64,000 bases of DNA from assembly GCF_002924445.1 (NCBI RefSeq), contig NZ_PIGG01000034.1, positions 1-64,000 on the forward strand, given 5' to 3'. Shown here piece by piece: positions 1 to 64,000 of the stretch. The stretch's first letter is position 1; every line of letters begins with the position of its first letter. Below the pieces are notes generated by a model. The model did no database searches. It was given only the letters and a program-made list of their open reading frames with translations, and was not told the DNA's origin. The stretch comes from Minwuia thermotolerans. GTDB taxonomy: Bacteria; Pseudomonadota; Alphaproteobacteria; Minwuiales; Minwuiaceae. The position numbers were made by a program, and so were the translations under genes.

Positions 1-51
1 TTCGACATCGAGAACCCCGCATCCATCCCCGCGCGGCTGAACCGCTGCTGA
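1..51 (+). CDS. C-terminal tail of an upstream gene (partial)
   Basis: The first frame is open from the left edge and stops with TGA at 49-51, leaving the tail FDIENPASIPARLNRC. Almost every codon ends in G or C, as in the secure genes of this window, so this is probably a true C-terminus. It is too short to assign to a family. A frameshift joining it to the next reading frame near base 45 cannot be excluded. Confidence 0.4.
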   Translation, partial: FDIENPASIPARLNRC

Positions 52-92
52 TCTCCGCCGACCCGGCGGTCCGCCCGCAGACCCAGGCGGCG

Positions 93-620
93 ATGCTGGA
101 ACAGCTTCGCGCCCACGGCCTCGCCCACATGGCCGAGACCCGGCGCACCGATGCGCTCTACGGCTTCGAGGCCGAAGACGCGCTCGACGGCGGCGACGCC
201 CAGGACACGCCCCTCGATGAGGACGAGCCGGAAACGGCCGAACCGGCCGCCGAAGTCGAAGACGCCGCCCGGCCCGAGGCGGCAGCGCACGGCGACGCGG
301 CGAGCCCGGCACAGGGCGGCGAGGCATCCGACGAGGTCGAGGCCGCTGCGGTTCCCCGGGTCACGGGTGATCCGGACCTCGACCGTGTCCATCGCATGCT
401 CCGAAGCACGCCCTTTGCGCGCGCCGCGGAAGACCCGGACCGCCTGAGCGAGATCACCGCTCAGGAAGAGCGGATCGTCGGATCCTTCACCACCGTGCAG
501 ATCGAGGACCGTCTGCGGCGTCTGACGCTCCACACGCGCCGTTGGAACAGAAAATTCGTTTGGGACTCGAAAGAAAGGGATATTCCAGCGAAATTATCGA
601 CGCCGTTGTGGAAGGGATAG
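93..620 (+). CDS. Hypothetical acidic protein, 3' end probably altered
   Basis: This begins at the first ATG of a frame that is open from base 3, so the true start could lie upstream. Residues 26-90 form an Ala/Glu/Asp/Pro-rich acidic linker. Residues 94-149 look like a folded helical segment with strong third-position GC. After about base 540 the third-position bias in this frame disappears, and the last 26 residues look like chance translation. In the same interval a different frame (542-718) carries a plausible protein sequence. I read this as a gene whose native 3' end was replaced or frameshifted. No family is recognised. Confidence 0.45.
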   Translation: MLEQLRAHGLAHMAETRRTDALYGFEAEDALDGGDAQDTPLDEDEPETAEPAAEVEDAARPEAAAHGDAASPAQGGEASDEVEAAAVPRVTGDPDLDRVHRMLRSTPFARAAEDPDRLSEITAQEERIVGSFTTVQIEDRLRRLTLHTRRWNRKFVWDSKERDIPAKLSTPLWKG

Positions 621-718
621 GCACAATTCACGAATTGGATCGGAATACAGCCGTCATTGTCACTCTTGAGGCGGCGGTGGAGGCGGCCCTTATTGCTGCG
701 GAAGGCCTTTCACTTTGA
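542..718 (+). pseudogene. Short AT-richer ORF or displaced C-terminus
   Basis: From TTG 542 this frame encodes about 58 residues with a normal-looking amphipathic helical composition (LEQKIRLGLERKGYSSEI near its start) and ends at TGA 716-718. It overlaps the 3' end of the opposite-strand gene by 9 bp. There is no ribosome binding site before the TTG. Base composition drops from very GC-rich to near 50 percent at this point. It may be the remnant C-terminus of a foreign gene fused to, or shifted out of frame with, the gene at 93. Confidence 0.3.
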
Positions 719-1678
719 TTGCTTGGTACCCAGCCATTGCCCCCAGCTTTCATCCCGTTCCGCCCGTTCGAGTTCGCCAAAATCAATGCCGGGGTCTTTG
801 AGGCCATAGCCGAGGATTTCCGAATGACGCAGTATCTTTCTGGCAGTTTGTCGAGGCCCGAAAACGGTCTGAACAGTTTCCTTCTCAATTCCTTCCCGGA
901 GAGCATCCTCCTGGACGGGTTCCTTCAATCCTGATTCACCAGCCAGCCGCGTTCGATGGTTTCTGACTCGCTCATGCTCGGTGCTAAACTCGAGAGTAGC
1001 GCGTTCGAACAGCTTATTGCTGAGATATTCAATCATTTCCGCATCATCCGCGATCTTCGCAAGAATGAAGCTCTCCGATCTCGGAAATCTGGTGCGGTGA
1101 AGTGATTTTCTGAGTACCCGGCAGTAGTAGGACAAATAGTCAGCGCCAGGTGCCAGATCCATGCAGGCGTAGCGAAGCCATGAATCCACCAGTGCACGCG
1201 CCAAGTCGTGAAGATCGGCGTTGGCGCTCAACCATGCGCCACTTCCCGCATCGACCGTGACACGTGGCTCATAGAACGGCAGTGGTTGCAGAAACTCAAA
1301 AGTGAAGTTGGGCCGACCCTTGCGGCTTTCCGGGTAGATTCTGACATAGCGGCTGCGTTCGGCGTCGACGTAACACTGGTAGATGCAATCCTCAAAATGG
1401 ATGAGGGCCGTCCCATAGGGTATTCGGTGGCTTCGCTGCCATTCTCCCACCCGTCGGCACATATCGTCGAATTCGGGAATATAGACTCCCTGGAAATCCC
1501 GGAACGATCCCGGCTCGATGGCGAAGCCGCGGTAGAGCTTGACGTGATGCACGATGCCGTCGCCGTCGAGGCGCCAGTGCGTCTTGCCGACCCGCTTGAA
1601 CCCCTTCGAATCCACCGCGTCGGCGAAACCGAGTTCCGCGATCCGCTCCCAGACCGGTTTTTCCTTTTCCGCGCCCAT
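710..1678 (-). CDS. DUF4304-like protein of unknown function
   Basis: This 322-residue soluble protein has no signal peptide. Its first 100 residues (WERIAELGF..., KGFKRVGKTHWRLDGDG, then VKLYRGF) follow the layout of DUF4304 proteins: an N-terminal helix, a GFkr-type turn, then paired beta strands. The rest matches nothing I recognise. It stands alone on the minus strand. Its 3' half is clearly less GC-rich than its 5' half and than neighbouring genes, which together with the broken ORFs at its 3' edge suggests recently acquired or rearranged DNA. The family assignment is tentative. Confidence 0.5.
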   Translation of the reverse strand: MGAEKEKPVWERIAELGFADAVDSKGFKRVGKTHWRLDGDGIVHHVKLYRGFAIEPGSFRDFQGVYIPEFDDMCRRVGEWQRSHRIPYGTALIHFEDCIYQCYVDAERSRYVRIYPESRKGRPNFTFEFLQPLPFYEPRVTVDAGSGAWLSANADLHDLARALVDSWLRYACMDLAPGADYLSYYCRVLRKSLHRTRFPRSESFILAKIADDAEMIEYLSNKLFERATLEFSTEHERVRNHRTRLAGESGLKEPVQEDALREGIEKETVQTVFGPRQTARKILRHSEILGYGLKDPGIDFGELERAERDESWGQWLGTKQSK

Positions 1679-1725
1679 GGCCGCAGCATGCCAGCCGCCG
1701 TCCGTTCCGGCAATGTTCGGCGCCG

Positions 1726-2379
1726 TCAGATCTTGTCGAGCCGCCGGGTGATGGCCTCGACATCATGGAAGTCCGCCAGGATCGCCGGGTGTTCCTCGGC
1801 CATGCGGGCGAAGTAGCGCCCGAGCGGATCGGCGGCCTTGCGCATCAGGCCGCGCAGGTCGTCGCGCTCGAACAGCAGGTTGCAGGCCGCCACCATCGCC
1901 CGGTCCGGATCGACGTCGCCGGCGACCGCGGGCTGCAGCCAGCGCGCCATGATGCCGGGCACGTCGACGTCCGCCTTGCCCAGCGCCTCCAGCCCCACGG
2001 CGGCGCGGTCCGCGCCCTCGCCGACCGTCCGCAGGCGAAGCGCCTCGACCGCCACGGCCCGGTCCACCGCCATGCCGGTGCCGCGCCGGACCAGCAGGCC
2101 GAGCTCGCCCATCCAGGCCTCGTGCTCGGGATAGACCGCCGGGCATTTGGTCACGAGATCCTGAAGGAAGCTGTGCCAGTAGACGCCGCGCCGGAGATCC
2201 TCGTCCAGCAGGGCCCAGTGACGGCTGTCGACGCCGGTCACGCCGGTCAGCGCGCCGCTCGCCTCCAGCCGGGGCTGGTCGTAGCCGGCCGGCGGCAGGG
2301 GCTCGCCGAGCATCGGCCCGCAGGCCGCCAGCCACGCCATCGCCGCCGCAGCGAGCGCCGCCCGTCCCGCGCCGCTCAA
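1726..2379 (-). CDS. Predicted lipoprotein of unknown function
   Basis: The 217-residue product starts with LSGAGRAALAAAAMAWLAAC, a lipoprotein signal peptide with an LAAC lipobox (Cys20), so it is probably anchored in an envelope membrane. I chose TTG 2379 because it overlaps the stop of the MaoC-like gene as TTGA and has GGAG 8 nt upstream. An in-frame ATG at 2421 would need a 46-bp overlap and would put a longer n-region before the lipobox. The mature part is rich in helices and contains HSFLQDLVTKCPAVYPEHEAW, with no domain I recognise. It is probably cotranscribed with the dehydratase gene. Confidence 0.6.
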   Translation of the reverse strand: MSGAGRAALAAAAMAWLAACGPMLGEPLPPAGYDQPRLEASGALTGVTGVDSRHWALLDEDLRRGVYWHSFLQDLVTKCPAVYPEHEAWMGELGLLVRRGTGMAVDRAVAVEALRLRTVGEGADRAAVGLEALGKADVDVPGIMARWLQPAVAGDVDPDRAMVAACNLLFERDDLRGLMRKAADPLGRYFARMAEEHPAILADFHDVEAITRRLDKI

Positions 2380-2843
2380 GCCCCGGACTCCGCGCCGCGC
2401 GTCTTCAGTATGTGGAGGCATTCCAGGGTCATGATGGTCTCGTCGGCCTGGTTCAGCGTGTCGTGGCGCATGCGGACCGTACCCCTGTCGGGCCGGGAAC
2501 GCGAGGGGATGAGCTCGATCACCTCGCAGGCGACCCGGATGGTGTCGCCCGGCTTCAGCGGCTTCAGCCAGCGCAGGCCGTCGATCCCGGCGCCGCCCAG
2601 CGCCACGGGCTGGACGAGCTGCAGCCGGAAGAACAGCGCGAAGCTGAGGTTCAGCGTCTGGAAGCCGCTGCCGATTACCCCGCCGAAGGGGCCGTCCCCG
2701 GCCTCGTCGACATTGATATGGAAGGTCTGCGTGTCGAAGGCGCGGGCGAACTGCAGGATCTGTCCCTCCGTCACGGTCACGCTGTCGGTCACGAAGCGGT
2801 CGCCCACCCGGTAGTCGTCGAAATATCTGATCTGTCGGGTCAA
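2376..2843 (-). CDS. MaoC-like hot-dog dehydratase
   Basis: The 155-residue protein fits the single-hot-dog MaoC/R-hydratase family in length. It has the opening IRYFDDYRVGDRF and VTVTEGQILQFARAFD, where the hydratase Asp sits before a His on the following strand (QTFHIN), and a later LKPGDTIR motif. Such enzymes hydrate enoyl-CoA thioesters or act on related acyl substrates. The start is TTG 2843 with only a weak ribosome binding site. The next gene is coupled to it through a TTGA overlap. The exact substrate is not evident from context. Confidence 0.8.
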   Translation of the reverse strand: MTRQIRYFDDYRVGDRFVTDSVTVTEGQILQFARAFDTQTFHINVDEAGDGPFGGVIGSGFQTLNLSFALFFRLQLVQPVALGGAGIDGLRWLKPLKPGDTIRVACEVIELIPSRSRPDRGTVRMRHDTLNQADETIMTLECLHILKTRGAESGA

Positions 2844-2925
2844 GATTCCGCCTGCCGCTGCCCCCGTCGCGGGGCCATGCTATAGATTCTTCGACGCCGG
2901 ATCACAGGGGAAAGGACGCGACACC

Positions 2926-3957
2926 ATGGCCGACAGCACGCCGTTCGAACTGCAGCACTGCCTGCTCGACGAATCCGAGATCCTGCCCATGCTGGAGGGC
3001 CGGCGGCGGAAGGCCGGCGGCCGTGTCATGGACCCGAAGGCGCAGGTGGTCGCCGATTTCTCGAATTCGGTGCGCGTGCCGCCGGAGGCCGTGCCGCTGC
3101 CGGATCTGCGCAAGCAGTTGCTGACCCTTGTCGGCCTGCTGGACGTGCCGGCGCCGGAACTCCACCAGATCCGCGATATCCGCGCGCCGGGCGGCGACGG
3201 CGAGATCGCCGCGCGGGTCTACCGCCCCTCCGCCGGCGCGGAGAAGCTGCCGGTGCTGGCCTTCTTCCACGGCGGCGGCTGGGTCCAGGGCGACCTGGAC
3301 AGTCACCACGGTCTCTGCGCGCGCCTCGCGCTCTGGTCCGGCGCAATGGTCGTTTCCTTCGACTACCGACTGGCGCCGGAGCACCCGTTCCCCGCTGGCG
3401 TCGAGGACTGCCTGGCCGCCTATCGCTGGCTGCGCGGCAACGCCGGGGACCTGGGCGGCGATCCGGCGCGGGTCGCCGTGGGCGGCGATTCGGCCGGCGG
3501 CAACCTGTCGATCGTGGTCAGCCAGCAGGCCGCGAAGTCGGGCGAGACGCCGCCGGACTTCCAGCTTCTGATCTACCCGGCGACCGACTTCGCCATGGAC
3601 ACGGCCTCCCACGCCGAGTTCGAGCAGGGCGCGATCATCCCGCGCGACCGCATCCTCTGGTACATGAAGCAGTATCTTGCCGACGAACGGGCGAAGGCCG
3701 ACACCCGCGCCTCGCCGATCCGCATGGCCGACCTGCAAGGGCAGCCACCGGCGCTGGTCCAGACCGCCGGGTTCGATCCGCTCCGCGACGAGGCGAAGGC
3801 CTATGCCGACCGGCTGGCGGCGGCGGGGGTCGACGTCACCTACCACGAATATCCCGGCCAGATTCACGGCTTCATGATGCTGGCGAAGGCTATTCCGCAG
3901 GGCCTCGCGGCCACGCGCGAGGCGGCGGACTACATGCGCCGCCAGTGGTCGCTGTGA
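2926..3957 (+). CDS. HSL-family alpha/beta hydrolase (esterase)
   Basis: The 343-residue protein is a hormone-sensitive-lipase type carboxylesterase. It has the oxyanion-hole motif HGGG at 115-118, the nucleophile elbow GDSAGG at 187-192 (Ser189), the acid Asp284 in AGFDPLRDE and the catalytic His314 in GQIHGF. There is no signal peptide, so it should be cytoplasmic and hydrolyse short-chain acyl esters. The start ATG has GGAAAGGA about 10 nt upstream. It is divergent from the MaoC-like gene and convergent with the Nudix gene. Confidence 0.9.
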   Translation: MADSTPFELQHCLLDESEILPMLEGRRRKAGGRVMDPKAQVVADFSNSVRVPPEAVPLPDLRKQLLTLVGLLDVPAPELHQIRDIRAPGGDGEIAARVYRPSAGAEKLPVLAFFHGGGWVQGDLDSHHGLCARLALWSGAMVVSFDYRLAPEHPFPAGVEDCLAAYRWLRGNAGDLGGDPARVAVGGDSAGGNLSIVVSQQAAKSGETPPDFQLLIYPATDFAMDTASHAEFEQGAIIPRDRILWYMKQYLADERAKADTRASPIRMADLQGQPPALVQTAGFDPLRDEAKAYADRLAAAGVDVTYHEYPGQIHGFMMLAKAIPQGLAATREAADYMRRQWSL

Positions 3958-3961
3958 ATTG

Positions 3962-3990
3962 CTGAAACCGGCGCGCGCCCGGTTCAGCGG
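3962..3990. terminator. Hairpin between convergent genes
   Basis: The arms CTGAAACCGG and CCCGGTTCAG form an imperfect stem around a GC-rich loop between two convergent genes. It overlaps the Nudix stop codon. There is no T-tract, so termination activity is inferred from position only. Confidence 0.4.
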
Positions 3991-4472
3991 CGGCTTTCGA
4001 GATAGCGCCGCGCCGGTCCGAACAGCGCCATTCGCGCCGCTTCCTCGGGGCTTGCCCACAGTGCTTCGGCGATCTCGACCGGATCGATGACCAGCGCCGG
4101 CCGGGCCTCCAGCTCGATCTCGTGTACCTCGACGACGTCGCGGCGGAACCCGTAGCGCAGCACCTCGCGCCCGGCCATCCGCAGACGCTCTTCCGCGACG
4201 GTCACGCCGGTCTCCTCGGCCAGTTCCCGCGCCGCGGCCCGGACATAGGTCTCGCCGGCCTGGCGGCGGCCGCCTGGCAGCGTGTGGTAGCGGTTGTAGG
4301 AATTGCGGACCAGCAGGATGTGGCCATCGCACCAGACCGCCGCCATGGCGCCGTCCAGCGGCGGGAAGGGCAGGAGACGCAGCCCCGCCCGGGCGGCCCA
4401 GGCGAAGCGGTAGGCGGTGCGCAACGCGCGTATCCTGACCCTGTCCGTACCGGCCGCATCCTGACGGTCCAT
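3984..4472 (-). CDS. Nudix hydrolase
   Basis: The 162-residue protein carries a complete Nudix box at residues 68-90 that satisfies G-x5-E-x7-RE-x2-EE-x-G-V (Gly68, Glu74, Arg82-Glu83, Glu86-Glu87, Gly89). It should hydrolyse a nucleoside diphosphate linked to another moiety in a metal-dependent way. The substrate cannot be deduced. The gene begins 4 nt downstream of the histidine-kinase stop codon on the same strand, so it may be the last gene of the two-component operon. Confidence 0.88.
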   Translation of the reverse strand: MDRQDAAGTDRVRIRALRTAYRFAWAARAGLRLLPFPPLDGAMAAVWCDGHILLVRNSYNRYHTLPGGRRQAGETYVRAAARELAEETGVTVAEERLRMAGREVLRYGFRRDVVEVHEIELEARPALVIDPVEIAEALWASPEEAARMALFGPARRYLESRR

Positions 4473-4476
4473 CGGG

Positions 4477-5850
4477 CTACGCCGGTCCGGCCGGCAGCGG
4501 CAGGCGCGCCGTGGCCATCAGTCCGCCGCGGGCGCGGTTGGCGATGGTCAGGTCGCCGCCCAGCCGCCGGAAGACGTCGCGCGCCAGGGCCAGGCCCAGG
4601 CCCGTGCCGCCGGTGTCGCGGCTGCGCGAGGTCTCCACGCGGTAGAAGGGCTGGAAGACCTTCTCCAGCTCCGCCTCCGGCAGGCCCGGTCCGTCGTCGG
4701 CCACGGTCAGCACGGCGTCGTGGTCGGTATGCCAGATGCGGATTTCGGCATTGCCGCCATAGCGGACTGCGTTGTCGATCAGGTTGCCGACGGCGCGCTT
4801 CAGGGCCACGGGTCGGCCGTTCACGGCCAGGCGCGCAGGTCCTTCGAAGCGGACGTCGTCATCGCGCCAGTCTTCGGCCATGTCGCGCACCAGAGAAACC
4901 AGATCCAGCCGCACGACCGGCTCGTTGGCCTGGTCGCCGCGCACGAAGCCCAGCGCCGCGTCGACCATCATCTGCATGTCGTCGATATCGCGTTCGGCCT
5001 TGCGCTGCTGTTCGGCATCGTCGATGAACTCGGCCCGCAGCCGAAGCCGCGTCAGCATGGTCTTCAGGTCGTGACTCAGCGCCGCCAGCATCAGCGTGCG
5101 GTCGTCGACCAGGCGCTTGATGCGCTGCTGCATGGTGTTGAAGGCGCGCGCGGTCTTCTTGAGTTCGCGCGAGCCGCGCTCGGGCAGCGGCGTCGCGTCG
5201 ACGTCCAGGCCGAGGCGGTCGGCGGCGGCGGCCAGGCTGCGCAGGGGCCGCGTCGCGCGGTGCGCCGCCCAGACCGAAAAGAACCCGATGACAAGCATCA
5301 TGCAGAGCACCCAGAAGGCGCTGCGCAGGGCCCAGCGGAGCGAGGTGAGATCGGTCGCCAGCGTGGCGTGCAGCCACTGGCCGTCGGCCAGCGTGGTGGC
5401 GACGATCAGCTTCCTGCGGCTTGGGAACAGATCGGGGTCGTCGGAACGCGGCCGGCGACCGAACAGCGGCCGGTCCCATTCGCCGACCCTGGACATCATC
5501 ATCGGCCGGTCGCCGAGACCGCTGAGCAGGTCGCGCGCATGCCGCATGGCGTGGCGGTCTTCCATCAGTTCCTCGTCCGGCGGCGGCGGGCCGTCCTTCA
5601 GTTCGATGCGCATGGTCGGTCCCGACGCGGCGCGGATCAGCGCCGGCCGTTCCGCCGCCGGCAGCCGGTCGAGCAGCCGGACGACGTTGTCGATGCGCCG
5701 CGCCGCCGAATTGGCGAACAGGTGCGTCGCCGCGTCGGCGCGGTCCTTGACGTACCAGCCCACAGAGAGCCCCAGGGCCAGCAGCATCAGCAGCATCAGG
5801 ATCATGGCCAGACGCGCGGCGATGCCGCCCTCGCGGAATGGCCTCAGCAT
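4477..5850 (-). CDS. Sensor histidine kinase (EnvZ/RstB type)
   Basis: The 457-residue membrane kinase has TM1 at about 14-33, a periplasmic domain at 34-175 containing a poly-Pro/acidic stretch (GPPPPDEE), TM2 at about 176-195, a HAMP linker, a DHp domain with His260, and an HATPase_c domain with the N-box NLIDN at 357-361, DDGPGL at 385-390 and GTGLGL at 415-420. The H-box reads SHDLKTMLTRL: the proline that normally follows the Thr (HDLRTPLTRL) is Met here. It overlaps the response-regulator gene by 7 bp, so the two form one operon. The divergent Spy-like gene suggests envelope-stress sensing. Confidence 0.92.
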   Translation of the reverse strand: MLRPFREGGIAARLAMILMLLMLLALGLSVGWYVKDRADAATHLFANSAARRIDNVVRLLDRLPAAERPALIRAASGPTMRIELKDGPPPPDEELMEDRHAMRHARDLLSGLGDRPMMMSRVGEWDRPLFGRRPRSDDPDLFPSRRKLIVATTLADGQWLHATLATDLTSLRWALRSAFWVLCMMLVIGFFSVWAAHRATRPLRSLAAAADRLGLDVDATPLPERGSRELKKTARAFNTMQQRIKRLVDDRTLMLAALSHDLKTMLTRLRLRAEFIDDAEQQRKAERDIDDMQMMVDAALGFVRGDQANEPVVRLDLVSLVRDMAEDWRDDDVRFEGPARLAVNGRPVALKRAVGNLIDNAVRYGGNAEIRIWHTDHDAVLTVADDGPGLPEAELEKVFQPFYRVETSRSRDTGGTGLGLALARDVFRRLGGDLTIANRARGGLMATARLPLPAGPA

Positions 5851-6566
5851 GGGCTGACGTCCGCAGCGAAGTAGTAGCCGCCATGGCGCACGGTCTTGAT
5901 CAGGCGCGGCGTCTTCGGATCCTCGCCCAGCTTGCGGCGCAGCCGGCTGAGCGCGACGTCGACCGAACGGTCCAGCGGTCCCAGCACCCGCCCGGAGGTC
6001 AGATCGGCGAGCTGGTCGCGGCTGAGAATCTGCTGCGGCCGTTCGACGAAGGCCTCCAGCAGGTCGAACTCGCCCGAGGTCAGGGTGACCAGCGTCCCCT
6101 CCTCGTCACGCAGCTCCCGGGTTCGGAGGTCGATCTGCCAGCTCTCGAAACGCAGCTTGCGCGCGCGCGTGCCGTCGTCCGTCCGGTCCGGCGCATCCCC
6201 GCCCCGGCGGAGCACGGCGCGTATGCGCGCCAGCAGTTCGCGCGGGTTGAACGGCTTCGGCAGGTAGTCGTCGGCGCCGATCTCCAGGCCCACGATGCGG
6301 TCCGCTTCCTCGCCCAGCGCGGTCAGCATCAGGATGGGAATGCCCGACTCCTGGCGCAGGCGGCGGCAGATGGCGAGGCCGTCCTCGCCGGGCATCATCA
6401 GGTCCAGCACCAGCAGGTCGAACCGGCCGCCGGCGAGATGGCGATCCATCTCCCGTCCGTCGGCGGCGGTGTCGACGCGGAAGTCGTGGCGGCTCAGAAA
6501 CTTCGCCAGCAGATCACGGATCTCCCGGTCGTCGTCGACGATGAGGATATGTGGCTTGCGCTGCAT
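5844..6566 (-). CDS. OmpR-family response regulator
   Basis: The 240-residue protein has an N-terminal receiver domain with the acidic pocket Asp11-Asp13, phosphoacceptor Asp55 (LVLDLMMPG) and Lys104 (YLPKPF). A C-terminal winged helix follows, with DRSVDVALSRLRRKL and a KTVRHGGYYF wing. It is the first gene of an operon with the downstream kinase. The likely binding site lies 45-87 bp upstream of its start in the divergent promoter region (6611-6653), so autoregulation together with control of the Spy-like gene is likely. Confidence 0.95.
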   Translation of the reverse strand: MQRKPHILIVDDDREIRDLLAKFLSRHDFRVDTAADGREMDRHLAGGRFDLLVLDLMMPGEDGLAICRRLRQESGIPILMLTALGEEADRIVGLEIGADDYLPKPFNPRELLARIRAVLRRGGDAPDRTDDGTRARKLRFESWQIDLRTRELRDEEGTLVTLTSGEFDLLEAFVERPQQILSRDQLADLTSGRVLGPLDRSVDVALSRLRRKLGEDPKTPRLIKTVRHGGYYFAADVSPC

Positions 6567-6610
6567 GGCCCCGATTTATAACGCCCGAGCGGCGGCGGCG
6601 CGGCTTTTTC

Positions 6611-6653
6611 GTAACCGAAGGTAACGGCGGCGGCCCCGGTTACCGGCGGTTAC
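6611..6653. promoter_or_regulatory. Symmetric double direct-repeat operator
   Basis: GTAAC occurs at 6611-6615 and 6621-6625, exactly one helical turn apart. Its reverse complement GTTAC occurs at 6639-6643 and 6649-6653 with the same 10-bp step. The four half-sites are perfectly symmetric about base 6632. OmpR-family regulators bind tandem direct repeats with a 10-11 bp period, and this array sits between the regulator gene and its divergent neighbour. It is therefore the probable binding site of this regulator. Confidence 0.7.
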
Positions 6654-6749
6654 ACACCGTTGCTCCCGGCGGGTCGCGGACGGGGGCGCGGGACCGTAGA
6701 TCGGGATTGTCGACCGTATCCGGGCAACGCCCGACAGAGGAGAGCACCG

Positions 6750-7262
6750 ATGAAGACCCGCATGAAGATCCTGCTGATCAGCGCCGCTTCCGCGATTGGC
6801 GTCGCGGCCGGCGCCGCCGGCATCGCCGCCGCCACCTCGGACGGCGCCTTCAGCCATGCCGGCTGGGGCAAGCACCGCGGCGCCGAACTGGTCTGCAGCC
6901 AGGGCGAGGAGCGGCTGGAAGACGTGGTCGCCTTCGCCCGTTTCCGCCTCGACATCCGCGACGACCAGATGACCGAATGGACCGCCTTCGCCGAGGCGGT
7001 GCGCACCGGCGGGGACGAACTGCTGACGACCTGCGAGCGGCTCGATGCCCTGCATGAAGGCGATGCGCCGGCCCGGCTGGCCGAGGTGGAGATGCTGATG
7101 GAGAAGGCGCTGGGCGCGACGCGCCGCATCCGGGGCGCCTTCGATCCGCTCTACGCCGCTCTGGACGAGGAGCAGCGCGCCACCGTCGAGCGCCTGACCC
7201 GCCATCGTCACGGCCGCCACCACGGCTACGGCGGCGGCGAGACGGAAGAGAAGAAGGGCTGA
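6750..7262 (+). CDS. Spy/CpxP-like LTXXQ periplasmic protein
   Basis: The 170-residue protein starts with a Sec signal peptide (KTRMKILLISAASAIGVAAG, with cleavage probably near AAA-TSDG). The mature part is all-helical, with an LTXXQ-type segment (LDIRDDQMTEW) and a second turn, LDEEQRATVERL, as in Spy/CpxP envelope chaperones. The C-terminus is His-rich (RHRHGRHHGYGG), which could bind metal. The ATG at 6750 has AGAGGAGAG just upstream. Its position opposite an OmpR/EnvZ-type system, with the symmetric operator between, matches the known cpxP/spy arrangement and suggests it is a target of that system. Confidence 0.7.
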   Translation: MKTRMKILLISAASAIGVAAGAAGIAAATSDGAFSHAGWGKHRGAELVCSQGEERLEDVVAFARFRLDIRDDQMTEWTAFAEAVRTGGDELLTTCERLDALHEGDAPARLAEVEMLMEKALGATRRIRGAFDPLYAALDEEQRATVERLTRHRHGRHHGYGGGETEEKKG

Positions 7263-7348
7263 TCCGGCACCGGCGGACCGGTCCTTACCGGCTCTGCTTT
7301 CCGGTCTATAGTGCCCGCTCTGCGCGACCGGAAGGCGGGGTCTTTCTT

Positions 7349-8032
7349 TTGCTGGGCGTACTCTGCGGCATACATCGCGAAGGCAGGATCATCGAGGCCG
7401 CCGCCGCCGCGGCAGGCGCGCCGGCCATGGTGCGCTGTTCCGGCGCCCGTGCCGCCAACGCCGCACGCGGCGCGCGCGAACTGGTGGAAGCCGGGGCCAC
7501 GCGCCTGTTGAGTTTCGGTGTCGCCGGCGGCCTGGCCGACGATGCGCGGCCCGGCGACCTGCTGACGCCGGAGCGGGTGCTGGACCTGCGCGACGGCGAC
7601 TGGGCGGCGGACGCCGAATGGCTCGCCGCGGTGCGGGCCGCCTGGCCGGAAGGCCGCCGGGACGCGGTGCTCGGGATCGATATGGCCGCGACCACCGTCG
7701 GCCAGAAGGCCTTTCTGGGCGCAGCCTTTCCGGCCGCCGTGGCCGTGGACATGGAAAGCCATCACCTGGCGCGGGCGGCCGCGGAGGCCGGCCTGCCGTT
7801 CCTGTGCGTCCGCGCCGTCGCCGATGACCGCCGCTCGCCGCTGCCGCGTGCGGCCATGGCCGGCGTCGGGCCGGCGGGCGACGAACGCCCGCACCGGGTG
7901 CTGCTGTCGCTGCTCTACCGGCCGCACGAGGTCAGGGCGCTGATCCGGCTGGCGCGGGCCAGCGGGCGCGCCTTCAGCACCCTAGGCCGCGTCGGACGCG
8001 CCGGTCCGTGCCTTGGTGTCGGGGGCGCCTGA
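7349..8032 (+). CDS. hpnG: Hopanoid-associated nucleoside phosphorylase HpnG
   Basis: The 227-residue protein belongs to the purine-nucleoside phosphorylase/MTA-SAH nucleosidase fold. It has the phosphorylase loop SFGVAGGL, the late substrate-binding motif VAVDMESHHLARAA and the HpnG-type ending RALIRLARASGRAF. HpnG releases adenine from adenosylhopane on the route to ribosylhopane and bacteriohopanetetrol. TTG 7349 is the start, with GGCGGGG about 8 nt upstream. The gene converges on hpnH, and the two reading frames overlap by 51 bp, so the last 17 codons of each are antisense to the other. Confidence 0.85.
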   Translation: MLGVLCGIHREGRIIEAAAAAAGAPAMVRCSGARAANAARGARELVEAGATRLLSFGVAGGLADDARPGDLLTPERVLDLRDGDWAADAEWLAAVRAAWPEGRRDAVLGIDMAATTVGQKAFLGAAFPAAVAVDMESHHLARAAAEAGLPFLCVRAVADDRRSPLPRAAMAGVGPAGDERPHRVLLSLLYRPHEVRALIRLARASGRAFSTLGRVGRAGPCLGVGGA

Positions 8033-9130
8033 CGTCGCCTTCTCGACCACGCGGTCGAAGACGAACTCGGCCGGGCGCTGGTTCTCCAGGCTGATCTCCG
8101 GCGCCATGGGACCGTCGGTACGGATGCCCTTCAGCGCCACAATCAGGCCCTTCAGCGGATTGCGCACCATGTCCTGCACGGCGGTGGCCTCATAGCCGCA
8201 ATGGACCATGCAGTCGGCGCATTTCTCGTAGTTGCCGGTGCCGTAGGTCTCCCACTCGGTCTCCTCCATCAGTTCCCTGAAGGTGGCGACATAGCCCTCG
8301 TTCAGCAGGTAGCACGGCCTCTGCCAGCCGAAGACGTTGCGCGTCGGGTTGCCCCAGGGCGTGCAGCGGTATTCCTGATTGCCGGCCAGGAAGTCGAGGA
8401 ACAAGGGCGACTGGCTGAAGGGGTACTTCACGCCCTTCGCCTTCGCCTTGGCGAAGATCTCGCGGAAGAAGGTCTTGGTCCGCTGGCGGGTGAAGAAGTG
8501 CTCCTGGTCCGGCGCGCGCTCATAGGCGTAGCCCGGCGAAACGGTGATGCCCTCGACGCCCAGTTCGCGGGCGAAGTCGAACAGCGCCACGGCGTCGTCG
8601 GCCTTGGCGTTGTCGAACAGCGTGGTGTTGATGTTGACGCGGAAGCCCTTCGACTTGACCAGCCGGATGGCTTCCACGGTCTTCTCGAACACGCCGTCCT
8701 TGTCGACCGCGCGGTCGTGATGCTCGCCCAGTCCGTCCAGGTGGACGGAGAAGGTCAGGTAGGGCGAGGGCTCGAACAGGTGGAGTTTCTTCTCCAGCAG
8801 CAGGGCGTTGGTGCAGAGATAGACAAACTTCTTCCGCTTCACGAGCTCGGCGACGACCTCGCCCATCTCCTTGTGGATCAGCGGCTCGCCGCCGGCGATG
8901 GAGACCATGGGCGCGCCGCATTCCTCGGCGGCGCCGACGCACTCGTCGACCGACAGGCGGCGGTTCAGGATGTGGTCCGGATAGTCGATCTTGCCGCAGC
9001 CGGGGCAGGCGAGGTTGCAGCGGAACAGCGGCTCCAGCATCAGCACGAGCGGGTAGCGCTCGGTGCCTGTCAGCCGCTGCTTCAGGATATAGGCTCCGAC
9101 GCGGAGCTGCTGGCGCAAGGGAACACCCAA
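7982..9130 (-). CDS. hpnH: Adenosyl-hopene transferase HpnH (radical SAM)
   Basis: This radical-SAM enzyme joins a 5'-deoxyadenosyl radical to diploptene, the first step of side-chain formation on C35 hopanoids. The cluster motif is CNLACPGC (CxxxCxxC), followed by AGGEPL. A C-terminal cysteine group (CADCMVHCGYE) resembles SPASM/twitch ligands. I place the start at TTG 9130, because GGGAG lies 6 nt upstream and the family begins MxVPLxQQLRVGAY. An in-frame ATG at 9184 has no ribosome binding site. The length is then 382 residues, normal for the family. It lies downstream of hpnN on the same strand. Confidence 0.92.
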   Translation of the reverse strand: MGVPLRQQLRVGAYILKQRLTGTERYPLVLMLEPLFRCNLACPGCGKIDYPDHILNRRLSVDECVGAAEECGAPMVSIAGGEPLIHKEMGEVVAELVKRKKFVYLCTNALLLEKKLHLFEPSPYLTFSVHLDGLGEHHDRAVDKDGVFEKTVEAIRLVKSKGFRVNINTTLFDNAKADDAVALFDFARELGVEGITVSPGYAYERAPDQEHFFTRQRTKTFFREIFAKAKAKGVKYPFSQSPLFLDFLAGNQEYRCTPWGNPTRNVFGWQRPCYLLNEGYVATFRELMEETEWETYGTGNYEKCADCMVHCGYEATAVQDMVRNPLKGLIVALKGIRTDGPMAPEISLENQRPAEFVFDRVVEKATSGAPDTKARTGASDAA

Positions 9131-9237
9131 ATCCGTCTCCCACTGAGGTTCGAATGGTTCGAATGTGCTGCCGCATCGATACACGACAGGTTGTGCAGCC
9201 GCAACATGACGCGGTGGCGCTGTCGAACAACCAACTG

Positions 9238-11805
9238 TTACTGTGACATTTCAGAGCGCCCGGTCACGCGGATGAGCGCCGGCAGGAAAATCAGCGTGGC
9301 GAACAGGATGGCGATGATGGCGATGGTCAGCAGCCGCCCCATGGAGGCCATGCCGAGATGCGGCGCCAGCGCCAGCCCGCCGAAACTGGCCAGCGTGGTC
9401 AGCGAGCTGAACAGCACCGCCCGGGGCGTCGACGATCGCATCAGCCTGTCGGGATCCTCCAGCCGCCGCCGGCGCAGCACCAGATGGATGGAGCTGGCGA
9501 CGCCCAGCCCGAAGAGCAGCGGCAGGACGATGACGTTGGCGAAATTCAGCGCCTCGCCCAGCAGCACCGCCGCGCCCAGGGTCATGACCGCGGCCAGGAG
9601 CAGCGGCGCCAGGGTAAGGAGGATGTCGAGGGGTCTGCGCAGCACCATCCCGATCAGCAGGGTGACGAGAACGGCGGCCACAACGGTCGCCGTGCGGAAG
9701 CTGTCCAGCACCGCTTCGCCGGCGGCGGTGACGATCGCGGGCGTGCCGGTCGCCTGCGGCAGCACGGTCTGGGCGCTCTCCGCGAAGGCCCGCAGTTCGC
9801 TGTTCGAGTCGATCGGGTCGGCGGGAAAGATCTGCACCCGATAGCGGCCATCGTCGGTCACCCAGTACTGGCGGAAATCGGCCGGGACGTCGTCCGCCGT
9901 CACCGGTCCGGCGTCGAAAGCGGTGCGGATGTCGGCCAGCCAGTGCGGCAGAAGGCCCGTGACCCGGGTCTCGAACGCAGCCAGACCGGCGGCGTCCATG
10001 GCCTGCAGTGCCACCGCCAGCCGCCGCGCGGCATCGTTCAGCGCCTCGCTGTCAGGGGCTGCGGACACAGCCGCGTCGAAATCGTCGACTGCCTGCCGCC
10101 GCTCCGCGTCCGTTGGCGGCGGTGCGGGTGTCGCCGTGAGCACGGGGAACAGGAACAGGGCGGCGTTCTGCAGGGCCGCCAGCTTTTCCGGCTGGTTGTC
10201 GGGAATGACTCGGCCCAGGTGCAGCACGCGGCCGATGCCGGGCCGCTCGGCGAGCGCCTCGGCGGCGCGTGCGGCCGCCTCGGGTCCGGCTGTCAGGCCC
10301 TCGAGCGCGTAGCCGCCGCCATCGTCGTCCCGCGCCAGTTCGAAGAAGGTCGCGACGGATTCCGAATCCGGGTCCTTCAGCAGCAGGGGATTGAAGTCGA
10401 AGTCGGAGAACGGCGTCAGGATGGCGCCGCCCAGGCCGAGCACCGCGCCCAGCGCCACGACCGGCCGCGCCAGCCGCCCCGTGCGGCGGTCGGGCTTCGC
10501 TGGCGGGCGCGGTTCGGCTTCGCGGGGGCGGGCGCCCAGCGTCAGCAGGGCGGGCAGCAGCGTCAGGTTGAGCGCGACGGCGATGACCATGCTGCCGCCG
10601 GCGATGACGCCGAGCTCCGCCAGACCCCGATAGGGCGTCGGCAGGAAGCTGAGAAAGCCGATGGCGGCCGCCAGGGCGCTCAGCACCAGCGAGGCGCCGA
10701 CGCTGCGCCCGGCGTCGCGCACCGCCGCCACGCCGCGCCCGGATTCCCGCGCCCTTAGTGTGAAGTGGATTGAGAAATCCACCGCCAGCCCGATGAACAG
10801 GACCGCGAAGGCGACCGACAGCAGATTGAGCTGGCCGACGGTGAGGGTGGCGAATCCCAGGCTGAGCGAGAGGCCGGCGGCGAGCACGGCGATGGCGGCC
10901 AGGACGTCGCGGACGCCGCGCAGACCGAGGAACAGCAGCACCAGAATTCCGCTGGCCGAGAGCGCCCCGGCCCAGGCGCCGCCCAGCTTGACGCTGTCCA
11001 GTTCCTCGGTGTCCAGCGCGGCGTCGCCGGTCAGACGGAATCCGATCGCATCCGGATAGCCGGCGAAATGCGCGCGCAGATCTTCGATCGCCGCCCGGGC
11101 CGGCGAGAGCGTGGCGAAATCCTGCACCGGCTTGGCGATGACGATCTGGCGGCCGTCCAGCCCCCCCTGGCCCTCGACGGCGAGTTGCCGCCGCCAGGAG
11201 AGCATCGCCGGCGCGTCCGGGTCGCCCTCGGCCATGGCGGCGATGGTGGCGACCAGATCGGTGAGCTGGACCGCCTGGACGCTTTCCGGGTCGGCCTGTT
11301 CCAGCGCCAGATCCAGCATGTCCAGCAGTCCGACGAGATCCGGCCGCTCGGCCAGCACCGCCAGCAGGCCCTGGGCCGCGGCGAGGCGGTCGAGAAAGTC
11401 CTGCAATTGCTCCGCTTCCATGTGGAGCAGGCCGTTGCGCCTCAGGAAGGGATCCATGGCCGGGGCGCGGACATGGCTGAACAGCCTCTCCTGTGCGCGC
11501 ATGTGCGTCATGACGCCGGCGGCTGCGATCTCCGCCTGCTCCGGCGTCGGCGCGTCGATCACGACGACCAGCTGGTCGCCATGCCAGGGGAAGGCGTCGC
11601 GGTATTCGATGGCGGCCTGGCGAAACGGCGTCTCCGCCGAAATCATGTCGAAATTGTCTGTATTGATGCCCAGATGTCGGACCGAAACGACAAGGGACAG
11701 GGCCGACAGCAGGACGGCCGTCAGGATCACCAGCAGCGGCCGCCGGGCCGAGAATCGGGCGATCCCGGCGGCGAAAACCGCGATGTGGTCGTTCTGGCGT
11801 GCCAT
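9238..11805 (-). CDS. hpnN: Hopanoid transporter HpnN (MMPL/RND family)
   Basis: The 855-residue integral membrane protein has the RND/MMPL layout of two repeated halves. Each half has one TM helix, a large periplasmic loop and a five-helix bundle; LFIGLAVDFSIHFTLRARES marks the first sterol-sensing-like bundle and LLFGLGVASSIHLVLRR the second. In Rhodopseudomonas palustris HpnN moves hopanoids to the outer membrane. The frame stays open far upstream to 12543, but the real start is ATG 11805 (MARQNDHIAVF) with AGGAG just before it; the extension is antisense to hpnM. It is divergent from hpnM. Confidence 0.9.
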   Translation of the reverse strand: MARQNDHIAVFAAGIARFSARRPLLVILTAVLLSALSLVVSVRHLGINTDNFDMISAETPFRQAAIEYRDAFPWHGDQLVVVIDAPTPEQAEIAAAGVMTHMRAQERLFSHVRAPAMDPFLRRNGLLHMEAEQLQDFLDRLAAAQGLLAVLAERPDLVGLLDMLDLALEQADPESVQAVQLTDLVATIAAMAEGDPDAPAMLSWRRQLAVEGQGGLDGRQIVIAKPVQDFATLSPARAAIEDLRAHFAGYPDAIGFRLTGDAALDTEELDSVKLGGAWAGALSASGILVLLFLGLRGVRDVLAAIAVLAAGLSLSLGFATLTVGQLNLLSVAFAVLFIGLAVDFSIHFTLRARESGRGVAAVRDAGRSVGASLVLSALAAAIGFLSFLPTPYRGLAELGVIAGGSMVIAVALNLTLLPALLTLGARPREAEPRPPAKPDRRTGRLARPVVALGAVLGLGGAILTPFSDFDFNPLLLKDPDSESVATFFELARDDDGGGYALEGLTAGPEAAARAAEALAERPGIGRVLHLGRVIPDNQPEKLAALQNAALFLFPVLTATPAPPPTDAERRQAVDDFDAAVSAAPDSEALNDAARRLAVALQAMDAAGLAAFETRVTGLLPHWLADIRTAFDAGPVTADDVPADFRQYWVTDDGRYRVQIFPADPIDSNSELRAFAESAQTVLPQATGTPAIVTAAGEAVLDSFRTATVVAAVLVTLLIGMVLRRPLDILLTLAPLLLAAVMTLGAAVLLGEALNFANVIVLPLLFGLGVASSIHLVLRRRRLEDPDRLMRSSTPRAVLFSSLTTLASFGGLALAPHLGMASMGRLLTIAIIAILFATLIFLPALIRVTGRSEMSQ

Positions 11806-11901
11806 GCGCTCCTGTCCGTCCCGCCTGCCGCCGGCATCACTTGGCCGACGGCGCGTATGATGCTCTAACCGAGACGGTCGCGACCGTCGAGACGGGGAAC
11901 C

Positions 11902-12519
11902 ATGAACGCAATCGACAAGTCCATCCGGCTTCTGGCCGCACTGCTTCTCGCGGTCACCCTGACCGCGCCGTTCCAGGCCGCCCGCGCCGCCGGCGAGCGG
12001 GAGGCCATCGAGCGTCTGAACGACACCCTTCAGGCCGCCATGCGCGGTGGCGGCGAACTTGGTTTCCAGGGCCGCTTCGACCTGCTGGAGCCGGTGCTGG
12101 GGGAGGTCTTCGACTTCCGGCTGATGACGCGGATCGGGCTGCAGCGCTACTGGGACGGCATCGCCGAGGCCGACCGCGCGGCGATCATCGACGCCTTCCG
12201 GCGCATGTCCGTCGCCACCTACGCCAGCCGCTTCGACGGGTCCGGCGGCATCAGCTTCAGCATCGGCGAGACCCGCGAGGGTCCTCAGAACCTGGTGCTG
12301 GTGCCGACCGTGATCGAACGCGCCGCCGAGGACCCGGTCAGTCTCACCTATGTCATGCGCGACAGCGGCGCCGGTCCGGCGGTGATCGACGTGCTGGCAC
12401 AGGACAAGTTCAGCGAACTGGCGCGCCAGCGTGCGGAGATGTCGTCGGTCTTCGGCCGTTCCGGCGCGGCCGGCCTGATCGAGACCCTGAACGCCAAGAC
12501 CGCCGAACTGGCCGGCTGA
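11902..12519 (+). CDS. hpnM: HpnM, MlaC/Ttg2C-family periplasmic protein
   Basis: The 205-residue protein has a Sec signal peptide ending near ARA-AGERE and an MlaC-type fold. Recognisable segments are FDFRLMTRIGLQRYW, the following helix AIIDAFRRMSVATYASRF and the strands before a C-terminal helix. In hopanoid producers this MlaC paralogue, HpnM, accompanies HpnN and is thought to carry lipids across the periplasm. Here it is transcribed divergently from hpnN across a 96-bp promoter region, and it is followed 22 bp later by a transporter gene. Confidence 0.85.
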   Translation: MNAIDKSIRLLAALLLAVTLTAPFQAARAAGEREAIERLNDTLQAAMRGGGELGFQGRFDLLEPVLGEVFDFRLMTRIGLQRYWDGIAEADRAAIIDAFRRMSVATYASRFDGSGGISFSIGETREGPQNLVLVPTVIERAAEDPVSLTYVMRDSGAGPAVIDVLAQDKFSELARQRAEMSSVFGRSGAAGLIETLNAKTAELAG

Positions 12520-12541
12520 CGGTGGCCGACGGGGAGGGGGC

Positions 12542-13489
12542 ATGCTGACGCTGCTGGCCTTCCTCGGCCGTTACGCCACCCTGGTCCTCGCCTTCGGCGT
12601 CTTCCTCGGTTTCGCCTTTCCGGGCCTCGCCGCGCTGGTGCGCCCCTGGCTGGCGCTATTCATCATCGGGCCGCTGGTCATCGCGCTGATGCGCATCGAC
12701 TGGGGGGAGATGCTGGGCTACATGCGCCGCCTGCCGCTGGTGGCGGTGCTGTGCGTCTGGATGCTCATCGTCTCGCCGCTGGCCGTCTTCCTGATCCTCG
12801 ACGGCACCGCCGTGGCGCCGGGGGTGCTGGCCGGCATCGTGCTGATGGCCGCGGCCCCGCCCATCGTCTCGGCGGCGGCGATCGCGATGTTTCTCGGCCT
12901 CGACGGAGCGATCATCGTCGTCGCCACGGTGGCCGCCATGTGGCTGACGCCGCTGGTGCTGCCGCCCATGGCGCTGAACCTGCTGGACCTGCATCTCGAT
13001 ATCTCGCTCGGACTTTTCATGCTGCGCCTGGCAGGCCTGGTCGCGCTGGCCTTCGTGGCCGCCTGGATCGGCCGCTGGCTGCTGGGGCCGGAGCGGCTGT
13101 CGCGCGCCAGCGTCCATCTGGACGGGGCGGCGGTGCTGTCGATGCTTCTGTTCGTCGTCGGCGTCTTCGACGGCGTCACCGAGATGGCGCTGGCCCAGCC
13201 GCGCCACGTCATCCTCGCCTGCCTGCTGGCCTATCTGTTCAACATCGGCCTGCAGGTCGCCGGCGCGGCGGCGTTCTGGCGCCTGGGCCGGCGCACGGCG
13301 CTGTCGATCGGGCTGATGAGCGGCAACTGCAACATGGGGCTGGTGCTGGTCACGCTCTCCGACAAGGCCGATCCCGACACGGCGATGTTTTTCGCCGTCG
13401 GTCAGCTTCCCATGTACACCCTGCCGGCGCTGCTGACGCCGCTCTACCGGCGACTGCTGAAGACCGAGACACGGGAGGCAAGGACATGA
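12542..13489 (+). CDS. SBF-like (bile acid:Na+ symporter family) transporter
   Basis: The 315-residue polytopic membrane protein has about ten hydrophobic helices, the usual size of BASS/SBF carriers. The MAAAPPIVSAAAIA segment and the GLMSGNCNMGLVLVTL crossing resemble the family's signature helices that build the sodium and substrate sites. The substrate is unknown; relatives carry organic anions such as pantoate, sulfonates or arsenite. The start ATG has GGGGAGGGGGC directly upstream. The downstream SDR starts within its stop codon (ATGA), so the two are translationally coupled. Confidence 0.75.
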   Translation: MLTLLAFLGRYATLVLAFGVFLGFAFPGLAALVRPWLALFIIGPLVIALMRIDWGEMLGYMRRLPLVAVLCVWMLIVSPLAVFLILDGTAVAPGVLAGIVLMAAAPPIVSAAAIAMFLGLDGAIIVVATVAAMWLTPLVLPPMALNLLDLHLDISLGLFMLRLAGLVALAFVAAWIGRWLLGPERLSRASVHLDGAAVLSMLLFVVGVFDGVTEMALAQPRHVILACLLAYLFNIGLQVAGAAAFWRLGRRTALSIGLMSGNCNMGLVLVTLSDKADPDTAMFFAVGQLPMYTLPALLTPLYRRLLKTETREART

Positions 13490-14169
13490 GCCGCACCATC
13501 CTCATCACCGGCGCGGGCCGGGGCATCGGCCGGGCGCTGGCGGAACACTATCTGGACAAGGGCGAGACGGTGCTGGCGACCGCGCGCGACACCGGCGATC
13601 TCGCCGACCTGGTCGAACGCGGCGCCGAGGCCTTCGAACTGGAGGTCACCGACCAGAACCAGATCGACCGGCTGGCGGCGGACCTCGGCGACCGGCCGAT
13701 CGACGTGCTGATCAACAATGCCGGCGTGATCGGCGGCAAGGGGCCGCAGACGCTGAGCAACCTCAATCAGGACGACTGGGCCGAGACCATGCGGATCAAC
13801 GTCTTCGCGCCGTTCCGCATCACCGAGGCGCTGGTCGGCAACATCACTGCGAGCGCGGGGAAGACCGTCGCCATCATCTCCAGCCGCATGGGCTCGATCG
13901 ATCAGAACGCCTCGTCGGAGAAGATCGTCTACCGCACCTCGAAGGCGGCGGTGAATCAGGTCGCCAAGGCGCTGCACAACGGCCTGCACAGTCAGGGCGT
14001 CAAGGTCGTGCCGCTGCATCCGGGCTGGGTCGCCACCGACATGGGCGGGCCCGGCGCGGCGGTGACGCCCGAGGACAGCGCCCGCGGTCTCGCCGGCGTC
14101 ATCGACAACCTGCGCCAGGACCAGTCCGGGCGCTTCTGGGACTACCAGGGTCAGGAACTGCCCTGGTAG
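13486..14169 (+). CDS. Short-chain dehydrogenase/reductase (C-factor-like)
   Basis: The 227-residue SDR has the NAD(P)-binding TGAGRGIG at 8-15, NNAG, the catalytic Ser in IISSRMGS and YxxxK in YRTSKAAVN. It is shorter than classical SDRs and resembles C-factor/CsgA-type reductases, with the ending HPGWVATDMGG before a short C-terminal domain. It is coupled by a 4-bp overlap to the upstream SBF-like transporter, so it may act on the transported compound. It converges on mmsA, leaving only 10 bp between their stops. Confidence 0.85.
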   Translation: MSRTILITGAGRGIGRALAEHYLDKGETVLATARDTGDLADLVERGAEAFELEVTDQNQIDRLAADLGDRPIDVLINNAGVIGGKGPQTLSNLNQDDWAETMRINVFAPFRITEALVGNITASAGKTVAIISSRMGSIDQNASSEKIVYRTSKAAVNQVAKALHNGLHSQGVKVVPLHPGWVATDMGGPGAAVTPEDSARGLAGVIDNLRQDQSGRFWDYQGQELPW

Positions 14170-14179
14170 TCCCGAAGGC

Positions 14180-15679
<1,500 letters not shown>

Positions 15680-15839
15680 GGTTTCTCTCCCCGCAAAAGC
15701 CATGTCTTCCGTTGCGGCGGACTGTAGGCCCAAAGGCGCGGGAGCGGCAAGCCGGAGCGGAGCCGCTTGAAGCCCGGCGGGGAGCACGCATCTATCGGGT
15801 ACGGCGTGCGCCCGGCGTCAAGGGAAGGCAGGTTTCTCC

Positions 15840-16466
15840 ATGCGTCCATCCAACCTCCTGGCGGCTGTGGCGGGACTTGTCCTGCTCATGGGCTGCGCCC
15901 GGGTGCTCGATACCCAGGTCACCTCGATCAGCGATCTGCCCGAAGGCCGCGCTGCCGGCGCGACCGTGGCCGTCATCGGCGCCAGCGAGGACATTGCCCG
16001 CTCCCTGATCTTCCGGCGCGCGAAGGATCGTATGGCCGCGGAGTTCCGCGAGCGGGGCTTTGTCGTCGTCCCCAACGCCGCCGAGCCGCGCTATGTCGCC
16101 GCGGTCGACTACCGGATGGGCGAGGGCGAGACCACGATCCGCGAGCTGTCCCAGCCGGTCTTCGGCATCGTCGGCTATACCCGCATCTCCTCCGGGGGCA
16201 AGGTCCGCCTTGCCCCGGTTCACGGCATCATCGGATACGAATGGGTGCCGATCAGCGTGACGACCTATGGCAGCGCGCTGATGGTATACATCCACGACAC
16301 TGCGCGGGAGGAGGACGAGGCCCGCGTATATGAGGGCCGGGTCACGGCCCGCGGCTCCTGCGGGAGGCTCGATGTCGTCCTCGATGACATGATCACGGCC
16401 CTGTTCGAGAAGTTTCCCGACCGGTCCGGCCGCGTCCGCGTGAAGAGCGAGCTGGATTGCGACTGA
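15840..16466 (+). CDS. DUF4136-like lipoprotein
   Basis: The 208-residue protein starts with a lipoprotein signal ending in LLMGC (Cys19). The mature domain alternates strands and helices (ATVAVIGASEDIARSLIFRR, then FVVVPNAAEPRYVAAVDY), a layout like DUF4136 lipoproteins that resemble the LPS assembly factor LptE and the TolB N-domain. It contains further cysteines (GSCGRLD, ELDCD). The role is unknown, with outer-membrane attachment likely. It is divergent from mmsA and followed by a palindromic repeat. Confidence 0.6.
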   Translation: MRPSNLLAAVAGLVLLMGCARVLDTQVTSISDLPEGRAAGATVAVIGASEDIARSLIFRRAKDRMAAEFRERGFVVVPNAAEPRYVAAVDYRMGEGETTIRELSQPVFGIVGYTRISSGGKVRLAPVHGIIGYEWVPISVTTYGSALMVYIHDTAREEDEARVYEGRVTARGSCGRLDVVLDDMITALFEKFPDRSGRVRVKSELDCD

Positions 16467-16547
16467 GGCTGCGGGGCGTCCGGCGGAAGGTCGAAGCCGC
16501 CTTCTGGCCTGGCAGGATGCTTGATGGCATAGCCTTCCACTCAGGCT

Positions 16548-16628
16548 GTCACCCCCGCCCAGTGCGGGGGTCCGGAGCGGCTTCGCCGCCAGCCCCTGAC
16601 CGGATGCCCGCACGGGGGCGGGCATGAC
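16548..16628. repeat. Paired palindromic REP-like repeat
   Basis: Two hairpin units face each other: GTCA plus a CCCCGC/GCGGGG stem and TCCGG at one end, and CCGGAT plus a GCCCGC/GCGGGC stem and ATGAC at the other, with about 25 bp between. The same architecture recurs at 23595-23703, and a single unit occurs at 24082-24109. The element lies inside the 3' end of the enolase-superfamily gene and supplies its last residues and stop codon. Confidence 0.8.
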
Positions 16629-17757
16629 GCAGAGGAGGACAGCGGCTGATCGGGCGGACCGGGCCCCATCGATCCGCCCGATAGCTCTCAAGCACTTCCG
16701 GGTCGGGCTCGAAGCCGATGCCGGGCCGGTCGGGGACGGCGATCATGCCCTGCTCGGGCAGCGGGATCGCCGGGTCGGGATAGGCTTCCGGCCTGATCCA
16801 GAAATGCTCGAACAGGCCGGCGCTCCGTTTCGCCGCCATCACCTGCGCGGTCGCCCAGTAGCCGGGCCCGAAATAGGGCGAGTGCGGCATGACCGTCCTG
16901 CCGAGCGCCGCTGCTGCGTCGCAGATGTCCGCCATCTCGGTGATGCCTCCGACCTTGATCACGCTCGGCTGCACGTAGTCGATCTTCGGCAGGGTGCGGC
17001 GGAACTCGACCAGGGTGCAGGCGTTTTCGCCGCTGGCAATGGAGACGCCGAAGGCCAACTGCAGCGCGCCCAGCGTCTCGGCGTCGTCGGGCGGGAAGAC
17101 CGGCTCCTCGACCCAGTAGAGGCCGAGGCGGCGCATTTCCGGCATCAGCGCCCGCGCCTCCTCGAGCGTCCAGTTGCAGTTGACGTCGGTCGTCACCTTC
17201 ACGCCTGGCCGGGCGGCGTCGACGCCGGCCTCGATGCAGGGCAGTGCGATCTCGTGCAGCTTCACCGTTTCGTAGCCGCGGCCGACGGTCTCCGCCGTGT
17301 ATTCGCGCACCTGGCCCGGGTCGCCGTAGCGGACCAGGCTGGCATAGGCGGGGATCGTCTCGCGCACTCGTCCGCCGAGCAGCGTGGCCAGGGACACACC
17401 CTTCTCCTTCGCCGCAATGTCCCAGAGCGCGATGTCGACCGCGGAAATGGCGAAAATGGTGATGCCATAACGGCCGTGCAGGTGCAGACGCCGCTGCAGG
17501 GTGCGGTTGAAGGCCGGGATGTCGCCGATTTCCGCGCCGATGACCAGCGGCAGGACCATGTCGCGCAACGCCGCGATGGTCGCCCCGGCGCAATGATAGG
17601 CGAAGCCGTCGCCCCAGCCGACCACGCCGTCCTCGGTGGTCAGCTTCAGCAGCGCCACGTCCAGATGCGTCCACTGCTGCGGCATCAGGCCTGTGCCGGC
17701 GCTGCCGTCGGTGAAGGGGATCTTCAGCGGGATGATCTCGGCGTCGCGGATCTTCAT
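16549..17757 (-). CDS. Enolase-superfamily (mandelate racemase subgroup) enzyme
   Basis: The 402-residue protein has the mandelate-racemase subgroup residues: Lys166-x-His168 (VKLHE), metal ligands Asp191, Glu217 (WVEEP) and Glu244 (ASGEN), and a late His292 (MPHSPYFGPG). It should abstract the alpha proton of a carboxylate, as in acid-sugar dehydration or racemisation. The natural family ending (GIGFEPDPEVLESYR) is reached at residue 360. The remaining 42 residues read into a palindromic repeat and stop inside it, so the native stop appears lost. The gene is the last of the tcu operon and overlaps the kinase gene by 4 bp. Confidence 0.85.
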   Translation of the reverse strand: MKIRDAEIIPLKIPFTDGSAGTGLMPQQWTHLDVALLKLTTEDGVVGWGDGFAYHCAGATIAALRDMVLPLVIGAEIGDIPAFNRTLQRRLHLHGRYGITIFAISAVDIALWDIAAKEKGVSLATLLGGRVRETIPAYASLVRYGDPGQVREYTAETVGRGYETVKLHEIALPCIEAGVDAARPGVKVTTDVNCNWTLEEARALMPEMRRLGLYWVEEPVFPPDDAETLGALQLAFGVSIASGENACTLVEFRRTLPKIDYVQPSVIKVGGITEMADICDAAAALGRTVMPHSPYFGPGYWATAQVMAAKRSAGLFEHFWIRPEAYPDPAIPLPEQGMIAVPDRPGIGFEPDPEVLESYRADRWGPVRPISRCPPLRHARPRAGIRSGAGGEAAPDPRTGRG

Positions 17758-18308
17758 GGCAGTCCTCCTTCGCCGCGGATGATCGCCGTGAAGCGTTCGA
17801 TCTCCGCGTCCAGCGGTCCCTCGTTGGAGAATTCGATCACTCCCGAGCCGCCGGGGCCCGGCGCGGCGGCGCGGGCGAGGCGGCGTTCGATCTCTGCTTC
17901 CGTTTCGCGGCCGCGTTCCAGCAGGCGCTGGCGCAGCTTGTCGGCCGGCGCGGTGACGTGGATCGCGGTGACCGCGCCGAACTTCCGCCGCGCATCGCCG
18001 ATCACGCCGCGGGAGACGTTGGCGATCACCGTCCGGCCCGCCATCAGCTCACCCGAGAAATCCGGCAGGCCGTAGCGCAGTCCGTGCGCGTCCCACCAGA
18101 GCGGGAAGTCGCCGGCGGCGCGGCGTTCCTCGAAGGCTGTCTCGGAGATCTCGTTGTGATCTTCGCCGCCGGCCTCGGCGGGGCGGGTGATGTAACGGCG
18201 CAGGAACAGATATCCGGAGTCGCCGGCCAGCGCCTCTTTCGCGCCGTCCAGCAGGCTGTCCTTGCCGACGCCCGACGGGCCGGCGACCAGCACCAGACGT
18301 CCGGTCAT
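17754..18308 (-). CDS. phnN: PhnN-like ribose 1,5-bisphosphate phosphokinase
   Basis: The 184-residue P-loop kinase has Walker A GPSGVGKDS at 10-18, RRYITRPAEAGGEDH (the guanylate-kinase-like base region seen in PhnN) and LLERGRETEAEIERRLARA. PhnN makes PRPP from ribose 1,5-bisphosphate in phosphonate use. No other phn gene is visible here. Instead the gene sits between tcuB and an enolase-superfamily gene, with 4-bp overlaps on both sides, so it is cotranscribed with carboxylate catabolism. Either it is a displaced PhnN or the kinase has been recruited to another substrate. Confidence 0.8.
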   Translation of the reverse strand: MTGRLVLVAGPSGVGKDSLLDGAKEALAGDSGYLFLRRYITRPAEAGGEDHNEISETAFEERRAAGDFPLWWDAHGLRYGLPDFSGELMAGRTVIANVSRGVIGDARRKFGAVTAIHVTAPADKLRQRLLERGRETEAEIERRLARAAAPGPGGSGVIEFSNEGPLDAEIERFTAIIRGEGGLP

Positions 18309-19390
18309 GGCTTCGTCTTCCGTTTCTCGCCCTCGTCGCGGATCAGCGCCAGCGTCCGGTAGAGACCGTGGACCATCTTGGTGTAGGGCAGGGCGAGGAA
18401 CAGCGCCAGCACCGCGCCGAGATGCAGGATCAGCAGGGCCGGCATGGCCGGTGTCTGGCGGAGCGCGTAGAGCGCGAGGCCCGTGAGCCCGGTCAGGAAG
18501 AGCAGCACGGTGAAGGCGCTCTCGCCGCCTGCGCCCCGGCTGACGCCGAGTGCGGGGTCGGCGCGGCGCTTCAGCCAGAGCAGGCCGCCGGCTCCGATCA
18601 CCAGCAGGATCCCGCCCGGCACGCCGAACAGCTTCGGCAGGCTGACCAGGTCATAGGGTGCGGGAGCGCCGAAACCGTAATGCAGCACCGTGCCGGCGGC
18701 GGTCGCGGCGAAGCAGAGCAGGAAACCCCAGAGCGTCGCCTGGTGGAAGTGGCGGCGCGCCTGGCTGAAACGGTCGCCGTCCTCGAAATTGCAGCCTTCC
18801 GCCGCGCCGCCCTTCAGGTTGGTGAGCGTCATGGCATGGTGCAGCCCGTGCGCCGGGGCCGCGCCGAGATCCCGGGTCGCGCGCCAGTAGCGGGCGCCGC
18901 CCACCGCCATGGCGAGCAGCGCGAACAGGAAGACCGGCGCGAAGACCGCGACCATGGCGCCGTGGGGGATGAGGGCGTAGAAGCCGCCGCCACTGCCCGA
19001 CACCGCGCCGGCGAGCCAGAACATCGCCGCCACCGCCAGAACGAGGAGCACCGCGAGCCCCGCGCCGCGGTCGCGGAAGGCGCGCGCCAGGAAGCCCGGC
19101 CAGGCGTAGTCGGCCCAGCTCTGCTGGCGCACATCGGCCAGGGCGCGCGGCAGGTTCAGGGCGAATTCGTGCGGCGGCGCGTACTGGCAGGCATGGTAGC
19201 AGCCGCGGCAGTTGTGGCAGAGGTTCGCCAGGTGATCGAGGTCGCCGTCGGCGAAGGCGCGCCGCCGGGTCATGGCCGGGAAGACGGCGCAATAGCCCTC
19301 GCAGTAGCGGCAGGCGTTGCAGATCTCCAGCGCGCGCCGCGCCTCGGCCCGCGCCGCGTCGCTGCCCGGTATCGCGTCAGTTGCGGACAT
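18305..19390 (-). CDS. tcuB: Tricarballylate utilisation protein TcuB
   Basis: The 361-residue membrane iron-sulfur protein has an N-terminal double cluster region (Cys24, 27, 30 and 34; then Cys58, 61, 64 and 68) followed by about six hydrophobic helices with conserved histidines (HHAMTLTNL, FHQATLWGFLL). TcuB takes electrons from the reduced FAD of TcuA and passes them to the quinone pool. It overlaps tcuA by 14 bp and the kinase gene by 4 bp. Length and order match characterised tcuAB pairs. Confidence 0.9.
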   Translation of the reverse strand: MSATDAIPGSDAARAEARRALEICNACRYCEGYCAVFPAMTRRRAFADGDLDHLANLCHNCRGCYHACQYAPPHEFALNLPRALADVRQQSWADYAWPGFLARAFRDRGAGLAVLLVLAVAAMFWLAGAVSGSGGGFYALIPHGAMVAVFAPVFLFALLAMAVGGARYWRATRDLGAAPAHGLHHAMTLTNLKGGAAEGCNFEDGDRFSQARRHFHQATLWGFLLCFAATAAGTVLHYGFGAPAPYDLVSLPKLFGVPGGILLVIGAGGLLWLKRRADPALGVSRGAGGESAFTVLLFLTGLTGLALYALRQTPAMPALLILHLGAVLALFLALPYTKMVHGLYRTLALIRDEGEKRKTKP

Positions 19391-20783
19391 GCTTCGCCGC
19401 CTCCTCGCCCGCGATGCGCCCGAAGACGGTGCCGATGGTCATGCCGATGCCCGCCAGATAGCCCTCCCCCAGGATGTTGCCCGCCATCACCTCGCCGGCG
19501 GCCCAGACATTGGCCGCCGCGCCGCCGCCGGCCGTCTGCATGCGCGCGCGGTCGTCCACCTTCAGCCCCAGATAGGTGAAGGTGACGCCGGGCCGGAGCG
19601 GCCAGGCATGGAAGGGCGGCTCGGCGATGGGCCGGGCCCAATTGGTCTTGGGCGGCTCAAGCCCTTCGGTCGCCAGCCCGTCCAGCTCCGTCGGCATGAA
19701 GGCGCGGCCGCCGCGGCAGGCGGCGTTGAAGTCCGCCACCGTCGCTTCCAGCCGCGCTGCGTCGAGTTCCAGCTTGCCGGCCATTTCGGCGATGGATCCG
19801 GCCTCGATCGGCGGATAGACCGAGGGCATGAACAGCTCCCGGCTCTTCCGGTCGATGATGGCGTAGGCCACCTGGCCGGGCTGCGCCGCCACCAGCCGCC
19901 CCCAGATGGCGTAGCGTTTCGGCCAGACGTCCTCGCCCTCGTCGTGGAAGCGCTCGGCGTCGCGGTTCACGACGATGGAGAAGGGCACGCAGTCGAGGCG
20001 GGTGACAATGCCGCCGTCGAACTTCGGCGCCCGGCCGTCGATGGCGACGGCGTGACACTGGGTCGGGTCGCCCACGGGTTCCGCGCCCTGGTCCAGCAGA
20101 TCGGCCAGCACCACGCCGCGGTTGTAGGGCGTGCCGCGGATCAGGAAGTTCTCCGCCGCCGGCCCCCAGGCGCGGGTCAGCCAGTCGATGTCGCCCTGGA
20201 AACCGCCCGAGGCGGCGATCAGCGTCTTCGACTTCACCCGATGCGTTTCGCCGCCGGCGCGGATCTCGGCCCCGGCGAAGAAGCCGTCCTCCAGATCCAG
20301 ATGGACGGCCTCGGCGTCGTAGACCGCGGTCACGCCCAGCGCCTCCGCCGTGCGGTAATAGGCGTTGAGCAGCGCCTTGCCGCCGCCCAGGAAGAAGGCG
20401 TTGGTGCGGCTGAGCGACAGCGTGCCGGACAGCGAGGGCTGAAAGCGGACGCCGTGGTCCTGCATCCAGGTCAGGCAGGCTTCCGAGGCGCGGATGGTCA
20501 TGCGCGCCAGGTCCTCGTCCGTGCGGCCCTTGGTGACCCTGAGCAGGTCGTCGAAATACTCGTCTTCGGAATAGGCGCCGGTGAGCGGCCCCAGCGGGCC
20601 TTCATGCATGCAGCGGAAATTGCGGGTGTGGCGGCTGTTGCCGCCGCGCCAGTCTCGCGGCGCGCTCTCCACGATCAGGACCTTCGCGCCGCGTTCCGCA
20701 GCGGTGATGGCGGCGCACAGCGCGGCATTGCCGCCGCCCGCCACCAGCACGTCCCAGTCCGTCTCCGCCCACCCCGCCTGCAT
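19377..20783 (-). CDS. tcuA: FAD-dependent tricarballylate dehydrogenase TcuA
   Basis: The 468-residue flavoprotein has a Rossmann FAD motif at its start (DVLVAGGGNAALCAAITAAE) and the fumarate-reductase-like body with SRHTRNFRCMHEG, GGFQGDIDWL and the closing GEVMAGNILGEGYLAGIGMT. TcuA oxidises tricarballylate to cis-aconitate; related substrates are possible. ATG 20783 is chosen because the FAD motif starts right after it and the length matches the family, although the frame continues upstream. It is the first gene of an operon with tcuB, a PhnN-like kinase and an enolase-superfamily enzyme. Confidence 0.9.
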   Translation of the reverse strand: MQAGWAETDWDVLVAGGGNAALCAAITAAERGAKVLIVESAPRDWRGGNSRHTRNFRCMHEGPLGPLTGAYSEDEYFDDLLRVTKGRTDEDLARMTIRASEACLTWMQDHGVRFQPSLSGTLSLSRTNAFFLGGGKALLNAYYRTAEALGVTAVYDAEAVHLDLEDGFFAGAEIRAGGETHRVKSKTLIAASGGFQGDIDWLTRAWGPAAENFLIRGTPYNRGVVLADLLDQGAEPVGDPTQCHAVAIDGRAPKFDGGIVTRLDCVPFSIVVNRDAERFHDEGEDVWPKRYAIWGRLVAAQPGQVAYAIIDRKSRELFMPSVYPPIEAGSIAEMAGKLELDAARLEATVADFNAACRGGRAFMPTELDGLATEGLEPPKTNWARPIAEPPFHAWPLRPGVTFTYLGLKVDDRARMQTAGGGAAANVWAAGEVMAGNILGEGYLAGIGMTIGTVFGRIAGEEAAKHVRN

Positions 20784-20850
20784 GGCGGCGGAGTGTGCCC
20801 TCGCGCAACGGCATGCGACAAGGGCAAAGGTCGGCCGGCAGTTTGAAAAG

Positions 20851-20919
20851 CCCCCTCCCGGCCCGCTTGCGCGGGTCCACCCTCCCCCTTGGCCAAGGGG
20901 GAGGGCCGGGGCGGGGGAT
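20851..20919. repeat. Nested GC-rich palindromes in the tcuA-uvrB gap
   Basis: A perfect 26-bp palindrome at 20880-20905 has the core CCCCCTTGGCCAAGGGGG. A smaller palindrome, CCCGCTTGCGCGGG, precedes it, and the outer arms (CCCTCCCGGCCC near 20853 and GGGCCGGGGCGGGG near 20903) can pair around both. It belongs to a different sequence family from the ATCCCC-type repeats elsewhere in the window. It sits in the divergent promoter region of tcuA and uvrB. Confidence 0.7.
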
Positions 20920-21012
20920 CGTTCCAACTTTCGATCGAGCAGACCGCCACGGGGAACAGAAGTCGTCCGGCGGCCCTTTTCGAACGCCCACCGCTGACGC
21001 ATATTGGCCCCC

Positions 21013-23283
<2,271 letters not shown>

Positions 23284-23562
23284 GTGATCCACCGCATCGA
23301 TTGCGTCACCGCGCTGGAGCCGGGGGACGCCATGTCCCGCATCCGCGACTGCATCTCCCGCGTCGAGGGCCGCATCGCCGACCAGCGCCGCGCCGGGGGC
23401 AAGGGCGCGGCCTTCAGCTTCCACCTGCCCGACGACCGCTTCGAGGACCTGCTGGACGGCCTGCCGGAACTGGCCGTCTATGTCGAGCGCGCCGCCGGCC
23501 CCGAGCGCGTCCGCTTCCGCGAGATCCGCTGCCGACTGGCGCTGGTGTTCTCGGAAGGGTGA
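23284..23562 (+). CDS. Small conserved-looking protein coupled to uvrB
   Basis: The 92-residue protein starts with GTG directly after the uvrB stop codon, with no intervening base. Third-position GC is as high as in uvrB, which supports real coding. It reads IHRIDCVTALEPGDAMSRI, then RVEGRIADQRRAGGKG, FSFHLPDDRFEDLLDGLPEL and an RFREIRCRLALVF ending, an alternating helix-strand pattern without a family I recognise. The direct abutment suggests translational coupling with uvrB and perhaps a role linked to repair, but that is inference. Confidence 0.6.
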   Translation: MIHRIDCVTALEPGDAMSRIRDCISRVEGRIADQRRAGGKGAAFSFHLPDDRFEDLLDGLPELAVYVERAAGPERVRFREIRCRLALVFSEG

Positions 23563-23594
23563 AGCGAGTCGCTAAACGACAGCATACACCGCTG

Positions 23595-23703
23595 GTCATG
23601 CCCGCCTGCGTGCGGGCATCCGGTTGCTCTGGCCGAGGCAAGGCGCGAACGCATCAGAACGCGCTCACGGCCAGCCCGGATCCCCGCACAAGGCGGGGAT
23701 GAC
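23595..23703. repeat. Paired palindromic REP-like repeat
   Basis: The left unit (23595-23623) is GTCATGCCCGC...GCGGGCATCCGG and the right unit (23676-23703) is CCGGATCCCCGC...GCGGGGATGAC. They are inverted relative to each other and separated by about 50 bp of unrelated sequence. The architecture equals that at 16548-16628. The right unit is identical over 28 bp to the single unit at 24082-24109, so the GIY-YIG gene is bracketed by direct copies. Confidence 0.85.
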
Positions 23704-23763
23704 AATGAGTAGGCGGGCCTTTCCGGACTTGTGCGGATTCTCAGGCCGACGCAGCATCCACTG

Positions 23764-24108
23764 ATGGCTCGGGACCGCCTCGTCTACATCCTCACCGACC
23801 ACCGGAACGGGACGTTCTATGTCGGGATGACGAACGACCTCGTGCGGCGCATGGAACAGCACCGCGCCGGCACGGCGGGCAGCTTCAGCGAACGCTATGG
23901 CCTCCGGCACCTCGTCTGGTACGAGCGCCACGACGATCCGAACATGGCAATACGGCGGGAAAAGCGTATCAAGAGGTGGCCGCGGGCGTGGAAACTGAAG
24001 ACAATAGAAGCTTCGAATCCCGACTGGCGCGACCTGGCCTATTCGCTTGGCGGCGCCGCGATCCATGATTGCCCACGGATACCGGATCCCCGCACAAGGC
24101 GGGGATGA
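23764..24108 (+). CDS. Small GIY-YIG nuclease, C-terminus encoded by a repeat
   Basis: The 114-residue protein is a single GIY-YIG domain: VYI at 7-9, YVG at 19-21, Arg28/Arg29, His33, and the catalytic Glu66 in MAIRREKRIKRW. Stand-alone domains of this type (UPF0213/YhbQ-like) usually end near the NPDWRDL motif, here at 85-91. The last eight residues, PDPRTRRG, and the TGA are encoded by the palindromic repeat at 24082-24109. An identical copy of that repeat lies 60 bp upstream of the start codon. The likely role is DNA endonuclease; a function in moving the repeat is a hypothesis. Confidence 0.85.
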   Translation: MARDRLVYILTDHRNGTFYVGMTNDLVRRMEQHRAGTAGSFSERYGLRHLVWYERHDDPNMAIRREKRIKRWPRAWKLKTIEASNPDWRDLAYSLGGAAIHDCPRIPDPRTRRG

Positions 24109-24109
24109 C
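24082..24109 (+). repeat. Single palindromic unit, direct copy of 23676-23703
   Basis: These 28 bases are identical to 23676-23703. The unit contains the hairpin ATCCCCGC-acaag-GCGGGGAT flanked by CCGG on the left and GAC on the right. It forms the last codons and stop of the GIY-YIG gene. No partner unit in inverted orientation is visible next to it. Confidence 0.85.
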
Positions 24110-24147
24110 GCGGTGTTTCCGCGGCCTCTTTTTCAAGACCGGAGTCC

Positions 24148-25323
24148 ATGCGCCCCGCGAGTTCGCCACCGCACCTGATCACGCTGATCCTGCTGACCGC
24201 CACGGCGGTCTCGTCGCTGAACCTGTTCCTGCCGGCGCTGGCGCACATGGCCGAGGCGTTCGCGACCGACTACGCCACCATGAGCCTCGCGGTGGGCGGC
24301 TATCTGGCGGTCACCACGATCGTGCAGCTCGTCGCCGGCCCGCTTTCCGACCGGATCGGACGGCGGCCCGTGGTGCTCGGCGCGCTGGGCATCTTCGCCG
24401 CCGCCTCGGTGGGCTGCGCCCTGTCGGACGACATCGAGACCTTCCTCGCCTTCCGCATGCTGCAGGGCGCGGTGATCGCCTGCCTCGCGCTCTCCATGGC
24501 CAGCGTGCGCGACACCACCACGGCGCAGGACGCCGCGACCCGCATCAGCTACGTCACCATGGCGATGGCGCTGTCGCCGATGCTGGGGCCGGTGCTGGGC
24601 GGCGTGCTCGACACGGCCTTCGGCTGGCGCGCGAACTTCTGGTTCTACGCCGCCGCCGGCCTGGCGATGGCGGCGCTGGCCTTTGCCGACATGGGGGAAA
24701 CCCACGTCAAAGGGGGGGAGAGTGTCCGGCACGGCTACGCCACGCTGCTCAGGATCCCGCGTTTCTGGGGTTTCCTGGCCTGCATGACCACGTCGACGGC
24801 GGGCTTCTACATCTTCATCGCCGGGGCGCCGCTGGTGGCCGCCGAAAGCTTCGGCATCTCCTCGGCCATGCTGGGCGTCCTCATCGGCTCCATCACGGCC
24901 GGCTTCATACTGGGCAGTTTCCTGTCCACCCGGCTGACGCGGCGGGTGGGGATCGTGCAGATGATGCTGGCCGGCCGGATCGTCGCCTTCGCCGGTCTGG
25001 GGCTGGGCGCCGCCATCCTGCTGGGCGGGCATCTCAGCCTCTGGACCTATTTCGGCGCGATGATCTTCGTCGGCATCGGCAACGGGCTGACCATGCCCAG
25101 CGCCCATTCCGGCATCATGTCCATCCGCCCCGACTTGGCCGGCACGGCCGCCGGCATGACCGGCGCGCTGACCGTGGCCGTCGGCGCCGCGCTCACCCTC
25201 ATGACCGGCGTGCTGCTGACCCGGGCGGACGCGCCGCTGACACTCATGCTGATCATGCTGGGCGCGACGGGCGTCGGCCTGGTAGCGGCGCTGCTGCTCA
25301 AGCGGGAGCGGCCGGCGCGGTAA
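24148..25323 (+). CDS. MFS drug-resistance transporter (Bcr/CflA type)
   Basis: The 391-residue protein has twelve predicted membrane helices, with MFS motif A as GPLSDRIGRRPV between helices 2 and 3 and the antiporter motif C region ALSPMLGPVLGGVL in helix 5. These place it in the DHA1 Bcr/CflA drug:proton antiporter group. It exports small, often hydrophobic compounds across the inner membrane. It follows the GIY-YIG/repeat unit and converges on the badI-like gene. Confidence 0.88.
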   Translation: MRPASSPPHLITLILLTATAVSSLNLFLPALAHMAEAFATDYATMSLAVGGYLAVTTIVQLVAGPLSDRIGRRPVVLGALGIFAAASVGCALSDDIETFLAFRMLQGAVIACLALSMASVRDTTTAQDAATRISYVTMAMALSPMLGPVLGGVLDTAFGWRANFWFYAAAGLAMAALAFADMGETHVKGGESVRHGYATLLRIPRFWGFLACMTTSTAGFYIFIAGAPLVAAESFGISSAMLGVLIGSITAGFILGSFLSTRLTRRVGIVQMMLAGRIVAFAGLGLGAAILLGGHLSLWTYFGAMIFVGIGNGLTMPSAHSGIMSIRPDLAGTAAGMTGALTVAVGAALTLMTGVLLTRADAPLTLMLIMLGATGVGLVAALLLKRERPAR

Positions 25324-25332
25324 GCGGAACGG

Positions 25333-25355
25333 GCCGCCCGGATGAACCGGGCGGC
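25333..25355. terminator. Bidirectional hairpin between convergent genes
   Basis: A perfect 9-bp stem GCCGCCCGG/CCGGGCGGC with loop ATGAA lies between the stop codons of the MFS gene and the badI-like gene. No T-run follows on either strand, so it may act as a factor-assisted terminator or mRNA 3' end stabiliser. Confidence 0.5.
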
Positions 25356-25374
25356 GACGGTCGATTGCGCGCCT

Positions 25375-26163
25375 CTACTTCACGTGCTTGCGGAAGTCGG
25401 GCTTGCGCTTCTCGTTCAGCGCCGTGACGCCCTCCTTGGACTCCTCGGTGCCGTAGTAGAGGCGCAGCGCCTGGAAGGCGAGGCCGCCGATGCCCTTGAT
25501 GTTCTCGGAATCGGCGTTGAAGGAGGTCTTGGCCAGAGCGATCGCGGTCGGGCTCTTCTCGTTGATCTCGTCGCACCACCGGCGGACTTCCGCATCCAGC
25601 TCTGCGGCCGGCACGACCTTGTTGACCAGACCCATGTCGCAGGCCTCCTGCGCCGAGTAGCGGCGGCAGAGATACCAGATCTCGCGCGCCTTCTTCTCGC
25701 CCACGCACCGCGCCAGCAGGGCGGTGCCGTAGCCCGGATCGACCGAGCCCATCTTCGGACCGACCTGGCCGAAGATCGCCGTGTCGGCGGCGAGCGTCAG
25801 GTCGCAGAGCGTCGCCAGCACGTTACCGCCGCCGATGGCGTAGCCGCGCACCTTGGCGATCACCGGCTTGGGCATATCGCGGATGGCGGCGTGAAGCTGC
25901 TCGACCGGCATGCCGACCGTGCCGCGGTTGCCGCCCTGGTACTGGCCGTCATGGTTCTTCTGGTCGCCGCCGGTGCAGAAGGCCTTCTCGCCCGCGCCGG
26001 TCAGCACGATGGAGCCGATGTCCTTGTCGTAGCCGGCGTCGTAGAGGGCCTCGATCAGCTCCACCACCGTGCGGTAGCGGAAGGCGTTGTAGACCTCGGG
26101 GCGGTTGATGGTGATGGTCGCGGTGTGGTTCTCGACCTCGTAGATGATGTCCTGGAATTCCAT
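25375..26163 (-). CDS. badI: 2-ketocyclohexanecarboxyl-CoA hydrolase (BadI)
   Basis: The 262-residue crotonase-fold protein closely follows Rhodopseudomonas BadI along its length: NRPEVYNAFRYRT, AFCTGGDQKNHDG, AIRDMPKPVIAKVRGYAIGG, the run FGQVGPKMGSVDPGYGT, and the ending ALNEKRKPDFRKH. BadI opens the ring of 2-ketocyclohexanecarboxyl-CoA hydrolytically to pimelyl-CoA. A badH-like dehydrogenase lies upstream on the same strand and would make its substrate. Other bad/ali genes are not in the window. A DHNA-CoA synthase (MenB) is the nearest alternative, but the QKNHDG and KMGSVDPG stretches favour BadI. Confidence 0.88.
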   Translation of the reverse strand: MEFQDIIYEVENHTATITINRPEVYNAFRYRTVVELIEALYDAGYDKDIGSIVLTGAGEKAFCTGGDQKNHDGQYQGGNRGTVGMPVEQLHAAIRDMPKPVIAKVRGYAIGGGNVLATLCDLTLAADTAIFGQVGPKMGSVDPGYGTALLARCVGEKKAREIWYLCRRYSAQEACDMGLVNKVVPAAELDAEVRRWCDEINEKSPTAIALAKTSFNADSENIKGIGGLAFQALRLYYGTEESKEGVTALNEKRKPDFRKHVK

Positions 26164-26205
26164 GTGCGGAGTCCTTCCCTTGTTCGTGCCGCCAGTCGGG
26201 GGCGG

Positions 26206-26234
26206 GTGTCCCGGGGCTTGATCCCGGGACCCGG
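26206..26234. repeat. Short palindromic repeat, CCCGGG type
   Basis: TCCCGGG and CCCGGGA arms surround GCTTGAT, flanked by GTG on the left and CCCGG on the right. The layout (GT..., CCC stem, TTG loop, GGG stem, CCGG) parallels the ATCCCCGC units at 23595-24109, although the stem bases differ. It lies between the badI- and badH-like genes. Confidence 0.55.
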
Positions 26235-26286
26235 TCCTATGGATTCGCCGGGCCGCCGGAGCAAGACCGGGGCGGCGGCGAAAAAT

Positions 26287-27033
26287 CTACCCGTTCATCG
26301 TCAGGCCGCCGGAGACGCTGATCACCTGGCCGGTGATGAAGGCGGCGTCGTCCGACAGCAGGAAGCAGACCATGCCCGGATAGTCCTCCGGCTGACCCAG
26401 GCGGCGCAGCGGGATCGAACGCTCCAGCGCCGTCTTGATCTTGCCCTCCGGGTCGAAGCCGGCGAACAGCGGCGTCTCGGTCGGGCCGGGGCAGACGGTG
26501 TTGCAGGTGATGCCCTGGCGCGCGTGCTCGCGGGCCAGCGTCTTCATGAAGGCGATGACCCCGCCCTTGCAGTAGGAATAGACGCCCTCGCCCGTCGAGC
26601 CGACCCGGCCGGCGTCCGAGGCCAGCGAGACGATACGGCCCCGGCCGCGCTCCGCCATCTTCGACAGCACCGCGTGGGTGACGTTGACGGGGCCGAACAG
26701 GTTGATGTCGACGATCTTCTTCCACAGTGCCGGGTCGGATTTCAGGAAGGGCACCATCCTGTCCCAGCCGGCGTTGTTCACCAGCCCGTCGACAGGCGCC
26801 ATCTCCCGCTCGACCCGGTCGACGGCGGCGACGACCGCGTCGTGGTCAGCGATGTCGAGGGCGAAGCCCCTGGCGCCGTTGCCGATTTCCTTCGCCACCG
26901 CCTCGGCGCCGTCGCCGTTGAGGTCGAAGATGGCGACATGTGCGCCCTCCTCGGCCAGACGGGCGCTGATGGCGCGGCCGATGCCGCTGGCGCCCCCGGT
27001 GACGATGATGGTGTTGTCCTTCAGTCCGCGCAC
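26287..27033 (-). CDS. badH: 2-hydroxycyclohexanecarboxyl-CoA dehydrogenase-like SDR (BadH)
   Basis: The 248-residue SDR has TGGASGIG for NAD binding, NNAGWD, the catalytic Ser in SLASDAGRVGS and the YxxxK motif YSYCKGG. The RVGSTGEGVYS stretch, the LAREHARQGIT segment and the ending GFITGQVISVSGGLTMNG (with A for G) follow BadH of Rhodopseudomonas closely. That enzyme oxidises 2-hydroxycyclohexanecarboxyl-CoA to the 2-keto compound, the substrate of the badI product encoded just downstream on the same strand. Confidence 0.8.
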   Translation of the reverse strand: MRGLKDNTIIVTGGASGIGRAISARLAEEGAHVAIFDLNGDGAEAVAKEIGNGARGFALDIADHDAVVAAVDRVEREMAPVDGLVNNAGWDRMVPFLKSDPALWKKIVDINLFGPVNVTHAVLSKMAERGRGRIVSLASDAGRVGSTGEGVYSYCKGGVIAFMKTLAREHARQGITCNTVCPGPTETPLFAGFDPEGKIKTALERSIPLRRLGQPEDYPGMVCFLLSDDAAFITGQVISVSGGLTMNG

Positions 27034-27121
27034 GGTGCAGTCCTCCCCAGTTCGCTTTGCGTTTGCCGGATTTTGTACGCTAGCTTATCAATTCGCGGAA
27101 CCATGAACAGGGGAGGAGATC

Positions 27122-27880
27122 ATGGCGGGATTGCTAGAGGGACGCGCGGTGCTGGTCACCGGCGCAGCCGGCGGCATCGGACAGGCGGCGGCGGTGCTGT
27201 TCGCCAATGAGGGCGCGCAGGTGCTGGCCGCCGACCTCAACGCCGACGGACTGAAGGAAACGGCCGAACTGTCGGGCGGCAAGGTCCGCACGACCACGGC
27301 CAACGTCGCCAGCGAGGAGGAAGCCGACGGCCTGATCCGGCAGACCATCGACGCCTTCGGCAAGATCGACGGCGCCTTCAACAACGCCGGCATCGAAGGC
27401 GACTGGGGGCGTACGGACGAAAGCACGCTGGACAACTTCAACCGCGTCGTCGGCGTCAACCAGACCGGCGTCTACCTGTGCATGCGCGCCGAGATCCGGG
27501 CCATGCTGAAGGCCGGGAAGCCGGGCGCCATCGTCAACACGGCCTCCATCGCCGGCATCGCCGGTTCGATGTACATGCCGGCCTATATCGCCTCCAAGCA
27601 TGGCGTGGTGGGCCTGACCAAGGCCGCGGCCATGGAATATGCGCGCAAGGGCATCCGCGTGAACGCCGTCTGCCCGGGTCCGATCAAGACCCGCATGCTG
27701 GACACGCTGACCGGCCATCATCCGCGCGCGCTGGAGGCGATGAGCGATTCGACTTCGATGAAGCGGCTGGGCGAGCCGAAGGAGATCGCGGAAGCGGCGC
27801 TGTGGCTGCTGTCCGACCGTTCGTCCTATGTCACGGGCGTCGCCCTGCCTGTCGACGGCGGCATGGTCGCCGGCCCGTAA
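27122..27880 (+). CDS. Short-chain dehydrogenase/reductase
   Basis: The 252-residue classical SDR has TGAAGGIG at 14-21, NNAG, the catalytic Ser in NTASIAG and YxxxK in YIASKHG. It is of the glucose-1-dehydrogenase/FabG-like type, with ASP- or NAD-specific features (AADLNADG) that suggest NAD as cofactor. GGGGAGGAG lies just before ATG 27122, an unusually strong ribosome binding site. It is divergent from the badH-like gene across an 88-bp region that should hold both promoters. The substrate is unknown; a role in alicyclic acid breakdown is possible. Confidence 0.88.
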   Translation: MAGLLEGRAVLVTGAAGGIGQAAAVLFANEGAQVLAADLNADGLKETAELSGGKVRTTTANVASEEEADGLIRQTIDAFGKIDGAFNNAGIEGDWGRTDESTLDNFNRVVGVNQTGVYLCMRAEIRAMLKAGKPGAIVNTASIAGIAGSMYMPAYIASKHGVVGLTKAAAMEYARKGIRVNAVCPGPIKTRMLDTLTGHHPRALEAMSDSTSMKRLGEPKEIAEAALWLLSDRSSYVTGVALPVDGGMVAGP

Positions 27881-27891
27881 CGCAACCTGGA

Positions 27892-27916
27892 CGGCCCCGG
27901 ACGGGTTCCGGGGCCG
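27892..27916. terminator. Bidirectional hairpin between convergent genes
   Basis: A perfect 9-bp stem CGGCCCCGG/CCGGGGCCG with loop ACGGGTT lies between the stops of the SDR gene and the VOC gene. TTCAGCTTTC follows on the plus strand, a weak T-rich tail. Confidence 0.5.
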
Positions 27917-27918
27917 CT

Positions 27919-28770
27919 TCAGCTTTCGAAGCCTACCAGCAGGCCGTTGGTGTCGGCGGGCTCGGTCTGGATCGAGCCGCCGGGATCCAGCCGGTAGGGC
28001 ATGCCGCGGTCGTCCAGAACCTTCGCCGTGGCCGCCGTGTCGGCGACGCGGAAGGTCGCCGCGGCCATGAACGGCGGCGGCGGGAATTCGTCGTCGGCGA
28101 CGGCCGGGTACATCAGCGACAGGTGATCGGGCGTGACGAAGATGATCGCCGTGTCCCCGGTATGCACCGTCAGCGTGTCGTCGGTCAGCACCGTGCAGCC
28201 CGGTCCCAGCAGCTTCTGCCAGGTGGCCGCCAGGGCCGCCGGGTTCTCTGCCACGGCGACCAGCGAGGCGATCGAGAGGACGCCGTTGGGATGTTCAAGC
28301 CATTCGGGCCTGCGCACGATCTCCGGCGTGTCGTGGTGGCAGATGAAACCGTTGATCACCGGCGCCGCGCCGTCGGGCAGCAGGATCAGCCGGAAGCGGG
28401 GCTCGACCTCGCCCTCGGGCAGCTCCAGCGGGCGTCGCAGGTCGACCGGCCCCCTGATGTCATAGCCCGAGGCCTTCAGCGCGCCGGCGGTCTCGTCGGC
28501 GTCGCGCACCGCGAAGGCGACCCGGTCCAGCCCCTCGCCGTTGCGCGCCATGCGCTCGCGCAGGCCGCGGTCCGGCAGGTCGGGGTCGATGATGCCCATC
28601 AGTTCCACGTAGTCAGACGGAAACATGATGCAGTAATTGCCCGTAGCCATGTCGCGGTGCCGCCCGCGCGGCGTCAGGGTGAATCCGAGCCTGCCCCAGG
28701 TCTCACGCGCGCCCTCCAGATCCTCGACCGCGATGACCAGATGATCGATGCCGGTGATGCCGTGCAGCAT
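27919..28770 (-). CDS. VOC-family (glyoxalase-like) protein
   Basis: The 283-residue protein is built from two vicinal-oxygen-chelate modules. The first (GIDHLVIAVEDLEGARETWGRLGF) is a glyoxalase_3-type domain with the metal-type His10 and the YVELMGI strand. The second starts near residue 160 with SIASLVAVAENPAALAATW. Homologues are annotated as VOC family proteins of unknown substrate. It lies 19 bp upstream of apt on the same strand order (apt first), so it may be cotranscribed with mtnP-apt. Confidence 0.8.
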   Translation of the reverse strand: MLHGITGIDHLVIAVEDLEGARETWGRLGFTLTPRGRHRDMATGNYCIMFPSDYVELMGIIDPDLPDRGLRERMARNGEGLDRVAFAVRDADETAGALKASGYDIRGPVDLRRPLELPEGEVEPRFRLILLPDGAAPVINGFICHHDTPEIVRRPEWLEHPNGVLSIASLVAVAENPAALAATWQKLLGPGCTVLTDDTLTVHTGDTAIIFVTPDHLSLMYPAVADDEFPPPPFMAAATFRVADTAATAKVLDDRGMPYRLDPGGSIQTEPADTNGLLVGFES

Positions 28771-28789
28771 GGCGTTTCTCCCTCGCGCG

Positions 28790-29326
28790 TCAGTCGCCTT
28801 CGAACTCGCAGAGCGTCATCACGCTCAGCCCCATCTCGTGCAGCTTCGCCTTGCCGCCCAGATCGGGCAGATCGACGATGAAGCAGCAGCCGACGACCGT
28901 GCCGCCGGCCTTGCGGACCAGATTCACCGCACCGGCGGCGGTGCCGCCGGTGGCCAGCAGATCGTCGACGATCAGGATGTTCTCGCCTTCGCGGATGGCG
29001 TCGGTGTGAATTTCGATCGTGTCGGTGCCGTATTCCAGCTCGTAGTGTTCGGCGATGGTGTCCCAGGGCAGCTTGCCCTTCTTGCACACCGGCACGAAGC
29101 CGACCGAGAGCTGATGCGCCACCGCGCCGCCCAGCACGAAGCCGCGGGCCTCGATGCCGGCGACCTTGTCGATGCGCACGCCCGCATAGGGCTGCACCAG
29201 GCGGTCGATGGCGGTGCGGAAGCCGCGCGCATTCGCCCACAGCGTGGTCACGTCGCGGAACATGATGCCCGGCTTCGGATAGTCGGGGATCGTCCGGATC
29301 AGGTCCCGGATATCGTCCAGCGCCAT
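28790..29326 (-). CDS. apt: Adenine phosphoribosyltransferase
   Basis: The 178-residue protein has the APRT start ([18 protein letters not shown]), the flexible-loop region KKGKLPWDT and the PRPP-binding motif [14 protein letters not shown]. It makes AMP from adenine and PRPP. The start codon overlaps the mtnP stop as TGATG, so it is translationally coupled to the enzyme that releases adenine from methylthioadenosine. The pair forms a compact adenine-salvage unit. Confidence 0.96.
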
Positions 29327-30204
29327 CAACGCAGCACCCGTCCGGCGACCGCGTCCAGGTTGGCGATCACATCGGGCTCCCGCGATTCCGGCGCGGTGAT
29401 CATGGCCACTTCCAGCGCCCGGTCGCAGCCGGCGGCGCAGACTGCCCGGCGGCCCGCAAGCTTCGGCGCCGTCGCGGCCACGAGCTTCTGCGCCTTCTCG
29501 GCGTTGTCGTGCAGCACCTTCAGCACCGCCTCGACGTCGACATGGGCGTGGTCGTCGTGCCAGCAGTCGAAGTCGGTGACCATGGCGACGGTCGCGTAGC
29601 AGATCTCCGCTTCCCGGGCGAGCTTGGCTTCGGGCATGTTGGTCATGCCGATGACCGAGCAGCCCCAGTCGCGGTAAAGGAAACTTTCCGCCCTGGTGGA
29701 GAACTGCGGCCCCTCCATGGTGAGGTAGGTGCCGCCGCGCACATGGAAGATGTCGCTTTCCGTCGCCGCGGCCTCCAGCGCGTCCCCCAGGCGGGGGCAG
29801 ACGGGATCGGCCATGGAGACGTGGGCGACCATGCCGTTGCCGAAGAAGCTCTTCTCGCGGGCGAAGGTGCGGTCGATGAACTGGTCGACGATGACGAAGC
29901 AGCCCGGCGGCAGTTCCTCGCGGAAGGAGCCGCAGGCCGATACCGAGATGATATCGGTGCAGCCGGCGCGCTTCAGCGCGTCGATGTTGGCGCGGTAGTT
30001 GATGCCGCTCGGACCCAGGCGGTGGCCGCGTCCGTGGCGCGGCAGAAAGACAAGCTGCGTCTCGCCCAGCCGCCCGAAGAGCAACTCGTCGGACGGCTGT
30101 CCGAAGGGACTTTCGATCCGCCGCCACTCGGTGTCGGTCAGCCCTGCCATCCCGTAGAGACCGCTGCCCCCGATCACCCCCACGATTGCCTCGTCCTGGC
30201 TCAA
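29326..30204 (-). CDS. mtnP: 5'-methylthioadenosine phosphorylase
   Basis: The 292-residue phosphorylase begins with [12 protein letters not shown]. It has the phosphate-binding region [36 protein letters not shown] for base and ribose binding, and [14 protein letters not shown]. It splits methylthioadenosine, a by-product of polyamine and homoserine-lactone synthesis, into adenine and methylthioribose-1-phosphate. I choose TTG 30204, because GGAGG lies 5 nt upstream of it; a TTG at 30219 would place that sequence inside the gene. It is coupled to apt. Confidence 0.93.
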
Positions 30205-30235
30205 GTCACCCTCCAGCAAATGATCCGCGCGGATA

Positions 30236-31147
30236 CTAGCGCATCATCCGCCGGGGTACACCGACCAGCCGCTCATAGGCCAGCGACAGGATGCCCACCG
30301 CGACGGTGTAGAGCAGGATGCGGGGCAGGATGGCGAGGATCAGGTCGAGAAACTTCTGGTCGCCCGCACGCTCCGTGGCCAGGACCGCCGCGGGCAGATC
30401 AAAGACGGCCGTCAGCGCTGCCGCGGGCAGGCTGGCCAGGATGAAGGCGCAGACCAGGCGCGCGCCGTTGCCGCGCGTGGCCGCCGCCGATTCGGCGAAG
30501 CTCATGGCGCCGCCGATGGCGAGCGCCGGCAGCACCAGAAAGAAGCGCGCCACCAGGAAGCCGAGGATGACGGCGATGCAGAGCCAGTTCACGGCCGGGG
30601 CCCCCCAGGCCGCCAGCAGACCCCACGGGTCGTAGCCGGCCTGGACCAGCCACAGGATCGGGCCGCCCAGCAGGGGCCCGTAGATCGCGGTGACCGCCAG
30701 GCCGGTGACATAGCCCAGCCCATAGAGCACCGCAGCCGCCTTGAGATAGGCCCACTCGGCGCGGCCCAGCCGGTAGACCACGCGCGCGGACGGGTTGTCG
30801 GCGCCCATCAGCACCATGCGGTGCCAGGCGGTGATGACGGGCACGACCGCGATCATGCTGACGATGGTGAACAACAGGCCGGCGAGGCCCGGACCCGCGT
30901 AGGGGCTCAGTTCGATGGCCCCATAGGCCGCCGCGACGGAAACCGCGAAGGGCCGCCACATCAGCATGATGAAGATGTCGGCGTGACGCAGCAGGATCGT
31001 CCAGGAGCGCCCGGCGAGTTCGAGGACGCCGACGCGCGCCGCCGGTCCCTCGTCACCCGCTGGCGGCGCTGCCGCCGGTCCGCCGTCGGGGGGCCTCAGC
31101 CGGAACCCGGAAGCGCGCCTGCCGTCGGCTTTTCTCTCGCTGGCCAT
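30236..31147 (-). CDS. Polytopic membrane protein of unknown function
   Basis: The 303-residue protein has a charged, Pro/Ala-rich N-terminal tail (about 45 residues) followed by six or so hydrophobic helices, including LMWRPFAVSVAAAYGAIEL, LAGLLFTIVSMIAVVPVIT and ILPRILLYTVAVGILSLAY. A WHRMVLMGADNPSARVVYRLG loop after the second helix is the most conserved-looking element. No family is recognised with certainty. It lies just upstream of mtnP on the same strand, with 31 bp between, and downstream of the petC terminator. Confidence 0.6.
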   Translation of the reverse strand: MASERKADGRRASGFRLRPPDGGPAAAPPAGDEGPAARVGVLELAGRSWTILLRHADIFIMLMWRPFAVSVAAAYGAIELSPYAGPGLAGLLFTIVSMIAVVPVITAWHRMVLMGADNPSARVVYRLGRAEWAYLKAAAVLYGLGYVTGLAVTAIYGPLLGGPILWLVQAGYDPWGLLAAWGAPAVNWLCIAVILGFLVARFFLVLPALAIGGAMSFAESAAATRGNGARLVCAFILASLPAAALTAVFDLPAAVLATERAGDQKFLDLILAILPRILLYTVAVGILSLAYERLVGVPRRMMR

Positions 31148-31163
31148 GGGTTGACGCTAACTC

Positions 31164-31193
31164 AAAAAAAAGGCCGCGGCGAACGCCACGGCC
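31164..31193 (-). terminator. Rho-independent terminator after petABC
   Basis: On the minus strand the stem GGCCGTGGCG/CGCCGCGGCC (31172-31193, one mismatch) is followed by a run of eight T at 31164-31171. It lies 30 bp beyond the petC stop, as expected for the end of the bc1 operon. Confidence 0.85.
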
Positions 31194-31223
31194 TTCTTTC
31201 CGGACGGAAGCCGGTGCGCTGCG

Positions 31224-32003
31224 TCAGTGCAGGCGGCCCCAGATCTGGCGCTTGGCGAGGTAGAGCAGCACGGACAGCACGATCAGGAACAGCATGACCT
31301 TCCAGCCGAGCTGCTTGCGCTCCTCCATCTTGGGCTCGGCGGCCCAGGCGAGGAAGGCGGTGACGTCGTGGGCCATCTGCTCCGTGGTCGCCTCGGTGCC
31401 GTCGGCGTATTCCACCAGCCCCTCGGCCAGCGGCGGGGGCATGGCGATGCAGCCGCCGGAGAAGTAGGGGTTGTAGTAGTTGGTGGCGGAGCAGCCGTGC
31501 TCCTCCCCGGCGGTCTCGCTCTCGCCATAGCCGGTGAGCAGCGAATAGAGGTAGTTGTCACCGTTCGGCCGGGCCTTGCTCATCAGCGAGAGGTCGGGCG
31601 GTGCGACGCCGCCATTGGCTGCGGCGGCGGCCTTGTCGTTCGGGAACGGCTCCGGGAAATAATCGAAGTCCTTGCCCGGCCGTTCGAACATGTCGCCGGC
31701 GTCGTTCGGCCCGTCGGTGATGGTGTACTCGGCGGCGATCGCCTTCACCTGGGGCTCGGAGAAGCCGATGGCTTGCAGGTTGCGGAAGGCCACGAAGCGC
31801 AGGCCGTGACAGGACGCGCAGACCTGCTGGTAGACCTGCAGACCCCGCTGCACCGAGGGCCGGTCATAGGTGCCGAAGGGACCGGAATGGGACCACTCGA
31901 CATCCTTGGGATGCTTGGCTTCCCCGGCGGCCTGGGCCGCACCGGTGCCGAGGCCGACGGCGAGCAGCGCGGCCGCCAGCGTTTTCACAACAGGATGAGC
32001 CAT
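31224..32003 (-). CDS. petC: Cytochrome c1
   Basis: The 259-residue haem subunit of the cytochrome bc1 complex has a Sec signal peptide ending near AAQA-AGEAK, the haem-binding CASCH at about 62-66, an axial-Met region (GGCIAMPPPLAEGLVEY) and a C-terminal anchor helix (VMLFLIVLSVLLYLAKRQ). It passes electrons from the Rieske centre to cytochrome c. ATG 32003 lies 2 bp after the petB stop. Two extra cysteines (GCSATNYYNPYFSGGC) could form a disulfide. Confidence 0.95.
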   Translation of the reverse strand: MAHPVVKTLAAALLAVGLGTGAAQAAGEAKHPKDVEWSHSGPFGTYDRPSVQRGLQVYQQVCASCHGLRFVAFRNLQAIGFSEPQVKAIAAEYTITDGPNDAGDMFERPGKDFDYFPEPFPNDKAAAAANGGVAPPDLSLMSKARPNGDNYLYSLLTGYGESETAGEEHGCSATNYYNPYFSGGCIAMPPPLAEGLVEYADGTEATTEQMAHDVTAFLAWAAEPKMEERKQLGWKVMLFLIVLSVLLYLAKRQIWGRLH

Positions 32004-32005
32004 GG

Positions 32006-33262
32006 TCACGCTTTCTCCTTCGGCGCGGCTGTGGCATCCGCCGACGCGGTCTTGCCGGATCCGAGAACCGCCTCGGCGATCGAGGTCGGCAGCGGCTTCG
32101 GCCGTTCGAACCAGCCGAGAACCGGCATGATGATCAGGAAATGGATGAAGTAGTACGCGGTGGCCAGCTGGCCGACGACCAGCATGGTGCCTTCGGGCGG
32201 CTGGCTGCCTGCATAACCGAGCACGATGCAGTCCAGGACGAAGATCCAGAAGAACAGCTTGTACTGCGGCCGGAAGGCGGCCGAACGCACCTTGGAGCGA
32301 TCCAGCCAGGGCAGCACGAACAGCACCGCGATGGCCGCGAACATGGCGATCACGCCCATCAGCTTGTCGGGAATGGCGCGCAGGATGGCGTAGAACGGCA
32401 GGAAGTACCATTCGGGCACGATGTGCGCCGGCGTCGAGAGCCGGTCGGCCGGGATGTAGTTGTCCGGATGGCCCAGATAGTTCGGCGCGAAGAAGATGAA
32501 GAAGGCGAACAGCAGGCCGAACAGCGCGAAGCCCAGGGCGTCCTTCACCGTGAAGTAGGGGTGGAAGGAGATGTAGTCCGCCGGCCCCTTGATCTCGATG
32601 CCCAGCGGGTTGGTCGAGCTCTTCTGGTGCAGGGCGACCAGGTGCAGGAAGACCAGGCCGAAGATCACGAAGGGCAGCAGGTAGTGCAGGCTGAAGAAGC
32701 GCTGGAGCGTCGCGTTGTCGACCGCGAAGCCGCCCCACAGCCAGCTCACGATCGGCTCGCCGACCACGGGCAGGGCGCTGAACAGGTTGGTGATCACGGT
32801 CGCGCCCCAGAAGGACATCTGGCCCCAGGGCAGCACGTAGCCCATGAACGCGGTCGCCATCATCACCAGCAGGATGACCACGCCGATGAACCAGATCATC
32901 TCGCGGGGCGCCTTGTAGGAGCCGTAGTAGAGGCCGCGGAAGATGTGGAGGTAGACGGCGATGAAGAACATCGAGGCGCCGTTGGCGTGCATGTAGCGCA
33001 GCAGCCAGCCGAAGTTCACGTCGCGCATGATGTGTTCGACGGAGCTGAAGGCGAGGTCGACATGCGGGGTGTAGTGCATGGCCAGCACGATGCCGGACAG
33101 GATCTGCACCACCAGCACGACGCCCAGGATGGAGCCGAACTGATAGGCGACGTTCAGGTTCCGCGGATAGGGATGCTCGATGAAGGCATGATGCATCATC
33201 GTGAAGACCGGCAGGCGGTCGTCCACCCACTTGATCACCGAGTTGTTGGTCTGGAAGGACAT
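32006..33262 (-). CDS. petB: Cytochrome b of the bc1 complex
   Basis: The 418-residue integral membrane protein binds both b haems and forms the quinol oxidation and reduction sites. Visible markers are the first haem-ligand helix ([16 protein letters not shown]), [12 protein letters not shown], the Qo-site PEWY motif in [13 protein letters not shown] and LDRSKVRSA. The C-terminus carries a short Ala/Lys-rich extension. It is the middle gene of petABC, 11 bp after petA. Confidence 0.97.
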
Positions 33263-33273
33263 CTTCTGGAACC

Positions 33274-33804
33274 TCAGCCGATCAGGATCTGTGTGTCGGA
33301 GACGAACTGGTACGGCGGCACCAGAAGGTTCAGCGGCGCCGGTCCCTTGCGGATGCGGCCCGACGTGTCGTAGTGCGACCCGTGGCAGGGGCAGAACCAG
33401 CCGCTGTACTCACCCTGATCGGACTTCGGGATGCAGCCCAGATGGGTGCAGGCCGCCAGCACGACCAGCCATTCCGCATGGCCGTCCTTGACGCGCTCGT
33501 CGTCCGTCTGCGGATCGGGCAGTTCGCCCAGATCGACCGCACGCGCCGCCGCGACCTCTTCCTCGGTGCGGCGGCGGATGAAGACAGGCTTCTTCTGCCA
33601 GGTGATGGTCACGGTCTGGCCCGGCTCGATGGCCGACAGGTCAACCTCTGTGGTCGACAGCGCCAGAACGTCGGCCGACGGATTCATCTGGTCGACGAAC
33701 GGCCACACCATCGCCGCGGCGCCGACGCCGCCGAACGCGGCGGCAGAGATGATCAGGAAATCGCGACGGCCACCTTCGCCCTCGCCATGGGATCCTGCGC
33801 TCAT
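33274..33804 (-). CDS. petA: Rieske iron-sulfur subunit of the bc1 complex
   Basis: The 176-residue protein has a twin-arginine start ([10 protein letters not shown]) with a non-cleaved anchor helix, then the [2Fe-2S] ligands Cys119-x-His121 with Cys124 and Cys138-x-Cys140-His141 (CTHLGC and CPCHGSHYD), including the disulfide pair Cys124/Cys140. It moves electrons from ubiquinol to cytochrome c1. ATG 33804 has GGAG close upstream; a TTG at 33828 is in frame but less likely. It is the first gene of petABC. Confidence 0.96.
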
Positions 33805-34005
33805 GGGCTCCAACCCCTCCGAATTCAATTAGACTGGCGCATCTCACCCGCGTCGATTCGCGACCCCCGCGCCAGTAACGCGCCTAACAATCAGGTTTGT
33901 GTCGCCAAGTCCAGTTGGCGGCGCATATTGCGACAGTGAGACGCATCGGTCTTGCAGAACCTTTCGGGCGCTTTCAAAGGCGTGGAAACAAAGGGAGATT
34001 CCGAG

Positions 34006-34449
34006 GTGCGTCTGGCGCTGTTCCAACCCGACATCCCGCAAAATCTCGGTGCGGCCGTCCGTCTGGCCGCCTGTCTCGGCCTCGGACTGGACGTGATCCG
34101 GCCGACCGCCTTCCCGCTCGGCGCGCGGGAACTGCGCCGCGCGGCGATGGATTACGCCGCCCTGATCGATCCCGTGCTGCATGATTCGTGGGACTCGTTT
34201 CTCGCCGTCCGGCCGGCGGGACGGCTGGTATTGCTGACCACGGCCGCCGAGACCGACGTCGACGATTTCGCCTTCGCCGCCGACGACACGCTGCTGCTGG
34301 GGCGGGAAAGCGCCGGGGCCCCCGCCGCGGTGCACGCGGCGGCCGACGCCAGGTTGCGGATCGCCATGGCCCCGGGAGCACGGTCGCTGAACGTGGTCAC
34401 CGCCGCCGCCTTCGCGCTCGGCGCGGCCGGGCGGCGGCTGCGCGGTTGA
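34006..34449 (+). CDS. trmL: tRNA (cytidine34-2'-O)-methyltransferase TrmL
   Basis: The 147-residue SPOUT methyltransferase has the TrmL start [20 protein letters not shown], followed by [13 protein letters not shown] and the knot ending [13 protein letters not shown]. TrmL methylates the wobble base of tRNA-Leu. I choose GTG 34006, because AGGGAG lies 8 nt upstream and homologues start at this point; the open frame continues upstream. It is divergent from petA and followed after 58 bp by hemF. Confidence 0.9.
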
Positions 34450-34507
34450 CGGGCGGCGCTCCGCTGCCGCATTGAATTCGGCGCAATCACCGCGGAAGGG
34501 AGCGGCC

Positions 34508-35356
34508 ATGAGCGACGAGGAGCGCAAGCGCGCGGCGAGAAGCTGGTTCGAGGACCTGAGGGACCGCATCTGCGCGGCATTCGAGGCCATCGAGCTCGAG
34601 CACGAGGGGCCGCTTTCCGACCGCGCGCCGGGCCGCTTCGAGCGCACCGCCTGGGACCGGGAGGGCGGCGGCGGCGGCGTCATGTCGGTGATGCGCGGCC
34701 GGGTCTTCGAGAAGGTCGGTGTCAACGTCTCCACGGTGGAGGGCCGGTTCTCGGAAGACTTCGTCGGCCAGATCCAGGGCGCGAAGGAATCGGGCGGGCA
34801 TTTCTGGGCCTCGGGCATTTCGCTGGTCGCGCACATGCAGTCGCCGCTGGTGCCGGCGGTGCACATGAACACGCGCCACATCCGCACCTCGCTCGGCTGG
34901 TTCGGCGGCGGCGCCGACCTGACGCCGATGTTTCCCGACCGCGCCGACACGGACGATTTCCACGGCGCGCTGCGCGCCGCCTGCGACGCCCACGATCCGG
35001 ACTACTATCCCCGCTTCAGCAAGTGGTGCGACGAGTATTTCTTCCTCAAGCACCGCAACGAATCCCGGGGCGTGGGCGGCATCTTCTACGATCATCTTGA
35101 CAGCGGCGACTGGGAGCGGGACTTCGCCTTCACCCGCGATGTCGGCCAGGCCTTCCTGGACATCTATCCGAAGCTGGTGCGCCGCCACGCCCACCGCGAA
35201 TGGACGCCCGAGCAGCGCGAGCATCAGCTGATTCGCCGCGGCCGCTACGTGGAGTTCAACCTGATCTACGACCGGGGTACGACCTTCGGCCTCAAGACCG
35301 GCGGCAACACCGAGGCGATCCTGATGTCGCTGCCGCCCGAGGTGAAATGGCCGTGA
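34508..35356 (+). CDS. hemF: Oxygen-dependent coproporphyrinogen III oxidase
   Basis: The 282-residue enzyme decarboxylates coproporphyrinogen III to protoporphyrinogen IX in haem synthesis. It shows [42 protein letters not shown] and the closing [27 protein letters not shown] 34508 has GGAAGGGAGC just upstream, and the upstream TTG in frame is not supported. Its stop lies 3 bp from the convergent acyltransferase stop. Confidence 0.97.
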
Positions 35357-35359
35357 GTT

Positions 35360-36406
35360 CTACGCATCGGTGCGCTTGTCGAAATGGGCGTAGTAGCGCG
35401 AGCCGACGCGGTCCATCTCGACGGTGACGAAGACGTCGATGGTGCCGAACTGGTCGTCGATCACCGCGCCGTCGCCGATCACGCCGCCGAGCCGGAGATA
35501 GGCCTTGATCAGCGGCGGCATGGCCTTCCAGACGCGGCGCGCGTCGATCGCGTCCTTGTCGACCATGTCCATGTCCACATAGCGCTCGTCGAGGGCGCGC
35601 ACCGACCGCTCGGGCGGCGCGCCGTGGAAGTGGTGCAGATAGGAGAGCGCCTCGGCATGGGCCTTCGGATCGCGGCCGTGGAAGCTGGCGCAGCCGAACA
35701 GGGTGGTCAGCCGGTGTTCGGCCAGATAGGCCGCGATGCCGCGCCAGAGCAGCTGGATCGTGGCCTTGGAACGATGGCTGGCGGCGACGCAGGAGCGGCC
35801 CAGTTCCAGCAGGTTCTCGACAGGCTGCTCCATCAACGGCGTCAGGTCGTATTCATCGGCCGAATAGAAGCCGCCATTGCGCTTGGCGACCGAGCCGCGC
35901 AGCAGGCGGTAGGCGCCGACCAGCTGATCCTGGTCGGCCAGGCTGCGGTCCATGACGATCAGGTGGTCGCAGATGTCGTCATAGCGGTCCATGTCGAGCC
36001 TGAGCCGACGCGCCACGGGGTCGGGGCGGGCGCCCATCTCGTCATAGAAGACGGCGTAGCGCAGCGCCTGGGCGGCGCGGATCGCCTCCCTGTGGCGGGT
36101 GATGTAGACCTCCAGGCTGCCGGCGGAGCAGACCGGCCCGGAATCGGGCAGGCTCCAGCGCGGCCGCGTGTTCGACTGCCGCTGCGGCGGCATCTGCACG
36201 ACGGTCGTGGGCGTGGTCGCCTCGGCGGCGGCCTCTCCGGCGAGCAGTCGGGCCCGTTTGTTCGCCCGGCGCTCCTTCAGCTTGGTCGCCGCGATCTTCG
36301 GAAAGAAGATGACATTGCGAATGATCCGCCGCGGCCGCTTCTGGCTTTTCGGACGTATCGATCTGGCCCGCCGCCACGCGTGCGGCAGTTTTCTCATTGC
36401 GCTCAT
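35360..36406 (-). CDS. GNAT acyltransferase, OlsB-like
   Basis: The 348-residue protein has a very basic N-terminal 60 residues (WRRARSIRPKSQKRPRRIIR), a linker, then an acetyltransferase domain of the hemolysin/OlsB type from about residue 97: RAAQALRYAVFYDEMGA, VGAYRLLRG, YDLTPLM, LLELGRSCVAASHRS, FGCASFHGRDP and the late DYF-like strand region. OlsB adds a 3-hydroxyacyl chain to ornithine to give lyso-ornithine lipid. No olsA is adjacent, so the exact acyl acceptor is uncertain. The basic N-terminus may bind membranes. Confidence 0.75.
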   Translation of the reverse strand: MSAMRKLPHAWRRARSIRPKSQKRPRRIIRNVIFFPKIAATKLKERRANKRARLLAGEAAAEATTPTTVVQMPPQRQSNTRPRWSLPDSGPVCSAGSLEVYITRHREAIRAAQALRYAVFYDEMGARPDPVARRLRLDMDRYDDICDHLIVMDRSLADQDQLVGAYRLLRGSVAKRNGGFYSADEYDLTPLMEQPVENLLELGRSCVAASHRSKATIQLLWRGIAAYLAEHRLTTLFGCASFHGRDPKAHAEALSYLHHFHGAPPERSVRALDERYVDMDMVDKDAIDARRVWKAMPPLIKAYLRLGGVIGDGAVIDDQFGTIDVFVTVEMDRVGSRYYAHFDKRTDA

Positions 36407-36425
36407 CTGAGGTGTCTGGACCCGG

Positions 36426-36581
36426 TCAGCCCTTCTTGTCCTGGGACTCGACGGAATCCTTCGTGTCCTGCATCACTGTCTGCGGCGTCTTCGTCTCCGC
36501 GGTCTTGCCGAACGGGCACGCGGTTACAGCGGCAGGCGCCATCCCGGCCGCAAGGGCCAGGGCGAGAACCAGAGAACGCAT
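36426..36581 (-). CDS. Small predicted lipoprotein (51 residues)
   Basis: A short gene starts at ATG 36581 with GAGGTG 5 nt upstream and encodes a signal peptide, MRSLVLALALAAGMAPAAVT, followed by ACPFGK. The Cys after VTA makes a possible lipobox. The remainder is a hydrophilic Lys/Thr/Asp tail (QDTKDSVESQDKKG). Third codon positions are mostly G or C. It lies 19 bp upstream of the acyltransferase gene on the same strand and may share its transcript. No family is recognised. Confidence 0.6.
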   Translation of the reverse strand: MRSLVLALALAAGMAPAAVTACPFGKTAETKTPQTVMQDTKDSVESQDKKG

Positions 36582-36714
36582 GGCTTCACCTCATGTTTGC
36601 CGGAGGTCAGGGTACCCCCCCGCCGAAAGTCGGTCAATCGAGTACGGCCCGGCGCCGGGTTGAGCACGGCCGGTGATCCGCTAGATTGCGCGGCGGTCGG
36701 ACATGGAGCCCGCA

Positions 36715-37149
36715 ATGCCCCGAATCGCCCTGATTCTGGCCCTTCTGGGCCTTGTTCCCTTCGTTGGCGGCGCTGTCGCCAACCATGTGGCCGAAGGCGG
36801 CTATCTTGGCTGGGCGCGCTATTCGATGCCGGTCTATGCGGCGGTGATCCTTTCGTTTCTCGGCGGTGCCCAGTGGGGCTTCGCGCTGGCTCCGGGCGGC
36901 GACCATTCCTGGCGGAGCTTCCGCCTGATCGCGGCCATGGTTCCGCCCGTCGCGGCCTGGCTGGTGCTCCTGCTGCCGCAGATCACGCCGCAGCTCCGCT
37001 ATCTGATCCTGGCCGGATGTCTCGTGCTGTGGGCCGTGATCGATCACCTGTTCGCGCGCCAGGGCTGGGGGCCGGACTGGTATCCGCGTCTGCGCTGGCC
37101 GGTCACCGCCGCGGCGGCGCTTTCGCTTGTCGCCGGCAGTCAGTTCTGA
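36715..37149 (+). CDS. DUF3429 membrane protein
   Basis: The 144-residue protein has five hydrophobic helices and the DUF3429 pattern: the start LILALLGLVPFVGGA, then YAAVILSFLGGAQWGFAL, VPPVAAWLVLLLP and LWAVIDHLFARQGW before PRLRWPVTA. The function of the family is unknown. ATG 36715 has GGAG 6 nt upstream; an ATG 12 bp earlier is possible. Its 3' end overlaps the convergent carbonic-anhydrase-like gene by 10 bp. Confidence 0.8.
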   Translation: MPRIALILALLGLVPFVGGAVANHVAEGGYLGWARYSMPVYAAVILSFLGGAQWGFALAPGGDHSWRSFRLIAAMVPPVAAWLVLLLPQITPQLRYLILAGCLVLWAVIDHLFARQGWGPDWYPRLRWPVTAAAALSLVAGSQF

Positions 37150-37667
37150 AGCGACCGGTACTCGGCGGCCAGTTCGGCATAGTGCGGGGCGCCGCGCGCC
37201 ATCAGCTTGCGGTCGCCGTCGGTGATTTCCCGCAGGCACTTGGCCGGCCAGCCGGCCCAGAGTTCGCCCTTGCGGACGATCTTGTTCGGCGTGACGAAGG
37301 CGCCGGCGGCGACCATGCCGCCCGATTCCACGACGCAGCCGTCAAGGATGATGGAGTTCATGCCGACGAAGGACCGGTCCTGCAGTTCGCAGCCGTGCAG
37401 CATCACCTTGTGGCCGACCAGGACGTCGTCGCCGATGACGGTCGGGCTGCCGCCGCCATTGACGTGGACCACCGTGCCGTCCTGCAGATTGGTGCGCTGG
37501 CCGATGCGGATATGGTTCACGTCCCCGCGCAGGACGCAGTTGAACCAGATGCTGGACCGCGCGCCGATCTTCACGTCGCCGATGACCTGGCTGCCCGGGG
37601 CCAGGAAGACGTCGTCGGCAATTTCGGGCCAGGTGCCGCGATAGGGGTGGCAAGCGCCCTTTTCCAT
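37140..37667 (-). CDS. Gamma carbonic anhydrase family protein
   Basis: The 175-residue left-handed beta-helix protein has hexapeptide repeats throughout and three likely zinc ligands, His68 (VVHVNGG), His86 and His91 (VGHKVMLHGC). It also has NCVLRGDVNHIRIG and a C-terminal helix pair (RKGELWAGWPAKCLREI). Members with all three His can hydrate CO2, while many are of unknown substrate (YrdA/PaaY type). It forms a trimer in known relatives. Confidence 0.9.
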   Translation of the reverse strand: MEKGACHPYRGTWPEIADDVFLAPGSQVIGDVKIGARSSIWFNCVLRGDVNHIRIGQRTNLQDGTVVHVNGGGSPTVIGDDVLVGHKVMLHGCELQDRSFVGMNSIILDGCVVESGGMVAAGAFVTPNKIVRKGELWAGWPAKCLREITDGDRKLMARGAPHYAELAAEYRSLQN

Positions 37668-37745
37668 CTGTATCGCCTTTCATGCTAAACGCGCGCCTGC
37701 TCTAACCCGGCGCGGGCCGTCCCGCCAAGTCCGAGGATCGAAGCC

Positions 37746-38075
37746 ATGCACTATCTCTATCTTCTGGGGGCGATCATGGGCGAGGTCGTGGGAACCAGCG
37801 CGCTGAAGGCGACCGAGGGCTTCACGCGTCTGTGGCCGTCGCTGATCGTGGTCGCGGGCTATGGCGTGGCCTTCTTTCTGCTCTCGCTTTCGGTCGAACG
37901 GTTCCCGATCGGCGTGCTCTACGCCGTCTGGTCCGGGCTCGGCATCGTCCTGATCGCCGTGGCCGGATTCGTGCTCTACGGCGACCGGCTCGACCCGCCG
38001 GCCATCGCCGGCATGGCGCTGATCCTCTCCGGGGTGGTCGTGATCCAGCTGTTCTCCGAGACCGTCAGGCACTGA
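37746..38075 (+). CDS. Small multidrug resistance (EmrE-type) exporter
   Basis: The 109-residue protein has four TM helices, the essential Glu13 in helix 1 (GEVVGTSALKAT) and the SMR region AVWSGLGIVLIAVAGF in helix 3. It should exchange protons for cationic hydrophobic compounds as a dual-topology dimer. The helix-3 and helix-1 motifs fit the EmrE/Qac group better than SugE. It is the first gene of a tight operon with a sulfotransferase 8 bp downstream. Confidence 0.92.
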   Translation: MHYLYLLGAIMGEVVGTSALKATEGFTRLWPSLIVVAGYGVAFFLLSLSVERFPIGVLYAVWSGLGIVLIAVAGFVLYGDRLDPPAIAGMALILSGVVVIQLFSETVRH

Positions 38076-38083
38076 GGCGGGTC

Positions 38084-39193
38084 ATGACGGCGCGGCCGAA
38101 ACGAACCCTGGCCCATCCGCTCTCCGGGGCCGATCCATCGACGCTGATCCGGGCGCTCACGGCCAATGGCGGCGTCGACCGCGCAAGCCTGTTGCGGCTG
38201 GCGGGCATCGCGGGCTCGGTCGCCGGGCGGCTGCCGTTCTCGGCGCTGGAAAGAGTCTACGCCGGTCTCGCCGCGCCGAAGCGCCTCGATCCGCCGCCGG
38301 TCTTCATCGTCGGCCACTGGCGCAGCGGGACGACGCACCTCTACAACATCATGGCCAAGGGGGATTTCGCCTATGTCCCGCCGATCGCCACCGGCCTGCC
38401 CTGGGACCTGCTGCTGATCGGCGGGCTGTTCCGGCCGCTGCTGGAGAAGGCCCTGCCGAAGGGGCGCGCCATCGACAACGTGGCGGTGACGCCGGATTCG
38501 CCGCAGGAGGACGAGATCGCGCTCGCCTCCATGACCACGCTGTCCTTCTACCATGCGCTCTATTTCCCGCGCCGCTTCGAGGACCACCTGAATGCGGGTC
38601 TTTTCTTCGAGGGCGTCGAAGAGGAAAGGGTCGCGGCGTGGGAGCGGCGCGTGCGCCACCTCTACGCCAAACTCGTCCTGGCGCAGAAGGGGCGGCGGCT
38701 GTTGATCAAGAACCCGGTCTACACCGGGCGGGTGGCGCAGCTTTCGCGCATGTTTCCGGGCGCGAAGTTCATCAACATGGTCCGCGATCCCTACGACATC
38801 TTCGTTTCCATGCGGAACTTCTACGCCAGGCTGCTGCCCGAGCTGGCGTTGCAGGACCATGCCCATGTCGACATCGACCGCACGGTGCTGACGGTCTTCC
38901 CGGAACTGATGCGCCGCCTGCGCGCCGACCGCGCCGGTCTCGATGCGGGCAATTACGTCGAACTCCGCTACGAGGAACTCGACGCCGATCCGATCGACAC
39001 GGTGCGCCGGGCCTATGCCGGGCTGGGCCTGCAAGGTTTCGAAACATCGATTGATGACTTCCGCCGCTATCTCGATGGTATCCGGTCCTATCGCAAGAAC
39101 GAATTCAGGATGCCGCCGGAGGTGATCGAACTGGTGAACAGCCACTGGGCCGATGAGATCGAGGCGCTCGGCTACGAGGTGCGGGTGCCGTGA
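38084..39193 (+). CDS. Sulfotransferase family protein
   Basis: The 369-residue protein has the PAPS-binding 5' phosphosulfate loop VGHWRSGTTHLYN near 75-87 and the 3' phosphate motif NMVRDPYDIFVSMRNF near 225-240, so it should transfer sulfate to an alcohol or amine acceptor. It is of the large bacterial Sulfotransfer_3 type. A later RYEELDADP region and the C-terminal RKNEFRMPPE are typical. It lies between an SMR exporter and a paraoxonase-like gene, whose GTG start overlaps its stop by 4 bp. Confidence 0.88.
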   Translation: MTARPKRTLAHPLSGADPSTLIRALTANGGVDRASLLRLAGIAGSVAGRLPFSALERVYAGLAAPKRLDPPPVFIVGHWRSGTTHLYNIMAKGDFAYVPPIATGLPWDLLLIGGLFRPLLEKALPKGRAIDNVAVTPDSPQEDEIALASMTTLSFYHALYFPRRFEDHLNAGLFFEGVEEERVAAWERRVRHLYAKLVLAQKGRRLLIKNPVYTGRVAQLSRMFPGAKFINMVRDPYDIFVSMRNFYARLLPELALQDHAHVDIDRTVLTVFPELMRRLRADRAGLDAGNYVELRYEELDADPIDTVRRAYAGLGLQGFETSIDDFRRYLDGIRSYRKNEFRMPPEVIELVNSHWADEIEALGYEVRVP

Positions 39194-40287
39194 GGTGGCT
39201 CGGTATTGCGCTCGCCCTGATCGCCATGCCGGCGCACGCCGACGTGTTTGACTGCCGTCATGTCAATGTCGTGGACAACGAAACAGGGCAGAAGTTGGCT
39301 GGCATCGAAGACCTTGTCCACCATCCGCCCAGCAACACCCTGATCCTGTCGGTGCATGACCGATGGGGCGATCAGGACGACGATCCAGAGGCATTGATGG
39401 GCTTGTTCGGCGTGAGGGTTTCGTCGCTGGAAGCCTCCGCCCCGGCGGAGGCTTGGCGGCTGGGCAGAGAACAACCCGAACCCATGCGTCCACACGGCAT
39501 CGCGCTGGCCGAGCGTCCGGACGGAGAATACCGGTTGCTGGTTATCGACCATCGCTATCTTCAGGAAGAGGAAAGGAACGGCGCGCCTGGCACCGTCATT
39601 CGTGAGTTCGCTGTTTCCACTGACGGGGCTCTCTCGCCGCTTAGAAGTTTTGGCCACCCGAAATTGTGTCCGGCAAACGACCTCGATTGGTATGGCGGCG
39701 ACAAGGCGCTCGTCACTCTGGATCGGGCGAACTGTGGTGGCTTCCGGCGGTTTCTCGAGCTAGCGCGCGGTCAGGAACGTGGGCGGTTGGTCGAGGTCGA
39801 TCTGAACAAGAGAATCATTACGGAACGCCTTTCGGGACTGGCATTTCCGAACGGGATCATGTTGGACAAGCAGTTTGATCGACGACAGTTTTTCCTCACC
39901 GAAACGCGCGCATCTCGCGTTTCGGTTTTTCGCTCGGATATCCATAAAGAGATTCGGGGCGAGCAGGACCTGTGGCTAACTCAGACCGCCATGTTGGCTG
40001 GTTCACCGGACAATATCTCGTCTACGCCAGACGCCACTGCGCTCGTGGCGTTGCACCCGGACGTTTTCGACTTCGGCCTCTACTCGATGCGTATTTGGGG
40101 CTACGACAGTTCAGGTACTCGGCTGATCGAATTGCACGGTCTCGACCCGCAACCAGGTATTCGCGTGATCCTTGACGATCCGGACGGCGAGATCATTTCC
40201 GGCGCAACATCGGTCATCCAGGTCGGAAGGCACTATTTCGCCGGCTCAGCTTTCGATGAGGGCCTCGCGGTCTGCGAGGAGAAATGA
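39190..40287 (+). CDS. Secreted paraoxonase/SMP-30-like beta-propeller lactonase
   Basis: The 365-residue protein has a signal peptide (RWLGIALALIAMPAHA-D). The mature part carries paraoxonase-type motifs: MRPHGIALAE, LLVIDHRY (like LYVVNH), CPANDLDWYG, VTLDRANCGG and the calcium-site SPDNISSTPD. Family members are calcium-dependent lactonases or arylesterases acting outside the cytoplasm. Its codon use is distinctly less GC-rich than either neighbour, pointing to separate acquisition, yet it is linked by 4-bp overlaps on both sides. The GTG start is read from within the preceding stop. Confidence 0.75.
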   Translation: MRWLGIALALIAMPAHADVFDCRHVNVVDNETGQKLAGIEDLVHHPPSNTLILSVHDRWGDQDDDPEALMGLFGVRVSSLEASAPAEAWRLGREQPEPMRPHGIALAERPDGEYRLLVIDHRYLQEEERNGAPGTVIREFAVSTDGALSPLRSFGHPKLCPANDLDWYGGDKALVTLDRANCGGFRRFLELARGQERGRLVEVDLNKRIITERLSGLAFPNGIMLDKQFDRRQFFLTETRASRVSVFRSDIHKEIRGEQDLWLTQTAMLAGSPDNISSTPDATALVALHPDVFDFGLYSMRIWGYDSSGTRLIELHGLDPQPGIRVILDDPDGEIISGATSVIQVGRHYFAGSAFDEGLAVCEEK

Positions 40288-41243
40288 CCGGCATCGACCT
40301 CGTCACCGGCGGCGCAGGTTTCATCGGCCGGCATCTGGTCGCGGCGCTGCAGGCGCGGGGGCGGCGGGTCCGGGTGCTGGATACCGCACCGTTCGCGGAG
40401 GAAGTGACCGGTGTGGAACATGTCCGGGCCTCCATTCTCGACGCCGCGGCGGTGGCCGAGGCGGTGGCGGGCGCGGAGCGGGTCTTCCATGTCGCCGGCG
40501 ACCCGTCGCTCTGGGCCAGGGGGTCGGGCGACTTCGACCGCGCCAACCGCAGTGGCGCGGAAACGGTCATCGACGCGGCCATCGAGGCCGGGGCCAGCCG
40601 GATCGTGCTGACGTCGACGCACGCCATCGACGTGAAGGATGGCGCTTCGGCGGCGGCGATGCCGGGCCCCTATACCCGCGCCAAGTACCGCGCCGAACGG
40701 TTCGCGCTGCAACGGATCGCCGAGGGCGCGCCGATCGTCGCCGTCGCGCCCACCATGCCGCTCGGTCCCGGCGACGCCAACCTCACGCCGCCGACGCGCA
40801 TGCTGCTGGAGTTCCTGCAGGGCCGGAACCCGGCCTTCCTCGATTTCGAGGTCAACCTGATCGACGTGCGCGAGGCCGCGGAAGGTCACGTGCTGGCCGC
40901 CGAGCGGGGCGAGACCGGCGTCCGCTATGTGCTGGGCCGCTACAATCTGATGCTTTCGGAGATGCTGCGCATCGTGGAGCGGCTGAGCGGTCGTCCGATG
41001 CCGACGCGGACGATTCCCTACGGGCTCGCCTGGATCTCGGCGGCGGCGATGGAGGCGGCGGCGCGCGTCACGGGGAAACCGCCGCGAGCCTCACTGGAGG
41101 GAGTCCGGCTGGCGCGCCGGCTGAAGCCCGTGGCCGAGGCTCCGGCGGCGGCGCTGGGTCTGGCCGCATGGCCGCTCGAGGCGATGCTCGCCGACGCGAT
41201 CGGCTGGCTGGAACGCGAAGGATACTGGCGGCGCGATGGCTGA
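40284..41243 (+). CDS. NAD-dependent epimerase/dehydratase (HpnA-like)
   Basis: The 319-residue extended SDR has the Rossmann motif TGGAGFIG at 8-15, VFHVAGDPSLWA, TSTHA and YxxxK in YTRAKYRAE, and a C-terminal domain resembling dihydroflavonol-reductase/HpnA proteins. It probably reduces or epimerises a sugar or terpenoid-like substrate. The start ATG overlaps the paraoxonase-like stop as ATGA, and the end overlaps the HAD gene by 8 bp. A link to hopanoids is possible only by family likeness. Confidence 0.82.
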   Translation: MTGIDLVTGGAGFIGRHLVAALQARGRRVRVLDTAPFAEEVTGVEHVRASILDAAAVAEAVAGAERVFHVAGDPSLWARGSGDFDRANRSGAETVIDAAIEAGASRIVLTSTHAIDVKDGASAAAMPGPYTRAKYRAERFALQRIAEGAPIVAVAPTMPLGPGDANLTPPTRMLLEFLQGRNPAFLDFEVNLIDVREAAEGHVLAAERGETGVRYVLGRYNLMLSEMLRIVERLSGRPMPTRTIPYGLAWISAAAMEAAARVTGKPPRASLEGVRLARRLKPVAEAPAAALGLAAWPLEAMLADAIGWLEREGYWRRDG

Positions 41244-41901
41244 ACCGGAAATGGTCATTTTCGACTGCGACGGCGTGCTGGTTGATTCGGAGCCGCCGGC
41301 GAACCGCGTGCTGGCCCGGTATCTGAAGCGTCACGGCCTCGACATGACGCTCGACCAGGTGATGTCGACCTTTGTCGGCCTGTCGCTCGGGAGCTGCGCC
41401 GAGATCGCCCTGCGCGACCACGGCGTCCGCCTGCCCGACAGCTTCGTGCCCGATATCCGCCGCCTCACCGCCGAGGTGCTGGCCCGCGAGGTGAAGCCCA
41501 TCGCCGGCGTGCGGGCGGCTGTCACGGCCATCGCCCGTCCCGCCTGCGTCGCCTCCTCGGGCGAGATATCGAAGATGCGCCTCACCCTCGGGACGACCGG
41601 TCTGCTGGACCTGTTCGAGGGACGGCTCTACTCCGCCACCATGGTCGCCCGCGGCAAGCCGGCGCCGGACCTGTTCCTGCACGCCGCCGCAGCCATGGGC
41701 GCCGACCCGGCCCGTTGTGCGGTGGTAGAGGACAGCCCCTTCGGCATCCAGGCGGCGCGGGCCGCCGGCATGCTGGCCATCGGCTTTACCGGCGGCGGTC
41801 ACCGCGACCATGCCCGCGACGCCGGCCTGCTCCGCGACGCAGGCGCGGCGGCGGTGATCGAGCGCATGGCCGCCTTGCCGGACGCGCTTCGTTTCGGATA
41901 G
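41236..41901 (+). CDS. HAD-superfamily phosphatase
   Basis: The 221-residue protein has all HAD motifs: the DxD nucleophile in FDCDGVLVDSEP (Asp10 and Asp12), the motif II Ser in VASSGE, Lys in RGKPAPDLF and the acidic motif VVEDSPFGIQAA. The cap is of the beta-phosphoglucomutase/CbbY type. It likely dephosphorylates a small phosphorylated metabolite. It is the last gene of the five-gene operon that starts with the SMR exporter. Confidence 0.92.
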   Translation: MAEPEMVIFDCDGVLVDSEPPANRVLARYLKRHGLDMTLDQVMSTFVGLSLGSCAEIALRDHGVRLPDSFVPDIRRLTAEVLAREVKPIAGVRAAVTAIARPACVASSGEISKMRLTLGTTGLLDLFEGRLYSATMVARGKPAPDLFLHAAAAMGADPARCAVVEDSPFGIQAARAAGMLAIGFTGGGHRDHARDAGLLRDAGAAAVIERMAALPDALRFG

Positions 41902-41949
41902 GCTTGCCAAAATAACTGAACGCCGGTCATTTGCCGGGGGAGGCACGCC

Positions 41950-43173
41950 ATGAACGATCAGAGCCCGCAGCCATCGCCGGGGATGTTCAATCCCTTCTCG
42001 CCCGAGTTCCTGCGCAATCCCTATCCGTCCTTCCACATGCTGCGGTCGACGCAGCCGACGATGAAGACGCCGATGGGCTTCTGGGTCGCCACCCGCTACG
42101 AGGACGTCGCCTCGATCCTGAAGGACCGCCGTTTCGGCAAGGGCTTCGAGCAGCGCACCATCCAGCGCTATGGCGAGGAGGTGTTCAGGCATCCCGCCTA
42201 CGCCTCCATGCGCCACTGGATGCTGGTGCAGGATCCGCCGGACCACACGCGGCTCAGGGGACTGGTCTCCAAGGCGTTCACGGCGAAGCGGATCGAGGGA
42301 CTCCGGCCGCAGATCCGGACGCTGGTCGACGAGCTGCTCGACCGGGTCGAGGGCAAGGGAGCGATGGATTTCATCCGCCAGTTCGCCTACCCGCTGCCGC
42401 TCAACGTCATCTGCGACATGCTGGGAATCGTCCGGGAGGACCGCGACCGCTTCGAGTTCGGCGGCAAGGCGACGGGGCGGCTGATCGACCCGACGCCGAT
42501 GTCCGAGGAGGAACTGCAGGCGGCCAATGACAGCTTCACCCAGTGGGAGGCCTATTTTCGGGAGATGTTCGGCGAACGCAGGAAGAATCCGAAGGACGAT
42601 CTGACGACCGTGCTGGTCCAGGCCGAGGAAGACGGGGACCGGCTGAGCGAGAAGGAGCTGGTCGGCAACATGATCCTGCTCTTCGGCGCGGGCCACGAGA
42701 CCACCGTCAATCTGCTCGGCAACGGCATGCTGGCGCTGCTCTCCGACCGCGAACAGTTCGAGCGGCTGAAGGCCGAGCCGGACCTGGTGCCGGGCGCGGT
42801 CGACGAGATGCTGCGATACGATTCCTCGGTGCAGATGACCGGGCGCTGCGCCATGGAGGACGTCGAGGTCGGCGGCGTGACCATCCCGCAGGGCGACCAT
42901 GTGCTCTGCCTGCTGGGCGCGGCCAACCGCGACCCCGATCGCTTCGAGGACCCGGACAGCTTCCGCATCGACCGCAAGGACGTGCGGCCCATGTCCTTCG
43001 GCGGCGGTATCCACCATTGCATCGGCGCGCAGCTCGCACGGGTGGAGGCGGATGTCGCCTTCCGCACGATCCTGGAGCGGCTGCCGGACCTGCGGCTCGA
43101 TCTGGACGGCGAGCCGGACTGGCGGCCGACCTTCACCCTGCGCGGCCTGATGAGCCTGCCCGTAAAGTGGTGA
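41950..43173 (+). CDS. Cytochrome P450
   Basis: The 407-residue soluble P450 has the I-helix oxygen-activation motif FGAGHETT, the ExxR-type helix segment AVDEMLRYDSSVQMTGRCA and the haem loop FGGGIHHCIG with the thiolate Cys357. Length and the IDP-style N-terminus (MFNPFSPEFLRNPYPSFHML) match bacterial class I enzymes of the CYP107/CYP109-like group. No ferredoxin or reductase gene is adjacent. GGGGGAGG precedes the ATG. Confidence 0.95.
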   Translation: MNDQSPQPSPGMFNPFSPEFLRNPYPSFHMLRSTQPTMKTPMGFWVATRYEDVASILKDRRFGKGFEQRTIQRYGEEVFRHPAYASMRHWMLVQDPPDHTRLRGLVSKAFTAKRIEGLRPQIRTLVDELLDRVEGKGAMDFIRQFAYPLPLNVICDMLGIVREDRDRFEFGGKATGRLIDPTPMSEEELQAANDSFTQWEAYFREMFGERRKNPKDDLTTVLVQAEEDGDRLSEKELVGNMILLFGAGHETTVNLLGNGMLALLSDREQFERLKAEPDLVPGAVDEMLRYDSSVQMTGRCAMEDVEVGGVTIPQGDHVLCLLGAANRDPDRFEDPDSFRIDRKDVRPMSFGGGIHHCIGAQLARVEADVAFRTILERLPDLRLDLDGEPDWRPTFTLRGLMSLPVKW

Positions 43174-43273
43174 ATGCAGGTTGGCGTGCGAGGGATGGTA
43201 TGGCTGGCTCGCGCGCCTTCTGAATCCTGGAGACGGCGGGCTGGCCGGCCCGGCCATACCCGGCCCGCCTGCG

Positions 43274-44167
43274 CTACACCGTCAGAACCGCTTCCATGAC
43301 CCGGACGACATGGCCGCCGATGCGCGGGCCGCTGTCCGGCCCGTCGGTGGCGGCCACGATGCGGGCGTCGCGGCCCATCTCCACGCCCTGCTCGGCGATA
43401 TAGCTGACAGGCCCCGCGCCCAGCGCGGCGGAGCGGGCGATCAGCGCGGCGAGGCAGCCATTGGCCGAGCCGGTCGCCGCATCCTCAGGCACGCCTTCCG
43501 CCGGGGCGAAGGCGCGCAGCTTCACGTCGACGCCCGGGTTCGTCGCGCCCACCGACCAGACGGCCAGCCCTGTGATGCCGGTCCGTTTCGACAGCTCCGC
43601 GATCGCGGTCATGTCGGGCTTCAGCACCGCAACTGACTCCGGCGAAGGCAGGCGAACGAACATCCAGGCGATACCCGTGTTGGCGGCCTCGACCGGCGGG
43701 TCGGCGAGATCCCCTTCGGCGCAGCCCAGAGCGGCCGCGACCTCTGCGGCACCCAGATCGATGTCGATGAAGGTTGGGGCGACCTGGGTCATGGTGAAGA
43801 CGGGCAGGCCGCCCCGCGCCGCGACCGCGACGGGAATGACGCCGGCGTGGCATTCCTGGCGCAGGATCCCGGGCAGTGGCCCGAGGCCCGCCTGACGCAT
43901 GCTTTCGTGCACGCAGAAGGCCGCGGAAATCGTCGGATGGCCGGCGAAGGGCAGTTCGCTGCGCGGCGTGAAGATGCGCGCGCGGTAGTCCGCGTCGTCC
44001 CGCGTCGGCGGCAGCAGGAAGACCGTCTCCGAGAGGTTCATCTCCGCGGCGATCTGCTGCATCCGTTCGGCCGGAATCCCTTCGGCGTCGAACACGACGG
44101 CGCAAGGGTTCCCCCGGTAGACGCGGTCGGCGAACGCGTCCACCTGCCAGAGGCGTCTGGTTTCCAT
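43274..44167 (-). CDS. PhzF-family isomerase-like protein
   Basis: The 297-residue protein has the PhzF layout of two diaminopimelate-epimerase-like halves: QVDAFADRVYRGNPCAVV at the start, the catalytic-type Glu47 in MNLSETVFLLPP, PFAGHPTISAA, and in the second half FAPAEGVPEDAATGSANGCLAA. Most members have no known substrate. It starts 13 bp after the upstream SDR on the same strand, so the two are likely cotranscribed. Confidence 0.9.
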   Translation of the reverse strand: METRRLWQVDAFADRVYRGNPCAVVFDAEGIPAERMQQIAAEMNLSETVFLLPPTRDDADYRARIFTPRSELPFAGHPTISAAFCVHESMRQAGLGPLPGILRQECHAGVIPVAVAARGGLPVFTMTQVAPTFIDIDLGAAEVAAALGCAEGDLADPPVEAANTGIAWMFVRLPSPESVAVLKPDMTAIAELSKRTGITGLAVWSVGATNPGVDVKLRAFAPAEGVPEDAATGSANGCLAALIARSAALGAGPVSYIAEQGVEMGRDARIVAATDGPDSGPRIGGHVVRVMEAVLTV

Positions 44168-44180
44168 CGATCCCCCCGGA

Positions 44181-44945
44181 TCAGAGCTTGACGGTCATTC
44201 CGCCGTCGACGAACAGCATGTGCCCGGTGACATATGATGCAGCGTCCGAGGAAAGGAAGATCGCAGCGCCGGCGATCTCGTCGGGCCGGCCCCAGCGGCC
44301 CACCGGCGTGCGCTCCTCCACCATCTGCGTGAAGGCCGCATCCGCCATCAGGGGCTTGTTGAACTCGGTGCCGAAATAGCCGGGCGCGATGCCGTTGACG
44401 CAGATCCCCTTGTCGGCCAGTTCCACCGCCAGCGACTTCGTCAGGCCGGTGACGGCGTGCTTGGTGGCGACATAGGAGCTGATGTTGGGCCGCGCGATTC
44501 GGCTCATCACCGAGCCGATGTTGATGATGCGGCCCCGGCCCTGCGCCGCCATGTGCCGGGCCGACTCCCGGGCGAGAACGTAGAGCGAGACGAGATTGGT
44601 CTCGATGACCGCGCGGTAGTCGTCCGTCGTGCTCTCGGACAGCGGGGCGCGGCTGATGAAACCGGCATTGTTGATCAGGATGTCCAGCCGGCGGCGGTCG
44701 GCGACGACGGATTCGACCGTCGCCTTGCACGCCGCCTCGTCGGTGACGTCGAGGATGCGGTGGTCGGCGTTGCCGCCCTTCAGCCCGATCGCCTCGACCG
44801 TTTCCAGCAGCGGCCCCTCGGAGCGTGCGGCGACGACCACCGTGGCGCCGGCCGAAGCGAGACCCAGCGCCATGGCCCGGCCGAGGCCCTTGCTGCCGCC
44901 GGTCACAAGGGCGATGCGGCCATCGAGGCGAAGCTGGTTGAACAT
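44181..44945 (-). CDS. SDR, gluconate 5-dehydrogenase-like
   Basis: The 254-residue classical SDR has TGGSKGLG at 15-22, NNAG, the catalytic Ser in NIGSVMSR and YxxxK in YVATKHA. The opening FNQLRLDGRIALVTGGS, GYFGTEF and the closing GHMLFVDGGMTV are typical of the IdnO/gluconate-5-dehydrogenase group, though the substrate is unproven. It is cotranscribed with the PhzF-family gene. Confidence 0.85.
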   Translation of the reverse strand: MFNQLRLDGRIALVTGGSKGLGRAMALGLASAGATVVVAARSEGPLLETVEAIGLKGGNADHRILDVTDEAACKATVESVVADRRRLDILINNAGFISRAPLSESTTDDYRAVIETNLVSLYVLARESARHMAAQGRGRIINIGSVMSRIARPNISSYVATKHAVTGLTKSLAVELADKGICVNGIAPGYFGTEFNKPLMADAAFTQMVEERTPVGRWGRPDEIAGAAIFLSSDAASYVTGHMLFVDGGMTVKL

Positions 44946-44975
44946 GATCCCCCTCCCTTGGCGCCGCCGACGGCG

Positions 44976-45290
44976 TCAGCGCCGCCAGTTGCCGTCCGGT
45001 CCCAGGAACCAGGTTCCCGCCGGCGCCTTCTTCATGATTTCCTTGGCGTAGACCTTTCCGACATCGTCGACGCTCACACCCTGCTTCTGGGCCGCGTCGG
45101 CGTAGATCTTAAGCCGTTCGGCGTTGACCCGTGCCACAAAGGGTTCGGCGCTTTGTTCCCGCGCCTCCAGCAGACCATCATAACGCTCGCCAACCGCGCC
45201 GGAACTGCGCATCTGGTCCAGCGATTGGGCAAGGGCGCCGCCGCCAAGCGCGAACAGCACCACCAGGGCCAGCAGAATGGATCGGACCAT
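44976..45290 (-). CDS. ydbL: YdbL family (DUF1318) periplasmic protein
   Basis: The 104-residue protein has a Sec signal peptide (VRSILLALVVLFALGGGALA-Q) and a DUF1318 body: SSGAVGERYDGLLEAR, VNAERLKIYADAA, the VYAKEIMKKAPAGTWFL ending with a tryptophan pair. In E. coli YdbL acts with YdbH and YnbE in phospholipid transport between membranes. The start overlaps the ynbE-like stop by one base, and all three genes form one operon. Confidence 0.9.
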   Translation of the reverse strand: MVRSILLALVVLFALGGGALAQSLDQMRSSGAVGERYDGLLEAREQSAEPFVARVNAERLKIYADAAQKQGVSVDDVGKVYAKEIMKKAPAGTWFLGPDGNWRR

Positions 45291-45520
45291 CAGAATATCT
45301 CCGGATTCTTCTTGATGTCTTCCTGCGCCTGCTCTTCCAGCCGCACCCTGACATCGGCGTCAAGCTTGATGTTGAGATTGATGGTGATGGGCTCTTTCGG
45401 CGCCTGCACGGCGACGGTTGGCGTGCAGGCGGCGAGGGCGGCGCCGAACAGCATCGAGGCGGCGATGGCCGAGGCCCCCCGGACCTGGTCTTTCTCGATC
45501 ATTTTCTTGTTCCGATTCAT
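45290..45520 (-). CDS. ynbE: YnbE-like outer-membrane lipoprotein
   Basis: The 76-residue protein ends its signal peptide with the lipobox LAAC followed by TPTVAVQAP. The mature peptide PITINLNIKLDADVRVRL is a beta-prone segment characteristic of YnbE, which in E. coli is thought to stack on the C-terminal groove of YdbH to complete a lipid-carrying bridge to the outer membrane. ATG 45520 is used; an ATG six codons later is also possible. It sits between ydbH and ydbL. Confidence 0.85.
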   Translation of the reverse strand: MNRNKKMIEKDQVRGASAIAASMLFGAALAACTPTVAVQAPKEPITINLNIKLDADVRVRLEEQAQEDIKKNPEIF

Positions 45521-45548
45521 CCTGACTACATCTTGGCGCTGGCAGAGA

Positions 45549-48500
45549 TTACTGCAAGGTGCGCACGCCGGTCTGAATGACGCCTGAACTGGCGCGGTAC
45601 ACAGTCAGGATGGTTTCCGCCAGGCGGTCCGCGTTGCCCTCGACGTTGATGTTGAAGACGAAGGGATGGGCGTCGAGCAGATCCGGATTGCGCCCTTCCA
45701 GCCGAACTTCGATCCGCGCCTCGCCCTCGGGCGCCTTGTCGATGCGGATATCCAGCCTGGTGTAGCGGAAGTTTTCCAGCGCTTTCAGCATCAGGTCGAC
45801 CTGTTCACCGCCGCGGTCGCCGAGCACCTGCCGCGCGCGGTCGGTGCTGATGCGCAAGACTCCGTTCGTCCCGCCCGAGAGCCGTGCGTCGTTGATCGCG
45901 ACCTGCTCGCCCCCGATGATGGTGACAGGCACGACCCCCGAGAGTTCCCCGTCCATGCTGACGCCGCCCAGGCCGAGAAGCTGGGTCAGTTCGGCCAGAC
46001 TGATGGCGTCAAGCCCGAGACGCAGGTCCGCATCCCTGGGCGGTGCGGTGACCGAGAATGGCTCGAAGGCGAAGCGGCCTTCCAGCATCTCGCCGCTCAG
46101 CGTGCTGAAGTGCAGCTTGGCGCCTTCAGGCCCGCTGTCGATGTCGAAGGCGGCAATGATGTCGGTCAGCGGGACGCCGGCCTCCAGCCGGCCGATCCTG
46201 AGTGTCTGGGTCTGCGGCGTGCGCAGCGGCGACAGGGAGGCGAGGGCGACCGTGCCGTTGACGCCGGACACTTCCGCCTCCGCCGTCAGCAGCGACACGT
46301 CGCTCAGGCGCACCGTGGCCCGGCCGCCACCGCCATCGGACAGCGGCAGAACGAAGTCGCCCGCTACGGTCCCGTCGGCGGTGACCGCGTCCGCTTCCAG
46401 GGCGGTGAATTTCTGCAGGAACGACATCGCCGTCCCGGCATGGGTCGGCCCCAGGGATATCCGCGCGATCCCGCCGTCCAGGGCGATCTCGGCCTTCAGT
46501 TCCGGGCCGGACAGGCTGCGCGCCTCGCCGGTCACCGCGGGGGCCGACATCGGGCCGGTCAGCCGCCCGCTCAGGGCCAGCGGCGGCGCACCCGCCAGCA
46601 GCGCCGGGTCGATCGCGACGCCGTCGACGGCGAAGCGCTGGTCCAGCCGCGCGCCGGCCAGGTTGACAAGGCCGGCCAGGGAGAGGCCGTCCAGCCGCGC
46701 CATCCCCTCGGCCTCGGCCGTCGCCGCGGCGATGTCGGTGTCCAGACGGTCGAGCCCGCTGGCGAGGTCGGTCCGGAGCGAGGCGCGTATTCCCGTCAGG
46801 CGGATCGGGCCGGGGGTTTCCCCCGTTCGGATCGCAAGGGTGTCGAGGTCCAGATTGGCGGTGGCGACGCCCGGCGCGGGATTGCAGGCCGACAGCGTGC
46901 ATGGCCCCAGCCGCAGCTCTGCGCTGTTGACCCGGGCCGTAACCGGGCCGGGTATCCGAACGCCGCCCCGTGCGCTCACCCCCTCCGTGCGCAGCGTGCC
47001 GCGCCGCAGCCGGATAGCGGTTCCTTCCGGGTCGCCGCTGACCGTGAACGGCGACTGCAGGCGCAGGCCGTCGACGGCGACGCCCCCGGCGTCGAGACCG
47101 GCCAGCCCCGTGTCGAGCCGGCCTTCCAGGGCAAGCGTCCCGCCGGCTCCGACCGTGCCCTCGGCGGCAATTGTGGCGTCGAGAACGCCGATTCCCGCGA
47201 TGTCCCGCAGCGCGGCGTCCAGATTCAGCGACAGTTCGCCGTCCTCCGCGCCGCCGCCGCGATAGTCGAGCTTCAGCGCCGCCGGACCCGAGACGGCGGG
47301 CAGGTTCGGGTGAAGCCCTGCGATCCGCCCCGCATCCTTCAGGGCCGCATCGATACGGAGTTCGGCATGTTGCCGGTCGAGCGACCATGGGGCGCTCAGT
47401 GTGGCGCTTCCGTCGAGCCCGAGTTCCGGCGCGTTCGCATCCAGCTGCGCATCGATGCCTTCGGGTCGCGACTTGATGGTCAGTTCCAGGTTTTCGGGCC
47501 TGACGAGGGTGCGGGCATCGCCCTGTATCAGGATCAGTTCGCTGACGCTTGCGGTCAGGCGCTGTCCGCTCTCGCCTGTCGCCTCGCTGGCGATCCGGCC
47601 TTCCGCCCGGAAGGCCGGGTGGGTGAGTTCGAACCCGCTACCGATTTCGAGCACGCCGCCGCCGGTCAGCGCGATCGTGCCTGGCAATGCCAGCCGCACC
47701 CGGCGTTCCTCCGGGCCGCCTGTCGCCACCAGTCCTTCTACCGCGAAGGCGGGCAGGGCAATCCGGCCGAGCAGCGGGCCGCTCGCCACAGTCTGGGCCA
47801 TCGGCGTGCAGCGGTCGATGGCGCAGGGGCCGAGCATGACGGACGCCCGGTCGATCGCGACGGAAAACGGGCCGGGCCATGGCGCGCCGTCGGCGGTTTC
47901 GATGCCCCCGGCGCTGATGATGACGTCGGAGAGACCGAGATCCGTTCCGTCCTCCACCCCCTCGGCGTCGACGCGCGCCTCCGCCTCGATGTTGGCGATG
48001 GTAACGCCGCCGAACGCGACACGATCCGCCGCCGCTTCCAGACGGCCGTCCAGTACCAGCCGGTCCGTCAGCGTCAGACCGCCGGTGTAGTCCAGTTCCC
48101 GCAGGTGCTGTCCGCCGATGGTCAGATTCCGCGCGGCGAGGCTGAGCCCTCGGGCGGAGATGCCGTCGGGCGACCAGGCGAGCCGCTCGAAGCCGGCGTC
48201 TGCAGATGCAGCGGAACGGAGCAGCAGCCGGCCCCCGGCTTCCACAGACAGGGGCGTTTCACCGGCGATGAGGCGTTCCGGGCGGTGCAGGCGCAGCCGG
48301 AAACCTTCGCTCAGGGTCAGCGTGACGTCGGGGCCCAGAAGCGCAACCGTGGAGGGGCTTGCCACGGCGTCGGGCAGCAGCGTTTCGTTGAGCCCGCTGG
48401 CCAGGATGTCGGCGGTCCCGAATTCGGTCTCGGCGCCCGTGGCGGAGAAGTCGGTGCCGGCGTCGAGAACCGCGCGCAGGCTCTCGAAATGACGGCCGTC

Positions 48501-49466
48501 CCCCACCAGGTCCGCGTCCAGCCGGGTCTCCAGAATGCCACTGGCGGCCGCAGTCTCGCCGGGCCCCTCCAGGGGCAGGCGGCCCCGAAAGGTCAGATGC
48601 AGGTCGGCCGTCCCCGACTGCAGGCCCGTCTCGGGTACGGCCTCGCCCAGCCGGGCGGCGTTCGTCAGGCGCAGGCGAAGATCGATCGCCGTGTCCCCAT
48701 CGCCCGGAGGCAGCGCGCCGTCGCCGCTGGCGGCGAGGTCCAGACCCAGATCCGGGACCGCGCCCTGAAGCGTGACCTCGAATCGCTCCTCACCGAGGGC
48801 GACATCGAACGAGACTCCCTCGGCATCGAGAGGCCGGGCCTCACCCTCCCGCTTCAGACGCAGCCGGGCCAGTTCGCCGCTGATTCGCGTCGCGCCCTCC
48901 GGCGTCACCGCTGTCTCGATGCGTCCCTCTGCCTCCAGCCGCGGATGAGAAAGGCTGAAGGGGGTATTCAGGATCGGTGGCGCGCCGGGCGGGAGGTCGA
49001 TCGTGCCGGGGAGGTCCACATGCGCGACTCCTTCCGCCGTATCGATATCGACCGAAAGATCGCTGAGCGCGATTTCCGGCCGCGGGCCCGGACCGGCCGC
49101 GGCTTCTTCCGTGCCGGCGCCGGCCAGGAACTCCGCCAGCGGGCCGAGGTCCAGCGCGCCGTCGCGCCAGGCGACCGAAAGGTCCACGCCTTCCGCGGCG
49201 ACACGCCGGACCGCGCCTGCGGACAGGTCGTAGCGGATCTCGATGCGGCGCGCCGAGGCGCTGTCTCCCAGGCGCGCGTTGCGGACTTCCGCGCCTTCGA
49301 AGTCCAGGCGGGTCACGTCCAGCGCCGCTTCTTCGATGCCCCGGCCGGCGAGGTAGTATTCGGCGGCGCGCTCGGCCAGCCAGGTGCGCGCAAGCACGAT
49401 CGCGGCCAACAGGATCAGAATCCCGGCCGTCGCGCCGATCGCCAGTCGCTTGCCGCGGATGCTCAC
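45549..49466 (-). CDS. ydbH: YdbH-type AsmA-like inter-membrane lipid transport protein
   Basis: The 1305-residue protein has one N-terminal membrane helix (IGATAGILILLAAIVLA) and a long periplasmic body of repeated amphipathic beta strands, as in AsmA/TamB/YhdP proteins that form lipid grooves. The C-terminal part (SMDGELSGVVPVTIIGG, MLKALENFRYTRLDIRIDK, NINVEGN) is the YdbH-specific domain. It is longer than E. coli YdbH (about 880 residues), in line with an extended groove. The GTG start has GGAG upstream. It is followed by ynbE and ydbL. Confidence 0.9.
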   Translation of the reverse strand: MSIRGKRLAIGATAGILILLAAIVLARTWLAERAAEYYLAGRGIEEAALDVTRLDFEGAEVRNARLGDSASARRIEIRYDLSAGAVRRVAAEGVDLSVAWRDGALDLGPLAEFLAGAGTEEAAAGPGPRPEIALSDLSVDIDTAEGVAHVDLPGTIDLPPGAPPILNTPFSLSHPRLEAEGRIETAVTPEGATRISGELARLRLKREGEARPLDAEGVSFDVALGEERFEVTLQGAVPDLGLDLAASGDGALPPGDGDTAIDLRLRLTNAARLGEAVPETGLQSGTADLHLTFRGRLPLEGPGETAAASGILETRLDADLVGDGRHFESLRAVLDAGTDFSATGAETEFGTADILASGLNETLLPDAVASPSTVALLGPDVTLTLSEGFRLRLHRPERLIAGETPLSVEAGGRLLLRSAASADAGFERLAWSPDGISARGLSLAARNLTIGGQHLRELDYTGGLTLTDRLVLDGRLEAAADRVAFGGVTIANIEAEARVDAEGVEDGTDLGLSDVIISAGGIETADGAPWPGPFSVAIDRASVMLGPCAIDRCTPMAQTVASGPLLGRIALPAFAVEGLVATGGPEERRVRLALPGTIALTGGGVLEIGSGFELTHPAFRAEGRIASEATGESGQRLTASVSELILIQGDARTLVRPENLELTIKSRPEGIDAQLDANAPELGLDGSATLSAPWSLDRQHAELRIDAALKDAGRIAGLHPNLPAVSGPAALKLDYRGGGAEDGELSLNLDAALRDIAGIGVLDATIAAEGTVGAGGTLALEGRLDTGLAGLDAGGVAVDGLRLQSPFTVSGDPEGTAIRLRRGTLRTEGVSARGGVRIPGPVTARVNSAELRLGPCTLSACNPAPGVATANLDLDTLAIRTGETPGPIRLTGIRASLRTDLASGLDRLDTDIAAATAEAEGMARLDGLSLAGLVNLAGARLDQRFAVDGVAIDPALLAGAPPLALSGRLTGPMSAPAVTGEARSLSGPELKAEIALDGGIARISLGPTHAGTAMSFLQKFTALEADAVTADGTVAGDFVLPLSDGGGGRATVRLSDVSLLTAEAEVSGVNGTVALASLSPLRTPQTQTLRIGRLEAGVPLTDIIAAFDIDSGPEGAKLHFSTLSGEMLEGRFAFEPFSVTAPPRDADLRLGLDAISLAELTQLLGLGGVSMDGELSGVVPVTIIGGEQVAINDARLSGGTNGVLRISTDRARQVLGDRGGEQVDLMLKALENFRYTRLDIRIDKAPEGEARIEVRLEGRNPDLLDAHPFVFNINVEGNADRLAETILTVYRASSGVIQTGVRTLQ

Positions 49467-49549
49467 GAATCGCTCCGCTCAGGTGGTACTGGCATCCATA
49501 TTGTCGCGCGGGCGCCCCTTTGCGAGCCGCTCGTGCCGGTGCGTCGTTG

Positions 49550-49945
49550 TCAGATGGTTTCGTCGACGGCGAGACCCTTGAGACGGGACAGTCGCTCCAG
49601 TCGCTTCAGGACCTCTTCGGCCGGGAACTGCTTCAGGACTTCGCCCGTTTCCGGGTCGACGGCCTTGTAGACGAAGCCGCCGCCTTCATCGAGCACGTCG
49701 ATCTCGAGACTGGCGTTGGGCGGGTAGTCGGCCATCATGGCCTTGCCGACGATGCGGGCCGCGCCCTGGCGGTCCACGCGGGGCTCTTCTTCCCGCGTGC
49801 GGCGCTGTTCCAGCATCTCGGCGGTGTCCCGCCGGACTTCGGAATCCCTGGGCCGCGCCTCGGTCGCTTTTTCGACCTTCCGCGTCGCCTTCGTCGGTTC
49901 AACGCCGATGACTTGACCGGTCGTTGCGTCGGATATCATGGCCAT
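49550..49945 (-). CDS. flaG: FlaG-family flagellar protein
   Basis: The 131-residue protein has a variable charged N-terminal half and a C-terminal FlaG domain: ASLEIDVLDEGGGFVYKAVD, PETGEVLKQFPAEEVLKRLE. FlaG influences filament length and assembly. It lies just downstream of a flagellin gene on the same strand, after the flagellin 3' hairpin. ATG 49945 is followed by a second ATG at 49939. GGGGG abuts the first and lies 6 nt before the second, so 49939 may be the real start. Confidence 0.85.
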   Translation of the reverse strand: MAMISDATTGQVIGVEPTKATRKVEKATEARPRDSEVRRDTAEMLEQRRTREEEPRVDRQGAARIVGKAMMADYPPNASLEIDVLDEGGGFVYKAVDPETGEVLKQFPAEEVLKRLERLSRLKGLAVDETI

Positions 49946-50030
49946 CCCCCGATGGTCAGACCCCTTGCGCTGCGGACCCGTCTTCGCCGGCTTGTCCCGG
50001 TCGTTCCGTCCTCAGCGCGGGGGCCGCGGC

Positions 50031-50062
50031 GGGGATATGGAGCCTCGCGGCCCCATATCCCC
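50031..50062 (-). terminator. 3' hairpin of flagellin gene 1
   Basis: A perfect 10-bp stem GGGGATATGG/CCATATCCCC encloses a 12-nt loop, 13 bp beyond the flagellin stop codon. There is no T-tract. The stem core GGATATGG is shared with the hairpin after the second flagellin gene. Confidence 0.65.
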
Positions 50063-50075
50063 TGTGAGCGGGCCC

Positions 50076-50891
50076 TTAGAAGAGACCCAGGATCGTCTGC
50101 GGCGCCTGGTTGGCGATGGACAGCGCCTGCACGCCCAGCTGCTGCTTGATCTGCAGCGACTGGAGCCTTGCGCTCTCCTTGGCCAGGTCCGCGTCCACCA
50201 GGTTGCCGACGCCCTGCGTCAGGGTGTCCTGCAACTGGCTGACGAAGTCCTTGTGGATCTCCAGGCTCTTCGCGTCCGTGCCCAGCGAGGCGAGACGCGA
50301 GTTCGCCGTGTCGATCGCGGCATCCACGGCCGAACGGGCGGCCGCGGCGTTGGTGGCGGTCGTCAGGTCGACGGAGGCGATGCTGAGGCCGGTATTGGCC
50401 GACAGCTGCTGGGCCGAAACGGTGATGGACGAACCTTCATCGTTGGCCAGCACCGAGATGCTGGAGATGGAACCGTCGATCAGGTTCACGCCATCGAACT
50501 CGGCGTTGCTGACGATGGTGCCGATCTGGTCGCGCAGCGCGGTGAAGTCGGCGGCCAGGGCGTTACGGCTGGACGTGTCGAGGCTGGCGTCGGTCGCGGC
50601 GACGGCCTTCTCCTTCATCTCGATGAGAAGGTCGGAGATCGACTGGCCGGCCGCGATCGCGGTATCGGCAGCCGAGACGCCGCGGTCGAGGCTGTTCTTG
50701 ACCGCATCGAAGCCGGAGATGGTGGCGCGGATGTTCTGGGCGATGGCGTAGGTGGAGCCATCGTCCTTCGGTCCGGCGACCTTCAGGCCGGTGTTGATGC
50801 GCGACTGAACCTGGGCCAGCTCCTTGTTGGTGCTGTTGAGGTTCTGCAGGGCGACCATCGCACCCGTATTGGTGTTGACGGAAATTGCCAT
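50076..50891 (-). CDS. fliC: Flagellin (copy 1)
   Basis: The 271-residue flagellin consists almost only of the conserved N-terminal (SVNTNTGAMVALQNLNSTNK) and C-terminal (LQSLQIKQQLGVQALSIANQ) coiled-coil domains joined by a short central region, the compact form usual in alphaproteobacteria. It should form the helical filament. ATG 50891 has GGAG 8 nt upstream. Transcription is probably sigma-54 dependent from 50956-50970. It is highly similar along its whole length to copy 2 upstream. Confidence 0.96.
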   Translation of the reverse strand: MAISVNTNTGAMVALQNLNSTNKELAQVQSRINTGLKVAGPKDDGSTYAIAQNIRATISGFDAVKNSLDRGVSAADTAIAAGQSISDLLIEMKEKAVAATDASLDTSSRNALAADFTALRDQIGTIVSNAEFDGVNLIDGSISSISVLANDEGSSITVSAQQLSANTGLSIASVDLTTATNAAAARSAVDAAIDTANSRLASLGTDAKSLEIHKDFVSQLQDTLTQGVGNLVDADLAKESARLQSLQIKQQLGVQALSIANQAPQTILGLF

Positions 50892-50955
50892 TGGTAGTCT
50901 CCATTCTGGAAGTTGGCGGTTCAACAACGGGCGTTTTGCCCGCGCCGCTTCTTCC

Positions 50956-50970
50956 GCAATGGATGGGCCA
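50956..50970 (-). promoter_or_regulatory. Sigma-54 promoter of flagellin 1
   Basis: On the minus strand TGGCCCATCCATTGC matches the -24/-12 consensus TGGCAC-N5-TTGC, with GG and GC exactly 10 nt apart. The -12 end is 65 bp before the start codon, the same distance as in flagellin 2. TAAATTGTTGAAA at 50986-50998 matches the reverse IHF consensus at 12 of 13 positions and lies between promoter and enhancer. Confidence 0.82.
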
Positions 50971-51030
50971 GTTTTTCCGGATATCTAAATTGTTGAAAAG
51001 GCGGAAGAAATTTCCGTGGAGCGATTCTGC

Positions 51031-51093
51031 CCGGCAATTCTTGCCGGCAGATTCTGCCGGGAGTAGGCAAATAGTTCCGGCAGAAATTGCCCA
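51031..51093. promoter_or_regulatory. Triple 17-bp palindrome, probable enhancer of flagellin 1
   Basis: Three sites fit CCGGCAR-N3-YTGCCGG: 51031-51047 (perfect 7-bp arms), 51044-51060 (perfect arms) and 51077-51093 (imperfect). They lie 60-125 bp upstream of the sigma-54 promoter, the expected place for a bacterial enhancer-binding protein such as FlbD. The rest of this 363-bp intergenic region (51100-51213) is AT-rich, with no gene seen. Confidence 0.65.
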
Positions 51094-51213
51094 GTCGCGC
51101 CCAATTGTTCAATCAATAAATCAAGAATTCGTCTTGACTAGAGTAAAATGGTGAATGACCGATTAACCAAGGAAAGTAAATTGTGGTTCATTGTGGTCGG
51201 AAAAGGCCGCAAA

Positions 51214-51242
51214 GGGATATGGAGCGGTGTGCTCCATATCCC
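51214..51242 (-). terminator. 3' hairpin of flagellin gene 2
   Basis: A perfect 12-bp stem GGGATATGGAGC/GCTCCATATCCC with a 5-nt loop lies 13 bp beyond the flagellin 2 stop. Downstream on the minus strand follow TTT and, after GCGGCC, TTTT. The core GGATATGG is the same as in the hairpin after flagellin 1. Confidence 0.75.
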
Positions 51243-51254
51243 CCTGCGCGGGCC

Positions 51255-52067
51255 CTAGAACAGGCCCAGGATGGACTGAGGCGCCTGGTTGGCGATGGAC
51301 AGGGCCTGCGTGCCCAGCTGCTGCTTGATCTGCAGCGACTGGAGGCGGGCGCTCTCCTTGGCCAGGTCCGCGTCCACCAGGTTGCCGAGACCCTGCGTGA
51401 GGGTATCCTGCAGCTGGCCGACGAAGTCCTTGTGGATTTCCAGGCTCTTCGCGTCCGTGCCGAGAGAGGCAAGACGTGCGTTGGCGGTCTCGATCGCCGC
51501 ATTGACGGCGGAACGGGCGGCGGCCGCGTTGGTCGCCGTGCTGAGGTCGACGGAAGCGACGCTCAGGCCGGTGTTCGCCGAAAGCTGCTGGGCCGAAACG
51601 GTGATGGACGAACCTTCATCGTTGGCCAGCACCGCGATGCTGGAGATGGAGCCGTCAATCAGGTTGATGCCGTCGAACTCGGCGTTGCTGACGATGGTGC
51701 CGATCTGATCGCGGAGCGCGGCGAAATCCGCGTCCAGAGCATTTCGGCTGGCCGTGTCAAGGCTGGCGTCGGTCGCGGCGACGGACTTCTCCTTCATTTC
51801 GATGAGAAGGTCCGAAATCGACTGACCGGCCGCGATCGCGGTATCGGTCGCCGAGACGCCACGGTCCAGGCTGTTCTTGACTGCATCGATGCCGGAGATC
51901 TCGGACCGGATGTTCTGGGCGATGGCGAATGTGGAGCCATCGTCCTTCGGTCCGGCGATCTTGAGGCCGGTATTGATGCGCGACTGAACCTCGGCCAGCT
52001 CCCGGTTGGTGCTGTTGAGGTTCTGAAGGGCGACCATCGCCCCAGCGTTGGTGTTCACTGACAACAT
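51255..52067 (-). CDS. fliC: Flagellin (copy 2)
   Basis: The 270-residue flagellin is nearly the same length as copy 1 and differs by scattered substitutions (for example MLSVNTNAG against MAISVNTNTG, ISGIDAV against ISGFDAV). It has the same conserved terminal domains and almost no variable centre. ATG 52067 has GGAG 8 nt upstream. A strong sigma-54 promoter lies at 52132-52146. Each copy has its own promoter and 3' hairpin, so they can be expressed independently, perhaps at different places along the filament. Confidence 0.96.
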   Translation of the reverse strand: MLSVNTNAGAMVALQNLNSTNRELAEVQSRINTGLKIAGPKDDGSTFAIAQNIRSEISGIDAVKNSLDRGVSATDTAIAAGQSISDLLIEMKEKSVAATDASLDTASRNALDADFAALRDQIGTIVSNAEFDGINLIDGSISSIAVLANDEGSSITVSAQQLSANTGLSVASVDLSTATNAAAARSAVNAAIETANARLASLGTDAKSLEIHKDFVGQLQDTLTQGLGNLVDADLAKESARLQSLQIKQQLGTQALSIANQAPQSILGLF

Positions 52068-52131
52068 TTGATTGCTCCGTTCTGGATTGGGTTTTCGGTT
52101 AGCCGGCCTTTTGCCCGCTGCAACCCGGTTC

Positions 52132-52146
52132 GCAACCCTCGGGCCA
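52132..52146 (-). promoter_or_regulatory. Sigma-54 promoter of flagellin 2
   Basis: On the minus strand TGGCCCGAGGGTTGC is a near-ideal -24/-12 sigma-54 promoter (consensus TGGCACG-N4-TTGC). Its -12 end lies 65 bp before the start codon. Downstream leader blocks GCGGGCAAAA and CCAGAA-GGAG are shared with the flagellin 1 leader. Confidence 0.88.
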
Positions 52147-52174
52147 GAATTTCCATCTTCGTGAATATCAATAA

Positions 52175-52187
52175 AATCAAATAGTTG
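52175..52187 (-). promoter_or_regulatory. IHF-binding site upstream of flagellin 2
   Basis: AATCAAATAGTTG (plus-strand reading) matches the IHF consensus WATCAA-N4-TTR at every fixed position. It is located between the sigma-54 promoter and the palindromic enhancer sites, where DNA bending by IHF would bring the activator to the polymerase. Confidence 0.7.
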
Positions 52188-52207
52188 AGTTGGTATACAT
52201 AAAATAC

Positions 52208-52267
52208 CAGACAAATTCTGCCGATCAGGATTTGCCGGGTCGGGCCCCGGGCGGCAAGTCCTGCCGG
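52208..52267. promoter_or_regulatory. Probable enhancer sites of flagellin 2
   Basis: Three copies of the NCGGCAR-N3-YTGCCG palindrome occur: two degenerate overlapping sites at 52208-52224 and 52222-52238, and a better site (GCGGCAAGTCCTGCCGG) at 52251-52267. The first begins 62 bp from the promoter edge, against 61 bp in flagellin 1, and the 2+1 arrangement is the same. Confidence 0.55.
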
Positions 52268-52363
52268 GCCGGCGGCGGCCGCTGCGACTGTGACCGCGGT
52301 CCCTCGTCCGGAATGCCTGCGGGCGCTAGGCTGGCCCGATCGGCGGCTCAATGAGGTGAAAAG

Positions 52364-53617
52364 GTGCGTAACGCTGTTCTCTGTCGTCTCGTCGTCCTTG
52401 TCGCGGTCCTTGTGACCGGCGGAGGCGCGGCCCGATCCCTGGAACTCGGACCGCTGCACCCGGAAGCCGAGACGGTGCTCGCGCGGCTGGCGGATACCGA
52501 TGCATTCGCCGGGGCGGCGATCGTCGAGCGGCCGGCAAAGGGTCTGCCCGGCGTCCGGGCGCTGACGGTGGGCGAACCCAACGGCGAGGACGTTTCGGCC
52601 CAATTGCTGGTGCGGGGCCGTGCGCTGATCGGCTTGCGTCTGGAGGTGCCGCTGCTGCCTTCCGCCGATCCGGGTCTCTATGCCTTCGCCGATCTGGCCC
52701 CGCTGCTGGAGCCGGCCCTGGCGGGGCTGGCGCACGACGAGGACGTGGCCGGCCGCGAGGCAGTCAAGCGCTGGGCCGGGGAGATCGGCCTGGAAAGCTG
52801 GATGCGGCCGCGCTACGGCGCCTATCGCCTGGAGCGCCGGGTTGGCGGCACCCTTTTCGTCTTCGAGGGCGTGCCGCTCGAACGGTTCTGGATCTCGGCC
52901 AGCCGGGCGCCGGAGACGCTGCACCCGGTGCTGGACGACCTGCAGCCCCATGTGCCGGCGGCCGAGCGCGCCGCCGCGGCCCCCGCCCTGACCGCGGTGG
53001 AGCGCGGCGAATATGGCGAGGCGCGGCGTCTGGCCGGGCCCCATGCCGAGGCGGGGGCGGGCTGGGCCCTGCTGGTGATGGCCGATTATGGCGAGCCGAT
53101 CGGGCCCGGCCGGGCCATGTCCAGCGCCATCAACAACATGCTGGAAAAGTCCGCCGACACCGGTTTCGCGCCGGCCCAGTACGTTTTGGGTCAGCCGGAA
53201 TCGAATTTCGCCGAGCGCCGGCTGACCGAGGCGGCGAAAGCCGGCTACGGGCCCGCGCTGGCCCTGAAGGCGCGCCGTTTCTACCGCGGCGGCCGGGCGG
53301 AGGATCCGGCGGCCCGCTGCGACGAACTGGTGGCGCTGCAGGGCAACGCCATGGCCCAGCTTCGCACCGTCTACCGCTACGCCGAAGGCGGCGGCGCGGC
53401 GGACACGGCCTATTTCTGGGGGCGGGTCACGCTGGAAACCTTCGGCGAGGCTGCAAGCTTCACCGTCGAACGCTACATCCTGCATACGCTGGACGTGCTG
53501 TCGGATCGGCTGGCGCCGGCGGTCATGGCGAAACTGGACGCCGACGCGGCGGACTGGTCGCCGAAATCCTTCGACGAACTGAAACCGAAATACGAAGCGC
53601 TCGGCTGCCTCGAGTGA
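52364..53617 (+). CDS. Secreted protein of unknown function, Sel1-like helical C-half
   Basis: The 417-residue protein has a Sec signal peptide (LCRLVVLVAVLVTGGGAARS-L). The N-terminal half is a mixed alpha/beta domain of unknown type. The C-terminal half is all-helical with repeats resembling degenerate Sel1/TPR motifs (MLEKSADTGFAPAQYVLGQ, LTEAAKAGYGPALALKAR, LVALQGNAMAQLRTVYRYAE). GTG 52364 has GAGGTG upstream. It stands between the flagellin control region and the convergent cysK. A flagellar link is not supported beyond position. Confidence 0.6.
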   Translation: MRNAVLCRLVVLVAVLVTGGGAARSLELGPLHPEAETVLARLADTDAFAGAAIVERPAKGLPGVRALTVGEPNGEDVSAQLLVRGRALIGLRLEVPLLPSADPGLYAFADLAPLLEPALAGLAHDEDVAGREAVKRWAGEIGLESWMRPRYGAYRLERRVGGTLFVFEGVPLERFWISASRAPETLHPVLDDLQPHVPAAERAAAAPALTAVERGEYGEARRLAGPHAEAGAGWALLVMADYGEPIGPGRAMSSAINNMLEKSADTGFAPAQYVLGQPESNFAERRLTEAAKAGYGPALALKARRFYRGGRAEDPAARCDELVALQGNAMAQLRTVYRYAEGGGAADTAYFWGRVTLETFGEAASFTVERYILHTLDVLSDRLAPAVMAKLDADAADWSPKSFDELKPKYEALGCLE

Positions 53618-53624
53618 GGCGGAG

Positions 53625-54590
53625 TCAGAGCCCCTCGAACAGCGCCGTCGAGAGATAGCGTTCGGCGAAGGACGGCAGGATGGCGACGATCGTCTTGCCG
53701 GCCATGGTCTTCCGCTCACCGACCTCCAGCGCCGCGGCGACCGCCGCGCCCGACGAAATGCCGACGGGAATGCCTTCCAGCCGCGCAAGGCGGCGCGCGG
53801 TCTCGAAGGCTGTCTCGTTGCCGATGGTCAGCACCTCGTCGACCACGGAGCGGTCGAGATTGTCGGGCACGAAGCCCGCGCCGATGCCCTGGATCTTGTG
53901 CGGTCCCGGATTGCCGCCCGACAGCACGGGGCTGTCCTCGGGCTCGACGGCGACGATGTGGACGCCGGGCCTGCGCTGCTTCAGCACCCGGCCGATACCG
54001 GTGATGGTGCCGCCGGTGCCGACGCCGGCGATGATGACGTCGACCTTGCCGGCCGTGTCGGCCCAGATTTCCTCGGCCGTGGTGGCGACATGGATCGCCG
54101 GGTTCGCGGGATTGGCGAACTGCTGCGGCATCACGGCGCCGGCGTTATCCGCCATCAGTTCGTTGGCGCGCGCGATGGCGCCGTTCATGCCCTTCTCCGG
54201 CGGAGTCAGTTCCAGCTCCGCGCCCAGCAGCTTCAGCATCCGCCGCCGTTCGATCGACATGCTTTCCGGCATCACCAGGATCAGCCGGTAGCCCTTGGCG
54301 GCGGCGACGAAGGCCAGGGCGATGCCGGTATTGCCCGACGTCGGCTCGATGATGGTCGCGCCCGGTTTCAGATCGCCGGTTTCCTCCAGCGCCTCGATCA
54401 TGGAGACGCCGATGCGGTCCTTGACCGAGGAGAGCGGATTGAAGAATTCCAGCTTGGCCAGGATCGCGGCGCCCTCGGCCAGGTTCTCGCCGATGCGGTT
54501 GAGGCGCACCAGCGGCGTGGAGCCGATGGTCTCGACGATTGAATCATAGATGCGGCCGCGCGGCGGCGTGAAGCGTTCGAAGTCGGTCAT
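53625..54590 (-). CDS. cysK: Cysteine synthase A
   Basis: The 321-residue PLP enzyme (O-acetylserine sulfhydrylase) makes cysteine from O-acetylserine and sulfide. Lys57 in [11 protein letters not shown] is the PLP lysine, TSGNTG at 84-89 is the substrate loop, and [12 protein letters not shown] binds the PLP phosphate. It is the last gene of the coaBC-dut-rrf2-cysK operon, 40 bp after the Rrf2 regulator gene. Confidence 0.96.
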
Positions 54591-54630
54591 GGCGTTCTGT
54601 CCCCCTCCCCAGGGGTCGGCGTTGCCGCCG

Positions 54631-55083
54631 TCAGATGGTGAAATCGCGCGTGTTGCTGGCGGCCTTGGGCACCTTGGCGGACTCGGCGCGGCGGCAGAGA
54701 TCCTCCAGTGTGATCTCCGAAAGCCGGTCGACGATCTCCAGCTGGATCTCGTTCCACAGCGGCCGGACCACCTTGTGGCCCAGGTCGGAGCCCGTATCCT
54801 CCTCCGGCTCGTCGTCGCTGGAGATGACGCGGACGATGTCGGCCACGGTAATGCGCCGGCGCTCCCGGGCCAGGGTGTAGCCGCCGCGGGGGCCGCGCAC
54901 GCCCTTCAGGATGCCGGCGCGCACGAGCTGCTGCATCGCCTGCTCCAGATAGCGCGGCGGAATCTTCTGTCGCGCCGTGATGTCCTTGGACTGCACCGGG
55001 TCGGGCCGAGCGTTGTAGGCGACGTCGAGCACGGCATCGAGTGCGAACATGGTCTTCTTCGGCAGGCGGAGGATGTCGGTCAT
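54631..55083 (-). CDS. Rrf2-family regulator without the cluster cysteines
   Basis: The 150-residue regulator has an N-terminal winged helix ([50 protein letters not shown]). The segment where IscR carries its three [2Fe-2S] cysteines ([18 protein letters not shown]) contains none; the only Cys is in a later helix. That matches CymR, which senses cysteine status in Bacillus through CysK rather than a cluster. The gene is directly followed by cysK and coupled to dut by a 4-bp overlap. Confidence 0.85.
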
Positions 55084-55538
55084 GGCCGGCCCACCCCCGT
55101 CGAGCCGAAGCCGCCGCCGCCACGGGCGGTCTCCTCGAGCGCTTCGACTTCCCGCCAGGCGCAGCGGCTGACCGGGGCGACCACCATCTGGGCGATGCGG
55201 TCGCCGCGGCGGATCTCGAAGGGTTCCGCCGAGAGGTTCACCAGGATCACGGAGACCTCGCCACGATAGTCGGCGTCCACCGTGCCGGGGCTGTTCAGCA
55301 CCGTCACGCCGTGACGGGCCGCGAGGCCGGATCGCGGGCGCACCTGCGCCTCGTGGCCGGGCGGCAGGGCGATGGCGATACCCGTCGGCACCATCGCCCG
55401 GCGCCAGGGCGCCAGTATCAGCGGCGCGTCGATCGCCGCGCGGAGATCCATGCCCGCCGCCCCGGCGCTCTCATAGGCGGGCAGGGGCAGATCGGCGGCG
55501 TGCGCCAGCCGGCGGATGGGGATGGCGTCCAGGTTCAT
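55080..55538 (-). CDS. dut: dUTP diphosphatase
   Basis: The 152-residue trimeric dUTPase hydrolyses dUTP to dUMP. All five motifs are present: [38 protein letters not shown] and the flexible C-terminal [10 protein letters not shown]. It overlaps coaBC by 4 bp upstream and the Rrf2 gene by 4 bp downstream. The coaBC-dut order is widespread in proteobacteria. Confidence 0.97.
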
Positions 55539-56761
55539 GGCGTGCTTCCGAAGAAGCGGGCGATGCGGTCGGCCAGGCGCTCGGCGACGGCGGTCTTGGC
55601 CATGGGCGGCCAGCTTTCGGGCTCTCCCGCGCCGATCAGCGTGATCGAGTTCCGGTCGCCGCCGAAGGTGCCGGTGTCGGGACTGACGTCATTGGCGACG
55701 ATCCAGTCGCAGCCCTTCTTCTGGCGCTTGGTCTCGGCGTATTCGATGACGTTCTGCGTTTCGGCCGCGAAACCGACCACCAGGCGCGGCCGCTGGCTGG
55801 CGTGGCCGGCCAGCCCGGCAAGGATGTCGGGATTTTCCGCAAAACTGAGCTCCGGCGCACCGCCGCCTTCCCGCTTCTTCAGCTTCTGTCCCGCGGCTTC
55901 GACCCGCCAGTCGGCCACTGCCGCGGCGCAGATGGCGATATCGGCGGGCAGGGCCGCCTCGCAGGCGTCGCGCATCTCGACCGCGGTCTCCACCCGCACG
56001 GTCTCGACCCCCGGCGGATCGGGCAGGCCGGTCGGGCCGCTGACCAGGGTGACCGACGCCCCCAGCCGGCGAAGCGCGCCCGCGATGGCGTGGCCCTGCT
56101 TGCCCGAGGACCGGTTGGCGATGTAGCGGACCGGATCGATCGGCTCGTGGGTCGGGCCGCTGGTCACCACCGCCTTCAGTCCCGCCAGCGGGCCGCCGGC
56201 GAAGTGCCGCTCCAGCGCCGCGACGATGTCCAGCGGCTCCGCCATGCGGCCGGGTCCGAACTCGCCGCAGGCCATCGCGCCCTCCGTCGGGTCGACGACG
56301 ATCGCGCCGTCGTCGCGGAGCTGCGCCAGGTTGCGGCGGGTCGCCGGATGCTGCCACATGCGCACGTTCATCGCCGGTGCGATCATCACCGGCTTGTCGG
56401 TCGCCAGCAGCAGCGTCGTCGCCAGATCGTCGGCCAGGCCAGCGGCCATGCGCGCCATCAGATTCGCCGTGGCCGGCGCGACCAGCACGATATCGGCCTG
56501 CCGGGACAGCTGGATGTGCCCCATCTCCGCCTCGTCGGTCAGGTCGAACAGCTCGGTGTAGACCTTCTCCTCGGCCAGTGCCGAAAGGGCGAGCGGAGTC
56601 ACGAACTCGGCGCCCGAACGGGTCAGCACCGGGCGCACCGCCGCGCCGCGCTCCCTCAGGCGCCGGATCAGGTCCGGTATCTTCACGGCCGCGATCCCGC
56701 CGCCGACGATCAGCAGCACACGCCGCGCCGACAGGGTCCCGGTCACATCCGCAGCAAGCAT
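55535..56761 (-). CDS. coaBC: Bifunctional PPC decarboxylase / PPC synthetase
   Basis: The 408-residue protein joins CoaC and CoaB of coenzyme A synthesis. The N-terminal flavin domain has His82 (EMGHIQLSR), PAMNVRMW at 129-136 and the flap Cys164 in [10 protein letters not shown]. The C-terminal synthetase starts near residue 195 with [20 protein letters not shown] and includes a KKREGG loop. It is the first gene of the coaBC-dut-rrf2-cysK operon. Confidence 0.97.
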
Positions 56762-56893
56762 GGGCTAACCCGAAATCTACGTCTCCAACCTGTACATAAC
56801 CTAGTCCGCCGCAAGCGCCACGGCAATCTCGGAATCCGCCGCCGCGCCATGCACTTGCCCCCCGCCGGCTTCGAGGGGCAGGGCGGTCTCGCG

Positions 56894-56921
56894 TTGACAG
56901 TCGGGGGCATCGGCCTACAAT
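56894..56921 (+). promoter_or_regulatory. Sigma-70 promoter for sdhCDAB
   Basis: TTGACA at 56894-56899 and TACAAT at 56916-56921 are separated by 16 bp, an almost consensus housekeeping promoter. It is oriented toward sdhC and leaves a leader of about 100 nt. The remaining part of this intergenic region shows no gene. Confidence 0.75.
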
Positions 56922-57028
56922 CGCGTCTCGGTTGCGGGGGTCCGGCGAATCCGGGGGGACTCCGTACCAGGGGATCATGGAGCTCGGGGCCGGTTTCAGA
57001 CCGGCCGGAGCGAATGAGGGGGACGGTC

Positions 57029-57421
57029 ATGGCGAACACCAATCGCCCGTTGTCGCCGCATCTGCAAGTCTATGACATGCTTCAGATCACGGCCCTGATG
57101 TCGATCCTGCATCGCATCACGGGCGTGTTCCTTGGGCTGGGCATGCTGCTTGTGATCTGGTGGCTGGTCGCGCTGGCCAGCGGGCCGGAATATTACACCT
57201 ACGTGCTGGGCGTGGCGGGCAGCTGGATCGGCCGCCTGGTGCTGTTCGGCTTCACGGCCGCGCTGTTCTATCACCTCTGCAATGGCATCCGGCATCTCTT
57301 CTGGGACGCCGGCCGGGGGTTCGAGATTCCGGCGGTCTACCGTTCGGGCTGGACGGTGGTGATCGCCTCGCTGGTGCTCACCGTACTGGCCTGGGTGGCG
57401 GCCTACGCCTACGGAGGTTGA
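57029..57421 (+). CDS. sdhC: Succinate dehydrogenase cytochrome b556 subunit
   Basis: The 130-residue membrane anchor has three TM helices, the SPHLQVYD start, the quinone-site SILHRITG and a haem ligand candidate in FYHLCNGIRHLFWD. With SdhD it anchors the enzyme and reduces ubiquinone. ATG 57029 has GAGGGGGACG upstream. It is the first gene of sdhCDAB. Confidence 0.95.
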   Translation: MANTNRPLSPHLQVYDMLQITALMSILHRITGVFLGLGMLLVIWWLVALASGPEYYTYVLGVAGSWIGRLVLFGFTAALFYHLCNGIRHLFWDAGRGFEIPAVYRSGWTVVIASLVLTVLAWVAAYAYGG

Positions 57422-57425
57422 CGCC

Positions 57426-57815
57426 ATGAAGCGTTCCGCACTCAACACGCCACTGAAGAATGCGCGCGGCCTCGGCTCGGCCAAGGACGGCACCGAGCAC
57501 TGGTGGATGCAGCGGGTCACGGCGATCGCGCTGATTCCGCTGGTCTTCGCCTTCGTCGTGCTGATGATCCGGCTCGCCGGCGCCGACTACCTCACCGCCG
57601 CCGGCATTGTCGGCAATCCACTGGTCACCGGCGTTCTGCTGCTGCTCATCGTCGCCGTGTTCTGGCATCTCAAGCTGGGGGTCCAGGTCGTCATCGAGGA
57701 CTATGTCCACGGCCCGGCCTCGCGGCTGTTCATGATGTTCGCGAACACGTTCGGATGCTGGATCGGCGCGCTGATCTGCATTCTGGCCGTCCTCACGATC
57801 GCCTTTGGAGGGTGA
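57426..57815 (+). CDS. sdhD: Succinate dehydrogenase hydrophobic anchor subunit
   Basis: The 129-residue protein has three TM helices, the entry motif [15 protein letters not shown] and [15 protein letters not shown], where a His binds haem b and the Asp-Tyr pair lies at the quinone site. It starts 4 bp after sdhC and is followed by sdhA after 5 bp. Confidence 0.95.
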
Positions 57816-57820
57816 ACCCG

Positions 57821-59614
57821 ATGTCCGAAGCCTATCCGTACACGGAGCACAAGTTCGACGTCGTGGTGGTGGGCGCCGGCGGCGCCGGCCTGCGCGCGGC
57901 CATGGGCTGCGCCGAAGCCGGTCTGAACACCGCCTGCGTCACCAAGGTGTTTCCGACCCGCTCCCACACCGTCGCCGCACAGGGCGGCATCTCCGCCTCG
58001 CTCGGCAACATGGGCCCTGACAACTGGCGCTGGCACATGTACGACACCGTCAAGGGTTCCGACTGGCTCGGCGACCAGGACGCGATCGAATACATGGTGC
58101 GCGACGCGGTCAACGCGGTGCTGGAACTGGAGCATTTCGGCGTGCCCTTCAGCCGCACCGACGAGGGCAAGATCTACCAGCGCGCCTTCGGCGGCATGAC
58201 GACCAATTTCGGCGAGGGCCCGGCGGCGCAGCGCACCTGCGCGGCGGCCGACCGCACCGGCCACGCCATGCTGCACACCCTCTATGGCCAGTCGCTGAAG
58301 AACGACACGCATTTCTTCATCGAGTACTTCGCCATCGACCTGATCATGGACGAGGATGGCGCCTGTCAGGGCGTGCTCGCCTGGAACCTGCAGGAGGGGA
58401 CGCTGCACGTCTTCCGCGCGCAGATGACCATCCTGGCGACCGGCGGCTATGGCCGCGCCTATTTCTCGGCGACCTCGGCCCATACCTGCACCGGCGACGG
58501 CGGCGGCATGGTGCTGCGCGCGGGCCTGCCCTTGCAGGATCTCGAGTTCGTGCAGTTCCATCCCACCGGCATCTACGGGGCAGGCTGCCTGATCACCGAG
58601 GGCGTGCGCGGCGAGGGCGGCTACCTGGTGAACTCCGAGGGCGAGCGCTTCATGGAGCGCTATGCGCCGTCGGCCAAGGATCTGGCCAGCCGCGACGTGG
58701 TCAGCCGCTCCATGACCATGGAGATCCGCGAGGGCCGCGGCGTGGGCAAGGACAAGGATCACATCTACCTGCACCTGGACCACCTGGACCCCGACATCAT
58801 CGCCGAGCGCCTGCCGGGCATCTCCGAATCGGCCCGCATCTTCGCCGGCGTGGACGTCAACAAGGAGCCGATCCCGGTGCTGCCGACCGTGCACTACAAC
58901 ATGGGCGGCATCCAGACGAACTACCGCGGCGAGGTGCTGACGCTGCGCGACGGCGATCCCGACGCGGTGGTGCCCGGCCTGATGGCTGCAGGCGAAGCCG
59001 CCTGCGTTTCCGTCCATGGCGCCAACCGTCTGGGCTCCAATTCACTGATCGACCTGGTGGTGTTCGGGCGCGCCTGTTCGAATCGCTGCGCCGAGATCCT
59101 GGAGGCGGGCCGCTCCCTGCCGGAGACAAACAAGGCCTCCGTCGACAAGGCGCTGGCGCGGCTCGACAAGGTCCGCAACGCCAGTGGCGGCACGCCGACG
59201 GCGGCGATCCGGGACCGGATGCAGCGCGTCATGCAGGACAATTGCGCGGTGTTCCGCACCTCCGAGGTGCTCTCCGAGGGCAAGCAGAAGATCGACGAGG
59301 TCTACCGCGAAATGCCCGACCTGAAGGTCACGGACCGTTCGATGGTCTGGAACTCGGACCTGGTCGAGAGCCTGGAGCTCGACAACCTGATCCGCCAGGC
59401 GGTGGTCACCATGCATTCGGCGGAGAACCGCAAGGAAAGCCGCGGCGCCCACGCCCACGAGGACTTCCCGGACCGCGACGACGCCAACTGGATGAAGCAC
59501 ACGCTGGCCTGGATCAACGAATCCGGCGAAGTGACCATCGACTACCGGCCGGTGCATACCTACACGCTGTCCAACGAGATCGAGTACATCGAGCCGAAAG
59601 CGCGCGTCTACTGA
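57821..59614 (+). CDS. sdhA: Succinate dehydrogenase flavoprotein subunit
   Basis: The 597-residue catalytic subunit binds FAD covalently through the His of [11 protein letters not shown] and has the dinucleotide motif [12 protein letters not shown]. The active-site residues lie in [10 protein letters not shown], the TEGVRGEGG loop and [10 protein letters not shown]. It oxidises succinate to fumarate in the TCA cycle. GGAGGGTG upstream of ATG 57821 overlaps the end of sdhD. Confidence 0.98.
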
Positions 59615-59641
59615 CGCCGCGCAGCCCAAGAGGACGAAGCA

Positions 59642-60430
59642 ATGGTTGAATTCAATCTGCCGGCGAACTCCCGCATCAAGTCCGGTAGTGGCAAGAGCTG
59701 GCCCAAGGCCGGCGACGGCGCCAATACCCGGACCTTCAAGATCTACCGCTACGATCCGGACTCGGGCGAGAATCCGCGCGTGGACACCTATGAGGTGGAC
59801 ATGGACGACTGCGGGCCGATGGTTCTCGATGCGCTGATCAAGATCAAGAACGAGGTCGATCCGACGCTGACCTTCCGCCGCTCCTGCCGCGAGGGCATCT
59901 GCGGCTCCTGCTCGATGAACATCGACGGCACCAACACGCTGGCCTGCACCAAGGGCGTCGACGAGGTGAAGGGCGACGTCAAGATCTATCCGCTGCCTCA
60001 TCTGGAAGTGGTCAAGGATCTGGTCGGCGACCTGACCCATATCTACGCCCAGTACGCCTCGATCGAGCCCTGGATGCAGACCAAGTCGCCGGCCCCGCCG
60101 GACCGGGAGCGCCTGCAGGCGCGCGAGGACCGTTCCAAGATCGACGGCCTATATGAGTGCATCCTGTGCTTCTGCTGTCAGACCTCCTGCCCCAGCTACT
60201 GGTGGAACGGCGAGCGCTACATGGGTCCGGCGGTCCTGCTGCAGGCCTATCGCTGGGTCATCGACAGCCGTGACGAGGCGACGGGCGACCGGCTCGACAA
60301 GCTGGAGGATCCCTTCAAGCTCTATCGCTGCCACACCATCATGAACTGCGCGAAGACCTGCCCGAAGGGCCTGAACCCGGGCAAGGCGATCGCCGAGCTG
60401 AAGAAGATGATGGTCGAGCGCAAGCTCTGA
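59642..60430 (+). CDS. sdhB: Succinate dehydrogenase iron-sulfur subunit
   Basis: The 262-residue protein carries three clusters: [2Fe-2S] in [10 protein letters not shown] with a later Cys, [4Fe-4S] in [12 protein letters not shown], and [3Fe-4S] in [20 protein letters not shown]. It relays electrons from SdhA to ubiquinone. It is the last gene of sdhCDAB and is followed by a clear terminator. Confidence 0.98.
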
Positions 60431-60454
60431 TTCATCGCGCCGCTTGAGCTTATC

Positions 60455-60495
60455 GAGGGCCGCGCCCGATCCGGGGCAGCGGCCCTCTTTGCTTT
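60455..60495 (+). terminator. Rho-independent terminator after sdhB
   Basis: A perfect 9-bp stem GAGGGCCGC/GCGGCCCTC (60455-60463 with 60479-60487) is followed by TTTGCTTT. It lies 25 bp after the sdhB stop and just before the nitronate monooxygenase gene. Confidence 0.85.
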
Positions 60496-60507
60496 CCGGA
60501 GGACGTC

Positions 60508-61584
60508 ATGACACGGTTTGACACCCGACTGACCGACCTGCTGGGGATCGAACTGCCGCTGATCCAGGCGCCGATGGCGGGCGCCAACGGCGCCGAGATG
60601 GCCGCTGCGGTCTCCGCCGCCGGGGGGCTGGGTTCGCTGCCCTGCGCCATGCTGGACGGCGACAGGATGCGCGCGGAAGCGGGTGTGATCCGGCAGCGTA
60701 CCGACCGGCCGTTCAACATGAATTTCTTCTGCCATGCGCCCCGCCCGCCGGACCCGGCGGCGCAGGACCGCTGGCGCCGGCGGCTTGCCGCCTATTACGA
60801 GGAGCATGGGCTGGATCCGGGCCGGGCGGCCGCCGCGCCGCTGCGCGAGCCCTTCGACGACCGGGCCTGCGAGGTCGTCGAGGAGGTCCGGCCCGGCGTG
60901 GTCAGCTTCCATTTCGGCCTGCCCTCGGGGGACCTGCTGGAGCGGGTCCGGGCCGCCGGCGCGAAGATCATCGCCTCCGCGACCTCCGTGGCGGAGGCGC
61001 GCTGGCTCGAGGCGCGGGGCTGCGACGCCATCATCGCCCAGGGCTATGAGGCCGGCGGCCATCGCGGGATATTTCTGGGCGACGACATAGCCAGCCAGGC
61101 CGGCACGATGGCCCTGGTGCCCCAGATTGCGGACGCGGTCGCGGCGCCGGTGATCGCCGCCGGCGGCATTGCCGACGGCCGCGGCGTGGCGGCGGCGCTG
61201 GTGCTCGGCGCCGCCGGGGTTCAGGTGGGCACGGCCTTCCTGTTCACGCCCGAGGCGACGATCTCCGATCTGCACCGTCAGGCGCTCGCGGAGGCCGTCG
61301 ACGATTCGACGGCGCTGACCAATGTCTTCTCGGGGCGGCCGGCGCGCGGCATCGTCAACCGGGTGATGCGGGAGGTCGGCCCGATGGCCGCCGAGGCGCC
61401 GCCGTTTCCCACGGCGGGCGAGGCGCTGGCGCCGCTCAAGCAGGCGGCCGAGGCCCAGGGACGGGCCGACTTCTCTTCGCTCTGGTCGGGGCAGGCGGCC
61501 GGACTGGCGCGGCCGACCGGCGCGGGAGAACTGACGCGCCGGCTGATCGCGGATGCTCTGGCGCGTCTCTCGGCGGTCAGTTGA
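60508..61584 (+). CDS. Nitronate monooxygenase (class I NMO)
   Basis: The 358-residue FMN-dependent TIM-barrel enzyme has LIQAPMAGANGAEMAAAVS, MNFFCH, the His-containing strand VVSFHFG, AQGYEAGGHRG, APVIAAGGIADGRG and GAAGVQVGTAFLFTPE, the class I NMO motifs. It oxidises alkyl nitronates such as propionate-3-nitronate. GGAGG lies upstream of the ATG. The 3' end overlaps the convergent PilZ gene by 8 bp. Confidence 0.92.
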   Translation: MTRFDTRLTDLLGIELPLIQAPMAGANGAEMAAAVSAAGGLGSLPCAMLDGDRMRAEAGVIRQRTDRPFNMNFFCHAPRPPDPAAQDRWRRRLAAYYEEHGLDPGRAAAAPLREPFDDRACEVVEEVRPGVVSFHFGLPSGDLLERVRAAGAKIIASATSVAEARWLEARGCDAIIAQGYEAGGHRGIFLGDDIASQAGTMALVPQIADAVAAPVIAAGGIADGRGVAAALVLGAAGVQVGTAFLFTPEATISDLHRQALAEAVDDSTALTNVFSGRPARGIVNRVMREVGPMAAEAPPFPTAGEALAPLKQAAEAQGRADFSSLWSGQAAGLARPTGAGELTRRLIADALARLSAVS

Positions 61585-61945
61585 CCTTCCGGCGGCTCTG
61601 GTCGAGCAGCCAGGCCGTCAGCGCCGCGCCATGGGCCGCAGATGCGAAGCGGATCGCGGAGCCCCCGCCACGGTGGGCCAGGACCTCGCCCTCGACGCGG
61701 CGCAGCAGCATGCCGACGCTGATGTAGATGCGGTCGCCGACTTCGGCGGGCAGGGGCGGCTCCACGAACACGCCGCCATTCGAGATGTCGATGGTGCGGC
61801 AGCGGCTGATCGTGCCGTCCGCCGTCTCGATCTCGATCTCGACGGAAACCTCGAAGCGCTCATGCTGCCGGCGAAGCTGCGGCGGCGGCGCAAACAGCAT
61901 GTTGAACTGACGTACGCGGCGCGCGAGATCGGACATCATGCCCAT
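61577..61945 (-). CDS. PilZ-domain protein (1)
   Basis: The 122-residue protein is a single PilZ domain. The c-di-GMP-binding residues are present: an RxxxR motif within RRQHERFEV, and DISNGG as the D/NxSxxG motif. The N-terminal 22 residues are a short helix (SDLARRVRQFNMLFA). It should respond to c-di-GMP, but its partner is unknown. It converges on the nitronate monooxygenase gene. Another PilZ gene lies about 110 bp upstream on the same strand. Confidence 0.88.
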   Translation of the reverse strand: MGMMSDLARRVRQFNMLFAPPPQLRRQHERFEVSVEIEIETADGTISRCRTIDISNGGVFVEPPLPAEVGDRIYISVGMLLRRVEGEVLAHRGGGSAIRFASAAHGAALTAWLLDQSRRKVN

Positions 61946-62053
61946 CGGGGGAACACCCTTGTTACTCTGACCGGCGCAGGATGGATCGGCGGGGCTTAAG
62001 GCCCGGTTAAGGCGGAGTGGTGTCAGGTGATTACACTGTCGACGGCAGTCGCC

Positions 62054-62419
62054 TCAGGCGCCGCCGCCATGGGCGCGCTCGACCATCCAGTGGGCCAGCG
62101 CCCGGCCTTCTTCCCCGGCCAGGAAGGCGAGGCCCGTGCCCTCCGGACGCTGACCGACAATCCGCGCCGTCACGGCTTCCGCGCCCTGGCCCGGGTCGAC
62201 CCTGACTCGCCGACCGCGGTCACCGGTCAGGTTCGGCGTGACCAGCATGCCGCCCTCTGAGACATTGCGGGCAATGCAGGCGCCATTGGCGCAGTCATTC
62301 TCGCCGGTCACGCGCACGGGCAGGTTGATTGTCACTCTTTGCGACGCTCGCCGGTCCTGTGACGCAATTTGTTTGCGTCCCAGGCCCAGAAGTCTTGCGA
62401 TGTGTTCGATTCCCCTCAT
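62054..62419 (-). CDS. PilZ-domain protein (2)
   Basis: The product is a single PilZ domain of about 121 residues with RRASQR (RxxxR) and NVSEGG (D/NxSxxG), so c-di-GMP binding is likely. It contains two cysteines in NDCANGACIARN, close together before the second motif, which is unusual. ATG 62419 is used; a GTG at 62449 in the same frame is possible, and neither has a good ribosome binding site. It is related to, but clearly diverged from, the neighbouring PilZ gene. Confidence 0.82.
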   Translation of the reverse strand: MRGIEHIARLLGLGRKQIASQDRRASQRVTINLPVRVTGENDCANGACIARNVSEGGMLVTPNLTGDRGRRVRVDPGQGAEAVTARIVGQRPEGTGLAFLAGEEGRALAHWMVERAHGGGA

Positions 62420-62510
62420 GGCCAACGGCAGTCGCAAGCGCGATGCCACTCACACGGGTGCCCGTCCGCGGGCGGTCAGTCCTGTGGCGGGCGCCGTGGC
62501 GCCGTGAGAT

Positions 62511-63119
62511 TCAGGCCCGCGCTGTCGGGCGGGAGGTGACGCGCCGCCACCAGGCGGAGAGGTTCTCCAGTTCGTCGGGCACGCGGATGCCGACGGCCTT
62601 GCCCAGCAGGATGCCGCACTGGAGCGAGATATCGGCGACCGTGTAGTCGCCGGTAGCCAGGAATTCGCGGCCTTCCATGTGAGCGTCGAACATCCGCAGA
62701 CGGTCGAAGACCTTCGCCTTGCAGGCCTCGCCCCAGGCGGGCACCTGCTCGAGGCGGTCCTTCCAGAACTCGTGGGTGTTCTGGAAGCACTGGGCGGTCG
62801 GGATTGCGACCTCCAGCTCGGCGCGGCGGTTCCACATCTCGACCTGCGCCTTTTCCAGCGCGTCGCGGCCGAACATCGGCGGATCCGGGTTCAGTTCCTC
62901 GAAATAGCGGCAGATGGCCATGGATTCGGTCAGGATCGTGCCGTCGTCGAGCACCAGCGCCGGCATCTTTCCCAGCGGGTTGATCTTCAGGTAGTCGGGC
63001 GCCTCGTTCTCGTGGCTCATCATGTCGACCGCCTGCATCGGCACCTCCAGGCCCTTCTCGGCCAGATAGATGCGCACCCGCCGCGGATTGGAGCCGGCGT
63101 TCAGATCGTAGAGTTTCAT
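62511..63119 (-). CDS. Glutathione S-transferase family protein
   Basis: The 202-residue protein has a thioredoxin-like N-terminal domain (KLYDLNAGSNPRRVRIYLAEKG, with the substrate-binding GKMPALVLDDGTILTESMAI containing cis-Pro and the Glu-Ser pair) and an all-helical C-terminal domain (GDYTVADISLQCGI with the N-capping box). It resembles bacterial GSTs of undefined substrate. It lies between the PilZ pair and mreB. Confidence 0.92.
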   Translation of the reverse strand: MKLYDLNAGSNPRRVRIYLAEKGLEVPMQAVDMMSHENEAPDYLKINPLGKMPALVLDDGTILTESMAICRYFEELNPDPPMFGRDALEKAQVEMWNRRAELEVAIPTAQCFQNTHEFWKDRLEQVPAWGEACKAKVFDRLRMFDAHMEGREFLATGDYTVADISLQCGILLGKAVGIRVPDELENLSAWWRRVTSRPTARA

Positions 63120-63186
63120 GGAAATCCCCCCTCGCTGTCCCGTCTCCGGACCAGATAGCGCGGGCGACGGTCCTGTCGAATCCCGC

Positions 63187-64000
<814 letters not shown>

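Follow-up and report, generated by a model that had tools for sequence, protein, structure and literature searches.

Introduction

REP palindromes are short repeats, and in the RAYT/REPIN system they are associated with REP-associated tyrosine transposases (RAYTs) and carry a GTAG tag (PMC2817692, PMC3116915). In that system there is one gene per genome and REP type, bracketed by REP palindromes and accompanied by tens to hundreds of gene-free inverted REP pairs; several gene/REP types can coexist, and the REPs outlast loss of the gene. A second class, the CGTC REPs, was defined by Di Nocera et al. in 2013 (PMC3733652) by a CGTC/TGTC/CCTC end tag with A-T starting the stem, a stem of 8-9 bp, a loop of 4-5 nt and, in most members, a CCA tail. 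These repeats are mostly paired and mainly alphaproteobacterial, and dRS3 of Neisseria was listed among them, but the survey concluded that they "apparently lack a dedicated transposase" and left their spread open. Two further groups are relevant because they share a domain with the protein considered here: the single-domain GIY-YIG proteins of the UPF0213 type (PDB 1zg2, 1ywl), whose structures are of uncharacterised proteins with no REP link described in the papers searched, and the GIY-YIG homing endonucleases of the I-TevI type.

Here we examine a locus in a 64,000-nucleotide stretch of the Minwuia thermotolerans genome (contig NZ_PIGG01000034.1, positions 1 to 64,000; hereafter the window), where a small GIY-YIG gene lies between CGTC-class REP palindromes. 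As in RAYT/REPIN, the genome carries one such gene and dozens of copies of the palindrome, but the protein is a GIY-YIG protein and not an HUH/Y1 transposase, and the tag is of the CGTC and not the GTAG type. The same pairing, with different repeats, recurs across many bacteria, making this enzyme family a strong candidate for the missing partner of a large class of "orphan" bacterial repeats. Neither the survey of 2013, in whose main text the string GIY does not occur, nor RepRanger 2025 (PMC12306157) mentions such a link, and none was found in the other literature searched, although preprints and most subscription journals lay outside that search and a prior report is not excluded.

Architecture of the locus

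The original prediction described a 114-residue GIY-YIG open reading frame between two identical 28-bp copies of a palindromic repeat, and this observation is confirmed. The gene (23764-24108, plus strand) starts at ATG 23764, encodes 114 amino acids and stops at 24106-24108. The protein matches only Pfam PF01541 (E = 4.6e-14). The identical 28-bp palindromes, REP 2 and REP 3, lie at 23676-23703 and 24082-24109, both on the minus strand, and the stop codon TGA is part of the downstream copy. REP 2 is half of an inverted pair with REP 1 at 23595-23623 (plus strand, GTCATGCCCGCCTGCGTGCGGGCATCCGG, GTCA tag outward), and together they form a REPIN-like doublet at 23595-23703, which as single-stranded DNA folds far better than shuffled sequences (z = -5.0; z = -3.7 for REP 3). 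One refinement concerns orientation: the direct orientation originally described is true of the two identical copies, but the meaningful layout is an inverted bracket, with the GTCA tags outermost at 23595 and 24109 and the tag of REP 3, which closes the bracket, reading CGTC on the minus strand. A second, gene-free doublet at 16548-16628 (REPs at 16548-16575, plus strand, and 16600-16628, minus strand), which had been described as another occurrence of the upstream element, has the same design but not the same sequence (4 mismatches in 28), and it is absent from the orthologous spacer of the sister species.

The palindromes fit the CGTC REP class. REP 3 reads CGTC-AT, REP 2 TGTC-AT and REP 1 GGTC-AT, and the stem ATCCCCGC/GCGGGGAT (8 bp) encloses a loop of 5 nt. 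The tail, however, is CCGG in this genome and not CCA, which is found in many other homolog loci; as CCA is attributed only to most members of the class, this is not strictly defining. The upstream neighbour of the unit is uvrB (21004-23283, plus strand, identified by Pfam hits), and the downstream neighbour is an MFS transporter gene (24148-25323, plus strand, PF07690). Between uvrB and the unit, at 23284-23562, lies a 92-aa open reading frame without a Pfam match, and a matching stretch is present in the sister species.

The whole genome (4.9 Mb, designated G000) holds 79 matches to the pattern GTCAYNCCCGCN{2,10}GCGGGNRTCCGG and none to the reversed control pattern, and therefore chance or a composition artefact is rejected. 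Most of the 79 sit in inverted pairs with an outer length of mostly 81-110 bp. The same flank matches three contigs of the assembly (C4, C15 and C37) equally well, two of them at identical coordinates, which suggests redundancy in the assembly. Only one other GIY-YIG hit was found in the genome, with 38.6 bits in a 628-aa open frame, which we take to be UvrC.

Properties of the GIY-YIG protein

Among 15 aligned homologs, positions Y8, Y19, G21, R29 and N85 are invariant and E66 is nearly invariant, so that the catalytic Tyr, Arg, Glu and Asn of the GIY-YIG nuclease superfamily are retained. An AlphaFold2 model (pLDDT 88) is nearest to the UPF0213 protein 1zg2 and to Slx1, a nuclease for branched DNA, though no Foldseek hit reaches E 0.001. 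At the sequence level, 1zg2 and 1ywl, which have the same domain and a similar size, match with E values of 4e-4 and 3e-3. The protein shares the catalytic domain of I-TevI-type homing endonucleases, and its gene lies inside its proposed target, but it has no separate DNA-binding domain, there is no intron, and only weak model matches were obtained (TIGR01453 below cut-off). A phage or defence gene was considered and rejected: PHROGs and PADLOC gave only weak partial hits, and only one phage record matched, at 33% identity.

Homologs in other Proteobacteria

Homologs were collected by a protein scan of named genomes (29 loci) and of relatives, and they occur in alpha-, beta- and gammaproteobacteria. 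They are bracketed by palindromes whose stem sequence differs from genome to genome while the outer GTCA/CGTC tag recurs, and the repeats found beside the genes include GTCATTCCCGCGAAAGCGGGAA and GTCATTGCGAGCGTAGCGAAGCAATCC. With a tagged-hairpin detector, convergent palindromes lie on both sides of 18 of 56 homologs and 0 of 177 other genes of the same loci; the 56 include the window itself, its sister copy and one genome that appears to be seen twice (loci L042 and L069), so that independent cases are slightly fewer. Without any tag, the inverted-repeat score between the two flanks is higher for the homologs (median 28 versus 15, Mann-Whitney p = 8e-12), and 11 of 17 further loci from other genomes reach the same threshold. 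Roughly a third of homologs show no bracket by these detectors. Overall, homologs are near such repeats far more often than other genes, whereas the lack of such an excess had been set beforehand as a refutation of the prediction.

The Neisseria gonorrhoeae homolog is bracketed by CGTCATTCCCGCGCAGGCGGGAATC units of the dRS3 type. In Sinorhizobium meliloti (CP090106.1) a truncated second copy of the same GIY-YIG gene end plus a REP precedes the gene, suggesting a tandem duplication. Two PLSDB "plasmid" records, one of N. gonorrhoeae (NZ_CP119140.1, 2.17 Mb) and this S. meliloti record ("pSymB", 3.7 Mb, with gltA and lpxAB), look like chromosomes filed as plasmids.

Different paralogs also carry different repeats. 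The sister species (G006) has four paralogs, whose flanks carry four different palindromes (A, B, C and D). A scan for GTCA-tagged hairpins without prior motif in 1.2 Mb of its 4.7 Mb, to which the sister-genome work was confined, gives exactly A, B and C as the abundant families, whereas D, present upstream only, was counted by pattern (8 copies). In another genome, G124, about ten strong paralogs have mostly distinct CGTC-type palindromes, and two weak homologs lack a full bracket. However, protein similarity and repeat similarity covary only weakly across loci (rho 0.16, p 0.011), and a strong co-phylogeny of protein and REP was not supported.

Co-occurrence of gene and repeat

Within the genus, type A REPs number 79 in G000 and 74 in G006, which share the type-A gene at the same locus (98% identical), and 0 in five other species. 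Types B plus C number 54 in G006, which has the corresponding genes p2 and p3, and 15 in G000, which lacks them. On the other hand, type D is about as common in G000 as in G006 (18 and 17) although G000 lacks the fourth gene, p4, and type E occurs in the congeners G001, G003 and G004 with a gene but also in G002 and G005 without one. Across 114 genomes of the class, at least three copies of a generic CGTC REP occur in 20 of 35 genomes with a strong family match and in 7 of 79 others (p = 9e-8), and the association holds with genome size in a logistic model (z = 4.4). The repeat class is thus much rarer in genomes without the gene, whereas equal spread in genomes lacking the gene had been named as the other refutation of the prediction, but exceptions exist, as G108 (38 copies) and G097 (18 copies) have REPs and no detectable gene, and strict dependence of REPs on the gene is not supported. 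That the seven exceptions are remnants of gene loss is a guess, by analogy with E. coli, where REPINs are commoner with RAYT but persist without it (PMC8049555).

IS200-like (Y1/RAYT) transposases were not found in G000 (no PF01797 match anywhere in the genome), in G006, in three congeners with a gene or in G022, G018, G013, G041 and G017, these being ten gene-carrying genomes of the 16 searched, whereas control genomes such as E. coli gave matches. RAYTs are therefore not the general driver here, and in the genome of the window a RAYT as driver is rejected.

Gain or loss of the unit

In G000 the sites of G006 p2, p3 and p4 lack the gene: the p3 site has a type-A REPIN, the p2 site what looks like a decayed one, and the p4 site neither gene nor repeat. 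Of 38 comparable type-A sites, 14 lack type A in G006, and 4 of those 14 hold a B or C element instead; a preference of REP-bearing spacers for exchange with other REP types is only suggested by this, since p ranges from 0.0001 to 0.04 depending on the assumed base rate. In Azospirillum lipoferum 4B (NC_016623.1, 255506-255799) the gene, with a REP doublet on each side, lies between sufB and sufC in a spacer of 617 bp, where A. ramasamyi, A. oryzae, Azospirillum sp. B510 and A. thermophilum have 55-129 bp and lack the unit. Clean insertion boundaries and target duplications were looked for at the 38 orthologous sites and at the Azospirillum site and were not found; the edges are ragged in every case, and the flanking spacer is often replaced too.

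Discussion

What does this protein do beside its palindromes? The association of gene and REP is real, general and type-specific, and of this we are nearly certain. That the protein is the functional partner of CGTC REPs is likely. As the best mechanism, which we hold with moderate confidence as a combined statement, it is proposed that the locus is the gene-bearing copy of a two-part repeat system, in which the nuclease would recognise and nick its cognate REP hairpin in cruciform or single-stranded form, and repair of the break would then copy or exchange REP units between spacers, with occasional capture of the gene-bearing copy. In this view the system works like RAYT/REPIN, without being a member of it, and is built on an unrelated nuclease. 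Against this explanation stand the genomes with REPs and no detectable gene, the persistence of types D and E without their genes, the lack of clean ends or target duplications in the site comparisons, the weak covariation of protein and REP sequence, and the homologs, roughly a third, that show no bracket. The linkage of gene and REP, the different REP families at the paralogs, the co-occurrence across genomes, the gain or loss of the unit at given sites and the lack of RAYTs in the genomes named above rest on our data. Cleavage of the REP, including that of an uninterrupted target, the strand and site cut, and spread driven by repair are inferred, from sequence and a predicted fold rather than from biochemical or in vivo evidence. 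The interpretation in the original prediction, that the nuclease may cut at or help spread the repeat as a REP-plus-GIY-YIG mobile unit distinct from RAYTs, is therefore partly supported: the distinct unit is supported, whereas cutting or spreading remains plausible, because the catalytic residues are intact and the predicted fold resembles Slx1.

If these GIY-YIG proteins are the partner of CGTC REPs, REP systems evolved at least twice with unrelated nucleases, a large annotated but unexplained protein family gains a role, and the question of how these widespread repeats spread becomes testable. A broader reading, which is possible but which we hold only tentatively, is that they represent a distinct class of bacterial mobile element, in which a single-domain GIY-YIG nuclease, with no transposase, spreads itself and a large population of gene-free CGTC REP/REPIN copies by cutting cognate hairpins and using host repair; it would account for the CGTC REP palindromes of alphaproteobacteria and for dRS3 of Neisseria.

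Among the alternatives, the one that survives best, though we consider it unlikely, is that the REPs spread by some other route and the gene is a free-standing homing endonuclease that inserts into REP pairs by cutting them, so that the gene depends on the REPs but not the reverse. On the one hand, GIY-YIG is a classic homing nuclease family, the gene sits between REPs, at two sites of G006 a gene-bearing unit occupies a spacer where G000 has, or seems to have, a type-A REPIN, and REPs can persist without the gene. On the other hand, almost every REP family has one gene copy, which does not fill its dozens of REP sites, REP abundance tracks gene presence, and no alternative transposase of the IS200/RAYT kind was found. 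Less likely still is a house-keeping or regulatory role, in which the nuclease resolves or trims REP hairpins, or is regulated by them, and was fixed beside REPs by selection without mobility. The single copy in the genome of the window, its conservation at the same locus in two sister species and a predicted fold nearest to UPF0213 and the structure-specific Slx1 could point in this direction, but presence is patchy even between sister species (p2-p4 are absent from G000), the unit interrupts the suf operon spacer in A. lipoferum, and many non-allelic paralogs carry different REPs in one genome. An indirect link, whereby REPs, which are intergenic and whose spacers also exchange other REP types, gather where small dispensable genes such as this one are tolerated, is very improbable, since none of the 177 other genes is bracketed and neither the inverted geometry nor the paralog-specific REP type is explained.

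Two additional features of the repeats were observed. The same insert of about 23 nt (CCTGCCCCTGACCCCGTTCGGGG, with small variants) sits in the loop of type-A REPs of G006 (contig C1, at 330744, 4240748, 4207113 and 4362320) but not in the orthologous REPs of G000, while at 226902 both genomes have it; it may be a micro-element targeting REP loops, or a trace of REP-to-REP conversion. Finally, more distant GIY-YIG homologs (loci L085 and L086) are bracketed by another repeat, CCTTCATCCTGAGCTTGTCGAAGGA or a close variant, so the pairing may extend beyond CGTC REPs.
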